Assembly: GCA_023634235.1 (NCBI GenBank)
Contig: JAMKCF010000007.1
Span: 2,046,001 to 2,110,000 of the forward strand
DNA from: Pisaster brevispinus
Lineage: Eukaryota; Echinodermata; Asteroidea; Forcipulatida; Asteriidae
DNA: 64,000 nucleotides
Direction: 5' to 3'
The notes under the pieces were generated by a model. That model ran no database searches and was not told the DNA's origin. It worked only from the letters and a program-made list of their open reading frames with translations. The stretch's first letter is position 1, and every line of letters starts with the position of its first letter. Both the position numbers and the translations under genes were made by a program. This document shows positions 1-64,000 of this stretch, piece after piece.

Positions 1-1571
1 AATCATGTGTGTACAAACAATCAAACAGATGTATAAAGCGGTTGCATGTGACCTGAAGCATGCAGGAGATATTGGCAGTTGATATAGTGGCACGACTGTG
101 TGAGTACAAATTTGCCGAAATGCGCAGTGTTGGGAAAAATTACATGATAAAATCACTCGTTGCCCAAAACTGTGAACACAATGCCCTGCGCATGTTGTGG
201 TGCATTTAGTCTATCATGCTATGAACTGTGTACAAAACTACTTTTTGTTTAGTTTTGTTTTGTACATGTTTAAACAATTTCGTCAAGACCAGTATAAGAA
301 AAGTAGATGAAACAGTTTGAAATTTTGAAAGATATGATAATTTAACAATAATAATTGTTCAATTTTAAACGCCGTTTTTAACAAATGCACTTTACGAAGC
401 AATCATGAAACTGTCACATAATAATACTGATACAACAATAGTGTGAACAACAATGAACTGGGCTAGAGAGGCTTAGCCACCTGCATGTTGTGTTTCAGTA
501 AGTCGTAACAAAATTGTACCCCCTTAGAATGATGACCAGACAGAAAGAAAGCCGTACGAAAATATGCAGCCCGATCTATTTAGTCACCTGGGAGTTGTTC
601 TTACACAAACAGACACGTTACTCAAATTAGTAGATAGATAGATAGATAGATGAGCTAATAGGGATCGAATAGTGTCATGCAAGAAGGACAGTGACCCAAA
701 CTATCACAAAAATCCCCGTCAAGCGCGGCCAGTTTCCAATTTTTCACGGTATGGACAATTTGGCAAAATTCTGTCATTCCCAATAATCATGTATTGTCGT
801 GTTTACAGGTGGCCCTGGTCCACTGTAGAGTAGGGTTGACTCTATCTCTGCACCTGGTTGTTGTGAATTCTACATTGTCGTTTTAATTTGAACAAAGTGT
901 TACCAACGCTTCGTCACGTGGATAGTGTGTTTCCATATACTCTGCATAGTGTGGCTAAAAGTCATGCATTGCGTATAAAGCACACGCGTGCTGTCTAAGT
1001 ACAGAACATGAACATACCCGCAAATGTATAAGCTATGTGTATATGTACGCTGTACAGTACATGCGAAAGCAGGAAAAACACGCCCATTTATGAAAAGTGG
1101 CCTCATCTTTTCTGGGGAACCCAGGCAATTAAACTCACCATGTTTGACTAAATACAACGCCCTCTCATGATGTGAAGCAAACGAAGCAGCCCCCAAACCC
1201 CCACCCCCCAAACAACAACAAGCAAACAAAAACAAAAACGATTAGTGAAACTATAGTGAAACAAAAGGCATTCCTGCAAGTGTTGAAATACTTGTGGTTG
1301 AAATGCTCATGGGTTAAGTACTGATTTCAAATAATTCAGCAAATCCTAAGAGTGAATTGCACAACATGCCATTTTGTAGATCCGCACCCTTTATAAAACT
1401 ACAATTGTGAACGAAACTAACCTGTCACTCATGTGCAGTGATTGTTCAGTTAGTATTGGTTTTCCCCAGTCACCGAATCGATCTAAAATTGTGGAACATT
1501 CATGAAGAGCAGGGGCAGACACAACACGCAGCTCCCGTTGTTGTGTAAGCAAGACCCCGCCCGCTAATGTA
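1..1571. other. Upstream intergenic sequence, no gene recognised
   Basis: AT-rich, with a GATA tetranucleotide run at 631-652 and a C-rich/A-rich patch near 1190-1235. The open frames here lack recognisable domains or splice context. The last 100 bp hold the transporter promoter. Confidence 0.5.
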
Positions 1572-1595
1572 ATTGGTGCAGTTGGGACTATATAA
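1572..1595 (+). promoter_or_regulatory. TATA box and inverted CCAAT box of the transporter gene
   Basis: TATATAA lies at 1589-1595 and ATTGG (inverted CCAAT) at 1572-1576, about 60 bp before the start codon. This predicts a transcription start near 1620 and a 5' UTR of only a few tens of bases. Inference from motif and spacing. Confidence 0.55.
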
Positions 1596-1655
1596 CCTGG
1601 ACGCGGGAATTGTGTTTGAGCGTATAGAACCAGAGGTTCAAGCAGATCGAATGTA

Positions 1656-2009
1656 ATGGAGGACTCATTTGGAGAGCGTTCGTACTTCCAGCCAGCAGAC
1701 TACGCCGTAGTCGCTGTGATGCTGACGATCTCAATGGCGATAGGAATATACTACGGCCTGAGCGGAGACCGCCAACGCACCTCGTCCGAGTACATTCTCG
1801 CCAATCGCAACATGACATTCGTCCCCGTGACGCTTTCGTTTCTCGCGAGCTACTTCTCGGGGCTGTCGTTGCAAGGTATCCCGGCTGATGTCTACTACCA
1901 TGGACCAATGATAATATGGCTCATCGTTCCATCCCTCCTGGGTACATCGCTCTCATTGGTTTTCTACCTGCCAATTTATTACAAACTTGGATTAACGTCC
2001 GTCTACCAG
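1656..2009 (+). CDS. SLC5-like transporter, exon 1 (residues 1-118)
   Basis: The ATG at 1656 opens a hydrophilic head followed by AVVAVMLTISMAIGIYYGLSG (TM1), a family-typical EYILANRNM loop, FLASYFSGLSLQGIPADVY (TM2 region) and an aromatic-rich third helix, ending TSVYQ. The border is CAG followed by GCAAGT, a GC donor. Using the nearby GTAACG instead would add 4 nt and break the frame into exon 2. Confidence 0.92.
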
Positions 2010-5000
2010 GCAAGTAACGTTTCTCGATTCCCCTTAAGAAGCATCATTCTCTCAAAATGCTATGCCGAAATAATTTGCCTTCAATACTTTGGGTTTTAAT
2101 AGAAGTAATATTTGCATCAGGATGAAGAATTTTAATTTGGTTTTTCCCTTACACCGATGTGTATTTAAGCACTGTATGCTCAGTGCTCTCCCGAGCTGTT
2201 TTTGTTTTCACCATATAGTTATATATAGGAACTAGAGAGCGCACTAGCCTAGGTACGCGGCCCGACAAGGGCAGCGCGGCGGCCATTTCTTAAGTAGTCA
2301 AAAACAACGTCTAAACTATTTGTGCGTGTTGCAACAGAGCAATGGTTAACAATGAAAGGGTTTACTGTGAAATTTGTGAATGCCAGTGAAGACCGTTTAT
2401 AGTACTAAATACTCCCCGAATAAATATAATATTTTAGAATAATATTCCTTCACCTTGGGCAATAAATCGTGATCGTGGCATGTGTGTGTTCATCCTCTAT
2501 TGAAACAAATAACCTAAACCCCACGAAACAACTTTAATACAGCCGCTTTTTTTAAAGACTGCATAATGTGTAATTAGCAAGCACACCACGTAATTCGTAT
2601 TCAATGTTGCCATCGTACAAAATGGCGTGCGTGTCTCCTTGCGGTTCCGTCGCGTTTGTGCACGTACCATTACCAGTGCGCCCTCTAGTTCCTATATATA
2701 ACTCTATGGTTTTCACAGAGCTCAGGAAAGCACTGGGCACTGCAGTGCTTAATACACATCGGTGTAAGGGAAAAACCAAAATGAAAAAACTTTGGGTAGT
2801 TGTCAAAGACCAGAATCCTCACTTGGTTTATCCAAACATTATGCATAAAATAACAAACCTATGAAAATTTGGTTCGATCAAAGTTTCAAGAAAACAATAA
2901 CAGAAAAACACCTTTTTTTAGATTGAATTGTGTGCTTTAAGATGCACTTGACAAGTGCTTTAAGATGCACTTGAGAAAGGCTTCATGCCTGAAGCCTTTC
3001 CCTGTAGTTAAGAACCTCCCATAGACTTTGTACACACAAATCCTTGTGGAGCAACCCAGTCTTTAGAATTCCCCTATGAGACCCTTTGTGTTCCCTTTTC
3101 TGTTTTGTTCTCGGTCTCCATAAGGTAGTGAATATGAAAACACACACACACACACACGTACAAAACCACCCCAAAACAAACAAACAAAAATAAGGTTATA
3201 TTAGTCCAGGACATGTAACCAACACTCTTCGATAAAAGAAAATTGTTGAAAATTAATGCAAAACAAACCCTTTTAGACTGGAGAAAAAGCTTACAGCATG
3301 TGCGGACAACAAACCACACGTGTGTTGCAACCCAAACAGATACCTTGCTCCAGGATTCTAACCACTAATAAAAAGAGAGTACCCTGTTTTTCTTTTTGAA
3401 TGACATTTTGCATGACAGGAGAGCTCGAATTTGGGTGAACAATCTGCAAGACCAAAGAGCTTATTGCTTAAAATGTTTACGAGCCCATAATTGTTCTAAA
3501 AAAACCCAAACCGGAACAGCATAGGGCCAACTGTTTTGATCTAAACAAGCACTATAACATATGATATAAAGAGATGATTGATCTCATTTGTCTTTTGGGT
3601 ATACATACTTCATTACTCAATAGAACTGAAAGGTGTTAACCAGACTCACAGTCAACATTTCAGCATAACTGGTTTTGTTTAAAGGTGTTACACGGTGAGG
3701 TTTTATTATTCAGTTGACAAAGCACGAGACTGCTGGACTTGTCCAGTCGTAAGTTTACTGGCCCGACACTAAATCTTCTGGCCTCGGGCCTGTGTCAAGT
3801 GTAAAATTAGAGTCCTGAATACGTTTTTTTTTCCCTTTCTGATGACCTCAAACAGAATCAGATGATCAACATTTCGATCCAAGAAGTAAAGGAATTTATC
3901 TTTCGGGTAAAGGAAAGGTTGAACAGAAGCACTGTACATCATACCAACTTTTCTGAACAAGAACTCAGAATGGCTGCGGCAAACACATCGTACTTTGTTT
4001 CATAGTTTGGAACTTCTTTTGATAACATACTTTAATCTTTATCAAAAGGTGGCGTGTTTTTTATGACATTTATAGGATTTAATTGGTAAGCCATATAAAC
4101 CAGCTACCAACATCGCATGACTTGACAGGGCATATCGGAAAATATGAATATTAATTACATTACCGCAGACCAATCACAAGTTAACGCTGTGATGACGTCA
4201 AGGGCGTTTTCATTAAATAAAGGGGGAAAGGAAATATATTTTTCTGTGCACTTTGATCTTATTCTGGCCCATTGTCTCGCTGTCTCGCACGGTCTGCGAT
4301 GTAGTTCAAGTTATGAAATGCTAGTGTCTTAATTTGCTTGACCCCACCGGTCTCATCAAAAGACCTCCCAGGTAGCTACTCATTCGTAGTAATTTCCTAC
4401 TGTATGGATTTGCACATTTGAGCATATGATTCTAGAGGTTGAATTTTTTGTAAGCCTGAAGAGATGGCCGGGATGATAAGGTCAGACTTAATACTGCGAG
4501 TGGATCTTTCCATACAGTCGTGCAAGTTCCCGGATGTGGCGTTAGTTCCTTCTTGCGCCACGCTTTATTTTTTTACGCGCTGAAGTATCGTTTGAGTAGG
4601 AACGCTCGAAAAAAAGCAATCTTTTTTTAATTGATTAATTATTCACACAGGTTATGTGTTTTTGTAAAGATTAGTAACTAGCTTTTTCTTATACACACCA
4701 AAGTTCAATTCTTCAACCAGTGCAGTTGAAAATTAACCCGAAGCTTCATTTTCAATACATCACAAAACAGTTAGTTGAGTTCAAAGCAGTGCATAGTCCG
4801 AGGGTGAAGAACCGTAGAGCAGCGGTCAGCAGAAGACATTATTTTACTTCTCCCACTTTGAGTGTCATAAATGAAAGCCACCATGCAGTTTCCGAGGGCC
4901 TCATATTTTTAAAAACTCTCCGGCGGGGCACGGTTGCGGCCCCTTTTGCCAATTGTTTGATCACTCCTCCGTTCACAGCGGTCAAAAAATTAAACTTCCT

Positions 5001-8000
5001 CATTGTAGCCAAAGCGCAGCCAAAGTGTTTACATAAACAGATACTTTGACTTGAAACCAGCCCCTCCATCCAAGCAAGGTCATAATTTGTGAACAACGAA
5101 GAGAGCCTATATTTGCTCTTTGCTCATCAGTCCCAGCGCCCCATTAACGCTTATTTCCTATTGATTTATGCCAAAGAGCTACATTATTATTGACAATAGA
5201 ACTTTCTCTTCTTGATAAACAAACCACGCTGGTTGGCATGGACGGACGAATGTTAGCAAACTATTCAATCGTGTTAACATATGTTGTGTCCAAATTCATC
5301 ATTACTGCAAACTTTCAATTACAACAAATATATATTCCATGATTGGTCGCAATTGCTTCGTTTCCAACAAATTCAACACTATTTTGGAATATTTGTGTAA
5401 CAATGTTACAAACTGTGGCTATCTGTTTTGTTTTGCATTTATGGCTTTCCACATTTTCCCAGTCTTGGTTGGCAAATACTCAGGCTGTGACGTTACACAA
5501 AACAATTCTATGCAGGGCGAATCTTTCGTAACCAGAAGACCGGGGTTTATGCAACGGCAGTGTTCCAATGCGCATGCGTGTACGTCAGCCAATAGCGGCG
5601 CCCTGTGTTTTGGCGCGATGGGACTGAAATAATAGTCTTGACCCTTAATGCAAAAAAACAATCCCTTAAGTAAGTTGCCTTCAGCTGGTATAGGCATCAG
5701 TCAACGACTAAGGCCTTGAACAAAACGGATACGCGCATAATATATATATCATATTGTCGTTAGTTTGTATCACTATTAGGCATTCAGCATGAAGAACCGC
5801 TAAGGGGCATTCAGAACAAACACTGTTTAAACATTTAGTACCCCCCCCCCCGATATTGCTGGTGAGTAGGTCGATGAAATAACTGAAAATCAACATTCGG
5901 TTTACAATGAACAATACTGTTTATTAACAATAACTAATAAACGTACATGGAATCGGCCCTTCCAGACCGTCTGTCGTCATGTCAGTGCTGTCTATTGTTA
6001 ACGGTCAATCTTGTCAACCAAAGTTCTTCAGTAGGGTCTGTGGCCAAATGCCTTTACTTAAACATAGCTTGTAATGGGATGAAATTGTAGACCCTCTTTT
6101 TTGTATACAAACCGAGAGTGTTTATTAGTCAATTGTTATAATGTATGCACATGACTGTATTTTGCATTCATTGCAAATGTGTGGCCAACGGAAGGTACAT
6201 CTTGTATTTTTTATGATGCGGACAATAAATACCTCTAACCATGGAGCAATGAACTAGACCTTATCATAAAACAGAGTAGTGGCCTCAGAAATATTTGACC
6301 CAGCAGGCTGAGGAGTGTGAAATTCAATATAAGAATCCTGCATACTACCGGCACCAGCTTTAGATGCCGCAGATTATATATTTAGACTGGTGTTTTCTCT
6401 CCATGATATAGTCTGAATAGTTTTTCCACACCATCAGTTATGACTTCCTTTTCATTGTATACTATTTTGTATTTCCTCCACACACTTTGTCATAATTGAT
6501 GCAAACTTGCCCTTCAAATTTTAATGAGAATGCCTGTTGTATTTCTTAGTACATCTGTTGCGTGCCATATTTAGAAAGTTTGATGAATGAGCGTGCACTG
6601 ATCTTTTGAGGGGTAAAGTGTCACGCTTGGGCAGATGCTTTGTTACTCGGTCGGTTCGTTCAAGGTCGGTTCGTGGGTAGCTGTGGCATACTCGTGTTAA
6701 GATGGAAATTCAATTCTAAGAGCATTACCAAAGAACTTGTAATGACGGGATTGTGGATCCCTAGTGTATGGCTTTTTCTGTCAGAAGTGTTCAAACTTTA
6801 TACTTGCCAAAAGGGATATTTATAACCGTTTAGAGTGAGATTTATGTGTCTGATACTTTCACCATCATGTGTTCTGCCGTTTGTATGTGGGACCATTTTT
6901 TCTTCTTTAGAAAATGTTGTGTTGTTTTTTAAATGCCTACCTCATATTGTTGTTGCTCTATGTACTACCAGTGTTGATCATGGAAGCGTAGATGATATTA
7001 ATTTGCGGGTAGAATTGTACTTTTTGCCCCAGTGTTTCTAGAGCCTGATGTGGTTAAGGGAGAGATTCTGAAGTTTGTTGAGTTGTCAAACTCGGTTTTG
7101 GTTCTCACTTTGTTTGAGATTGTTTAGTGTATTCTACCATAAGCTTTTAGAATGCACTCGATTGATTAAGGATTGATATTACACTGCAAAAACTGAAGTG
7201 TTAAATGAGTGTTAATTTAACACCCCCATGGAGTAAATTTTGTTCCTTTTTGGTATATATATGTGACAACACCCGTGGTGTCAAATTTAACACCCTCAGT
7301 TTTTGCAGTGTATATTTGTCTCGCTGCTTTCTAAGTAAGAGAAGTGTACTGTCAGTCAAGCAGTTGTATTGTATACCCATCTTTCTTAATTAGCTTCGAA
7401 TAGAACCAAACTGTTTGCGTGCCTGCCTAGATCCAATTGTTCATTTGAGATGGCATTATGTTTGAGCTTATAACCGGCGAAGAACTTTCCGTCTGGTGAC
7501 TGCTCTATATTCAGACACCCCTATGTTCCGACAGCTCTATATTCCGAAAATCTTCTCATGATTTACACGCTATGGTTTAGGGTATAGGGTTAGGGTTAAG
7601 GTTAGTGTTAGGAAAGTACAGTGATGGTGTCAGGTCAAAGGGGTGTCAGATCATAGGGGTGTTGGAACCCAGGGGTGTAATCTCCAGTTTATACAGCCCC
7701 AGTTGTATTTACTGTCCGATGACGTCATGTAAATTTCGCTCTGAGAGAGTATCAAAATTACATTTTACAACATTTTAGTGTGAAGTTAGAAACTGGTACT
7801 AATAACTTGTAGAGTAATAACCAAAAAGTATACCCTGCCTTTAAGGTGAAACAATCAGTAATCATTTTATTTGCATATTATTAAATATGCAAATAAAATG
7901 CAAATACAATTTGCATTTTATTTGCATATTTACGCAAAATGTTCATTTTCTACAGATATGAATTTGAAGAACCAACACGTGGGCATTAACAATTAATAAT

Positions 8001-11000
8001 ATTTGATCACCTCAAAAGTGTTCCAGAATCTTGTTTCTTCTTTCTCCATGTCTGAAACAGTATCTGGAACTGCGTTTCAACACAGCAACCAAGTTTTGCG
8101 GACTGCTCTCATTTGCGTTTTCCATCGTAAGTTTAAACAAGTTGTTCATCAACATTTTCGATTGCTTATAATTCTCCGTTTCCGTGAGAAAAACTCCTGT
8201 TTTATTACGGCGTTTTATTGCCGTATTTCGGCGGTATGCTGTCGTATTTTACTGCGTTGTATTACTCGACTGCAGTGTTTTTTAAACGGAATTCTGTAAT
8301 ATAATAATCGAGCAAGAAGAGTATTTGAAATAATTTGTAACTCGAAGTAGAAACCCCCAGCCTCATTGAATAATCATGCTTTATCTGACATCACTTTTTA
8401 TGGCAGTTCTTGTACATGGGTGTGGTCATCTACACGGCTTGTGTTGCTGCCACCGCAGGTTTGTATCAATCCTTTTTTAAGCTTCAAATAATGGCTCATT
8501 TTGAAAAGGAAGAAGAAAAAGAAGAGAAAAAACAAAACAGCGTACATTCATCCCATCCCCTCAAATTCAAATGGGCGTCGATAGGTTAGGGATTAGGGAT
8601 CCGGACGGCCACTTCAAGGTGAGGGTTACACTTAACTGATTTGGGCTGTCGACCCAAATCAAGTGTCACCAGGGGCACATTGCCACCCGGGGGCTAAAAT
8701 AAGGTTACCCCTTTCACAGTCCTTAAGAATGTAAGCATCGGTACCATCGACTAGGAGCCTGATGACTGGTAGAGCAGAATGAACTACCTTCTCAACTTGA
8801 TGGGAATTTATCGAATCTCATTATGTGTTCTTTGCTAGAAAAACCACTTGATTGCTTAACATTATTTCACTCTTTTCATTGATTTCGCAACTGTGGTATT
8901 TAAGGCAGCAAAGAAAGTTGTGAAGTAATTCTTTCTTCTTTTTTACAGTCACTGGTATCAGTATAGAGGTTGCTGTCATCGGCGCGTGCTGTGTCTGCGC
9001 AGTGTATACAGTAATCGTAAGTATCGGACACATCAACGTCTACCTTCCATTCACAAGAAGTGTTTTGATCTGGAGACATTTCTGAGAAGAGCTCTTGATG
9101 GAACAGCCAAGTTTCACATTATCACGGGCAGTGTTTTGGTCTGACAGGTCACTTTCAAAACAATGTTTTTTTAAATATATATATTGCATATGTATACCCT
9201 GAACCCTGAACGAGGGGGGGGGGGTAGTGAACTCTAAAACATTAAGTGCACCCTATTTTCTTGATTGGTGTCAAGGGTGGCGTGGTTTGCATAGTGCTCG
9301 TCTCTCGCCAATGTGGCCCTGGTTCGAATCCTGGCTGAGGCCTATGTGAGTAGAGTTGTGCGTTGGATCTCTCCTATGTCAGGAGGGTTTTTCTCCTGGC
9401 CCTCCAGTTTCCCTTCTTTCGGAAAAATCAAACACTTTCAGTTTCTGGCTATGCACCTTGTTCAAAATGGGCCGATGTTGTCGGCTGCCGTTAGGCGCCC
9501 ATGCAAGCCAGCAGCTCGCAAGCAATGTAGCCACATCCTTCGCAATTCAGCTTCTCATCAGCTGCAAGTAAGGATAACTAGCCTCCCAAATAATAATTAT
9601 TGTTATCAGTAAAGCATAACAATGTGCAATACTCTTTTGCGGTCTGGCGAATGACTTAGGATTTTTTTTTACTGAAGAAGGACACACTTTATAAAAGCTA
9701 GACGAATAATACGAGGTGTGATATAATATGTAGTCTTCCTTTCGGGCTGCAGGGTGGCATCAAAGCAGTGCTGTGGACCGACAGTCTTCAGATGATATTT
9801 ATGATAATTGCGGCACTTGCGGTGGTCATCAAAGGAAATATGGAGCTAGGTGTTGCGAAGGTGTGGGAGAAGGCAGCCGAGGGAATGAGAACTGACTTTG
9901 TAAGGTAATAATAATAATGTTTTTTTTTTTTTATGTACTGCAGCGCTTTCACACCCCTATAGGGGCGTATCAAAGCACTCATTGTCTGTTGGGTTTTTTT
10001 CAACAGGAAGCAGAGCTATGTTTTGAGTTATGAGACCCATTTGTGTAGCACCTTAAAAGGGTTTACAAGGTGCTGGCAGAAACACTTGGGCAAACCCCTT
10101 CTCTTTGCGATACTATAAACTGGGTTCTTTTACGTGCATTGCACAACACACGTGACCTACGGCTTCCACGTCCCATCCGATAGGCGAAACAATAATGGTA
10201 AAGAAACTTGTTCAAGGACACAAGCGTCACGACCAGGACCTGAACCCACACTCCGCTGATAAGAAACGGAGCTTGAGCCAAGACGCGCCACCCGATAGTA
10301 CTTTCTGTTTCAATCAGGTGCAGAACATTCTTATCATTGTCCCTTACACATAATCAGCATCTTTATAACAAGGAAATAGAAATGAACCTCAATTGAACTT
10401 GAACCTAAACTGCAAGGCAAATGTTTTCCCCACAAGAAACATGGGGTAGGAAATGAGTCGCCTCATGGCATGGTTATAAATGCTTTCTGAAAAGTGTAGT
10501 AGATAGTGTTTGTGTTTTGTGAGATCAACCATTATACCAAAGTAACCATCCAGTGAAAATTTAGGCTTAATCCGTTGTGTGAGGAAGGAGAAAATAGTGA
10601 AAAGCCATGCACAATTTTCAGCATGTAAACACGTTGTTCTTAATTTTGGTTGTAACAAACCGAAATGCGCTATTTTTAAAAAAGTTTTCAGATACAGTTT
10701 TCTCGAATGTGACTTCATTTGAGAGGGGAATATTTTACAGAACAAAAAGTATGGACTTCATAATCAGTAAGCTTTCAGACTCAAATTAAAACAATGAACT
10801 GATTATTCTTACCACTCCTGTATATTACCTTAAATTTAAGGTAACATAACATACTTTAAAAACATATGTTGCATAAAAAACAGTTCACAGGGTGAATCGT
10901 GGCACTTGAGATTTGTGATACAAATGAGCAAAAATTTAGCAATACCATGGGAAATTGAAAAAATTTACTTAAAACTACAACTAGACCAATACTAAAAACC

Positions 11001-14000
11001 TGGTACCCCATTATGTACGGATAGCAATGTCACTGTCCATTAATGTTTCCTTGTTGCATGCGGTTATAATAAATACTTCCTGATTTTCATCGAACTCAAG
11101 TTTCAGTTATTTTCAAATGAGAATCATTTTCCCAAGAGGCGGCTCCTGAGCTATGTTGTAGCCAAGGCAAACCTGAATTTTAATTTTTTTATAACACATA
11201 AATAAATAAATAAATCCAGCTTCACGCGTTGAAATCCTCACAATCCTAACAGACACGTGTAATGTTTTAAGTGTAATTTTTAAAAAATATTGTGAACGTT
11301 ATTAGAACAAATATAGTTAAATTTCCTTATTCAACGAGGATGTATTTTATTAAGGCTAGGCCTATTGTGTTTGTGAGCGCCCAACGTAAACGAGCAGACA
11401 TCGTGTCTGAAGGTCTGCGATTGTGGCGCAATGCAGAGCGTGACTGTGATTCCAATAAATGAATCTTTTTCAAGGAAGAAGTGATTGGTCAAGTCTTGAC
11501 GAATATGCAGCGGTTATATCCCAACCTCTTCCCCAGGGTGTGTCGAGCAGTACGAGGTTGACTGCTCTCTCACCCTGGTATTGGAACATTTGCATATCCA
11601 AAAATTTTGGATACGTATGCAATTTAGAATAGTCTGGCTGCATATCGAAATTCACAAATTCGCCATAGTCTCGTGGTCCGGTACCAGATTGAGTAGCTCG
11701 TATGTATTGGAAACATGTACATGTGCTAATGTAATGTTGTTGTCCAATCAGGGTCCAAGTGAGGAGTTTCCATCCCAGGGTTTACTATTTACAAACATGG
11801 TTGGAAATAAAGTAAACCATGGGGACGAGGTTGGTTATATCCGTGCTCGTCGTACTAAATACAAGGTTTGCGTGTAGTTCACATATAAGTATCTCTATGT
11901 AGAATGGGGGGGGGGGGGATCAACATTGTTCTTCGTACTTCTTTTTCCTTTGTGGGGGGGGGGGTGGTGGTGGTCTTGAAAAGGTGTACTCTTTGTACAC
12001 TTGTGAACAATTTTATTATAATGAAAGACCTCTACGGGCATGCAGATTACTCCATCTACAAAGCTGCTACTTCTTCAGTCTTACCCCTAATCCAATCCAC
12101 TACACTGCGACCACTTCTGTTCCTGCAATTCTTGATTTCGTGATGTTTGATGATGCTTTGCATAGTGTGGATCATAAGACAAATTATAATGTAGTAAACT
12201 AAAGTTTGGAATGATTTCAGTTGATTGTTTTTCTCATCATTGGGCTTGGGGGGGGGGGGGCTGGCGACTGGGCCGCGCGAGTGTGTTGTTTTTGATCCGG
12301 GTGTTACTTCTCAATGTATTTGTATCAGTTTTAGCTTTTAATGTTTGAAATTTTTACGTGTCTCCAATCACGATGTTTTTGGGGGGTGGGGGGGGGGGGA
12401 GGGTTGAGGGAATGCGATCCGAGGTGCTCTTACCAATGTTCTCTGTATGTTGTACTGCACTGTTTAAATTATCGACATTGTCTTTACTCCTTTTTCTACA
12501 TTTCTCTATGTTTTATACTTTTACTGTCCTGTTCTGGAGCCTTAAACAGTTTCAGATATGTAAATTTTCCATTTGTTATCTTTACAAAAAGTGGGGAAAA
12601 AAAGAATTGAATTGAATTGAATTGAATGGAGAAGAACCGGTGTGGTCGGCGCTTCAAACATGAGGGCTGTATATGGCTGCATGAAGTACAGCAGCCCTTC
12701 TTAAAACCTCTGCATTTTCAGCATTCTCCTAAAAACGAGCAGAGTATGTCAGTTTGAAACGTCCAGACCACATCGGTTGCTTCTCAGAACTAACACTTCC
12801 CCTAAAAGAATTATGCACTTGGGTTGTACCTGCAAGTTTAATACTACTACTACTAATAATAATTAACTAATAACAATATACGCGGCATTTTTATAGCCCA
12901 TTATGCAGGAGCTTCTGTGCACAACACATAACATAAAACAATGAATTAAAATATATAAAGCAATTGTTACAAAAGTAAAGATTCAAATAAATGAGTCTTT
13001 GGAAGTCCTTTGAAAATCTGCTCGCTTGGCGAATATGAAGTGGTGAATCGTTTCATAACGAAGGTGCAATAAAGGGGAAGGCTCTTTGACACAATTTGTG
13101 GAAACAAAATAATTGAGACAGTAGGGATTTGCTATCAGAACGAAGAGGACGAACAGGAATATATTTATGCGGAATATTAGATTTATAGACAGGAGAGATA
13201 GGCCATGAAGAGCTTTGGAACTAATGGGATTTAACTTATACGAGATACGCAATTTGATCGGGAGCCAGTGTAGTTTAGTTTTCGTTAGATAGGTGTAATT
13301 TGTTGAAGACGAGGTACTAGATTTTCTTAACGTGATTTGATTAACTTTGAATTGGCAGATTCAACTTTGATTTCACCGACTTGCACAATGGGTTCGCCAT
13401 CATGCTTGGATCGATAGCGGCTGGAAGCTACATGATCAACAACCAATACATGGTTCAACGGATGGTAATCTGCAAATCGGAGGCGGTGGCCAGAGCGTAA
13501 GTTTCTCAATCACACATCAACCCTTTCTCGAACAACAGTAAACAGAGTTCTGAAAATGTTTATTTTATGCGTGTCTTTATAACTGCCTGTCCACATGTTT
13601 TTTTCCCACCAAACTTTTAAAAACCACCTCTGAGTATTATGCCCTAGTTGTATTAGCTTCTTCTTGTTTACAAATAATATGTTGTTTATTTCAACAATAA
13701 TATACCGGTTGTTTACTTTTCCCAGTAGTTTACTTGTTTACTTGTTGATCGGTAGGTTAGATTTTCTATTAGTTTAAAAAAGAAATTCATTCAGTGATAA
13801 TGGAATCATTGTCTGTTTGTTTACAGCGCCCGAACTAGGGTAACATTAACGGGGCACAAGGGGGCGCATCATTTTTTTCTGGGAGGTTACTTCTCTAATG
13901 TAGTTTGCGTTTGCATTTTTGTTAAACAAGCCTTTTTTCAGCGATGGTGTTAAGTCAGTTACTATGTTTACATCAGACAATCTGACGTAAGCTTAAAAAC

Positions 14001-17000
14001 AATTTTTTTTTGTCAGCGTGAAAATGGGAAAAATAGTTTTAAAAGCATCGTAAATGTAACATTTTAGTTTATTCAGGCAATGTTTTATCTAAGTTTCCAG
14101 ATTTCAATGGGGGACACGGACATCAATGGGAGCCTCGTGCCCCCCACCCCCTCGTCGTTGTTGTCTCGCCGTTTTGTTGTGTTTTCGTTGTAAATGTTGC
14201 TTCATCAATGTGGTTATTGTTTGCTTTGTTGTTTTCACCGTCGTTTGTTGGTTCTGTTCAGTTTGTGTTGTTTTGGTTGTGTTTACCGTTCCAACTGTGA
14301 TAATATCAATGTTTTTACAACTATAATTCCTTCAACACTGAGATATTATATTTGATTTTACAGTCCCAACTGATTGTCGTTAATAGTTGTAAATTCAAAG
14401 GGGCTTGTTTATAGAAAATGCAAGCAGAAACTTTCAAATGACCAGAAGCCCCCCCCCCAAAAAAAAAAATTGGTGCACCCCCTTGTACCCCATCCCCCCT
14501 TGTGCCCCCTCCCCCTTGTGCCCCCTGCAATGTTTACCCTTTAGTGTCAGCGCTGAGCAAAACTGATAAATGTAATTGATGTTTGTTCCTACAGGTCGAT
14601 GAGTTGCTTTCTAGTGGGCTACGTTGGTTTCATGAGTCTCCTCATAACAGCCGGACTGACTATGTTTGCCTACTACGATGGGTGTGATCCGGGAACTTTA
14701 GGTTACACAAGCAAGAAGGACCAGGTCTCATATAACAAAACTAACAAAGTGTTTCTCTTTTATTTTACAACGATCAATTTCAGCACTGGTGTTTCGAGGC
14801 CTTACTTGGTTGGGAAGTTTATTCCAGACTAGAGACTAGCCTAAAATTTACACCACTCATTGTATTGGTATAATTGGTGATCATGTCTTATTGTTGGTGT
14901 TCAAACAGATCTTGCCATACTTTATTAACGATGTCTTTAGCCACCTCCCTGGAGTTCCTGGACTGCTTCTCACTGGACTATTTGGTGCTGCCCTGAGGTA
15001 AGACATATTCAACTTTTGCTCTTTATTGGAATGTATTAACATTATTGGACCATTGATAATCAAGATCGCAGAGGCGTGCGGAATGACCTCCGACCTCCGG
15101 AAGTGTCACTACAATCCTGGGACCAGTTTCCCAGAGCTGCCTTAGAACAAAAGTAGCTAGGCACATTAATTTTTTACTCACCAGAATAAGGGTACCAGCC
15201 GAACTACCGTGTCACATGTACAATTTGCTGTGACTGGTATCCTGCTCATTTCTGCTCAGCAGAAAATGTTAAGCACGACTCTGGTCATAAACTTGTTGGC
15301 CTCCGGCCCCCGGTCAATGTTGACTCACATTGCGCAGCCTGTGTGCTCCAGCCTGGGGTGGTTATTATCATGATTATGATTAAACTCATTTTTATGATTT
15401 ATTCGGCCAAGATTTCAACTAAATTGCAACAATACAGGAATGTAGTATTTGTTACTAATGGGACAGCAGCAATGCTTGTAGGAGTAGAACAATGCAAAAT
15501 GCAAGAATGGAACAGTAAACACAGAAAGGCAAAAACAACTATTGGAATCAGATGACGAGGCAAACTCATTCTAAAATGGCAAGGGTGAACTAAACCACTG
15601 TGACTCAAAAGCCCATTAATCAAATCTTAAAATTGGAAAAGAATCCCAAACAAATAAATCTAAAAGGATCAACATTGGGCGGGGAGCATGGTACAGGGGA
15701 GCACTGCAAACACTGGGGGTGTTAAAATTGACACCATGGGTGTTGTCACATATATATTCCGAAGAGAGAATCAAAATTAACATAATTTTAGGGTGTTAAA
15801 AGTACACCAATGCAATTGTTCTTGCAGAAATTAATGCTAGTTTAACACCCTATGGTGTAAATTTCGGTTGTTTGGTATCTATAATTGACAACACTCAAAG
15901 TGTCAATTGTAACACCCTGGTTTTAGCAGCGTGGTTTATCTGCATCTGTTTAGTGCTGTGCGTACTCCCTAACCATTCACAACAACAGCATGTAATGAGG
16001 GGGAAAGAGCAGAACCACTTGTTTTCAACTATTTATTCTACTTGTCCTCTTTGGGGTTTTATTTTTAAATTATGTTTTAAGGCAACAAATGCATCTCTAG
16101 TCCCTTTAAGTGATATTAGGCTTCATAGTAATGTGACAAGGCTTCATAGTAGGGGTATACTACGATTTCTCAGACTGTGAAAAAATAGAGGTGAATTGCA
16201 ACAGTCGTTGGATTATGTCATCACGTATTGCTAATGGAGTTGGTCCAGCTCTGAAGGCAAGCTCTCAAGTGTCATATCGCAGGCTTGAGTATGGAGTGCC
16301 ATTGAATTCGGGCAGATGCCGAATGGTTTTCAATACATTTGAAAGTACTTTTCTAAATTCAATTCTAAACAAAGGAGACAGGTACCGGCATACCCCTGCT
16401 GGCAGCGTACGGGATTCTAGTTTTCGCCACGGCGATCGCGAGCGCCTCGTTTAAAACCAATGACGTAACAACATTCACGGGGTTCTTGAAATACCATTGA
16501 CAGCACCTTTATTCTGAAAATAAAAATTCTTGTTAACAATGGAGACTGTATACCCCGTAGTGGGATGGTAATAGTTTTCGCGACGGCAAAACACATGAGT
16601 GACAAGTCTGTTCGTCCTCAGGTATCTTAAATGTTAGACAATATTTAAAATCAATCTATAATGCTCAACAACCTTACAAGCAGACTCAAGATGGATTTGT
16701 ATTCTTTGTAAAAAAAAAATTATCTGTTGCGTAAATTTTTACAAATTGTTTTTCATGGTATGTATTGTATATTATATCGACACGTCTGGCGAAGGACGGC
16801 CTGCGGGTGGGCATTATAAGAGGAACAACCAGGGCCATGGGAACATTCCTCGGGTGATATTCCCGCGGCTGATGAGTTCGGTGAACTCTTATCGATTTGT
16901 CGCCGGTTACAATCGGAAGTTAGCTCTTTACAATGGTCGAGGGTTCGCATACCATCCGAGTAGTAATGCCCTTTGATTTGTTTTTACACAGGACTCGGGA

Positions 17001-20000
17001 AAGCACATGCAGATACCGTGCTTGTCACATGTTGGTGTACGGGTATTAAACAAAATGATATATTGGCCTACGGTTTTTTTCGACCATTGTGACAAATTTC
17101 ATATTGCGCTTTTTTGCTGAATTGTGTTAAATCACTCTGATTTAGAATTGCTCTGTTCGGTGAATTTCTCTATTGAACAAATTGTGTAGGTTTAATAGGC
17201 CTTTAACAGTAGTGCAGGGCCCTTAGGTTAATTACCTTTCCTAAATTACAACCAATCTGTGAAGAGTTGCTCAAAATCAGTGGTCAGATTTAGTTAAACA
17301 TACGTAATATGGGTTTTATATACGTTCTTAAATTAGTTGGCTTGCAATGTATTGATGGCCGCAATTTGACAGATTCTTGGTTAATTGTTCGCTGCATTTC
17401 GAGGCGAAAATGTTTCTTTGCTGGGGAATAAATAACGAAAACAATGTAGACTTATTTTCCACACTGTTCCAGAAAACCGAGCAAGGCACTGAATACACAA
17501 AGAAACAAACAATAAACAAAATGAATAAACACATGGATTGGATGGAATCTCTGTAAATCTATGGCCTACATTTTACAGCTGTTTACTTGGCACGCTCTTC
17601 AAAACGACCATTCAACCCTGCTTCGATTATGCCTGTTCTGTTTGGGAAAATTGTTCCACGAAAGGGCACTTCTCAGACTGCGGAAAACAGCTGCGTGGGT
17701 TGTCTCAAACAATTTCGATTATATAAACTTTCATGTTGAATACATTATCAATCAATTATCTTGGCAGACCTTAGAACAAAGAAGGGACTTTTATTTAGCC
17801 TGTATATTTTATAAAAGTGTTCACGGACCTTGCTCCAAGTCGAATATTATATAGTGACGTAGAAATGTACTTCGATAGGAATAGTATTAATACAAGAAAT
17901 GCAGACTCTCTAAATGTTGATGTCTCTAAACACAACGTTGAGTGTTTTAAACAATCTTTTAAGTTTGCCGGTGCTCAATTTTGGAAAAATATTCCTTCTT
18001 CCACAGAAAATTCCTCCTCCATTGACATTTTAAAATGTTTATATAAGAACCTGTACCTTAAGTAGTTTGACTAGCATTTGCAGTTGTAGATTTTTTCTAT
18101 TTATTTTATGTATTTGTGTTAAACAGGACATTGATGTAAAACAGCTTTCACTGGTTTTTTTTATCCCGTATAATGATGTTGCAATAAATAAATAAACAAA
18201 TTATAACTGCTACTTAAAATGTGTTTTTGAAGCGCGAGCTTCAGAACTAGGAATCTCATCCCTGGGGTGTTCTATTATAAATACTGTATTTTGTCACTAA
18301 AAAATAAATCAACAATTCCGTTTGTTTCTCCCCGTCCAACCCTCTGTCTTATCCCTTATTCAACCCAGTACTGTCTCGTCGGTTCTGAATGCTGTAGCGG
18401 CCGTGGTGGGCGAAAACCTCATCAAACCTTTCTGGAAAATGAAGGACTCGACGTATACAAACCTCCTCAAGATTATCGGTAGGTAGATTTCTGGAATGAA
18501 CTTATCTCCAGATTATTCCCTACGACTGTTTTGTCTGGAGTGTTCTAGATAGAACAATACATATCAGTCTACCAACGTGACAACAACATATACCAATGGG
18601 CACGGTGCTTGAGGCTATAATTATGCAAGACTTTGCGAAACAACTTTCCTGTTCAACTCCGCCAATCTACTTAAGTTCATGGCTTCAAGAAAAAACTAAC
18701 ATGAAATTAATGGGTTATTTCACCAGGTTGGGACACCCGGTGTGACATTTATCCATATCATTAAAAGCATTCTCTTACATGTGACATAATTATTTCATGC
18801 AAAAAAACAAGTTAGTGGCCTGCTGTTTCGACCCTAGCAGAGTGTTTTTCGAAGGCTACCCCCCAAAAAACAAAAACAAAACAAAAACACACATTTGTGT
18901 TAGCCTTCGAGAAAGACTCTGTTAGGGTCGAACTTTTTCTTGCATTTTAATCGTAGGTCCTTTTGGTTGGTAAGCAGTTTGCAACAGCTTACTCTATTTT
19001 CTCACATTATTTTATGTTACATGCACCCTTGTTGATAAAATTGTTCGTTGAAATTTTAAATTTGTTGAAACATATTTGAACAAAAATGTGATCAAAATTA
19101 CATTTAAAAGTAACATTGACATATCGTGTCATTGTTACATATGTTTTTTTTCTTTTTCTTTTTTAACACTCAACTACATACTTATGCAAACTCACTTTGT
19201 CTGCTAATTACATGACACACTAATCACCCAGATTAAACTTATGGATTGGTAGTCAGTGATTCAATACACCAGAAATGGCAAGACTGAAAAGAAGAACAAG
19301 AAGAAAAAGAAGAAGAAGAAGAAGGAGAAGAAGAAGAGTGCAGATGTAAAAAAGGCGCCAAAATATGTCACAGGACACAGTGCCTCTGTTACATCTAATA
19401 ATAGTAAGGACAACTATAACACACGACGTCCCAACTTGGTTCAATGGCGCAACTCTTTATATCCGTTTAGAGTTTTGTAATTATTACTTTACTATTTTTT
19501 ATATATATATATAAGGCATTTTGGATTGAAAGTTAAGCCCACTTTCTATGCATTTTGTTTTGTAAATAATTTACTGTTAGAGCTTATGTGTGCAGAGTAG
19601 GTAATACACACGTCTGCTCCGTCCTTGAGATTACACGACCCCGCAATTTGGGTCAATGACCACAGTTTCAATGACCCCCCCCCCTGAAAAAAATCGATCT
19701 TTTTTTGAGGCGAAACATACCTCAAACTTCGGTTTCTCTCAATTCGATAGATCTCAAGTGTGCTACATCAATTAAGTTACTCGGTGTGACTGTTCAAGAC
19801 AACTTAAAATGGGACATACACATTGCGGAAATTATTTCTAAGGCAACCCGTAGGTTGTACACTTTGTGCGTACTACGTAAATCTAAAGTACCACCAACAG
19901 ACATGGTGGCAGTCTATACTTGTTATATTAGACCTATACTGGAATATGCTAGTCAAGTTTGGCACAGTTCCATTACTGAGCGACAGGCCATTGCTGTTGA

Positions 20001-23000
20001 ACATGTTCAGAAGCGTGCCGTTCGCATTATCCTTGGCCATCAGTATTACTCCTATACCATGGCACTTGAATTACTAGGTATCTCATCACTCAAGACTAGA
20101 AGAGAAGATCTTTTGATGAAGTTTGGTATTAACTTACTAAGATCCACTTAATTTAGGAACATTTAGGAAAGGGCGAAAGCAGTAATGTGCAAAATTGTGT
20201 TTCAAGACGAATGAGTGTGAAAGTTTAATCGGCTTTCTGCCATTCATTAGTCACCATATGAAGGTTAAATTCTGCATGAGAATGGGAACATTCTCTTTGA
20301 GGACAATGAAGTGACCAGTTTAGTTCTTGCATGAAACCGGATGGAAGCCAAAAGGTTTCACTGAACCTCAAATAGCGCGCGAGACTTCTAGGTTTGTATT
20401 GTTAGTGATATTGGAAACAATCAAAACCCTATTGTCTTGTAATTGACATTTTATATTCATTGTTTGTGCTTCACTGTTGTTTTTTGTTGTTGTTTGTTTT
20501 CCTATCCAGTGATAGTGTCATCCTTTCTGACGATCGGAACGTCATTTCTAATCCCAGTTATCGGTGATGCCTTACCGGTAAGATTTGATCATATTTAACT
20601 TTTTAAAGAAATTATAAGGACTACAAATAAAAGCCTGGTTGGGTTGGTGCATGTAGATGGATGTTGTGAATTAATGTTGTAATGCAGTACAATGTGATAT
20701 TAGAACTCTATTACATTAGCACAATAAGAGCATTTGGCTCAAAAATGTGCTGAAGTTATGTTTTTGTTATGAATATACTACTACTACTACTACTACTAAC
20801 GTAAATATTACGCGCCGGTATCCATCACAGAAGATGCTCATAGCGTAGTGTTATGTTTTAAAAACAGAATTGATAAAATACATAAAAACAGTTTATACAC
20901 CCCGATTGGCTGGGAGGATATCACGACGTGGTCATGTTTAAACGTGCGATCAACCGTGCTAACAATATTGAGTCAATTAAAGAGGGCACAATCATTATGA
21001 TTGCGTGGAGCACTCAAATTTCACGGCCCATTTTGGGGTTGGAGTGCCAAGAGCGCATATTCGGATCGCGCAAGTTTAAAACCTATGCGCGATAGTTTGA
21101 AACCTAAGCGCGCAAGTTTGACACTTGCGCAAGGAGCTACTAATAGTGCCAAACACACACACAAACAACACCCAACGTTAAGTCGCGGTGAGCTGAGGCT
21201 TAACTGTCAGATTATTATCTTTTTACTTTTGAGTTTTTATAAATGTTTTTAACTGGAGGTGTTTATGAATGGGAATAAAAGACATTTATAAGAGGAATAA
21301 TCTGACCTCGTGTCCCCTCTTTTGTTCCCCTAATAGTCATTATACACCCCACTTGCACACTGCAGGGCGTAACAATACCATATTTTTATGGCCATCAATG
21401 GCTGAGCTCCATGCAGTGTAACGATTTGTATTCTCCATCGGAGATCAATAATAAAGGCCAATCAATTCAACGCTTTGCAGACAAGATGTCAGTAATCCTC
21501 AGTTGTGCCCAATCAGATTAATTGTTACATCATCTTGTCTGAAAAGGTTCACAGTCGATGATGTCGTAACATGCCCAGCGTGCTCCGAACTAAACTTCCC
21601 CATGTCAACCAATGCTAAACGCTAACGTTAACACATAATACAAAATAGGCCCATATTAATTGGTCATCCAGTCTATTGAAAACAAACCAAATATATATTT
21701 GGATATCTAAACTTCAGTTTTCTTTTCAATTCAAATCAAGACTAGTTGAAGCCCGAACATCTGACGTCACACTTCGAAGCTCGTGAATAACGCCAGATAC
21801 CAGCCAGACCGGATGTTGCAAGATGTACCTTTGACATATCATTCATTTCGCACGGAGACTCGCAGTCAATTCACATGTACATGTTCACATTACATAGTGA
21901 ATAAAACAACACTACATGATGTACACAACAATATGCACACGCTGCGTGCATGCAGTCGATCGAAAGTGCAAGCTGACAAACTAAATCACCTCGTAACCTC
22001 GACCAATCATAACACAGATATAGAATTCTTACGTCACAGCACGTTTGTCCAAATAAATTATTATGTCCAATGAAATCATTGGGCCTCAAGACCAGTACCT
22101 GTCTTTATCCTTGCGGATAAATACAGGGGACATGTCTAGACTAGTTTTAGCCTGAACATCTGACGTCGCACTTCGAGGCTCGTGAATAACGCCAAATACC
22201 AGCCTTGAGCACCTGGCGGGATCTTGCCAGATGTACCTTTGACCTCGCATTCATTTCACATTGCGATTCGCAGTCAACTCACACATGTACATGTGCACAT
22301 ATTAAATAGTGATTAAAACAACATTACATGCATGTATGTACAAATATTATACATGTATGCACCCACAGCATGAAGACGATCGAAAGTGCAAGCGGATAAG
22401 TACAGGGGACCAGTCTAGACTAATTGTTACACTGATTTGGCCGTGTCCGAAACGGCGACTTCGGCTACAGCTACAGCTAGATCAGCGCGTCTGCCAGTGT
22501 TGAAGAATAGGCAGACGCGCACGATCTAGCCGTAGCTGTAGCCGAAGTCGCCGTTTCGGACACGGCCTAAGTTTCTGCCCGTGTGGAGCGTAGAGTCACT
22601 CTTTATCTTCCCCCAAACTATTTACCGGACTGTGACAAACTTCAAAAACAAAGTGCGCGAATCTCTTTAACTGGTGTTTGACCAGAATTATGTAGTTACA
22701 TTAAACAATGAACTACCAGGAAGTGTCATTGGCGATTACGCCCAAATTTAATGACCATAAATAATTATTTTCTGAGAAGCACTGCAACTGTTTATAGTCA
22801 AACTATTTTGAGAAAGGATTCCCTTTTAAAGATGGTTTGGATAAAATAAATGTTCACCCAAACCATTCATATCTGAGAAACGATTTATGCGGGTTGGTGT
22901 CCGTTCGCGAAGGCTGAAGTCAGAATATGCAGCTGGTACCCGCGTCACCCCTCGCTAAACGTGAACTGATTCGGCGTTCTTTTGAAACCACCGTGACAGA

Positions 23001-26000
23001 ATTTTGTTTTGTTTTCTCAGCAATTAGACACGTGACTGTATTCAGTTGAAACTTTCAATCATATTTTACTTTTATAGTATAGTTCTTTATACATTTGCCT
23101 ATGAATCAGCAGTATAATGTCGAAAATCAACCCTACCTATGAATTTTCGGGGTTATTTTTAAAGCTGGAAAAGGGTCCGTTTTGTGCACTCCCTTTAAAT
23201 CCGGTAAAACAATTTCCATTCGGGCCGATTGTCTTGAATGCAAGAAAGAAATGCTTCATGTTTTATTCCCGATAAGTTTACTACCAAAACAAGTAGTAAT
23301 AATATTACGGTAAACCCAAAAGCCTAAAATGTATTCTTGTCACCCTTTTTTGTGCCAAGGTTGTCAAAGGACGGTAGTTGCATTTGTGCAACTTAATCTT
23401 TCATCACTTTTACAAAATGGTCTTAAAATGATAAAACCTCTCTGGAAATAAATTATGATCAGTGCTTTGAGACGCCCGTTGATAAAGAGCTAAACGATAT
23501 AAAAATATAAATTTTATATTATAATGTTTCAGGTAATTCTCACGATTGAGGGGGCAACAACTGGCAATCTACTGGCGCTGTACATTCTCGGTCCATTCGT
23601 CCCTTCCTGTGGGGCAAAGGTAACTCTACTCAAGAATCAGCTTCGCCCCCCCCCCCCAGCATAAGGTCTGAGAACACCTAGGTCTGAATTTACCCGGAGT
23701 CAGGGTCCCGTGGAGCTTGACCCATTTCTGGGTCAGTATGACCCGGAATTTGTGTCAAGATGACCCAGATATAGGTTAACCTGACGCAGAGTACAAGTTA
23801 ATTTGAATAAAGCAATTTTCTTAAAACTATGACCCATATATTGGTCATACCCTGAATTCCTATTCTGACTTGGGCCCAATTTCATAGAGCTGCTTAAGCA
23901 CACAAATTTGCTAAGCACAATAACATTTTGCTTACCAGAATAAGGTTACCAGCCAAACTACCATATCACGTGTACAACTTGTGACTGGTATCCTGCTCAT
24001 TTATGCTAGCAGGAAATTGTTAAGCATTATTTTCTGCTTAGGCAACTCTATGAAATTGGGCCCCGGGAGTTTTCTTTAGTGTAATGCTGCACAACACAGT
24101 TCACATAACTGGCTTGATCTAAAAAAGGAACCACCCAGAATTGTATTGGTTTTCAATTTTAATTGCTGAGTGTGATGCCTCGCAAATCAGGACGATGATA
24201 TTGCCAGCTCATTTTTAAAGGGACACGTTCCCTTGAACTGGGCGATTTGGGCTATACAAACCATTTGAAAGCGTTCGTTATGAAATCCATATGATTGGAA
24301 AGATGTTTTTAAAGAAGAATATAATGATCCACACTTATGCCTCGAAATATTGTTTGGTTTCCCTTTTACTTCGCGAACTCACACGGTGCGCCATTTTGTG
24401 GACCCAAATTTTTTGACTCCACAAAATGGCGGATAGTGTTTAGTGCGTGAAGTAAAAGGAGAACCTTCACAATTTCGAGGCATGTTTGATTCCGTGCCTT
24501 GCCCCGACAACAAGTTGTATTGATTAAATAATACTACTAAAAAGTTAACGCTTTAACAACTCTAAGGTCAGAGTTGACCTGGGTGCGGGTCCCGGGGGTG
24601 GGGAGGGGGGTGACACATTTCTGGGTCAGTGCAACACAGAAGCTGTGTCAAAATGACCCAGAAATAGGTAAAACTGACGCAAAATCCAAGCTCAAATCCC
24701 TAATCCCAGAAATGGGTTTGGCCCCCTGGGACCCGGGATTGGGTTAACTTCTAACCAGGGTAGGGTTTTAGGAGTGTATCAAAGTGACCAATGTTTGGGT
24801 GTGGGTTGCAACTCTGTTCTCTTTGGTTTTCCCCCAGGGTGCTATTGCAGGCTATGTGGTTGCGTTGGTAGTTGCTGTCGTAATGGCAGTAGGGACAATC
24901 TTGTTCAATCTTCCAGCTGTACCACTCCCTCTATCGGCCGACATATGCCTTAATGAAACCAGTGCATACCTCATGAATGGAACGTCACTGAACACGTTTA
25001 CCATGGAAACGGGTACCATGATGTATACTTCAAATGCGACGCAGTTGACGGATGAATCTGGCGACGACGTCTATAGGTTTGTGTATATTATATACAAATA
25101 CATGTATGTATTTATTTTTCTTTATGTTGTATTCAATGATACAACTCATGGTCGTTTAAATAAGAAAGATACGGACAGTGGTCAATCGTTGACTGACATT
25201 CTCTGCTTGGAACTAACGTTTTCAAATAAACATTAAGGCATATTGTGTGTGGGAAAAGCTCCACACGTATGCTAAGGGTATAACTAGCCCCAATAGTGAT
25301 CCCATGCTGTTTCCCATATATATTAGGTTTCCCAAATCCCTTGTAAAGGTTGAACCTACGCAATTATAGTCACACGACTATAGTCTGGTCCCGTGGCAAC
25401 CACCACAAAGGCATAATCTTCATGCATGCGGTATTAGCGCGTAGCATACCTTCCCATCCAGGTGAAATAAAGGCTGTACAAACTTTCCGATCCTAGTCCA
25501 AACCTACTACGTAATATTCAACCAATAGCAATAAAGGACTATAGCTGGAGGTGGCGTGGGACCATGTAGAAAGTAAAACAAAATCAAGAATATTCATGTT
25601 TGTGTGGAGGTTTATCCACACAGAAATACCCAAGGAGGCACACAACTGTTTACTTCATTACAAAACCGAAGATCCTGCTCAAAAAGAGGTTAGAGTACTG
25701 GCTGAGTTTTTTTCAATATAGGCCTATTGAATACCGAGTAAGTATCAACTGCACTCTGTTCATGTGTTATGTGCTACAGTACACAATTTAGTATCAAATT
25801 ATTTTATTGTATACAATTTAAACTTATTTTGTTTGTTCATATTTAATGTTCCTTTACTGCTACCTTCCAACAGACCAGCGATCTTCACTATGGCCAAGAT
25901 ATGGATAGGTTTCCTCACCTTCCTAATAACACTGTTTGTAGCTTTGCTGACAACATGCTTAACAGGTTAGTTATTTAAATAATACACGGAGCAAAAAAAT

Positions 26001-27265
26001 AATAACTCTAAGTGACTAATTCAATGACATGGCCATTACATGTACATGTTTTTTCAGTTGTCTCTTAAATGCTGGTATACTGGACAAAGACCTCAAGTAT
26101 GATGGTAAAACTGTTCGAAGATGACGAACTGCTGATGCAAAGGCATATCCCTCTTGAAATATGATTCCTTTCTCTATCTGCCCAGTTTCATATATGTTGA
26201 TGACTCTTTCAGCAACAAAATGTTCAAGTCTTACACCGGACAGCGACTTGTAGGTCAGCAACATAAAATTGTATATTATTCACTCATTTATGGACAGCCA
26301 GGTGTAATTTTGTTAGAACTGGAGGGATGGAGGCTGACCTGCTTGCTTGCCTGCACAACAAGACGGGCAGCTGGGACCCGAGTCTCATGCAGCCCATGGA
26401 GAAAATGCGAACATAAGCTCTACTTTGTCCTTTTAATTAGGATGAAGTGTATCAAATCTTGTGGCCATTTGCAGACGCTAACTGTGAGACTTTAGGGGAC
26501 ACTAGGTTGCAGCAGACTTACCAGGTAAATTCAGCGTTCGCAAAATTGTGCGCATGCTCAGGTAAACAATGGAAATTTACCTGGTAAGTCTGCTGCCACC
26601 TAGCGTTCCAAAGTCCCCCGTTGGCATTTTAGCACAAACCGTTTGTGATCCCTGGAGATCTTATAAAAAACCACAATAAATAAATATGCCTCTACAAGTT
26701 AAACCAAAACTTTTGGAACACCAGTTTTGTCTTGATATCAGCAGGAAGTTCCGTCTAACACCTAGACTGTGTCATGCTATTTTGTAGGTGCCAATGACAT
26801 TTCTAAACTGGATCCACGTCTTGTTGTATGGAAAATGGAAAGTTCATCTGCAATGTGTGATGACGGTGATGAGAAGGTGAGCGGCCAGTCACATACAAAT
26901 TATAATAGATACAAAATAAACAAATAAACAAATAAACAAATAAACAAAAATAAAAATAAATCTTTGATAATGAGGAAGTTAAGCATGCAGACATTTCTGA
27001 GAATACTAATCTTTTCCCCTCTTATTCACAGTTGGCGTTTACCCCATATAAAAACTTTTTTTAAAATAACGTTTATTCATCTGTTTGTTTTTTCATTTTA
27101 GACCAATGTTTGTTATTTTGTTAACAGGAAGAGTGGAATGATTTCAAAGCGGTTCCGCAAATAGACGAGGAGGATGAGTCCATCCCACCGAAGAAAGTGA
27201 CTACACGACAGACTGATAATGGCAACTACAAGAACCTCGAAAATGACTTCGTTTCGGCTGTATGA
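1656..27265 (+). CDS. SLC5-family sodium-coupled monocarboxylate transporter (SLC5A8/SLC5A12-like), 15 exons, complete
   Basis: Plasma-membrane Na+/solute symporter of the SLC5 family; the closest resemblance is to the SMCT branch, which moves lactate, pyruvate, short-chain fatty acids and nicotinate. Coding exons: 1656-2009, 8061-8126, 8407-8458, 8949-9016, 9753-9904, 13359-13496, 14595-14724, 14909-14997, 18369-18478, 20510-20577, 23533-23619, 24838-25076, 25874-25965, 26788-26876, 27128-27265. They sum to 1872 nt (623 aa plus TGA) and every phase matches, which strongly supports the model. Family hallmarks are YLELRF in exon 2, YMGVVIY in exon 3, GGIKAVLWTD in exon 5, NNQYMVQRMVICKS in exon 6, LPGVPGLLLTGLFGAALS in exon 8 and STVSSVLNAVAAV across exons 8-9. 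Exon 12 adds a loop with N-x-T sequons (NET, NGT, NAT). Length is typical (about 610 aa in vertebrates). The protein ends in VSAV, a possible class I PDZ ligand. Intron 1 uses a GC donor. Substrate cannot be read from sequence; SLC5A6-like is the alternative. Confidence 0.9.
2120..2800. mobile_element. Inverted-repeat (MITE-like) element in intron 1
   Basis: About 2130-2260 (starting tttggtttttcccttacacc) reappears inverted at about 2680-2795 (ending ggtgtaagggaaaaacc), with arms of more than 100 bp that are mostly identical and about 420 bp of interior between them. Confidence 0.7.
2800..3000 (-). repeat. Dispersed repeat copy (family R1)
   Basis: Carries the block gttgtcaaagaccagaatcc followed by a caaacattatgcataaaataac-like segment and gaaaaacaccttttt. 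The same block occurs inverted at about 49.4-49.67 kb and 55.09-55.15 kb. I associate it with an abundant sea-star nonautonomous element (memory, not searched). Confidence 0.6.
3001..7180. other. Remainder of intron 1, mostly featureless
   Basis: AT-rich intron sequence with a CA microsatellite at 3140-3160 and a poly-C run near 5840-5851. I saw no exon of the transporter and no coding gene here; the open frames have no splice support. Confidence 0.5.
7181..7311. mobile_element. Short foldback element with perfect 16-bp TIRs
   Basis: Begins acactgcaaaaactga and ends with its exact reverse complement, with secondary internal inverted gtgttaaat/tttaacac. The 5-bp sequence atatt flanks both ends (7176-7180 and 7312-7316). 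A diverged relative lies at 15702-15933. Confidence 0.75.
7499..7685. repeat. Repeat with telomere-like core
   Basis: Contains ggtttagggtatagggttag near 7575 and further GGTTAG-type repeats to 7612. It is flanked by 'cccctatgttccgacagctc' (near 7517) and 'aggggtgttgga' segments. A truncated relative sits just after the transporter stop (about 27295-27350, cctatgttccgac). Confidence 0.6.
8061..8126 (+). CDS. SLC5-like transporter, exon 2 (residues 119-140)
   Basis: A 66-nt exon after an acceptor (gaaacag) and before gtaagt. In phase 0 it begins YLELRFNTATKFCG, the diagnostic SLC5 block that follows TSxYE/Q. It joins in frame to exons 1 and 3, and its position fixes the unusual donor of exon 1. 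Confidence 0.92.
8407..8458 (+). CDS. SLC5-like transporter, exon 3
   Basis: A 52-nt exon encoding FLYMGVVIYTACVAATA, matching the conserved YxGxVIYAPALAL helix. It ends in phase 1 at GCAG with donor gtttgt. Confidence 0.88.
8949..9016 (+). CDS. SLC5-like transporter, exon 4
   Basis: A 68-nt exon, acceptor tttacag and donor gtaagt, encoding VTGISIEVAVIGACCVCAVY (helix 4/5). It enters in phase 1 and leaves in phase 0. Confidence 0.9.
9268..9545 (+). repeat. tRNA-derived SINE-like element
   Basis: Head ggtggcgtggtttgcatagt resembles an A-box region and ggttcgaatcc is a canonical B box, spaced as in tRNA genes. A non-tRNA body follows. No clean tRNA cloverleaf or CCA end, so it is a SINE and not a tRNA gene. 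Confidence 0.6.
9753..9904 (+). CDS. SLC5-like transporter, exon 5
   Basis: Starts GGIKAVLWTDSLQMIFMI, the most conserved SLC5 block (GGLKAVIWTD in vertebrate SMCT). It continues through a helix to VAKVWEKAAEGMRTDF and ends in phase 2 at donor gtaata. Confidence 0.92.
9922..10300. repeat. Dispersed repeat near intron 5 start
   Basis: Contains the blocks gggttcttttacgtgcattg, ccgataggcgaaacaataat and aaggacacaagcgtcacgac. The order of these blocks matches a common echinoderm repeat as I remember it; not searched. Confidence 0.45.
10410..10795. repeat. Dispersed repeat, copy 1 (pair with 54660-55047)
   Basis: Shares long blocks in the same order and orientation with 54660-55047, for example gatcaaccattata, gtgaaaatttaggcttaatc, gagaaaatagtgaaaa and ttcagatacagttttctcg. 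About 385 bp; termini not resolved. Confidence 0.75.
12320..12628 (+). mobile_element. Probable LINE 3' end with (AATTG)n tail
   Basis: A T-rich untranslated-like segment ends in a run of attga pentamers at 12604-12628. Pentamer tails of this kind terminate many non-LTR retrotransposons. No coding remnant recognised upstream. Confidence 0.45.
12860..13310. repeat. Dispersed repeat in intron 5
   Basis: Segment with blocks like 'ggccatgaagagctttggaa', 'gaatcgtttcataacgaagg' and a preceding 'cggcatttttatagcccatt'. Similar in style to 26016-26265 and 62993-63345. Relationship judged by eye and weak. Confidence 0.4.
13359..13496 (+). CDS. SLC5-like transporter, exon 6
   Basis: Encodes FNFDFTDLHNGFAIMLGSIA then NNQYMVQRMVICKSEAVARA, matching the family block around NQxQVQRYISCK. 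Enters and leaves in phase 2; donor gtaagt. Confidence 0.91.
14595..14724 (+). CDS. SLC5-like transporter, exon 7
   Basis: Encodes SMSCFLVGYVGFMSLLITAG followed by YYDGCDP, which aligns with the YHDCDP loop of SMCT proteins. The donor (CAG then gtctca) is weak, but the phase and the conserved junction KKDQ-ILPYFINDVF support it. Confidence 0.88.
14909..14997 (+). CDS. SLC5-like transporter, exon 8
   Basis: Encodes ILPYFINDVFSHLPGVPGLL and then LTGLFGAALS, the conserved P-G-x-P-G-L-F helix. Ends in phase 2 before gtaaga. Confidence 0.9.
15100..15300. repeat. Diverged foldback element (family of 23872-24063)
   Basis: Shares ccagaataagggtaccagcc and tgactggtatcctgctcatt with the better-preserved copy at 23872-24063. 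The terminal repeats are eroded. Confidence 0.65.
15702..15933. mobile_element. Foldback element related to 7181-7311
   Basis: Opens with cactgcaaacactgggggtg and closes with an inverted, diverged counterpart (gtaacaccctggttttagcag). The interior shows paired gtgttaaa/tttaacac motifs. Confidence 0.6.
17538..18066 (+). pseudogene. Decayed LINE (CR1-like) reverse transcriptase C-terminus
   Basis: Three frames must be combined: 17538-17726 (TTIQPCFDYACSVWENC), then a frame reading WQTLEQRRDFYLACIFYKSV, then 17817-18065 (NTRNADSLNVDVSKHNV, FKFAGAQFWKNIP), ending TAG at 18066. These are the familiar last segments of CR1-clade non-LTR reverse transcriptases. At least two frameshifts and 5' truncation make it dead. 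An aataaataaataaac tail at 18183-18200 fits the element's 3' end. Confidence 0.8.
18369..18478 (+). CDS. SLC5-like transporter, exon 9
   Basis: Completes the LSTVSSxxNAxAAV signature (TVSSVLNAVAAVVGENLIKP), including the TVSS segment that contributes to sodium coordination in characterised SLC5 members. Phase 2 in, phase 1 out; donor gtaggt. Confidence 0.92.
19285..19338. repeat. GAA/AAG microsatellite
   Basis: Run of aag/aaga units on the + strand, which creates spurious lysine-rich and leucine-rich open frames. Confidence 0.9.
19705..20151 (+). pseudogene. LINE reverse transcriptase C-terminal fragment
   Basis: One open frame of 148 codons with the late RT block: SIKLLGVTVQDNLKWDIHI, then AVYTCYIRPILEYASQVWH, then VQKRAVRIILG. 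It lacks the catalytic palm (no YxDD) and the endonuclease, so it is a 5'-truncated copy. It belongs to a different family from the fragment at 17.5-18.1 kb; I cannot name the clade with confidence (jockey/CR1/L2 group). Confidence 0.82.
20510..20577 (+). CDS. SLC5-like transporter, exon 10
   Basis: A 68-nt exon encoding VIVSSFLTIGTSFLIPVIGD and ALP, one membrane helix. The acceptor follows a long T/G tract (cctatccag); donor gtaaga. Confidence 0.87.
20578..21740. other. Intron 10, first part, little recognised
   Basis: Contains a TAC microsatellite near 20769-20798 and the segment 20930-21130 with short internal repeats (gcgcaagtttaaaacc / gcgatagtttgaaacc). No gene. Confidence 0.45.
21745..22140. 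repeat. Dispersed repeat family R2, copy A
   Basis: Starts near cccgaacatctgacgtcaca and ends near ggataaatacaggggac. The same ordered blocks (cttcgaagctcgtgaataac, gtgaataaaacaacactaca) recur in copies B and C. Confidence 0.85.
22143..22430. repeat. Dispersed repeat family R2, copy B (tandem with A)
   Basis: Immediately follows copy A in the same orientation (gcctgaacatctgacgtcgc and so on), more diverged and lacking part of the 3' half. Confidence 0.8.
22439..22567. mobile_element. Near-perfect hairpin element
   Basis: Left arm ggccgtgtccgaaacggcga from 22439 is matched by its reverse complement ending at 22567. Arms are about 58 bp with few mismatches around a 12-bp centre. GC-rich, unlike its surroundings. 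It sits directly after R2 copy B. Confidence 0.85.
23533..23619 (+). CDS. SLC5-like transporter, exon 11
   Basis: A 29-codon exon in phase 0 encoding VILTIEGATTGNLLALYILG and PFVPSCGAK. It corresponds to the family block SVFGMVGGPLMGLFALGILVP. Confidence 0.88.
23675..23790. repeat. TGACCC-rich repeat (copy 1)
   Basis: Dense TGACCC/GGGTCA hexamers, e.g. tgacccatttctgggtcagt. Further copies at 24560-24745 and 44010-44360. Confidence 0.7.
23872..24063. mobile_element. Foldback transposon with 22-bp TIRs
   Basis: Terminal gggcccaatttcatagagct and its reverse complement at the other end (21 of 22 bases match). Interior includes cagaataaggttaccagcc and its diverged mirror. About 192 bp, no coding capacity. 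Confidence 0.85.
24215..24482. mobile_element. Palindromic element with long hairpin
   Basis: The segment from gcctcgaaatattgtttggt (24339) folds onto the segment ending cacaatttcgaggc (24481): arms of about 68 bp around cccaaattttttgactcc. The left flank (gggacacgttcccttgaact) matches an element I associate with echinoderms; the right flank is truncated. Confidence 0.8.
24560..24745. repeat. TGACCC-rich repeat (copy 2), inverted ends
   Basis: Opens gttgacctgggtgcgggtcc and closes gggacccgggattgggttaa, with tgacccagaaatagg inside. Confidence 0.7.
24838..25076 (+). CDS. SLC5-like transporter, exon 12
   Basis: Begins with a helix (GAIAGYVVALVVAVVMAVGT), then PLPLSADICLNETSAYLMNG and a serine/threonine-rich extracellular loop with N-x-S/T sites, as in the cysteine-containing glycosylated loop of SMCT1. 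Phase 2 at donor gtttgt. Confidence 0.9.
25874..25965 (+). CDS. SLC5-like transporter, exon 13
   Basis: Encodes the last membrane helix, IWIGFLTFLITLFVALLTTC, followed by LTG. Acceptor ccaacag, donor gttagt; phase 2 in, phase 1 out. Confidence 0.87.
26016..26265 (-). repeat. Dispersed repeat with short open frame
   Basis: The minus strand is open for 82 codons and ends with SIPAFKRQLKKHV, loosely like LINE RT C-termini. The preceding sequence does not fit that family, so I call it only a repeat, possibly related to those at 12.9-13.3 and 63.0-63.3 kb. Confidence 0.35.
26487..26619. mobile_element. Foldback element (family R3), copy 1
   Basis: Left ggttgcagcagacttaccag and right ctggtaagtctgctgccacc are reverse complements over about 40 bp. 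A second copy lies at 41884-42010. Located in transporter intron 13. Confidence 0.85.
26788..26876 (+). CDS. SLC5-like transporter, exon 14
   Basis: Cytoplasmic tail starting GANDISKLDPRLVVWKM. The LDPR motif matches the position of NLDPRYI after the last helix in vertebrate SLC5A8. Donor gtgagc. Confidence 0.87.
27128..27265 (+). CDS. SLC5-like transporter, exon 15 (C-terminus and stop)
   Basis: Acidic hydrophilic tail ending NLENDFVSAV then TGA at 27263-27265. The last residues S-A-V fit a class I PDZ-binding consensus (S/T-x-hydrophobic). Confidence 0.88.
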   Translation, partial: EEWNDFKAVPQIDEEDESIPPKKVTTRQTDNGNYKNLENDFVSAV

Positions 27266-27378
27266 TTGATAATCCCAATATTGTGTGGGTTACCCACCTA
27301 TGTTCCGACCCCGATATGTTCCGACACCTCTAGTGTACTAACCCAAACCCTAGCGGGTAAATCACAAGGGTTTTATTT

Positions 27379-27384
27379 AATAAA
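27379..27384 (+). terminator. Candidate poly(A) signal of the transporter gene
   Basis: AATAAA about 115 bp after the stop codon, followed by T-rich sequence. It is the first canonical signal after the stop. Confidence 0.4.
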
Positions 27385-28028
27385 AACTATTTGTTTGTTC
27401 CACTACTCAATCGAATGATTACAGCAAATACTTTTCGTTTGAAATAGAAAGGTGCAAGAAATTTGTATTTTCATGTTTTTCTTCAAATAAGTATGGGTGA
27501 TCGTTCAGTTTTCTTATTACAGAAACATTAGCAAATTATAAGATGTATTTAATTTCTATTTTCATTGTTGTACGAACAAATAGTAATATTTATTTAATTA
27601 AATTTACAAAAAAAAATGTCTCAAGTTAGTAGAAGTATTGGTAATGGTTCAGTTTTCCTTTTATATAAACATTAGCAAATTGATTCGCCCAGTAGTTGTT
27701 TGGTCAGAACGATGGGCATGTTATGTGTTGTCCCTGCAGTGAGGGAACTTTTTGGTTGCAACATCCCGGTCCTATGTTGTCAGCACATAATGATAATTAG
27801 TTTGTTTCATAGGTTAGGAGGGTTTGTTTATTTTATTTATTTATTATTATTTTTTTGTTATCTTAGTCTGTTGTATACATGTCCAGGTATTGCCTGGGTT
27901 AATTCAAGCTTACACATGAATTTAAGCTTATTTGTTTGCTTATACATAAGAAACAAACGTGGGCCAAAAATAATAAATGGCACCCCTTGGAACCAGCTAC
28001 AAAAGTAATAATTAAGCCACACAAGTAA

Positions 28029-28223
28029 TAGTCTTGATTGGCGACGTTCATTTTGTTTAACGTAGTGCTATATCGCAACACGAATTACTGGAGAAAAGAT
28101 ATCTGTATCACACGAACATTTATAGACTTGCCCAGTCCTTCTGAGTCAGTCTCCCAAACAGTTAATGTATAAGCGCCCTCTATCGGTGGCTAATACAAAA
28201 AACAGCGTCGCCAATCAAGACTA
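28029..28223. mobile_element. Nonautonomous DNA transposon with 9-bp target duplications
   Basis: TIR tagtcttgattggcgacg at 28029-28046 is matched perfectly (18/18) by cgtcgccaatcaagacta at 28206-28223. The 9-bp cacaagtaa directly flanks both ends (28020-28028 and 28224-28232) without mismatch. 195 bp, no coding potential. A 9-bp duplication is typical of Mutator-like elements; perfect flanks suggest a fairly recent insertion. Confidence 0.9.
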
Positions 28224-29189
28224 CACAAGTAAGTGAGCGGGAACCCAAAGCCTTGATGTGTAATAATTTGTTTTGAGATACGGTGACAAAAGCTGTGAGA
28301 AAAAAAAAAGACAAACAAGGGTACATTCCAACAGTTGAACCACATCAATTGATGCAATATCTTTCAACTTGAAAATACATGAACAATTTTCCAGTTGAAC
28401 AATTCACCTTAGTGTGTAGCGAATCTACAGTTAAGTGTAGATTCGTAAAAATAAGCTACAATGTCATCAAAAGAGTGACGTCACAGAAATAGTTTGACTG
28501 GAATCATTACATAGTCTATGGCTTTTGAGGGGAAGGTTAAGGCAGACATTATTAACTTCCCTTACGTGTAGATTCGTGGCTATACATTGTACTCGCCTTC
28601 ACACAAAAAACGGTGGCAGGCTTGAAGTGTGTATTTTAGCTAAACATGCAGAAAGAGGTGTGTATATCAGATTAAAACGCATCGTATGTTGATCATCTGA
28701 CTTACCCCTGTGTGTTTTTTTAATTTTTGGTGCTAAAGAAGTACCGTTCAAGCAGCGAGTGTGTCAGTGTTAATTTGTCAAGTGCGTCAAAAAAGTTGCA
28801 TTAGCGTAGTAAAATATCTCATAACCTGGTAGTGTGTGTAACTTCACTCATCGCGCGTAATGCCTCTTAGAACGCAAGAAGAGTATGACACTAATTCACT
28901 TTTCTGTCTGAGTACTTGAATGCATAATGGTAGTAAGTCCGACGCACTTGCAATGTATGATAACGCACGCCCATTGTGTAAATTTTTCTTACCTACCAAT
29001 TGTGTCAGACTTATGCACTTGAGTTGTTAAATGATTCACGCCTAGGTTTAGCATGGTTAAGCTGAGTAGGTTGACGATGGAAGTGCGTCAAGACTATTCC
29101 CGCGAAAATTTCACGTGGTCTTGCATGGACGGAAGCGGTATGTTTTGTACGTGCGGACGCGCGAAAATCACACACTCATACTGCATACT

Positions 29190-29260
29190 TCTTTCAGACG
29201 TTGTTGGTCAGAGCAGCAGCTAGCGCCCCCCCCCCCCCAGCCTGCGACTGTCAATCATTC
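29190..29260 (+). other. Possible 5' untranslated exon of the middle gene pair
   Basis: A consensus donor (gtaagt) starts at 29261 after caatcattc, and acceptors lie at 30159 (ttgttgcag) and 32766 (ctggctgcag), the latter 8 bp before the second gene's ATG. The exon's own start is not visible. Inference only. Confidence 0.35.
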
Positions 29261-30237
29261 GTAAGTATTGGTTTATTTAGTTCTCTCTCTGTCCATATTA
29301 AGTTTTCAACTTCTGTCGTTATTTAGCGTACAAGTTTTGCTGCTTCTCAACATGCTCAATTAGGCCTAGAATTTGTTTTTCTCTCATGATCGCATGACTG
29401 TGATGTGATCATGATGAACATAGTTGTTGCGTTGGTCTTTGTGGTTTGTTCTGATGAGTAGGCTAGTATTGTAATCATGTATTACCATTATGCTTCAGAT
29501 ATTGATCAAGAACACCATAATATTATTGTCATTATTCGAAGCACTTATATTTGCACTCTGTTACACTATGGAGAAACTCATGATGTCGAGTATCCAACAT
29601 TACTGGTCTCCGTTAGTGTTTAGAGTTAGAAGAGTCTTGGCATAACGGGACGATTCTCCCAGCCGGGCCTTTCATTGGCATTGGTAAGGGGAACGTTTCC
29701 ATTCAGTCTGTAATATTAACATCTGAAAGTAAAAAACAACTTGTGTGTAAAATAACACAGTGGATGGGTCACATACATCATCAGGGTTAATGACTGTTTT
29801 GTCGGTCAAAGGTCTCACGATTGTAATACATTTTATAGGCACACGCGCTTGTGTAGCCATATGCAGTGCACATAGTCTACAGTATGCTGTCACTGTGTAC
29901 ATCCACTCAAAGAGATTTAAGCACTTCCCATAACATTATGTTCTGTTATTATGCGTTTGCAGAGAGGCAACCACACTTTCAAAAGTCAATCAGATTTGCG
30001 TTTAATTTGATGAGGGAAATTACATCAATTTTGTAGGCCTATAATTATAGTGAAAGGTAAGCAATGAAAATTTTCCCTAAAACATTGAAACGAATATGTG
30101 AAATGTTTCTTTACTTTTTTTTTGTTTTCATAGCCTGATATAATTCTCATTTGTTGCAGATTTCACATCGGTTCATTGCACCATCAGTTCTTGTGCTTGT
30201 CACTCTTCTTCAGTGTGTCAGGTTTAATTATTTTACA

Positions 30238-32694
30238 ATGTCTCAATCGGTTGGCACTGTCTATAATTGTGGCATTTGTCGTATTTATGAGGCACCAACA
30301 TTTCAAAAGCTGCTCAGACATGTAAGGCTTGTTCATAGTAACGAACCCCATTTCTCCGTAAGATGTGGCCTTGGTGGATGTGAAAAAATATACAAGGTAT
30401 TTTCTTCCTATTTAACTCATCTTCGGCGACATCATGCCGAAAGTGTTAACCCACATTCACAAACAAGTATTACAGAAAATGATCAGACAAGAGAAAATAA
30501 CAATGAAGAAAATGTCACAGAGGATAACATAGACACCGGAGAATCCAATGATGATCCTGACAAGCAAGCCACTTTCAAAAAAGCCTTCGCCCTCCACATT
30601 CTTAAGATTAGGGAATTGCACAAACTCCCGAAGAAATCCATTAACCTTTTGAGTACAGAGATATTTGATTTGTTGGAAATGCAGCAAGAACACTTAGTTT
30701 CCAAATTTTGTGAAATAGTATCGAGTTGTGCAGGTGGTAACACACCATTTGGAAAGTGTGCGATTCCAGAGGTTGTTCATACAACATTACAGACAATTAA
30801 ACCCCTACTAACAGATGCAAATCACCATGCCTTTCTGAAGAGCCATGTTGGGTTGATTGAATCAATAACTTATGAACTTGGTCACAATTCAAATGGAAAG
30901 CCCAAAACATATCAGTATGTTCCAGTGTTACAAACATTGTCCAAGCTGCTAGAACACCCAGACATTATAAGCCAAGTTCTTAATGGCAGATCCAATGAAC
31001 ATGATGGACACCTCCATGACTTCTGTGATGGTATTTTGTTCAAGGAAAATCCTTTGTATTCTTCCCAGCAGTATGCCCTACAGGTTCAACTATATAATGA
31101 TGACTTTCAGGTGACAAATCCGTTAGGAAGTAAAGCGGTTAAGATTTCTGCCTTTTACTACTTGTTGGGCAACATTCATCCTAAGTTCAGGTCTAAGTTG
31201 TATGTTATTCAGTTGGCAATACTTGCAGAATCCAAATACATCAAAAATAACCTTGGCCAAGTGCTCAGACCACTTATAGAGGATCTGAAACAACTGGAAC
31301 AGGAAGGAATCTCGGTCAGAGTTGATGGCAACACAGTTAATATCAGGGGGACCATAAGTTTTGTCTCGGCTGATAATCTTGGAAGTCATTTCATTGGAAG
31401 TTTTTTTGAGAGTTTTACAACAGAACGATTCTGTCGTTTTTGTATGTGCACCAGACGAGATCTAAAAAGTGGAAAGTGTTTGACAACAACCGCAGAAGAA
31501 CGAACGATTGGCATATATGATCGTCATGTTTCTCTTGTCTCTGCTCATAGTTCTTTCGCATCAGTGTATGGTGTTCATGGAACTCCATCTCCTCTGAATG
31601 AGTTGGCATACTTTCATGTCACAGAAGGCCTTCCCCCAGATGTTGCCCATGATTTAATGGAAGGTGTATGCAAACAAGTAATGACAAAAATCCTTCCAGG
31701 TATTCAGGTGTATGTCACTGACATTAACTCAGTTCTGGAGTCCTTTCCATATAAAGGCTCAGACAAATCTACAAAACCCTCACCACTGTCAATATCTGGC
31801 TCAAACATTCGCATAAAACAAAGTGCCTGTCAGATGTGGTGCTTTTGCAGACTCTGTCCAGTCATGTTTGCTGCAAAAATTCCTCCCAGAGAACCTCTGT
31901 GGAATGTGTTACTCTTACTTGTGGACATAATTGAAATTGCTACTTCCCCTGTTCAAACTGCAATGAGCATTTCCTTCTTGAAATCTGTCATTGCAGAATT
32001 CCTTCAAGAATTTATCAACTTATTTGGTGCTGACTCCTTGACCCCAAAGTTTCACTTTCTTCAGCATTACCCAGATATGATGGCAAAGTATGGACCACTT
32101 ATCCATTGCTGGACGATGAGGTTTGAGGCAAAACACAGCTATTTCAAGGAAATTGCCAGACGCACAAAAAATATGAGAAATATCTGCAAAACACTCTCTA
32201 CCAGGCATCAATACTTGCAGTGCTTCTACAACTCAAGTGTAAATTTCTTGGAACATGACAACCTCGAATTCACTCGCCTTTCCACTATTTATGTGTCATT
32301 GCTCCAACCACAGGTACAGGGTATTGTGAGAAATATTGTTCCCTTTGACAATATTGACACTGATGTGAACATTGTCAACCAGGCCGAGTCTGTAACTGTA
32401 AGTGGTGTGAGGTATGATAAAGGATCAGCAGTAGTTCTTGGGACAGATGGTGGTTTGTGCCAGTTTGGCAAAATTGACATCATTCTTGTTCATGCAGGAA
32501 CCGTAAACTTCATTGCAATGGAATTGCACACATCAAATTTCAGTAGGCATCATCATTCTTATGTTGTCAGTGAAACAAACAAGTATGTTCCAGTCAAAGT
32601 CAGTGACCTCCTGGATTTTTATCCCCTTGAAATATACAGTCTTGCAAATATAAACTACATTCCCCTGAAACATCGTGTACACATGGAAATGTAA
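30238..32694 (+). CDS. Zinc-finger plus transposase-like protein, 818 aa, single coding exon
   Basis: ATG chosen at 30238 (MSQSVGTVYNCGIC); the frame is open farther upstream but has no earlier ATG, and an acceptor ends at 30159. Residues about 11-64 form two C2H2-type fingers (CGIC...HVRLVH and CGLGGC...HLRRHH), then an acidic, Asn-rich linker. The core carries LPPDVAHDLMEGV (Asp468 in D-x-x-H-D) and, near residue 630, LIHCWTMRFEAKHSYFK, flanked by TPKFHFLQHYPDMM. This D...E arrangement resembles uncharacterised animal proteins and the CACTA/Plavaka transposase pattern D-V-M-H-x-x-E; class assignment is inference. No frame break in 2.4 kb. The end lies 80 bp before the next gene with no AATAAA between, so the two may share a transcript. 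Alternative: a domesticated nuclear regulator. Confidence 0.75.
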   Translation: MSQSVGTVYNCGICRIYEAPTFQKLLRHVRLVHSNEPHFSVRCGLGGCEKIYKVFSSYLTHLRRHHAESVNPHSQTSITENDQTRENNNEENVTEDNIDTGESNDDPDKQATFKKAFALHILKIRELHKLPKKSINLLSTEIFDLLEMQQEHLVSKFCEIVSSCAGGNTPFGKCAIPEVVHTTLQTIKPLLTDANHHAFLKSHVGLIESITYELGHNSNGKPKTYQYVPVLQTLSKLLEHPDIISQVLNGRSNEHDGHLHDFCDGILFKENPLYSSQQYALQVQLYNDDFQVTNPLGSKAVKISAFYYLLGNIHPKFRSKLYVIQLAILAESKYIKNNLGQVLRPLIEDLKQLEQEGISVRVDGNTVNIRGTISFVSADNLGSHFIGSFFESFTTERFCRFCMCTRRDLKSGKCLTTTAEERTIGIYDRHVSLVSAHSSFASVYGVHGTPSPLNELAYFHVTEGLPPDVAHDLMEGVCKQVMTKILPGIQVYVTDINSVLESFPYKGSDKSTKPSPLSISGSNIRIKQSACQMWCFCRLCPVMFAAKIPPREPLWNVLLLLVDIIEIATSPVQTAMSISFLKSVIAEFLQEFINLFGADSLTPKFHFLQHYPDMMAKYGPLIHCWTMRFEAKHSYFKEIARRTKNMRNICKTLSTRHQYLQCFYNSSVNFLEHDNLEFTRLSTIYVSLLQPQVQGIVRNIVPFDNIDTDVNIVNQAESVTVSGVRYDKGSAVVLGTDGGLCQFGKIDIILVHAGTVNFIAMELHTSNFSRHHHSYVVSETNKYVPVKVSDLLDFYPLEIYSLANINYIPLKHRVHMEM

Positions 32695-32774
32695 AAGTGT
32701 GCAAACGATGAGCAACAGAATTTTAATTTGGGCATTGCTTTTTGTTTTGCTTTTATCTGGCTGCAGTTCCCACT

Positions 32775-33154
32775 ATGGAGTACCTTGTAACATGTGGCAT
32801 GTCAAGGAAGGTTGTTATTGCTGCAGACAACTCTGAGCTTGAAGCTAGAATTAGAGAAGCTTTTGAGATTCCTGAGAAAAACAAAATTACCTTACAAGTC
32901 TACATCCAGAAATGGGGGGAGTACATTGACACCAGAGCACAAGATGTTGAGAGTAATGCCAAAATCAATGTTATCAATTTTGAGAGTGACTTTCCTCTAA
33001 TAATACCAGGCAGCTCAGAGTCTAGCTTTGACTCAGTGAGTATCCCTTCCTTCGCATCTACGAGTCAGATTTTTTCTGACAGTGAGAGTGACATAGTCTC
33101 AGACTGTGTCTCATCAGAACAGCAGAACTTCAGTGTTCCAGTTCCAGATATGAG
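32775..33154 (+). CDS. SAMD3-like gene, exon 1
   Basis: Starts MEYLVTCGMSRKVVIAADNS, 8 nt after a ctgcag acceptor, so an upstream untranslated exon is likely. The second half is Ser/Asp rich. Phase 2 at donor gtaagt. Confidence 0.8.
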
Positions 33155-36100
33155 GTAAGTGTAAGGTGTATTGATGAATCCCTCTAACTTGATCTTTGTA
33201 CAGGTAATATCAACAAAAAATAAACAACTTGCTATAATAGGGCTTGTGATGTTTTCCTACAGTAAGTCACTTGTTACAGTTGGCGCACAGAATTGGCCAT
33301 CACCATTCAAGCTCCCTTGGCAGTGCTTCCCCCCAGACCTTAAGATGGCCTTGGCAGATAAGAAGCAACTTGACATCAGACAACAAAAGAAGCTGGTGCA
33401 AGCTGTTTTCGACGAGATGAGGAAAGTTACTTGGTGAGAGTGCTTTAATTCAATTCATTATATATTCCCTTGCAAACTTTATTCCTGGGGTGAAATAACA
33501 ACAAATGAACACCTGCAACATTTCTCCTTTTATTTTCCATAAATCTTTTCCACAGGACACCGCACCCCTGGCAATACGATGAAGCAGCTCGTGCTATCAC
33601 GGAAACCTACCCACATCTTGCTGACAAGACACCACTCTGCAAGCCTCATGTGAGTATTTCTAATCAAACATACCGGTAGGAAGACTATTATCAAAATGAT
33701 GCAATGTGTCATTTACACAATCAAATTAAGCTTGGTTTTATTGAAGATGGAGGGTTAGCAATAAGTAATCAACTGAAAATTCCCCATGCTAAAATATGTA
33801 GCAATATGATGTTTCATATATGATCTTAACTGCAGTTTTCCATATTCAAATAATTTGAGCTGGAAGCTAATCATACCATTTTAAACCAAATCATCACGAA
33901 GTTTAGTTTCTGGCTGTAAAAGAAATCAATCTATTGAAAAATAAGTTCAGAATAAATCAAAATTGTCACCTTCAATTGAACCTCTCTTAAATGTTGATTA
34001 TCTTTTTCATAAAATTGAAAGGACATATGGAAAGGTCGACTTTCTGATAAGTTCAGAAATGAGAGGAAGAGGAAAAGGACTGAAGATGAAGTTTCCAGTC
34101 CTGAAACGGTCACTCCAAAGCGACAGCGATCAATCACTCAATCAAGCACCTCGCAGCTTCCAGAAGGAGAGGACGCTGTATCAATGGAGAGGCACATCAG
34201 GTTATTATCTTTAGTATAATTGTGTTACAAATGTTTGAAATGTTATACTTCTTGATTTGATTTTTGTCTTTAGTACGCCTTATTTATTTCCAATTTCCAC
34301 TGAATACTATCTCATCGCTGAAGCCACAATTGTATCTAGAGATAGCGCCAAAATCGTTTGTAAAATTGATCCACTCATAGGAGTCAATTCACTGGTCACA
34401 GATGAATTTTGGCGAATCAGATGGCTCTTGTGTTTGCAGCATGCTTAAGCTGCAACCACTTGGTCCATATACTATTAAGTTAATTATTTTATAAAACTTA
34501 CATTTCATGTAATTATAACAGAGTTGTAACAAGTTATTGATTTCTGCACCTCAAGTCGAGTTGAGTCGAGTCACAAAAATTAACTCAAGCCGGACTCGAG
34601 TCGTCATTGACTCAAGTCATTACAACTCTGAATTTTAATAACATGCTATTATCTTTTCTCTTCCAATTTTAATTTATTTTGTTTGATGAAGTGCACTCTG
34701 CGAAGAACACAAAAAGCGGCAGCAGGATGAGAAGAAAATCAACCAACTTATGGATCTAACCTTTCCACTAAGAAGGCAAACCATCCTCAAGAAGGCACTG
34801 GTGGTCGACATCAAAGCACAATATCCTGTGCTTTTCACCACAAAACAGGTTAATTTAAAAGACTTCTCTCCCTAAGCAAATTTGTGAATTTCAAAGCAAA
34901 CAAGCATTGTTTATTGCTGGATTGTTATCGTTTAGTTCAATTAAGTTGTGACACATTTTTGCCTTAAAGGACACAATCAGAGCAATCCTTTGTAAACAGC
35001 TGAACGGTCTGTTGCCCACTTCACAACAAAAAAGTAGATTCTTTGTAATTTTGACATATTCTTTTTACAAATTTTATTTCAGATCTTTCTTGAGTTGGGC
35101 AGAATGATACCATCACTTAAGTCTTTCGATGCTAACATCTGCATCAAGGGAATGTCACCATATGTGTCAGCAATTATAAACTACCCTTTTTACAAGAAGG
35201 CTGATGCAAGCTTCCTTCGGCTGATCCAGACAAAGATATCTTCTTCTGAAACAGACAACGAGAAGGAATGTAAGCATTTTTTTGTTGCCCACAGTTAGTT
35301 AACTAAGATACACTTCAACCACAGTTGGACAGTTCATGGCAGGAGCACTTCAGCAATTTTTTTAATTGGGGCGTGCCCAAGCACTCCCATGCAAATACAT
35401 AAATTGATGTTCTGTTCCTGTTAGTTAAAATTGCCAGACTGCAACGAGAGTGTATTTTCATGACAAATGCTAATGTGTCATGTAAGCACTAAAGATAAAG
35501 AGTGAATTTCGGATTGAGCAAGACAAGCCAGTGCAGGTCACACAACCTACTTTCAGTATTTAGAAGGCAGTTGGGGCCTTTGGCCATTGAAACAAGAATT
35601 ACTTTGGAGGATGATTTGCAAGCCTGAATACATTTAACAGAGTGGTGACTATTGCTTGGTCTGATGGGGTTCCATTCCTCCATGGTGCTTAATTTTAGCT
35701 GATCAAGCTGATATTCATCCAAGTGAGGTACAAATTATGAATCGTGGGCATTATACTAAGGAACCAATTATAATTGTTTTTCCCTGCAGATTTAAAGACT
35801 GCTGGTGCAATACTACTGCTGCCATCATTTTTTGTTGGAGAAAACAGAACTCTCCTTATCACTGACCAAAAGGTAGGTTTCTCTTGTTCGTATTAGCTGT
35901 GTGTGTGCACATAAGTGATCAATAAGACTGATATGAAATGTATGACATTTTCAAAGCATCCCATAAAATTTCACTTTGAAATTGCTGTTTATCAAATGCA
36001 CCAGGAGATTGATATGATTATTGCCAATTATGGTTAATTATGGTTAATTATTATGTGGAGTGCTGTGGCTTAGTGGTTTCAGGGCATAGGATTTGTGGTC

Positions 36101-36779
36101 TGCGGGTAAAGCTGCAGGTTGTAGGTTCGAGTCCATCCTGGGGTCATGGTGTAAGTGCCCTTTGGTAAGCACTTTGTCATGCAATGCCTCTTCCACAAGG
36201 TTTATAAATGGGGGCAGTGAGAGCAGAGATGGTTGTTGTGATCGAATCTAGCTTCCTTTGGCCTACAGGCAGCATCAAGCTGTTATACTCCCCAGCAAGC
36301 TGAGATTTTTGAATGTTTCATTGGCCCAATGAGCAGGGGTAATAACAATGTAGTGCCTTGAGTAGCAGTTCTGGTCGACACCAGCTGTATTAATTGCATT
36401 ATTATTATGATATTGATAAGATGAAAACAGAATCGTTTGGTGTATGCTGAGAGAACTCCTTTTCCTTTCCATTTTTTTTTAGGATGAGTCTACTGTTCAG
36501 CCACACCTACAATACCTAGGGCAACAGAATGACCTCATGTCCATGACGGACAGCTATGCTGTGTATGCAGAGCAACAGGAGCTCTTCATAGTAACAGGGA
36601 TTATTGATGCCCTGTTAGCTTTGCTGGCCACATATTTTATCTTTGATATGTCGTACCCAAAAGGTATTAGAAACACCCTAACATTCCTGCAGTTGAATCT
36701 GTTGAAGATGACGCAAGGGGCAAAACCCCCAAAACCAGTGAGCAGAGTAATCAACCTCCTCAGGAAGGGCGATAGTTAA
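32775..36779 (+). CDS. SAMD3-like / ubiquitin-like-fold accessory protein, 8 exons, 515 aa
   Basis: Exons 32775-33154, 33263-33433, 33556-33649, 34022-34200, 34692-34848, 35083-35269, 35790-35872 and 36483-36779 total 1548 nt, and all phases agree. The N-terminus (about residues 1-65, charged, ending TRAQDVESNAKINVI) looks ubiquitin-like/PB1-like by pattern. An acidic Ser-rich linker follows, then WPSPFKLPWQCFPPDLKMAL, LVQAVFDEMRKVTWTPHPWQ, a basic segment DKFRNERKRKRTEDE (likely nuclear), INQLMDLTFPLRRQTILKKA and a C-terminal YPKGIRNTLTFLQ block. This order matches animal proteins automatically named sterile alpha motif domain-containing protein 3-like; I see no SAM domain itself. Function unknown; next to a transposase-like gene, an accessory DNA-binding role is the inference. 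Confidence 0.78.
33263..33433 (+). CDS. SAMD3-like gene, exon 2
   Basis: Encodes the signature WPSPFKLPWQCFPPD and a Lys-rich helix DKKQLDIRQQKKLVQAVFDE. Acceptor cctacag, donor gtgaga. Confidence 0.85.
33556..33649 (+). CDS. SAMD3-like gene, exon 3
   Basis: Encodes TPHPWQYDEAARAITETYPH then LADKTPLCKPH, corresponding to the family helix that ends ...YPxLAD. Donor gtgagt. Confidence 0.85.
34022..34200 (+). CDS. SAMD3-like gene, exon 4 (basic segment)
   Basis: DIWKGRLSDKFRNERKRKR then a Ser/Thr-rich stretch. A TGA lies just before the chosen acceptor (ttgaaag), so the exon cannot start earlier in this frame. Phase 0 in, phase 2 out. Confidence 0.75.
34548..34630. repeat. CTCGAGTC/CTCAAGTC minisatellite in intron 4
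   Basis: Short degenerate octamer repeats (caagtcgagttgagtcgagt). The same motif family appears at 61490-61565 and 61965-62065. Confidence 0.7.
34692..34848 (+). CDS. SAMD3-like gene, exon 5
   Basis: Encodes ALCEEHKKRQQDEKKINQLM and DLTFPLRRQTILKKALVVD, matching the family block E-L-x-x-P-x-R-R. Phase 2 in, phase 0 out. Confidence 0.85.
35083..35269 (+). CDS. SAMD3-like gene, exon 6
   Basis: Begins IFLELGRMIPSLKSFDANIC. Acceptor atttcag, donor gtaagc, ends in phase 1. Confidence 0.83.
35490..35745 (-). repeat. Possible dispersed repeat in intron 6
   Basis: The minus strand carries an open frame of 77 codons without recognised domain. The segment looks like an inserted repeat by composition, but no second copy was seen in this window. 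Confidence 0.25.
35790..35872 (+). CDS. SAMD3-like gene, exon 7
   Basis: Encodes YLKTAGAILLLPSFFVGENR then TLLITDQK; the A-x-x-x-L-P-x-F/L-x-x-E pattern is shared by this protein family. Acceptor ccctgcag, donor gtaggt. Confidence 0.83.
36050..36425 (+). repeat. tRNA-derived SINE in intron 7 of the SAMD3-like gene
   Basis: A-box-like gctgtggcttagtggtttca and B box ggttcgagtcc about 60 bp downstream, then a SINE body ending in a run of attattattatga. Same strand as the host gene. Confidence 0.7.
36483..36779 (+). CDS. SAMD3-like gene, exon 8 and stop
   Basis: After a T-rich tract and ag, encodes DESTVQPHLQYLGQQNDLMS, then FDMSYPKGIRNTLTFLQLNL and a basic end INLLRKGDS, TAA at 36777-36779. 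Confidence 0.85.
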   Translation, partial: DESTVQPHLQYLGQQNDLMSMTDSYAVYAEQQELFIVTGIIDALLALLATYFIFDMSYPKGIRNTLTFLQLNLLKMTQGAKPPKPVSRVINLLRKGDS

Positions 36780-37004
36780 ATTGACTCTCATTTCATCATG
36801 AGGACAAACGAAGTCAGCTGCTAATTTTTGTTTAAATTTATATTTAATTTTTTTCTTTTAGTTTTGGTTGTTTAGTAAAGTTTCTCAGATACATTTTGCT
36901 CAAAGAAGAAAGTACTTTCATGAACAGTTAGTCAACAACTTTGAACACACTAAATGTGGAGGGTGATCTACAGAATTCAGACAACAGTTGTTTTTGTAGA
37001 CTTG

Positions 37005-37830
37005 CCTGCTACTACTCTTTGTCAGCAACACTGGGTAATTTGTTGTTAATCTGACTATGATTAATCATTTGGGGGAATAAAACCTGTCAGAGAAAGGCCC
37101 AAAAATAAAGGCAAAAAAAAAAGAAAAAGGAAAACAACTTTTGGAACAATTTTACGTTTTAAAAGAAAAATTTAATATTTCATGTTTGTGTTATTCAAAG
37201 AGTGCCAGAAACACGGCATTATTCGTTTCTAAGTGGGAGAAAAACTTAAAAGAAAAATATAATTCTCTCTGTCAGCAACACTCGGTTATTTGTTGGTTAA
37301 TCCGCTTATCACAAATTTTGGGGGCAAAACCTGACCGAGGAAGGCCCCTACTTGTAACAATTGTACTTTTTGTAAGAAGAAGTTATTATTAATTTGTGTT
37401 TTTCAAAGAGGTTAGGAACACACCATGATTCAGAGTGGGAGAAAACCTTAAAAGAAAATTTTAACTATCTCCGTCAGCTAGACTCTGTTATTTGTTGGTT
37501 AATCTGTTTAAATGAAAAAAAAAAAAAAAAAAAAAAAAACCACCTTTGGAACAATTGTACTTTTTATAAGAAAAAGTTAATATTTCATGTTTGTGTTATT
37601 CAAAGAGTGCCAGGAACACAGCATTATTCATTTCTAAGTGGGAGAAAAACTTAAAAGAAAAATATAATTCTCTCTGGTCAGCAACACAAGGTTATTTGTT
37701 GGTTAATCCGCTTATCACAATTTTGGGGACAAAACCTGACCGAGGAAGGCCCCTACTTGTAACAATTGTACTTTTTGTAAGGAGAAATTATTATTTTATG
37801 TTTGTTTTATTTATATAGTGTGTCAGGAGC
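37005..37830 (+). repeat. Degenerate tandem array, unit about 205 bp
   Basis: Blocks gtgttattcaaagagtgcca, aagtgggagaaaaacttaaa, ttatttgttggttaatc and cttgtaacaattgtactttt recur about every 205 bp (3 to 4 copies), interrupted by poly-A at 37516-37540. Lies between the SAMD3-like stop and the candidate right transposon end. Confidence 0.85.
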
Positions 37831-38049
37831 ACATGTAATTCTTAAGGAAGAGAAAATATATTAATTCGTTTTATTATTTGTAGTTTGTATTATTATTATT
37901 TTTTGGACCACGAAAGTAGCAGTTTCAAACATGTTTAATTGTTGTTGTTTTTTATGATAAAATAAACGTACACAGAAGTGTGTCAAGCTTGGATGACGTT
38001 AAACAACTATGACTCATTTTGTGTGTCCTTCGGATGTCAGGTTTACATT

Positions 38050-38446
38050 TTTCCTAATTTTTTTTATTTACTCGTCGAGTGGGTCACCATGGTATTTAAA
38101 CTATAAATGAGTTTAATTCCTCATCTCTGAGTCATTTTTTAATTACTCATTAAGTGAGTCCAACATTTTTTTGATTCACCGGATGAGTAAATTTCAAGTG
38201 AGTATCTCTGCAGATTACTCATTTGGTGTGGCGTTCTGAAGTCAAATCGTTTTACTGGTCATAATGGGTATTCGAACATAATATCTTTTTGGTGCATCGT
38301 TATACTTGAGTAACTTTACGCGTTTAAATGAGTATAGCAATTGATAACGCATTTGTTAAGAGTGTCATCTGTGAGTCAACTATACTCGGAATTCATGTGT
38401 CTTATTACTCAGAATATTTTTTGTGTGTTCAGCTTGTACATTCTAT
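38050..38446. repeat. Subterminal array of ACTCA/TGAGT motifs
   Basis: Many short motifs in both orientations within 400 bp: ttactcgtcgagtggg, aattactcattaagtgagtc, ggatgagtaaattt, gattactcatttgg, cttgagtaac, aaatgagtat, tgtgagtcaact, ttattactcagaa. Confidence 0.65.
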
Positions 38447-38886
38447 CCACGAATCTACACATTCTCATTCATTCTCATTATTAACACGGCTGAGAATACG
38501 ACACCAAAACTCTTCCCATTAATTTAGCATCTATGCAAACAATATGAACTAAAACCTTTAAGTTTTCTACGTATTACTTTTTTCCTTTTTCTTAGCTCCA
38601 GAAGAGCTCTAAAATTGCTGCCTTGTCAATAATAAAAACACCATTTTCAAACTATTTTCTCAAAGACGACAACATTGAGAGTTTTTGTTTCGATTTTGTT
38701 ATTATTGATGTCAAGTTGATGATGTTGATGTTGTTGTTGTTTTCAAGGACGTGTATCACTCGATGAAATGAAGTTTTTTTTGTCTATGAAAGGCTGCTAA
38801 CTTCGCATACGAAGAACCCTGCTTGGACGATTTTCAGGGTCTTACAGATGACAGTAAAGTTAGTTTGATATTGGAAACTGGACATG

Positions 38887-39042
38887 CACATAGGTTTGTA
38901 CAGCGAATATCAATGTTGCTTTTTTGATATTCGCTGTACAAACCTATGTGAATGTCCAATGTCCATTTGTATTGGACATTCACATACTAGGTTTGTACAG
39001 CGAATATCAATGTTGCTTTTTTGATACTCGCTGTACAAACCT
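38887..39042. repeat. Cluster of three consecutive hairpins
   Basis: Hairpin 1: 38887-38912 pairs perfectly with 38925-38950 (26 bp arms, 12-nt loop). Hairpin 2: tgtgaatgtccaat (38947-38960) with attggacattcaca (38971-38984). Hairpin 3: from 38989, nearly the same sequence as hairpin 1 and the same loop, ending 39042. An outer pair (gtttgatattgga near 38860, tccaatatcaaac near 39060) encloses all three. Confidence 0.9.
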
Positions 39043-39586
39043 ATGCGAATGTCCAACGTCCAATATCAAACTTAAATTTACTGTCGTGTCTTACAGTCGC
39101 ATTGTCATTTTGTCGAACTTTTGTAAAATGTTCATAATTATGTACTTTGGGTTTGAATGCAATAAATGGTTGGTGTTAATATTGTGATGTAAGTTTAGTT
39201 TCTGCCAATTGGGTGCAAATATTATGTATTTATATATTGGGCAGAAATTTGTGCGTTAAGTTTTCCCCTTGTGAATATTGTACAGTCCACCAATTTTTGC
39301 AAGATTTATTGCACTATCCATGCTAAATATGAAATGGGATGCGATCAAATGACCCGCCTTGGTTACCAAGTGATCTTTACGACAAAACCAGCAATTAATA
39401 TTCATACGTCATATTTATACGTCATTGAATGTTCAGTTTGATTGGCTGAATGTTACCCTATTTGCCTTATTTATGAGTTGGCCATGTTGTGTCTTATTCC
39501 CAGAATTCAAAGGGTTTGTAAGCATTAAGCCCTCACCACAGGTCACCAGGCTATTTTGTCTCTATTGGTCAACGTATACATTTGGT

Positions 39587-39740
39587 GCTCAATATGGGGC
39601 ACGGTGGCACCCCCACCCATTGTGTCTTCATTGTGTGCTTGGAATCTCAGGAATTCTTCAGAGGATTTTAGGGGGGGGGGTATTTTTGTACAAGAGGAAA
39701 ACAGTGTGTTAAAGTATGGGAACATTGGGGGGGGGGGGGG
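39587..39740 (+). repeat. Dispersed repeat family R4, copy 1
   Basis: Blocks gctcaatatgggg, tcattgtgtg, atctcaggaatt, tacaagaggaaaa recur in the same order at 47815-47975. Confidence 0.75.
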
Positions 39741-40154
39741 TCCTCTGCCCCATATCGGGCATGGTATAGATCAACGGCAATCTCTTCCAAAAGGGTCAAG
39801 GTTTTTTTGAAGTGGATGAAAGAGCTGCATCCAGTTGGTTTGTTTAGTAAGTAAGCTTTAGAATAAGGCTGTGAAGGTATAGCCGCACTTATGTGATTGT
39901 GAACAAGGCAAATATTTGGTTTGGATCTCGCGTAAAAGTTTAAAAACAGTCCCAATAAACTTCAGCTAAAACAGTATAGGCCTATGGATTTTAAAAACAA
40001 GAACTTTGTATTAATTGAGTTGGCAACCGAAAATGAAGGTCTGACCAGAAATGTGACGTAATTGCAACATTTCCCCCAAAATCTCTCTATACATGGTTCT
40101 GCTTTTCTTAAAGAAGGGCGCCACCTAGATCCAGCTGACGATGATGAACAGCAG

Positions 40155-40540
40155 CGTTTATAGCCCGAACAACTGACGTCACACTTCGAGGCTCGTGAAT
40201 AACGCCAGACCGGATGAGGCCAGATGCAACTTTGACCTATCATTCATTTCACACGGAGACTCGCAGTCAATTCACACGTACATGTTCACATTACATAGTG
40301 AATAAAACAACACTACATGATGTACACAACATTATGCACACCCTGCGCGCATGCAGACGATCGAGAGTGCAAGCTGACCAACTAAATCACCTCGCAAACT
40401 CAACCAATATAATGCAGATATGTAAATCTTACGTCACTTTACGTTTATCCAATGAAATCATTGTATCCAATAAAATCATTAGGCCTGTAGACCAGTACCT
40501 GTCTTTATCCTTGCGGATAAAGACAGGGGACCAGTCGACA
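40155..40540. repeat. Dispersed repeat family R2, copy C
   Basis: Starts cccgaacaactgacgtcaca and ends gataaagacaggggaccagt, collinear with copy A at 21745-22140. Confidence 0.85.
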
Positions 40541-41323
40541 GTGTTTATAGTTGTGGAACTTTTGTTGGGTGAATCTGCTTGCGACGCAGTCCTTGTGGAG
40601 CTCGTACCAGCCAATCCTCATTATTGTTACATATAAAACTAACGGAAAATGTAAAGCGGCGCACGCTGAAAGATCTTATGCGTTTTAATAACTTAGTGTT
40701 GCCTAAAACTTAACAAGATTTCAGACAATTATTTTTATAAAAAATCAATAAAGATTTACATGTCAACGTTGAACTTCAGTTTGACTCTTCCCCGAGAAAA
40801 ATTTCCAAGCAAAATGAGATATAAGCCTAACGAATAGGCATCACTGACTACGATCAACATGCCATTACACGGAAAATCTCAAGAAGGTTGTAGTCATCAC
40901 CACAAAACCTTACAAGTTGACAACATCAACAAGTACCAAGTAGAGCACGAGCATCCTGCAGAAAGTCATTGGGGAGGGAAATGGGTTAAAGTTCTCTTAC
41001 CATTCGATGTCCCCAAGATCTTGCCCTAACTTTGTAGAACTCCACATCGTCAGAAAACCAATACCACACACTCCATAGAAACCTTCAACTTTATTGGACA
41101 GCCAGTAGAGTCGGAGCAAAGATCTGAAAGACAAGACAAACAAAGTTGTTTTTAATAGATAAGCGTCAACTGCAATAGAGTCTGGCTGAAGTTCACTTCG
41201 TTGGTCGATAACAATAAACTATGCTTTTTTTATTCCGTTTGTATTTCTAGCCCGATTACTCAAGCAAATAAATTTATTCGCCAAGATTTTCCAGCTGAAA
41301 ATTTTGCGTTTTAAAAAAATTTG

Positions 41324-41515
41324 TAATAAATAAATAAATACATAAATAAATAAATAAATAAGTAAATAAGTAAATAAATAAATAAATAAACAAATAAATA
41401 AATAAATAAATAAATAAATACAACAATACATTAATACATCAAAACATCAACAAATCAACAAATCAACCAATCAATCGATCAATCAATTAATCACTCATCA
41501 CTCAATCATTCGGCA
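41324..41515. repeat. AAAT microsatellite grading into AATC repeats
   Basis: Taaataaataaata units to about 41424, then degenerate atcaatcaatc units. Confidence 0.9.
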
Positions 41516-41883
41516 ACAAAATTCAAATAGAAAACTAAATAAAATTAAAAAAATAATTTCTAAATAGTATTAAAATGTTCGCAATGTTCCCCCTCCAAAA
41601 AAAATAAAAAAATAATAAAAAATCACTTGTGTTATTAATTTAATTAACCGTGAATAAAAGACATGGGTGAAACTGAAAACAACAACTTAAAATTCTTAAA
41701 TTACGCCCGATTCATACACTCTCTGTGAGTGCGATTGCGAAGCAAATTTTTGTGACGCAATAGTCGGTACGCTGCCCTTCCTATTTTGACGCAAGAAAAA
41801 ATTCGCTTCGCCAGAGCATTCGCAGGAAGTATGAACCGGGCTTAATACTCCCATAAATTAGGCGGGAACAACTTGCGTGTATG

Positions 41884-42010
41884 AGAGACTTTGGAACGCT
41901 TGGTGGCAGCAGACTTACCAGGTAATTGTTTACGTAGTAATGTGCACGTTTGAAAGAACACTGGATTTACACGGTAAGTGTGCTGCAACCTACCGTCCCA
42001 AACGTCCCCC
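41884..42010. mobile_element. Foldback element (family R3), copy 2
   Basis: Left ggtggcagcagacttaccag and an inverted right counterpart (acggtaagtgtgctgcaacc) reproduce the structure of 26487-26619 with more mismatches. Confidence 0.8.
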
Positions 42011-42689
42011 ACTGGGGGGGGGGGGACGGGGGAGGCTAGACATGCACCGGTAGATTCGTGGTACACATTATATTCTTAATAAAAACAAACTTCTCTTTTA
42101 CCCTGGAGAATATAATTGCCGTGTCTTAGAGACTTTATTTCCATTTCTTAATTACTTATTATTCCTCTCGTCGAATTTGTAGCTAAAACGTTCATTATGA
42201 ATCTCAAAAAACACAAAACTAAAACAAAACCCTCAAGTAGTCATTTCTATTGGGCGGCATGAACTGTATTCTTGTTCCAAAACGTTTCTATTTTGAAGGT
42301 CGCGATCCACGTCCTGTAACGAATTGCAGCCGGTAGAGGACGCTATAATATCTTCACGAACCACTGCAACCACTGCTAAATGCTAATGTAAAAAAAAATA
42401 CTCAAAAAAATGCTTTTAAATCTTTCAGCCTGAAAACCAAACAAATATAATTTCGGGCTACTAAACTTTAGATTTCCTTTCAAGTCTTTAGAGGTCAGCC
42501 GTTTTGGAATTTGTTACTCATTATCCCACAAAGTAACACCCCGAATGCGATTTTTTCCTAAATCGACTTGCTGCCAGTTTCCATGAAGCACTCCTCCACT
42601 TTCTAAGCCAAATAGGACCATTTTAAGCCCAAATTTAAGTCCCCTCAAAAGGTTGTGATAACAAGATATGAAGATACGGAGAAAAGCGC

Positions 42690-42737
42690 AACCCCCCCCC
42701 CCCTCCCCACCACACACACACACACACACACACACAA
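42690..42737. repeat. C-run and CA microsatellite
   Basis: Nine-plus C residues followed by (CA)n. Confidence 0.9.
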
Positions 42738-43149
42738 CCTTACGGATCCGGTTTGTGGGGTACTGCTATTGTTGTTCTATTGTTCCCTTTTCTAAAGAAT
42801 TCCCTTGTGGGGCCCTATTGTTCCTATTGAAATTGCCTTGTGGGGTCCATTGTTCCATTGTTAAAAGTACCCCGTAAGTGGTCATGTGTAAGGGCACACA
42901 AGTGTGTAAACACCTCCAATCGGGGACCTCCTATTGTCCCTCTTTTGTTATAGGTCCCCGGTTTGAATGTGAAAACAAACTCACAAACACACCACCGGCA
43001 CCACACAACCACCCGGTCCTCGTGAGTAAAAAATAGAAGAAGAGCCCGGTCCTGATGTGAAACGGAGTTCGCAAAATGTTATTTGGTTTTTTACCTTTCA
43101 GGTTCGTTGACTTATTTGCAGTGACACACATTCGATTCTTGGGTAAACA

Positions 43150-43350
43150 CGCAGCGGGCAGCAGCCATCCCTCGCTGGGCTGGATGTTGGAGCTCTCCCC
43201 TGCTGGGCTGGGTGCTGCTGCTCTCCGTCTGGCAGTGTGCTGCAGCTGCAGTTCTGCACTGCGGGCAGGATGCTGCAGCTCTGGTCCCTCGTACCGTGTG
43301 CTGCTGCAGTTCTGTACAGCCGCAGCGGGCATGGTGTTGCAACTCTAATC
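43150..43350. repeat. GC-rich degenerate minisatellite (GCTGCAG units)
   Basis: Repeated gctgcag(c/t)tctg, gcgggca and ccctcgtaccgtg blocks. It generates Ala/Gln/Ser-rich open frames on both strands that I do not regard as genes. Confidence 0.65.
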
Positions 43351-44009
43351 CAGCGGGTTTAGTTCGCCTTCTTTGGTAGGGACACAATATTCAGTACCGT
43401 CTTCGCCAATCAACGTGTACAAGTTAAGTCCTGCCGTCACTCGGCATAGAAGTGGAATTGAAGCCAGCCTAATGGAGCTGTCAAAACATCTGAAAGCTCA
43501 ACAGAGAAGTAAGCCCGTTGTGGAAGTTTTGCTACAGTTGTCTTTTTTTTCTGGAGCTCTATGGTCCCTCGTAGCTCGCAATTCACACAAACTTGAACCT
43601 TTCACACTGCTGCTAAAATGAAGCCAACATCACTGATGTTGATACAGAATATTGACAGTATCCTAGGTGTAGACAAGCTCGTGTAGAGCTGTGTGTTCAG
43701 TTCACTGTACCCGTGTAAATCTGCAGCACGTGTTTAGACCACTAGACCTGTTGTAAACAACGAAGTAAGGCCTACATGCATTGCGTGAAAAACGCCGAGA
43801 CGTCTCATTTGCATAACAACAAGATTTGGTTATAGTTTGGCAACGTCTTTGTGAAATGAATGCAAGGGTTTTTCAAGATACATGACAACTCCCGAAGAGA
43901 CAAAAGTGACGCCGTATGAACTTTGGTACTTAAGAAGTATTTTGTTTGTTTGTTTCTTTTTATATTTTTTAAAAGCAAGGACGTTCATCCTCTAAAAAAT
44001 CCCGGTTCA

Positions 44010-44360
44010 GAATTGGTGCAGAATCGGGACTTCCTGGGGCCGGACCCATATACGGGTCGGGCTCACACGGAAAGCGATTAAATTTTAACTCAGATTCTGC
44101 GTCTTAAGGAAACACTCTGGGTCATATTGACGCAGAATTTATGTGAACAATAAACACATTTCACTAATTACCCTTGTACACTTTAGATTTGACCTGAATT
44201 GCGAGTTTCCAGGGACCTGACCCGTTTCTGGTTTAGGGTGACCCGGAAAGTGGTTACAAATTGGTTTTTAATTCAGATTCTGCGACATTTTGACCCATTC
44301 CTAGGTCATTTTGATACATATTCCGGGTCATACTGACCTAGAAATTAGTCAGGTTCCACG
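44010..44360. repeat. TGACCC-rich repeat (copy 3)
   Basis: Multiple gggtca/tgaccc hexamers (cctgacccgtttctggttta, ctaggtcattttgatac, ccgggtcatactgacc), with partial inverted ends. Confidence 0.7.
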
Positions 44361-45300
44361 GAACCCGGAATCCGGGCGATTCTGATCCTGACGTGTTTAA
44401 AGTGTATGATTACCCTTGTATGGCAGTTCTCAAACGTTTGGGGACTTGTCAACATGCAACCAAGTTGCACACAAACATTCACCACTTCAGCATGCCTCCT
44501 AATAGATACAGACAAGGGTTGTTTGGTTTTCTTGAGCAGCATTTGAAGTTTTATTTATTGTATAAATCTTGTGGCAAAATGTTGTTTAGAAACTCCGGAC
44601 ATCAGGCTGAGACCCCAAATCGCTGTTGCTGAATGCTGGATTTGCCGAAATCAGAACTCAAACAATCCGTCGCAAACCGAAACAGGTCACTCGAAAGCTG
44701 ACGTGACTGTCACCTTTTCCTGTTGTGAGTCGAATGATTACCCCGATTTCCGCAGGCTTTGTTCTTTCAACATTGCTAATCATCGGTTTGCTTCTCTACT
44801 TTCACCAAATGTCAAAAATTGCCTTGTTTTTGCGTCTCCTTGTTTTCCATTAGAGAGGTGTACTAGGTGCATCTGAACCTTCTAGGACTTTGGCAAAATA
44901 TCGAATCATGGATAAAAGAGGCAACGAGAAGTTGAAGCATTATTTTATTATTTCAAACCAACATTACGTCTCAACAGGAATCACTATAAACGCAGCATTT
45001 CAAAAAGACGACCTGGTTCGTAATTATGGTTGCTCATTATGTCATGACTATTGGATAGACGTTCGTGGGTAAGGAATTCAAAAGCAAGGTGGATAGTTCA
45101 AATCCCTATCTGGTAGTACGGACATTTCTCTGTAAAGAAAAATTATGAACGTTCTGATACAATTTGAGATTTGACGTGCCAAAATTCTAGCATCAACTAT
45201 CTTACCTGGATCATGTATTTTTGAGGAGGTGCGTAGTTTCAGGACTTTATTTGTATTGCACAGACTCAATAATAAAATTGTGAATCAATAATAAAATACT
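44361..45300. other. No recognised gene
   Basis: Contains an open frame at 44571-44876 without recognisable motif or splice context. Otherwise AT-rich single-copy-looking sequence. Confidence 0.35.
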
Positions 45301-45317
45301 TTGGGTTTAAACAAAGA

Positions 45318-45545
45318 AACATTGATTTGAGCGAAACTTGAACCAACAACCTCTGGATTAACGAACCGGCACTCTACTAACTGAGCTAACCAGCCCGATG
45401 TTGGCGGTCTCCCTATTAGTCAATATCTTTGTTCGGGGTGCCAGTCAGAAGCCATACAACCGTTAACCGCCGTGTAGCCAGGGATTACACCCAAGTTTAC
45501 AATACAACCTGGGAAGCGGCAGCCACGGGATCACCTTAAGGGGAT
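45318..45545 (-). repeat. tRNA-derived SINE, copy 1
   Basis: Reverse strand shows gctggttagctcagttagta (A-box region) and ggttcaagtttc (B box, degenerate), then a body containing tttctgactggcaccccgaa-like sequence on its 5' side. Second copy on the + strand at 53222-53395. Confidence 0.75.
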
Positions 45546-46059
45546 GCAAGTTTTTATATAAAATATCAAGTAATAAACCACAGGGAAACTGACTGGATAA
45601 ATTTTTAATAATTTGGGTTTGAACAAAGAAAAGCTAACGGTTGAAAAGCCAACAAACAGACTTTAACACAGAACTAAACATGATGCAGTAAACACATCTA
45701 GCCTTCAAAACCGTGCATATTGTACACGTTCGTAAAAACGATCACAGCTACAGCAAAATGAAAGTTGGTATTGACAACCATTTTTTGCAGCACCAATATC
45801 AGCGCAAATTTAATCGAGTGGTTTGGCTAGAACGAGTTTGATTTTGTATAACGTAAAGCAGTGCTGAGATTGTATGTGGATGACGCAGGCGTTATTAACA
45901 AGAATCACAAAATGGACAATGCGTCGCAACCAGCGCGTTGAACTACGTATAGAATGCTCAGTGGTGCGTGACTTGCTTTTCGTCAAACTGAAACACAACA
46001 GGGAAAGGCCAATTTTTCGATTAGTTAGTTACTTATTTAATTTAATTGATTTATTTACG

Positions 46060-46640
46060 GGTTGTTTTCAAGAGGCTGAGAGACTTTGAAATATTGTTTG
46101 AGTATTTTTTATATTTTTATATTTTTTTTATTTAGCATTGCTTGCTATGGGAAACTTGTGTTGCACCCTTAGTGGTGCATTGCACTAAATAGGCCGAAAT
46201 CCATGCACCAAGCTAATTATCATAATTTGTAAACCCACAAAATCTTTTTAATTATAAAGTTTTTGGGTCATGCAATTAATAGAATGTGTAATGGTAAGAA
46301 TCTATCGCAACCTGGGGGTTGTGTGTTTCAACTTTTGGGGAGATTTGAAAAATTAAGGCTTTAAAGTTGGTCCTATTTGGCTTGTGAATCGGAGGAGTGC
46401 CTGATGAAAACTGGCAGCGAGTCGGTTTGGGAAAAAGCACATTTTCGGGGTGTTTTTTTTCTAGGGTAATTAGCAAAAATTCCAAACGGCTGACCTACAA
46501 AGAATTCTGACGTTTAGTTGTCTGAAAGTATATCTGATTGGTTTCCAAGAGGCTGAGAGACTTTACATATGTTTTGAGTATTTTTGAATATTTAGCATTT
46601 AGCGTTGGTTACTATGGCAGTTTGTTTAGTGTGGTGCACC
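46060..46640. repeat. Direct repeat pair, about 480 bp apart
   Basis: aagaggctgagagacttt near 46069 and again near 46546, each followed by ttgagtattttt, tagcattt/ttagcattg, ctatgg and gcaccctta. About 100 bp repeated. Confidence 0.75.
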
Positions 46641-46649
46641 CTTATACTT

Positions 46650-47810
46650 AAACAGCGCCCTCTAGATACACAAGGTTGTTCCGTCAGTCTTTGATCCGGA
46701 GTAAATTCACGAGCAAGTTCGGGTGCTAACCTTTTAGTCAGTTTGCCATTAAATTACGCATGCAAGGTATATAGTTCACTCAAACACATTTAGTCAGTTG
46801 ATTCGTCAATTATGGTAACCCAACAAGGCGACGACAAATCAAAAAGACAAACAGTATTGGCCCATAAAAACATTACTTGCCAAAAAATAATGCAATAATA
46901 GTCACTATCTCAACAATTGACATTCCATTGGCAAAAATCAGTTATCGTTAAACCCACTTTTGTGTGATTGCAGAATAAAACAATTAAAATAATCTCCGTC
47001 AAGTAACCAAACCGCCATCTTGACAAAGTGGCGTAACTTCGTTAGTTGAATAGAGAAACAATGCTCCGGAGCTAGGTTGATATTATTAATTCTTTATTGT
47101 CCACTCTTTAAAAATTGTTTAAAATGTCTAAAATTGATTAAAGCTCCAGAAGAAATAGGAGTTAAGACAACAACGATATTTTAACAGTTCAGTACAACAT
47201 TAAAGAGAACATTGACAAGAGTAGAAAATCTCAGATCACAGCCGCATCCCCCCACAACATCGTAATTGGAGACACGAACAATTGAACTAGTTAGTTCTAC
47301 CATGCAGTGTTCGAGTGACATTGTGCGATAATTTATGCATTTTTAAAATAAATTTAAATCATTTATGTTGGAAGTCAAACATGCTCACTGTGTGTGAGAC
47401 TGCATTAATGAAACAGCGCCATCTATAGACGTGATTTTTTATTTTTTTTACCATCCATCTGTACAAATGAACTGGCCATGCGTGGGCAATATTGCTTGAT
47501 GCATACTGCTTGGCAACCGCCAGTTCTTTTTCCACCATTCTTTCCTATAATTGAGCCAATTCCCGACGTCATATCCTAAACGATAATTTTATCCCAGTCT
47601 GGAGAAGAAGCGACAATGTAAATGATTACCCTCTCAGCCAATGCGCCCCCGCAGCCGTCAATTCGCGTTTTCTGTTTCTAGTTGCGACGCACGCCTTACA
47701 TTTCATGCAATTCAAATCCCCAGAGGGTTAACGCGTCAGACAGTGGCCGCGTGTGACGTAATACAAGGGTTTTAATTGTCTCTAGCCCATTAGGCCATAT
47801 GCGAGCACAT
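46650..47810. other. Intergenic, nothing recognised
   Basis: AT-rich; two 'agcgcc(a/c)tct' segments near 46655 and 47412 hint at foldback ends, but no complete element was resolved. Confidence 0.35.
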
Positions 47811-47814
47811 TGTG

Positions 47815-47975
47815 CTCAGTACGGGGGCTCAATATGGGGGCTTGGTGGTAAGCCCTGCTGTGTTTTCATTGTGTGATTGGTATCTCAGGAATTGTTTAGA
47901 GTATTTAAAGGGGTGTTACTTCTGTATACAAGAGGACAATTTTGTGTTATGGGAGCATTTAGGAGGGGTATTGGT
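47815..47975 (+). repeat. Dispersed repeat family R4, copy 2
   Basis: Collinear with 39587-39740 (gctcaatatggggg, tcattgtgtgattgg, atctcaggaattg, tacaagaggacaa). Confidence 0.75.
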
Positions 47976-47996
47976 ATATTTGCGAGTTAGATGTTA

Positions 47997-48280
47997 ATGA
48001 TGTCTGGTACACTTACTTTAGTCACAAAGAACAGCTTAAACTTGAGTTCGTCAGCCATAGACAGTTTCTATGTCAAATGTTTCTGGCAAGCTTTTGTAAA
48101 GTAACCTCCAGATGAGCGAACATCGTCATTCAAAGTTCTTTATGGATGTTGCCGTCACTTATGTAACCACACAAAAGCTTGCCCAGAATCATTTGACGTA
48201 GCAACTGTCTTGATAGTCTGACGAATTTAAATTTAAGCCTTAACTTGTAATCAAGGAAGTCAGTGTGCCAGACATTATTC
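47997..48280. mobile_element. Long foldback element
   Basis: Left tgatgtctggtacactta and right cagtgtgccagacattatt are inverted. Further paired blocks are ttcgtcag/ctgacgaa, gacagtt/aactgtc and ggcaagcttttgt/acaaaagcttgcc. Arms about 115 bp. Confidence 0.8.
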
Positions 48281-49394
48281 AAATATAACTCGCAATGTTC
48301 TATTTCATTGTACCCTTTACGGTTGAATTACACGCTTATGGGGTCTTGTAAAGGCGCAAATGGGTAACCGTAAGCCCCAAATACGCAGTAAGCAACACTA
48401 GGAAATTGATCGCCATAGCTCAGAGTTCTTTGACTTCCATTTGTCCTTATCATTATTGGGCTGAATAAGAGTTGCGTGATCAGCAACTTGAGGCTCATAC
48501 TCGTTGAAATAAACATGAAATTGCTTGATGTTTTTGATTTTTGAGTTCTTTAAATCCATTATTTTTCACAGCTTTGACAGTATTCAACCCCTCTGGTATA
48601 AACTTTTTGGTCACTATTAACCCTTGCGAATCTTGACATCAACGATAGCCCGGCACATCTTTAAGTGCCAACCGTGAACGGAGTTTTTACTCTTGTTATC
48701 GATAACGTTGCAGTTGAGTCTCCTTTCATCAAAGTGTGTTCGTTTCAAGGACAGAGAAAAAAAATCGCTGAAAAGCCTTGAACATTTTTGATATTATTGG
48801 ATCGCTAAGACCCACTTTCAAGTAAACTTTGCCTCATAAATAGGTTAAACTTAAGAGGGTGTTCCATTAAACAACTTATGCGTGTGACGTTAAATCATGC
48901 TTTGAAAACGGCATTTGATTAACACAGCCTTTGAGGGATTTTCTTTAATCTGAAGGTCATAACATCTGAGTCAGGATGCTGCAGCTCAATCTTGGATTTG
49001 TTTTCAGCATCACTTTCAGGGGAGATTTTCTGTGACGTACTTTCACCGTTAAAGAAAAGCCACTGAATGAAAAGAAGATGATAAATGTAAAGGAGAAATC
49101 GTGAGAGCTGGTCAGTTCCCTGGCCTTTCTCGTTCATTTCTATGAGATCTATGCGCTAGTCGCATCCCCGTGGGGGACAGTGAATAAAATAAACCTCTGC
49201 GAATTCTATTCTTACTATTCAACAATGACCAACCACCTAAGCCCTAAGTTTGTATCAGTTGCAATGAATTAGCATATGATATATTTTTTTAAGTGCTGTT
49301 TTTTTTTCTTTTTCTTTTTGACAAAACAAAAACCGCAAGGTTGGCTTTTAGATTTTTGTAAAAGTAGAGCGTAAATTACTCCACAAGTTAGTGA

Positions 49395-49670
49395 CCATGG
49401 AAAATCTCACTTGGTAAAGAGCAGTGGAGGGCTGTTTATACAAAAAACATTGATAGAAATTACCCCCTTTTAAGTAATGTCGCTTTAGAGAAAGAGGCAT
49501 TTTTCACACCAAAATTTAAATCTGAAGTCGTTCTCATGCATCTGAAAGCACACAATATTCCAAGCACAAGGGTGTTTTTTCTGTCATCATCTTCTTGCAA
49601 CTTTTCACAGGTTTGTTATTTTTACATGTTAGGATACACCAAGTGGGGATACTGGTCTTTGACTATTACA
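49395..49670 (+). repeat. Family R1 copy (opposite orientation to 2800-3000)
   Basis: catctgaaagcacacaat, gggtgttttttctgtcatca, cacaggtttgttattttta and actggtctttgactatta match R1 in order. Confidence 0.65.
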
Positions 49671-49726
49671 AAACGTATAACCTGCCTAGTCGATGAATGC
49701 AGCTTTCTCAGTGACTTGTTACAGTT

Positions 49727-50280
49727 CATTTCAATTCAATTCAATAAACATTTATTCCATGACGGCGGGAACAAAAACATAAGTTTACTTACAACTACAT
49801 TATTATGGAGGTATGAACAATGAATGCCACATCATAAACATATATTCTAAAGGAAATTGCAACTACCTCTTCAACATACAACACTAAACATTCATAGCCA
49901 ACACTTAGAAGAAAAGTAATGCAAAGTGCTTTATCTGTGACAGACAAGCAAAGACTATGATATTAAAGAGACACATGCACAATGACGGAGACAACGTTAA
50001 TTCATGTAAGATGACTTACAAAACAAATCTCTTCCGGGAATCGTATGCAGTTGCAGTATTATATTTCAGAATATATTCAATGTTTAAGTTGGTTGGTAAA
50101 AGCACTCAAGGTCTGTGGACGGTGATTGCAAAACTAATGTTTGTGCGGAGGATGCTTCTAAATAATTATATATTTAACTGTTCTACTTCTTGTCGTGGAG
50201 CCAACGACCGTCCAAAAGTGCCTTGCTCTGGAACCCGTAGGTTCGAGGCTAGTGTAAAGAAGACAATGAAGAAATAGTCA
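49727..50280 (-). mobile_element. Probable LINE 3' end, minus strand
   Basis: Begins with ttcaattcaattcaataaac, the reverse of an (attga)n tail preceded by an AATAAA-like stretch. No coding block recognised. Confidence 0.45.
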
Positions 50281-50283
50281 GTT

Positions 50284-50400
50284 TTAGATGCAGCAGGAAA
50301 ACCCCAATAGGGGAAAACCTTCGCACAGATAGGGACTTAATGTCAATCCGTATGCGAGGCGCTGGTCTAAGGATGGATTCCAACCGGTATCGACAGAGTT
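50284..50400. repeat. SINE-like fragment, copy 1
   Basis: caggaaaaccccaatagggg and gatagggact are shared with 53717-53850. Confidence 0.6.
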
Positions 50401-50430
50401 CAAGACAAAGCAACAAACCTAAGCCCACCT

Positions 50431-50690
50431 GATTCAGTTCGCTTCAGTTTATTGGTCCACGGAGGAAATTTTCCTTGCATACATGCAACACACGAATTAC
50501 ACACAAACAAACATTTGCGGAATCTAAATTAAAAATGTAACAATTATCTTATTAGCAGAAAGTAGTTAACGTCAGGGCTGATCACTGAGGAGACGGATAG
50601 AGTATGGTATGAAGGAGTTGAGGTATCTGTTTGTTTTGCATCGAAGTGACTGCCATCTCCTACCACTCCTTAGTCTGATGACGTTTTTTT
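50431..50690 (-). repeat. Probable retroelement 3' fragment
   Basis: Starts gattcagttcgcttcagttt attggtcc-like tail sequence, resembling an inverted LINE/SINE end. Weak. Confidence 0.3.
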
Positions 50691-51324
50691 AATGGAACCG
50701 CTTTTGATAATACCAAATATAGAAATACATACTGTGGTGAGACACTAAATAATTTCAGTTGAATGTATTTTCTTAGGTGTGGAAAGTGACCTTTAACCTC
50801 TTCGGTAATATAATCCATAGGAGTACGAAACATGGGCGGGGGGGGGGAACTACCCTCTCAAACTCTGGTAAAACAGTGGGTAAAACTCGAGCACAGCCAG
50901 GACAAAAAAGGACAGTGAAGGCAAAATATATAACAAACAATAAGTTTTATTGAATAAAAAACTTCTTTTTCTTCTCAATTTTGTATTTCTTTGATTTTTC
51001 CTGCAATGTTTTTGAACATTCGTTGAAGCTGTACACGGCCTTCAATTATACCCTTTCCTGTCGTAAGGTTTATACCACTGCAGAGAAAACGTGTCAATTT
51101 TACCCGTTACGTATTGTATTTCAAAATGAAATTGTTTCAAATTGTCTTATTAAAAATCGAGAACTATAATATGTACTCATAGTTTGCCAATGTTGGTTAG
51201 AAGAAGCGAAAAATGCTCGTGGGGGTTGCAAAACCAAGGCATAAACGAGTCTTTAATTATTCACAAGTAGCTCTTCTCTGGAACAGCCACACCGCCCTCT
51301 CGTGACATCTGAAGCAGCGGAACG

Positions 51325-51760
51325 CACGTGACTCGGTGCACGGATGACAGACCGTGTCTCTCTAGTGGCTCGGCCGTCAATGCCAACAATCCAATAACAT
51401 CAGTCACGGCCAATCAGAGAAGTTGGAATATCTATAGCATCTGAGCATGCGCCAAATAAACAACCAATCGGAGAGTTTGTATTGAGAACGGCTGCAGTTC
51501 GTTGCATACGTAGAGCAACACCAAGACAGTTGCATCATCGTGTTGAAATGCATGGGTGCTAAACGTCCATATCATACCAGAAGCATCTCGGCTCACACAG
51601 ACTGTTTTCATTGGCAAAAAGCTTTAGGTAGCAAGCACGTGATGCGATTTCGTGGTTTGATTCTTGGAGTGAGAGTTTGGACGAGAGGCAGCAACGGGGA
51701 TTCATAATACGTTAGCCGCAACATCACACAACACACGTGAACATCACACACCACACGTGA
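51325..51760 (+). promoter_or_regulatory. Four CACGTG E-boxes upstream of the GPCR gene
   Basis: CACGTG occurs at 51325-51330, 51636-51641, 51734-51739 and 51754-51759. The last two lie in a direct tandem duplication of a 20-bp unit (51721-51740 and 51741-51760). The region is also more GC-rich than its surroundings. Likely promoter-proximal sequence bound by bHLH proteins; inference. Confidence 0.45.
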
Positions 51761-52150
51761 ACGGCCCAGCCATAAGCGTTTTCTAAGCTTTTTGGACACC
51801 ATGCAGTTTGATCATGGTTTGAAATACACGACCATGCCAGTTTTGTCCGTCCGTTAGAGACACATTTCAACTGTCCAGTTTTACCAGTGACGTGACTGAG
51901 GGCGTCGTGTGTAGGCGGCCGCACGTTCGAAGCTCACACGTTAAGAGATGTTTTTTCGGCGCGATGATTTTATTTCCAACATCTGACTCCACAAGGGCGG
52001 CGACCTTAGCGGGCGAGCAACTTTGTTCCAAGTAGGATTGATAATTTTAAAAGACACGGATTCTGGTTTCTCGCTGTAGATTCTTTCGACTTGTTCGCCA
52101 AAGTGATTACGCTGTGGATTTGGTTGGGCTTCGGATTTTACTAAGTCAAG

Positions 52151-52953
52151 ATGAGTTCCCTAACAACGGTAGCTTCTTACAACAACTATTCTTTCAACGA
52201 GACTTACTGGGAAGAGCCCGTAGATGCCTATGAGGCAGTAGCTATGGGTTTTCTGGTCCTCTTTGGACTCGTTGGGGTAGTGGGAAACGGAACACTCGTC
52301 TGCATTGTCCTCTTCAACCCCGACATGAGGTCAGTGCCGAACATCTTGATAGCGAGCCTCGGACTTGGAGATTTCTTCGTGGTCATAACGTCAGTGCCAG
52401 TCACCTTCGTTTCGTATCTGTACAGCGAATACCCTTTTGGTGTCGCCATGTGTAAGTTCGGCAACGTGGTGCCGATAATCTCGCACGGGGTCTCGGTGTT
52501 CACACTCGCTGCCCTCAGCTACGACCGGTACACGGCCATCGTCCGCCCCATGCAAAGGAGACAGTCCAATGCCGTGGTTCGGACATACATCGTCTCGGTT
52601 GTCATCTGGTGCCTCTCAATCATCCTTGGGACTCCCACAGCCGTCTTTGCTCGGTTGGAAATTTACGAATACGAAGGAGTCAGCGCGGCTATTTGTCTAC
52701 CCTATCCGGTTGGCTCAGTGGAAGCTAAAGTCCACGAAGTCTTACGGTGCTTCATAATGTTTGTTGGACCACTTGCCATTATTAGTTGTTACTACCTGTT
52801 GATAGCGGCGCAGTTGTACCAGAGCTCCAGGGCGATTCCCTGCGAGGGCCATGGGGACTCTAGACAGCTGAGAGCCCGTCGCAGACTCGCCAGGACTGTG
52901 CTGGTCCTCGTGGTTATATTTGCTATCTGTTGGATACCTCATTTTATTTACAG
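52151..52953 (+). CDS. Class A peptide GPCR, bombesin-receptor-like, first coding exon (TM1-TM6; gene partial)
   Basis: The 267 codons from MSSLTTVASYNNYSFNETYW end at a strong donor (gtgagt at 52954) in phase 2. Visible: N-terminal sequons NYS and NET; TM1 with VGNGTLVCIVLF; TM2 with ASLGLGD (Asp2.50); TM3 from a conserved Cys (AMCKFGN) to SYDRYTAIVRPM (DRY motif); TM4 with Trp (VVIWCLS); an ECL2 Cys (AICLPYP); TM5 VGPLAIISCYYLLIA; TM6 RTVLVLVVIFAICWIPH (CWxP). The third loop (LYQSSRAIPCEG...RRRLARTVLVLV) and the exon end after TM6 fit bombesin/GRP/neuromedin B receptors, whose genes also split between TM6 and TM7. CCHamide- or endothelin-type receptors are the nearest alternatives. TM7 (NPxxY) was not found downstream to 64000. 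Confidence 0.85.
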
Positions 52954-53221
52954 GTGAGTTTGAAACATTTTAATTCGCTTGTTTTTTATGCACTTTAAAA
53001 GACCCCTTAAAAATGTTCAAAATGTAACGCAAGTCAATGGTGTATTAACGTTACAAGTTGTCACATATCCTGCGCACCGCAAACGCGCCGACTCTTCACA
53101 CATGCAATGCTGTGAAAATTGTGTTCTCACCTGAGAACGAGTTCAAAGCACCCTGAAAGGAATATCTGAACGATGCCATTTGTTGTTACTTGACAGTTGA
53201 AATTAAAAAAACCTGGCTACA

Positions 53222-53395
53222 CAGCAGTTAAAGGTTTAATGGTTTCTGACTGGCACCCCCGAACCAAGACATTGACAAATAAGGGAGACCGCAATCGTAT
53301 GCCTACATAGCCCAGATGACAGAGCGCCAGCACGTTACACCTGAGGTCGCAGGTTCAAATTCATCCTAGTCATTTTTGTCTTTGTTCACTCAAAG
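53222..53395 (+). repeat. tRNA-derived SINE, copy 2
   Basis: Collinear with the inverted copy at 45318-45545: ggtttctgactggcaccccc, gacattgacaaataaggga, an A-box region and the B box ggttcaaattc. Confidence 0.75.
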
Positions 53396-53716
53396 ATCCT
53401 ATGCTATTTGTCTCAATTTTATTTGACTCATAAACTGACCACATCATCTCAGTGTAAATAAAGCAGCCATTACGACGGCATTATATTCCATTCAAATGGG
53501 TGGACACTACCTCCCTCACTCTAGATGAAAACAAAATCCCTAGAAAAGTAGTTATCAACGCAGAATTCAACTTAAATCGTTATGTCTTTCTGGGTAATGA
53601 TGCCATCTTTAAAAGCGATTAGCACTGTGAAGCGTTGGCATGAAGATACAAAGGAAAGTCCTCACATAGATAGCAATAAATTGATACGTGTAGAGAAGAT
53701 GATGAAGAAAACAGTT

Positions 53717-53850
53717 TTATATTTAGTAGGAAAACTCTAATTGGAGAAAGCCCTGCAATCAGGTAGGGACTGGGAAACCCAATCCGCACGCACAAGGGTT
53801 CAGTCCGGAATTCGAACCGCGATCACAGAGGTGAAAGGCAGGAAAAGAAA
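53717..53850. repeat. SINE-like fragment, copy 2
   Basis: aggaaaactctaattggaga, caggtagggactgg and an attcgaaccgcg segment, partner of 50284-50400. Confidence 0.6.
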
Positions 53851-54659
53851 CCACCTTTGTGACGGGAATGTGATTACTGAAACAAACGTAGAATCCCAAA
53901 TCAAAGCTCATAACATAAGCTCAGTCTGAGTCTCTGAACGTTGAGATGACAAACACCAACCTCAACCCATCAACCCCCTCTCCCCAATGTACATCAACTT
54001 TAAGTAAACACATTGTGTGGTATGTGTTTTTAAAGAAGCCAATAAGTGCTCAATCCAATCTCAGCTTGTGATGCCATTAAATTTAATGAAATTAAATGAA
54101 AGCTTGAATTGAGCAGTAACGAAATCCAAGTGACTAGTTTTAATTTAAAGATTGGGTACGCTAGGATTTGCCCTGCGCTGGCGTTTTTACAAGCAAGACG
54201 TCGGCCTTCAATACACGGAGGCGGTCAAATAATAGACGTTTGATCGGGTGAAAGTTGCGAATTTTGCGCATTTTCGAACTTCAGGGAGGAAAGAAATTAC
54301 GCACTTAAACCGCGTGTCAAATTAGTGTTCGACTGTTTTTCGCAAGGTTTTTACAGTCAAGTTTATCCCTTCCCTGTCATACTTGTTGGTATAATGAAGC
54401 TATGGTTCAAAGCAGTTTTTGATAGTCACTGTCTGCCAATCGAAACGACCACTATTGATTAATCAATTTGTGAACAGCTTTGGTAAGATCGGACACATAA
54501 CTTAAGCATAACTTTTGGTGCGGAGGTGGTGATGGGGAAAACTCTAGAAATGTTTTGTCCGCATTGTTGTATTTTTGACAAAATGAGTACAAATATTAGT
54601 TTTGAGTTCGCAGGTCCAAAACACAATATTTAAAACATTGAAAACGTGTGGGTTTTTAA

Positions 54660-55047
54660 AAATTGTTTCCTGGCGAATCTGATAAACCATTGAGCTTAAG
54701 GGTATTATACAGGACTGGTAGGGCTGACAAAATAGTCGCAGACAGTGCTCATGTTTTGTGTGATCAACCATTATACATGAAAAAACAAACCGGTGAAAAT
54801 TTAGGCTTAATCCGTTGTGTGAGTCAGGAGAAAATAGTGAAAAACCGTGCACAACTTTCAGCATGTAAACACATTGTACTTAATTTTGGTTGTTCCATCC
54901 AAAATACAAAAATGGTGCGTTTTCTTTAGCATTTCAGATACAGTTTTCTCGAAAATGACTTCATTTCAGGTGGAAATATTTAACAGACAAATGGGTTGTA
55001 GCATTAACTTCATAATCAGTACGCTTTCAGACGAAAACTAAACAATG
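54660..55047. repeat. Dispersed repeat, copy 2 (pair with 10410-10795)
   Basis: Same orientation and order of blocks as copy 1, including gtgaaaatttaggcttaatc and cagcatgtaaacaca. Confidence 0.75.
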
Positions 55048-55084
55048 ATGTTTTTATCTTTACAATCCTGTAAAATGACTTTGA

Positions 55085-55180
55085 GCTGTCATAGGTTTGT
55101 TATTTCTTGAATGTTGGATAAGATGCGGATATTGGTATTTGACACGATGTTTTTCTGCTTGCTTTGAAGATAATTTGCCT
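55085..55180 (+). repeat. Family R1 fragment
   Basis: aggtttgttatttcttgaat and gatattggtatttgacac match the R1 end seen at 49608-49670. Confidence 0.55.
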
Positions 55181-55328
55181 TCAACTGTCCCATTGGCCAG
55201 AATTTTATTCTGACATCAATTGTTGAGCATGGTTAATGCACAGCGAAACGAAACTGCATTGGAATTGTTTTTCCTTGTATTGGTCGCCCAGTAACTCAAT
55301 TACTCGGAGTTGTTTTTTTGTAAAGTTC

Positions 55329-55830
55329 TTTTCATTTCAAATCAAATCCAATTAAAATTTTATTCCAAATCATAAATGTACATACAAGTAATTACAAGAG
55401 AAGGTCATTTGAACAAAGATGTATAAAGAACAACCAGAATGATAATTAAATGAGACACAAATGAAGCAGAGGTAAATATGGAGACATGTCCAAAAGACCA
55501 CGTCTTGAATATGCAGGACCTTTATAAAACAAGAAAGTGGGGGTAACAGAACTTACAACAGAACGTAAAGAACAAACAGTGAACCGAAGGGAAAAAAACA
55601 AAATAAACAAACAAACAAACGCGATCTAACGAACATGGGACGTAACAAGAAGGGTAAATCATAGCTAGAAACTCATAGAGGTGGAAGAGAGAAGAAGCTA
55701 CTCAACACAATTAGAGACAAGATGTCTTCGGTTGAAGCCCCTAAAACAAACAAAATAATAGGACCAACTTCACTGATAACACAAAGACTTGCAAGAGTAA
55801 GAATCAATGGCCAGCGAAAATAATGTGTCA
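55329..55830 (-). mobile_element. Possible LINE 3' end, minus strand
   Basis: Opens with tttcaaatcaaatccaatta then attttattcc, like an inverted retroelement tail; A-rich body, no coding block recognised. Confidence 0.35.
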
Positions 55831-57038
55831 GCGTATACTACTTTTGTTCATCAATAATAATTACTGACCCACATTTTTTGGCTCAGCCCGCGCTGAAATT
55901 GATTCCGGATTTGATATAGAGACCGGTTCAGGATCATTGAGTAGACATAATTTGGTAAATAGGATAGTAATGGGAATAATAGTTGGAGGATTTGCCGAGG
56001 TACCTTCTACAACCCGTAGCCTCGGTGTCTTTGGATTTGCCCATTAATTTAAATCCACTTGCCGAAAAGCACAGATTTGAAATAGCTGACGGGGAGCGGA
56101 GCTGAGGCCGAGGTTGTGTACCTGGCAAGAGCCCCTTGGTCTTCATTGCAATAACGCAATGGCGGATCAGGAGAGGCGGCTGCCGTTAATGGACTGAGTG
56201 GATTTTCCCGGTCAAAACCTGTCATTATTTGGCCGTATTAAAACTGGATCATCACGCTGTTGAAACCGGGTTTTCTCCGTATCCCTAAAGCTAGGTTTAT
56301 AATGTCGCCCGTAGCCACTAATTGACTGTCTTTGTCTGCATATAGATATCATCTAACTAGATTGTAGTTATTAAGTCATTGTGATCTTATGATATAATCG
56401 GATAAACCGTCTTAGCATTTGACTCAAAAACGCTTCAAGCTGCGACCTACTTATTGTCCATCTCATTTCCACCGATTTCCCACCATCCTCTTCAAACATC
56501 TCAGAGGGCGTCTTTATCTCCCAGAGTACTACTCTAAACAAATCAAAGGCAAAGATAACACTACCAAATTCATTAACTATTAACCCCAGCACAGGAGCAA
56601 GATTTTTCCATTGCTTCGAAAAAACCTGTAACAACAATGGACCTGTACTATTTCAAAGACCCATTTTCTCCGATGAATACCTCTTGTGTATCCATTAATG
56701 TTTTCCCAAAGTTTCATGTACTTTCAGAATAAATTCACACTGGCTCTTGTGTTGTTATGGCTGGTGCAGAGAAAACAGTGGCCGGGACGGCAATTTTAAC
56801 ACAGTTGATCAAACCTGCGCTTTGCGCTGACACAGATAGAAGAAAACTTGCTAGTAGAAGTCTTGCTAATAGAAGAAACCAGGTTACCAGCCAATTACTC
56901 ATGTGATGTGTAGTGTTTGTGACTGGTCCCCTGCTGTCAAATCAGTTTCTGTGCCTACGAAGGCTATTACAGACGGAAATTAATTCACCGAGGCAAGCGA
57001 TAAATCACATACAGGCAACGTGCATCACGTAGAAGTGG

Positions 57039-57347
57039 GTGTTTTTTAATCCATCACTGCAAGGCGCTAAATTCAAGCATTTAGCAAAATCACATGCGCA
57101 TCGTCTCCTGGAACGTGGAGCACAGAATCCAGCTTGTATAGATGTTGAAAATACCGCTCAGTCTGCTAAGCAAAAAGAACATGCCTTGAGCCGGTCGCAG
57201 GCACTTGGAATTCCGAGGTATCAGAGCTGGCATCCTGGGTTCTACCGCAAGCATGACTTTTCAGCGCTTAGTAGATTTAATGAATTAACTGGGTCCGGGT
57301 CTTTGTTGAGCGAAGGGAAGAGGAGGCCGTGTGTGGTTGTGCAGTAG
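57039..57347 (+). other. Unrecognised open frame, 102 codons
   Basis: Open from ATG at 57039 to TAG at 57345. The translation is hydrophilic and of mixed composition (for example RSQALGIPRYQSWHPGFYRK) with no family I recognise. It could be chance or a piece of an old insertion. Confidence 0.2.
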
Positions 57348-59639
57348 GGTTATTAAGGGGTGGGGGATTGGGGGTAAACCGTAAATGAAGTTGGCTCAGC
57401 TTGTAGGCGTGGAGCACGTTAAACCCCCGATATTACAACGAGATCGCGGTCAAGTTTAATTGTGTTGGAAGAAATGCCATCCTCGGTTTGGTTAAAAAAA
57501 CAAAACAAAAAACAACCCAAAACTTCACTTGAATTGTCGAGAATTCTGTTCGGGCTTCTAGGAAGGAAAAACGACTGTACATAAATTGTTTTTTTCCCCT
57601 TGAAATTATAGGAGAAAATCTCCAAGGTTTTACTGGTAATGCAACGAATATAATGTAATTGAAGGACTATTCAATATTTCGATCGCAAGATGTGCAAGAA
57701 AACGGAGTTGGGGTCAATCGCGTTTACATTTAAAACAAAAATAATCTCAGCCCAGCCCGATTTTCTATAGACAAGCAGAAAAAGTGTTTTAAATAACATA
57801 AAGCTGCAATTTGCGGGATTTGACTGGCGGCTTTCCGCAACAAAACTATGGCCAAGTCCAAAATAGCGACTATGGCTACGTATGTGGCTTCATTGCCACG
57901 TTGATGTAATACTTGAAAATGACCCCTGATCTGTGAACTTAAACTTTGAAATGTTTTCCGACCAACATCGGTTCCAACTTTTCACATTCACTATACAATG
58001 ATAACAAACAGGACATTTTATAAAGTGCCTTTTATCAGAGGATGCAAAGCGCTGGAAAAATGAAGAAGAGAAAACCATAAAGATTGGGGGGGGGCAGACC
58101 GGAGAAACCCAGATTACGTTTCAACAGAGAAAATATGGGTATTGAGGGCCTTTTAAGAAGGAGTGGGGACCAGGTGAGTTTCTATAGTGATAGCCGAGGG
58201 GCAGATAAAGAAAAGGCCTGGTTACCAGCCTGAATGCGAGATTTGGGACTACCAAGACATCGTCCTGCGGAATAACCTTACGTGATGTGCGAAGCTCTAC
58301 CACGATTATCTTTATTTCGTCATTGTTTTTTTTTAAAGAACCAAGTTCACTTTAATCCTTCAGTTTTCAGTTCAGTTCAGTTCGTTCGGCCTCGGGTGGG
58401 TTCGAGTATGGCTAGGACCAACTAATTTGTCCGTCGTCGACCAATCCAAACCTTTCTTACATCACAGTGAAGGTAATGATCTCAACTATTCGATTCTGTT
58501 CGAACCGGTGCACCGCGGTGGAATCCGACACTCGGCACCCAAATGGGTAGTTCTGATGGGGTGAAAACTGCGCACTGCCACAGGAAAACCGGCACAAAAA
58601 AGTATTTCAAACGCAAAAGTACGGTGGTTTTTAAAATAATAATAGCAACAAAATACCACCATTAACTTGACCGTGAAATATACTTAAGTTTTTAAAACCG
58701 TTCGACCCTGTACAAAAAGTTATAAGCAAAAAATGAGGAAAAACCTGTTTTTTCGCAGCGTTTGTTATCAGGAAGGGCGTTATCAGGGAAAAAGAGCTTA
58801 GGTGAACACAACAAATTCATATGGTCCACATCGGTGTACTTTCGCAGCACCCGGGGGTGATACACCCTCGGTCTTCCTCGCCTCTTTTAGTTGGTGTTGG
58901 TTGTAACTTTTTGAAGGAACGACTCTTTGGGCCTCAAGTTCTGGGTGCCGTAGCAGTGGCCTGTCAACTAATGTGGGTTATTTACATCATAAATACGAAT
59001 ATGTGAATGAGTGAATCATCCAAATGGATATAAATCAACTTCCAGATAGGTCAATGTCAATTTTAAAAATTAAAAATCGATTTTAATTAACAGGTTTTAA
59101 GCGAATAATCTTAAGTGCGTTTTTGTAGGATGTCATTCTTACTGAATGGATTACCCAGGATAAACAAGAAACAAATAAATACATAAATCATATTGAATTT
59201 CTTTATTTGCCTACCTATTAATCGACCTAAGATAACTCCACAGACTTTAGCCCCAACATTTGTCTATAAAAACACCCAATGACTATCCACCTGGCTACAT
59301 CAAAGATGTTCGTGAAATACGGGACTGCCGTGTACCCCCTTCCTTCCTAGGCCTCAACCCGGCTCATAGTCCCTAAATCACGAACTACACACTACGGCGA
59401 CCGTGCCTTCTCTCACAATTATTCACCAATCTTGTGAAACAATCTATCCACTTTGACACCAGAAACAACATCTCTATCGACACATTTCACATTTCAGACT
59501 CCAATTAAGAACCGTCTCTTTTGCAAACTCATTAAGTTTCATGTTGTAGGTCTTCCCGGTCATTGAAAGCTCGTCAACAGTCATTCAATTTCACATTGAT
59601 GTGTAAGCGATGCTCTTTTGCGTTATTCGAATAACAAAG

Positions 59640-60178
59640 AAAATCATTTAAATTGAAGAATCCACTCGAACAGCATTCCAATTCGCAGCTTTTCGCAGAA
59701 ATCTCTCGTTGTGCCAACTCTGCTATTAAATTAAATGGCTATTAAGAACACCGTGTATACGTTTAATTAAATGAAATGCTAAACAATTCGCATACATCAA
59801 GGTGAAATTGAATAACAGCTTCAACTGAAGGGGCAAAATTGCTGTAACATGAATGCATGAAAGCGACATAGACACCTTTTGGCCGAAAATAACGGGTGTC
59901 ATTCACTGTAGAGAGCTTTGTTACTTTGTAAAACCTTCTGTAGTGCCCTGGGTGATTATGTTAGAAAGTGTGTTTTATAAGTTAGAATTAAGTAGTCAAA
60001 TTTAAAAGAGAGATGCCTCGGTATTTTCTTATCAACAAAAATAAATTCAGCTGCACAATTCAAACAAAAATGTCTGCTCGAAAATAAATTGAATGACCGG
60101 ATGCATATCGCGAAACGATGCTGTGAATTTGTCTGCCGTTCGAGTGGATTGTTAAATCGAATGATTATCTTTTTTTTA
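59640..60178. repeat. Old long inverted repeat in AT-rich DNA
   Basis: Left arm (aatccactcgaac near 59670, then caattcgcagc...ttttcgc) matches the reverse complement of the right arm (gttcgagtggatt near 60140, with gctgtgaattt and gcgaaacgatg upstream) over about 65 bp with gaps. The interior is AT-rich with taattaaat motifs. Confidence 0.6.
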
Positions 60179-60444
60179 ATCGCACGACGAAAGGAAATAT
60201 TTGCTCACACATTTAAGTGAAATTGACCGAATGTTTTATTCCATTTCGCGCGAAAAAGCATAACGCGACTATCATTATTGGACGCTTAATCGCCGAACAA
60301 TCGGGGAAACCTGTAATTATTAATACTACCTTCATCCAACCCCGGCGTCCAAATTGACGCATATGTAGCTAATCAATCAAACTGTTGCAATCTCCACCCT
60401 CGTAGCCTCCTGGGTGACGAGAAGCAATTAAAGGTTGCCTTAAT

Positions 60445-60535
60445 GTAGAACGCAAGGGCCACGATCGGAATTTGAACTCACGCTCAGATCGCTGGAACTT
60501 AATCAGCTTTGCGGTATGGCATTATCACCAACAGT
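60445..60535 (-). repeat. Possible tRNA-derived SINE fragment
   Basis: Reverse strand has gagttcaaattcc (B-box-like) downstream of a degenerate head (gactgttggtgataatgcca). Confidence 0.35.
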
Positions 60536-60550
60536 CTCCTTAAATAGTTC

Positions 60551-60889
60551 TTGCGGTTTAGATAAGATCCGAGGCATGAACAAAACTCGACGTTTCTGAT
60601 AATTTTCGGGAGAAAAACAAATTGCAACCAAAACTAGTTCTTGCATTTAAGCAAGATTTCAGATTAGTATCTCCTTCACACCTAAAATCAAACTCTAGCC
60701 TTGTTTACTCTAGTCTCGTTTAAAGAGATGTTGCGGTTCTGATAAGATCCGAGGCGTGTAAAAACTCGACGTTTCTGATAATTTTCGGGAGAAAAACAAA
60801 TTGCAACCAAAACTAGTTTTTGCCTTTAAGCGAGATTTCAGATAAGTATCTCCCTCCCCCCTAAAAATCAAACTCTAGCCTTGTTTACA
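60551..60889 (+). repeat. Tandem duplication, period 180 bp
   Basis: Units 60551-60710 and 60731-60889 are over 90% identical by eye (gataagatccgaggc, cgacgtttctgataattttc, ctctagccttgtttac). Confidence 0.92.
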
Positions 60890-61489
60890 TCGAGCTGTAT
60901 TTCCGTTTGAATATTTTAGAAATCTGCCGATGCATTTCAAAAAATAAACCCAGGCTCTAACTCTTTTAGTTTTTGTTTTCTTCTGAAGAAAGACGGATGC
61001 ATAAACTGGAACGCAACCTGGCCAACAGGCCTGTGTAGTGATGTTTCCTATATCTTTGGAACACCCCCGGGTTGTCCGGTTCATTCCCCACCCTTATTCT
61101 TCCCATTTCCCGTCTCATCTATTTCCCCATTTTCCCCAAACCGTATCCTTCCTTCCACTCCACCGTGTCCGTCGTAAATGACTGTTCTATTTTTGTCTTA
61201 TTTATCCAGCGCGCCGTATTTTATTTCCTGAGCGAATGTTACGAGTCGGTGAGACGACTAGCGGGTCGGAGAAGCCCAGGGGACAAACGCGGCTGGACCC
61301 GCTGCTGTATCGCTGGCAATATTCCCCGTCAACTTATAATGGCGAGTCGTGAAAACGAGGTTGAGTTTCCTTAAAGGCGGTTTAACACCGAAGGTATACG
61401 CAGTCTTCTTACCAATGGACTCGTTTGATAAATTTAGGGTCCCGGAATTAAACCCCGATGCGTCGCGTTGCCAGACCCACTGAGTTGTT

Positions 61490-62065
61490 GAGTCACTCAG
61501 ATTGAGACCGATTCCAACTTTTGAGTCACTTGAGTTGAGTTCGTGTCTGAGGCTTGAGTCACCAGTCATTTTGTAAAAAAAAAGAAAAAAAAACTAACTA
61601 AATTTTGGTGATGAAACACAATTGATTATTACATAAACTAAGAACTAAGCAATCATAGAAAGGACACAAATAGCATGCTTGGAACCCAGTAAATGAAGAA
61701 ATTGTCTTTGTTCTCCCTTTTTGGAACTGTTTTGTTGTTGTTAAAGTGTTGTTGTTATTTTTTCCCCGAACCGATTCAGTTTTATAAAAGTCATCGGTGT
61801 CAACAGGAACGCCTACACAGTCCAATGTTTTATTTTGTGCACTGAACTTTACGAACACTTGCTGCAGCGTACATTTTTTGACACCGTGAAATCAAACTTC
61901 GGAAATGATATACTTGTTTTAATACAACTCTTTAAAAAAGTTAATTTGTGAAAAAAAAACGTAACTCAGGAGTCACAGGTGCCCGATGTTAAGTCTCACG
62001 AGTTTTTGCTGATACGACTGAGTGCATTCTGAGTCACCAACAAACCGAGTCTCGGGCTCGTTTTC
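61490..62065. repeat. GAGTC/CTTGAGTC-motif clusters
   Basis: Two clusters (61490-61565 and 61965-62065) of gagtca, cttgagt and gactgagt motifs, the same type as in intron 4 of the SAMD3-like gene. Confidence 0.55.
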
Positions 62066-62139
62066 ACCTCATGTTATAAGATGAGTTGTTGATATCATGC
62101 CAGCTGCAAAGCAGGCTGATGTAAATGTAATGCTGGAAT

Positions 62140-62177
62140 TCTTTCTGTCTTTCTTTCTTTCTTTCTTCCTTCCTTCG
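62140..62177. repeat. CTTT microsatellite
   Basis: Run of tttc units on the + strand. Confidence 0.9.
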
Positions 62178-62469
62178 GTCAAGCGATCAAGTGACCCCCC
62201 CCCCCCAAAAGGGCGTAACTTCTAAACTATTATGCAGGTTTTAACCAAACTAAGTCAAGTTAAACCTTGGTACCTGTCCTATCTATTGATGATGGTAGCC
62301 AAATTTAGCGAATGGTCATATGGTGGTCGATACCCAACACATGCCCCTCTGCGAACAACCGTTTCGTTGGGTAAAATGTTACTCTTGGGTAATTACTTAT
62401 TTTAGTGTTTTAGCAGTGTAGTGAATTAGTTTCACAAGTCCTGTGACAAAAAGTAAAAAACACCACAGG

Positions 62470-62560
62470 CTTAGAATACTCGGGTGGGACTCGAACCCAA
62501 GACCTTTGCCAATCTAGAGCAGATGCCTTACCACTATAGACCAGCGAGCCAACGGTGTAG
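62470..62560 (-). repeat. tRNA-like sequence (SINE head or pseudo-tRNA)
   Basis: Reverse strand: ggctcgctggtctatagtgg (A-box region) and gggttcgagtccc (perfect T-loop type B box) at normal spacing. The acceptor stem pairs only partly, so not called a functional tRNA. Confidence 0.55.
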
Positions 62561-62992
62561 ATTGTTGCCATACGTTTTCTTTCCATTTTGACTGGTGGTA
62601 GGGCCTAACATTTTTCTTCCAGGACAAGCTACTCCAACCGTCTAATTGTCAAGAAAGCGTATCTTTAAACCTACGTGACTTGCAAGTATCTTAGGAAGTG
62701 AGCTGCCCACGCTTTTTGAAGAAAAAAAACCGCCTGGCATTGAACAGTCGCATGTTTTTGTCCTAATATTCTAAATGCCTATATTGCGACTGCCTTAAGC
62801 TATGGTGTTGTTAAGAAAAGACGAGATACCGGGACAGATGCAGAAAACAACCCATTGACACGATTCACGGGTCTGCGATATTTCGAAATGAGATCAGATT
62901 CAAAAGCACTCGTCTTGAAGACGGTAGCTCGCATAGAGAAGAAACTATCACCCCAACTTAAAGGAAGTTTTTTGGGGGTAATTGTAATAACA

Positions 62993-63345
62993 AGACATTA
63001 TAAAGCGCACATATCCAGCAGGGTGCTCTAGGCGCTGTAACAAAGGAAGAGAAAACAACAAAAGGGAACGGCACCAAAGAAAACTCATTTATAGGAAGAA
63101 CTAAATACTTTAGATATAAGGTGTGAATTGAAGAGACTTTTTCATTGAGTGAATAGTATTTGAGGTTTTATTGTGAAGGGGTAGCTGATTCCAGAGATGT
63201 GGTGCTGCAACTGAAAATGATCTGTCTCCCCAGGTGCGATGAGATTTTTTTGAAGAAGATATTTATTTTCAGATCGAAGGTTGCGGGATGGTTTATAGAT
63301 GTTGAGCATGTTCAGGGTTTAGGTTGGTGCTTGCCCATAGAGTGC
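62993..63345. repeat. Dispersed repeat
   Basis: A tail such as 'attataaagcgcacatatcc' followed by 'ctgattccagagatgtggtg' and 'ttcagggtttaggttggtgc'. Resembles in style the element at 12860-13310. Confidence 0.4.
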
Positions 63346-64000
63346 TTCGAAAAATATCAGCATAAGTATATAGGTGATTCTGTATGATTTTTGTCAAACT
63401 TTTATATTATGACAGACAACAGTTCTTCACAAGATGGGAAAAAAGGGAAGCATATGAATCAGGATTCAATTTTAGATGAATAAGATGCTTCTTCTTCTTC
63501 TTCTTCAAACTCACATTCAAAATCACGCGTGTTTCTCGAATTATTTCAAACTAAGTTTCTTTTTAGCTGCTATCTTTGTTTTCGTTCACACGTGATTTCA
63601 TTTTTCTCATTCGGGTTTGTTTTCAGTCATTCTATTTCATTTATAGACATTCAAGACTACATTGTTTCACAACTCTTCAGTTGAATGTCTACTACCTACG
63701 TAGGTGATGAAACTGAGTGGTTGACTAGCTTCTTGCTACGGGCTTTAGCAAAATCGAGTGATCGTCGTGAACTAGGATGTTCTTTGCATGTAAATACACA
63801 TTGATTAACTCTTTCTGACTGATGAATGCTGATGCAACGAAATATTCATTTTCAATCAAAAGCGAATAAGCCGCGGGTTTTCAAATTGAATGAGTTCTTT
63901 GTGGAAACTGGTTGGGAAAAACCTACAGGTCTTTTAAACGCCTTCGAACAGCAGTCGTTGTTTGGATGTTGTTGCTCGCTTGGCCTAAATAAGAATAAAA

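Follow-up and report, generated by a model that had tools for sequence, protein, structure and literature searches.

Transposition by two element-encoded proteins is familiar from the maize Spm element, and DUF4218 is known to accompany tnp2 in plant CACTA elements. The two proteins of these plant elements (CACTA / EnSpm) are TNPD and TNPA: according to the accessible part of one report (PMC1636069), TNPA of maize is a partner of TNPD, with which it interacts and by which its DNA binding is stabilised. The target-site duplication of plant CACTA elements is given as 3 bp in the accessible part of another (PMC4158355). Animal relatives of CACTA, termed TRC and represented by SmTRC1 of Schistosoma and by elements of Aedes and Tribolium, feature 2-bp duplications and ends beginning with CCC; in an animal CACTA relative, the protein portions besides Transposase_21 appear unconserved (both points as found in the accessible sections of PMC1636069).

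The locus described here lies in a stretch of 64,000 nucleotides from Pisaster brevispinus, which as a whole is referred to as the window; genome searches covered the 550-Mb assembly, composed of 512 contigs. A two-gene DNA transposon, 9828 bp long, occupies positions 28600 to 38427 of the window, on the + strand. An original prediction had proposed such an element, with CACTA-like logic, and this proposal is supported by the recurrence of the gene pair, by termini shared with other copies, once their position is corrected, and by the common plan of sister families. With a probability of about 0.8, the element may be described as a CACTA-like (EnSpm-type) transposon of the cut-and-paste kind, potentially autonomous, where gene 1 would encode the transposase and gene 2 a TNPA-like accessory protein.

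The left end of the element is the terminal inverted repeat CACACAAAAAA (28600..28610, + strand); the right one (38417..38427) is oriented on the - strand, and reads TTTTTTGTGTG on the + strand. The element is flanked by a 2-bp target-site duplication, TT, at 28598..28599 and 38428..38429, which corresponds to a single TT in empty copies, such as L064 and L065. Both ends are shared by a deletion copy some 369 bp in length (C16:1282158-1282526), where the left end is joined to the right one; its right edge corresponds to 38427 or 38428, being blurred by a GT run, and its flanks are consistent with a TG duplication, ambiguous within the same run. Outside the window, the left-end DNA matches two genomic places, one of them this C16 copy, and both matches start at 28600, not at 28566; the left end is also shared by a 5' fragment at C2:28853493. 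Searches of this assembly detected the window's own family as a single full-length copy. No repeats were found when either of the short end regions was searched by itself.

The termini had originally been placed further out, at 28566 and 38460. The inverted sequences at 28566-28579 and 38447-38460 do match over 14 bases, and in part beyond these, as described, but they were rejected as transposon ends. They belong to the two halves of an older palindromic repeat (left half 28566..28599, right half 38430..38460, both given on the + strand), because nine genomic copies, free of any insert, cross the junction uninterrupted. These copies were found by removing the element, joining the window flanks and searching the genome by similarity. 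Of the 13 places matched, two are the window itself; the junction is crossed in nine of the other 11 (C3, C16, C9, C1, C4, C11, C28, C17 and C25:5845098) and not crossed in the remaining two (C25:6267575 and C12). An exact-pattern genome search for the unbroken palindrome had returned no match, and diverged copies were then obtained by the joined-flank similarity search. Filled and empty sites are therefore both available, and demonstrate the insertion. Termini in common with other copies are found for the corrected ends (both in the C16 copy, the left one at C2), not for those first indicated. Two host genes, enclosed by chance between inverted copies of a repeat, might have produced a similar picture, and the inverted sequences originally taken as ends do belong to an unrelated repeat. 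Yet this explanation is extremely improbable: the true ends, the duplications and the near-identical, dispersed copies of the sister families all speak against it, and it is contradicted decisively by the sites without insert and by the C16 deletion copy.

This genome also contains two sister families built on the same plan: their ends are of the CACTC or CACTG type, their duplications are 2 bp long, and they have repeats in the subterminal regions as well as both genes. One is represented by dispersed copies on C5, C1 and C8, with 98.9-99.2% identity across the 5.4 kb compared; those on C5 and C1 are complete, each 11,015 bp long and 99% identical, with ends CACTCTAAAAATATATTAGTCAATTT and an inverted repeat of 26 bp, and are flanked by the duplications AA and TA. 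The C11, C12 and C7 group shows 99.2-99.4% identity. For the third family, one copy has both ends read: this is the C12 copy, 9857 bp long, with ends CACTGTAAAAAATTACC and duplication AA, the left end alone being read in the C11 copy. Altogether, 2-bp duplications fit the five insertions for which both flanks were read (TT, TG, which is ambiguous, AA, TA and AA).

Short subterminal motifs had also been predicted. In the sister families, TGACTAA occurs 13 times within the outermost 500 bp of both ends taken together and is absent from the interior, while ACCGTAA occurs 15 times against one inside; neither count was reached in any of 200 shuffles. In the window copy such motifs stand out at the right end only. 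The last 500 bp (37928..38427) contain five TGAGTAA, counting both strands, with none in the interior, and a count of five was not reached in 200 shuffles; at the left end no motif stands out, as the top count was reached by 120 to 125 of 200 shuffles.

The three families may be compared on this basis with the described systems. All have terminal inverted repeats beginning with CAC (CACACAAAAAA, CACTCTAAAAATATATTAGTCAATTT, CACTGTAAAAAATTACC), and in none of them are the exact CACTA...TAGTG ends with a 3-bp duplication found, the ends being CACAC, CACTC and CACTG, and the duplication 2 bp. Two genes, CAC ends, short duplications and subterminal repeats are shared with plant CACTA / EnSpm elements, from which these families differ in the sequence of the ends, in the 2-bp rather than 3-bp duplication, and in that the second gene of the window does not match any Pfam family. 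A second element-encoded protein beside the transposase, as in the TNPD/TNPA pair, is encoded in the window and in sister lineages. Animal hosts and the 2-bp duplication, present in all three families, are in common with TRC elements, as far as these are described in the accessible text of PMC1636069, and a relation to Transposase_21, below threshold here, may be a further likeness; the CCC found at the ends of TRC elements is absent from the three families.

Gene 1 (30238..32694, + strand) is a single open reading frame of 818 codons, as originally indicated. Its product is a predicted CACTA-type DDE transposase, with two C2H2 zinc fingers at the N-terminus (residues 11-33 and 43-66; 30268..30435, + strand). 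Conservation was evaluated in two alignments, one including nine gene-1 lineages aligned end to end, the other, wider, including 35 rows. In the former, where the other eight lineages are 26-37% identical to gene 1 of the window, H28, H33, C43, C48, H61 and H66 are invariant in nine out of nine lineages, so that the invariant part consists of finger 2 and both histidines of finger 1; the profile built from the latter matches the fingers of GLI, TFIIIA and YY1. Three acidic residues are candidates for a catalytic role, all encoded on the + strand: D288 (YNDDFQVTNPLG; 31099..31101), where the wider alignment has D in all of its 35 rows; D379 (SADNLG; 31372..31374), D in 34 of 35; and E630 (RFEAKH; 32125..32127), E in all 31 lettered rows, the other four being gaps. 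D379 is followed by C399-x2-C402, where both cysteines are present in 35 out of 35 rows. Both motifs reported as conserved, R-F-E-A-K-H and D-x-x-H-D (residues 468-472), are present, but the D of the latter is replaced by C in three of the 35 members.

At least 60 matches to gene 1 are present in the genome (E <= 0.001), with identities ranging from 100% down to 27%. Among 40 related database proteins, most are unnamed; the named relatives are proteins of starfish, sea cucumbers, a sea urchin, mussels and a blowfly. The window protein has no transposase match in Pfam. Within the gene-1 family, Transposase_21 is matched by 16 of 35 members (E <= 1), all under the cut-off, with a best E-value of 1.6e-5 and a best score of 24.7 bits, to be compared to a cut-off of 28.6. 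DUF4218 is matched by 6 of 35 (E <= 1; best 1.4e-4, under the curated cut-off). At the level of the gene-1 family, a sub-threshold similarity to both domains may be a further point in common with plant CACTA elements. Membership of an animal branch of the CACTA superfamily, as judged from these sequences, is probable rather than proven, because the strict CACTA ends are lacking and the transposase domain scores below threshold.

The element may alternatively derive from another DDE lineage close to CACTA, Plavaka or a further one, which has converged on CAC ends and 2-bp duplications. Plavaka (PF18759), to which the protein of the window shows no match of its own, is matched by 9 of 35 gene-1 family members (E <= 1), under the curated cut-off, with a best E-value, 1.9e-5, close to the best one for Transposase_21, and ends of the CACAC, CACTC and CACTG type, rather than CACTA, would fit such an origin. 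It is nonetheless unlikely: more members match Transposase_21, some match DUF4218 as well, and 2-bp duplications are those of the animal CACTA relatives, according to the accessible part of PMC1636069.

Anatomy, conserved acidic residues and sub-threshold homologies are the reasons for proposing gene 1, within the CACTA-like reading, as the cutting and joining protein. Its zinc fingers would recognize the ends of the element, a DDE centre, possibly formed by D288, D379 and E630, would cut beside CACAC, and the same protein would insert the element into a 2-bp target.

Gene 2 spans 32775-36779 and encodes 515 residues. Its eight exons, all on the + strand and separated by GT-AG introns, are located at 32775..33154, 33263..33433, 33556..33649, 34022..34200, 34692..34848, 35083..35269, 35790..35872 and 36483..36779; the first contains the N-terminal domain, the last a conserved C-terminal block, ending at the stop codon. 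The description of two uninterrupted genes on the + strand thus holds for the strand of both and for the continuity of gene 1; gene 2 is split. Spliced alignment to P0041, an unnamed protein of Patiria miniata, yields identical introns, and the two proteins are 87% identical, with a query coverage of 100%. The start codon is uncertain, since the P0041 model begins further upstream. A protein search with a gene-2 alignment found the Patiria protein only, among the 7996 candidates sharing most words, and the search with the single gene-2 protein scored 7994 such candidates; since only these were scored, the scarcity of further relatives says little. A profile of gene 2, searched against PDB, returned a single match, at chance level. 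Codons were compared in four pairs of near-identical copies: 2-5 synonymous and 1-4 other changes per pair are too few for selection to be demonstrable.

The genomic arrangement of the two families was analyzed by searching relatives of gene 2 with three gene-2 queries and merging the results, which gave 52 gene-2 and 60 gene-1 loci, window included. A pair was counted when gene 2 followed gene 1 in the same orientation, at a distance of up to 10 kb. This is the case for 28 of the 52 gene-2 loci, versus 0.03 expected by chance; gene 2 is upstream of gene 1 at two loci, and on the opposite strand at none. The two families are therefore adjacent elsewhere as well, as recurrent neighbours in this genome. 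By this rule, 24 of the 52 gene-2 loci have no partner. Those on C3 and C5 do adjoin gene 1, and were missed because of merging or of a 10.07-kb gap; the remaining 22, 18 of which are single matches and four are not, could represent fragments, solitary copies or genes of the host. Four extra pairs are of the C97 type (on C97, on C15 and two on C2); for four other places, of the twelve obtained by the C97-type search, no gene-1 relative is present within 10 kb in the compiled lists. In two additional lineages, L020 and L021, a profile search located a gene-2 relative behind gene 1, with E-values of 5e-7 and 3.7e-12 and scores of 27.5 and 58.7 bits, respectively, which were reached by none of 200 shuffles.

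These counts bear on a different view of gene 2, according to which gene 1 is the sole transposition protein and gene 2 a host gene, captured once and carried as a cargo directed at the host, for example for anti-silencing. Its division into several exons, as in host genes, and an N-terminal domain which varies by lineage would be in keeping with such a capture, as would the 32 of 60 gene-1 loci where the count detects no gene 2. Some pairs, however, were missed by the count, several being supplied by the later profile and C97-type searches, and several of the unpartnered gene-1 loci are fragments or contain stops (C1:12341857, C80:384584, C133:66429). Furthermore, gene 2 trails gene 1 in lineages whose gene-1 proteins are as deeply diverged as indicated above. 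A captured cargo thus keeps a minor share of the probability, and the long co-inheritance of the two genes argues for a role of gene 2 in the cycle of the element itself.

The new point is the conservation of a second gene, kept downstream of the transposase, whose first domain is variable. The N-terminal domain of gene 2 differs between lineages. Exon 1 is SAM-like in three of them (C11, C12 at 10.7 Mb, and C33), SAM_TNK being the best Pfam match, with E-values of 6.7e-4, 9.6e-3 and 6.8e-5, all under the cut-off; a profile of the three exons did not find any SAM structure in PDB. On C97, gene 2 carries a CIDE-N domain (E 5.4e-19; DREP2 is matched at 6.4e-11), which spans two joined exons, the join fitting GT and AG; the C15 copy has the same CIDE-N exons, in unchanged order. 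The domain is the one found in DREP2, CIDE and DFF40 proteins, from which the C97/C15 family differs in that the domain is encoded by a gene lying downstream of a transposase. The core of the C97 gene 2 resembles other gene-2 proteins weakly (E 0.0039, probability 8.6; in a second comparison, 6.2 bits and E 0.14, the best reported shuffle scoring 2.5); its being counted as gene 2 rests on position and layout.

In the window, gene 2 matches CIDE-N at E 0.21 only, and does not match SAM. A profile comparison of its N-terminal domain with the CIDE-N and SAM-like domains gave no support to a relation, and its identification as CIDE-N was not adopted; a PDB profile search with the same domain gave weak matches to the small vasohibin-binding protein, the best at 0.038. 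SAMD3-like is the label originally assigned to the window gene. A resemblance to SAMD3 is possible for the C-terminal block of gene 2, and for the SAM-like exon 1 observed in sister lineages.

Self-association is a property of SAM and CIDE-N domains. In the two-gene transposon proposed here, gene 2 would be a dedicated accessory protein, inherited along with gene 1 and acting as TNPA does in maize. Self-association may be driven by its variable N-terminal domain, which is SAM-like or CIDE-N in sister lineages, and its conserved C-terminal core may bind to repeats in the subterminal regions or to the transposase; in this way the protein would bring the two ends of the element together. Given this arrangement, some of the unnamed animal genes of the gene-2 kind may in reality be parts of transposons. 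Should gene 2 be the animal counterpart of TNPA, a set of such unnamed genes would be explained as transposon parts, self-associating domains would gain a testable role in transposition, and a transposon origin would become possible for a vertebrate gene. A broader scheme can be put forward tentatively, as possible, if rather doubtful: SAMD3-like proteins may be an ancient second gene family of animal CACTA-like transposons, where interchangeable N-termini (SAM-like, CIDE-N or another) build a filament-like synaptic complex on the subterminal repeats, and vertebrate SAMD3, together with many unnamed invertebrate genes, may represent copies either captured by the host or still mobile. Among the titles and abstract openings listed, most subscription papers and Repbase being outside their scope, SAMD3 and CIDE-N are not linked to transposons, nor are SAM/CIDE-N, or C2H2 fingers with a second protein, linked to CACTA/EnSpm.

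Among the minor features, no tRNA genes were called in the window. Rfam matches located near 38.9 kb are taken for hairpin artefacts, because they score under the gathering thresholds and are found on both strands. Finally, the 3' part of the element contains a 211-bp unit, repeated in 3.3 tandem copies (37141..37811, + strand).

Copies of gene 1, the 818-aa predicted transposase frame of the transposon, are unevenly distributed in the 550-Mb Pisaster brevispinus assembly: in the genome-wide locus count, 29 of the 60 loci among the matches listed (a lower bound) fall on a single contig, C1, which, being 34 Mb long, carries them far above its share of the genome. On the same contig, a relative of gene 2, the eight-exon partner gene, is found at C1:20776718-20778110 (+), where it features two stop-free open frames; no gene-1 relative is present within 15 kb of it among the matches listed. 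This locus is a candidate for either a captured host gene or a lone copy.

In the sister family found on contigs C97 and C15, gene 2 carries a CIDE-N domain. The Hydra viridissima genome paper reports CIDE-N as over-represented in Hydra, listed alongside transposase domains (PMC7642931); transposon-borne CIDE-N genes of this kind could explain the excess described there.

Just upstream of the insertion, another, degraded copy of the GTGTAGATTCGT repeat is recognizable by eye (window 28434-28446). Within intron 7 of gene 2, window 36056-36400 resembles, by eye, a tRNA-derived SINE; the tRNA search called no tRNA there. Short repeats at 38870-39060, with sub-threshold matches to microRNA precursors on both strands, are probably a hairpin-forming repeat.

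Among other open frames, one of 155 aa (19684-20151) resembles, by eye, the terminal part of a non-LTR reverse transcriptase; with an E-value limit of 0.001, Pfam yields a single hit for it, ALKBH8_N (2.8e-5). The frame at 52151-52957 encodes a Rhodopsin-family G-protein-coupled receptor (7tm_1, 2.3e-45).
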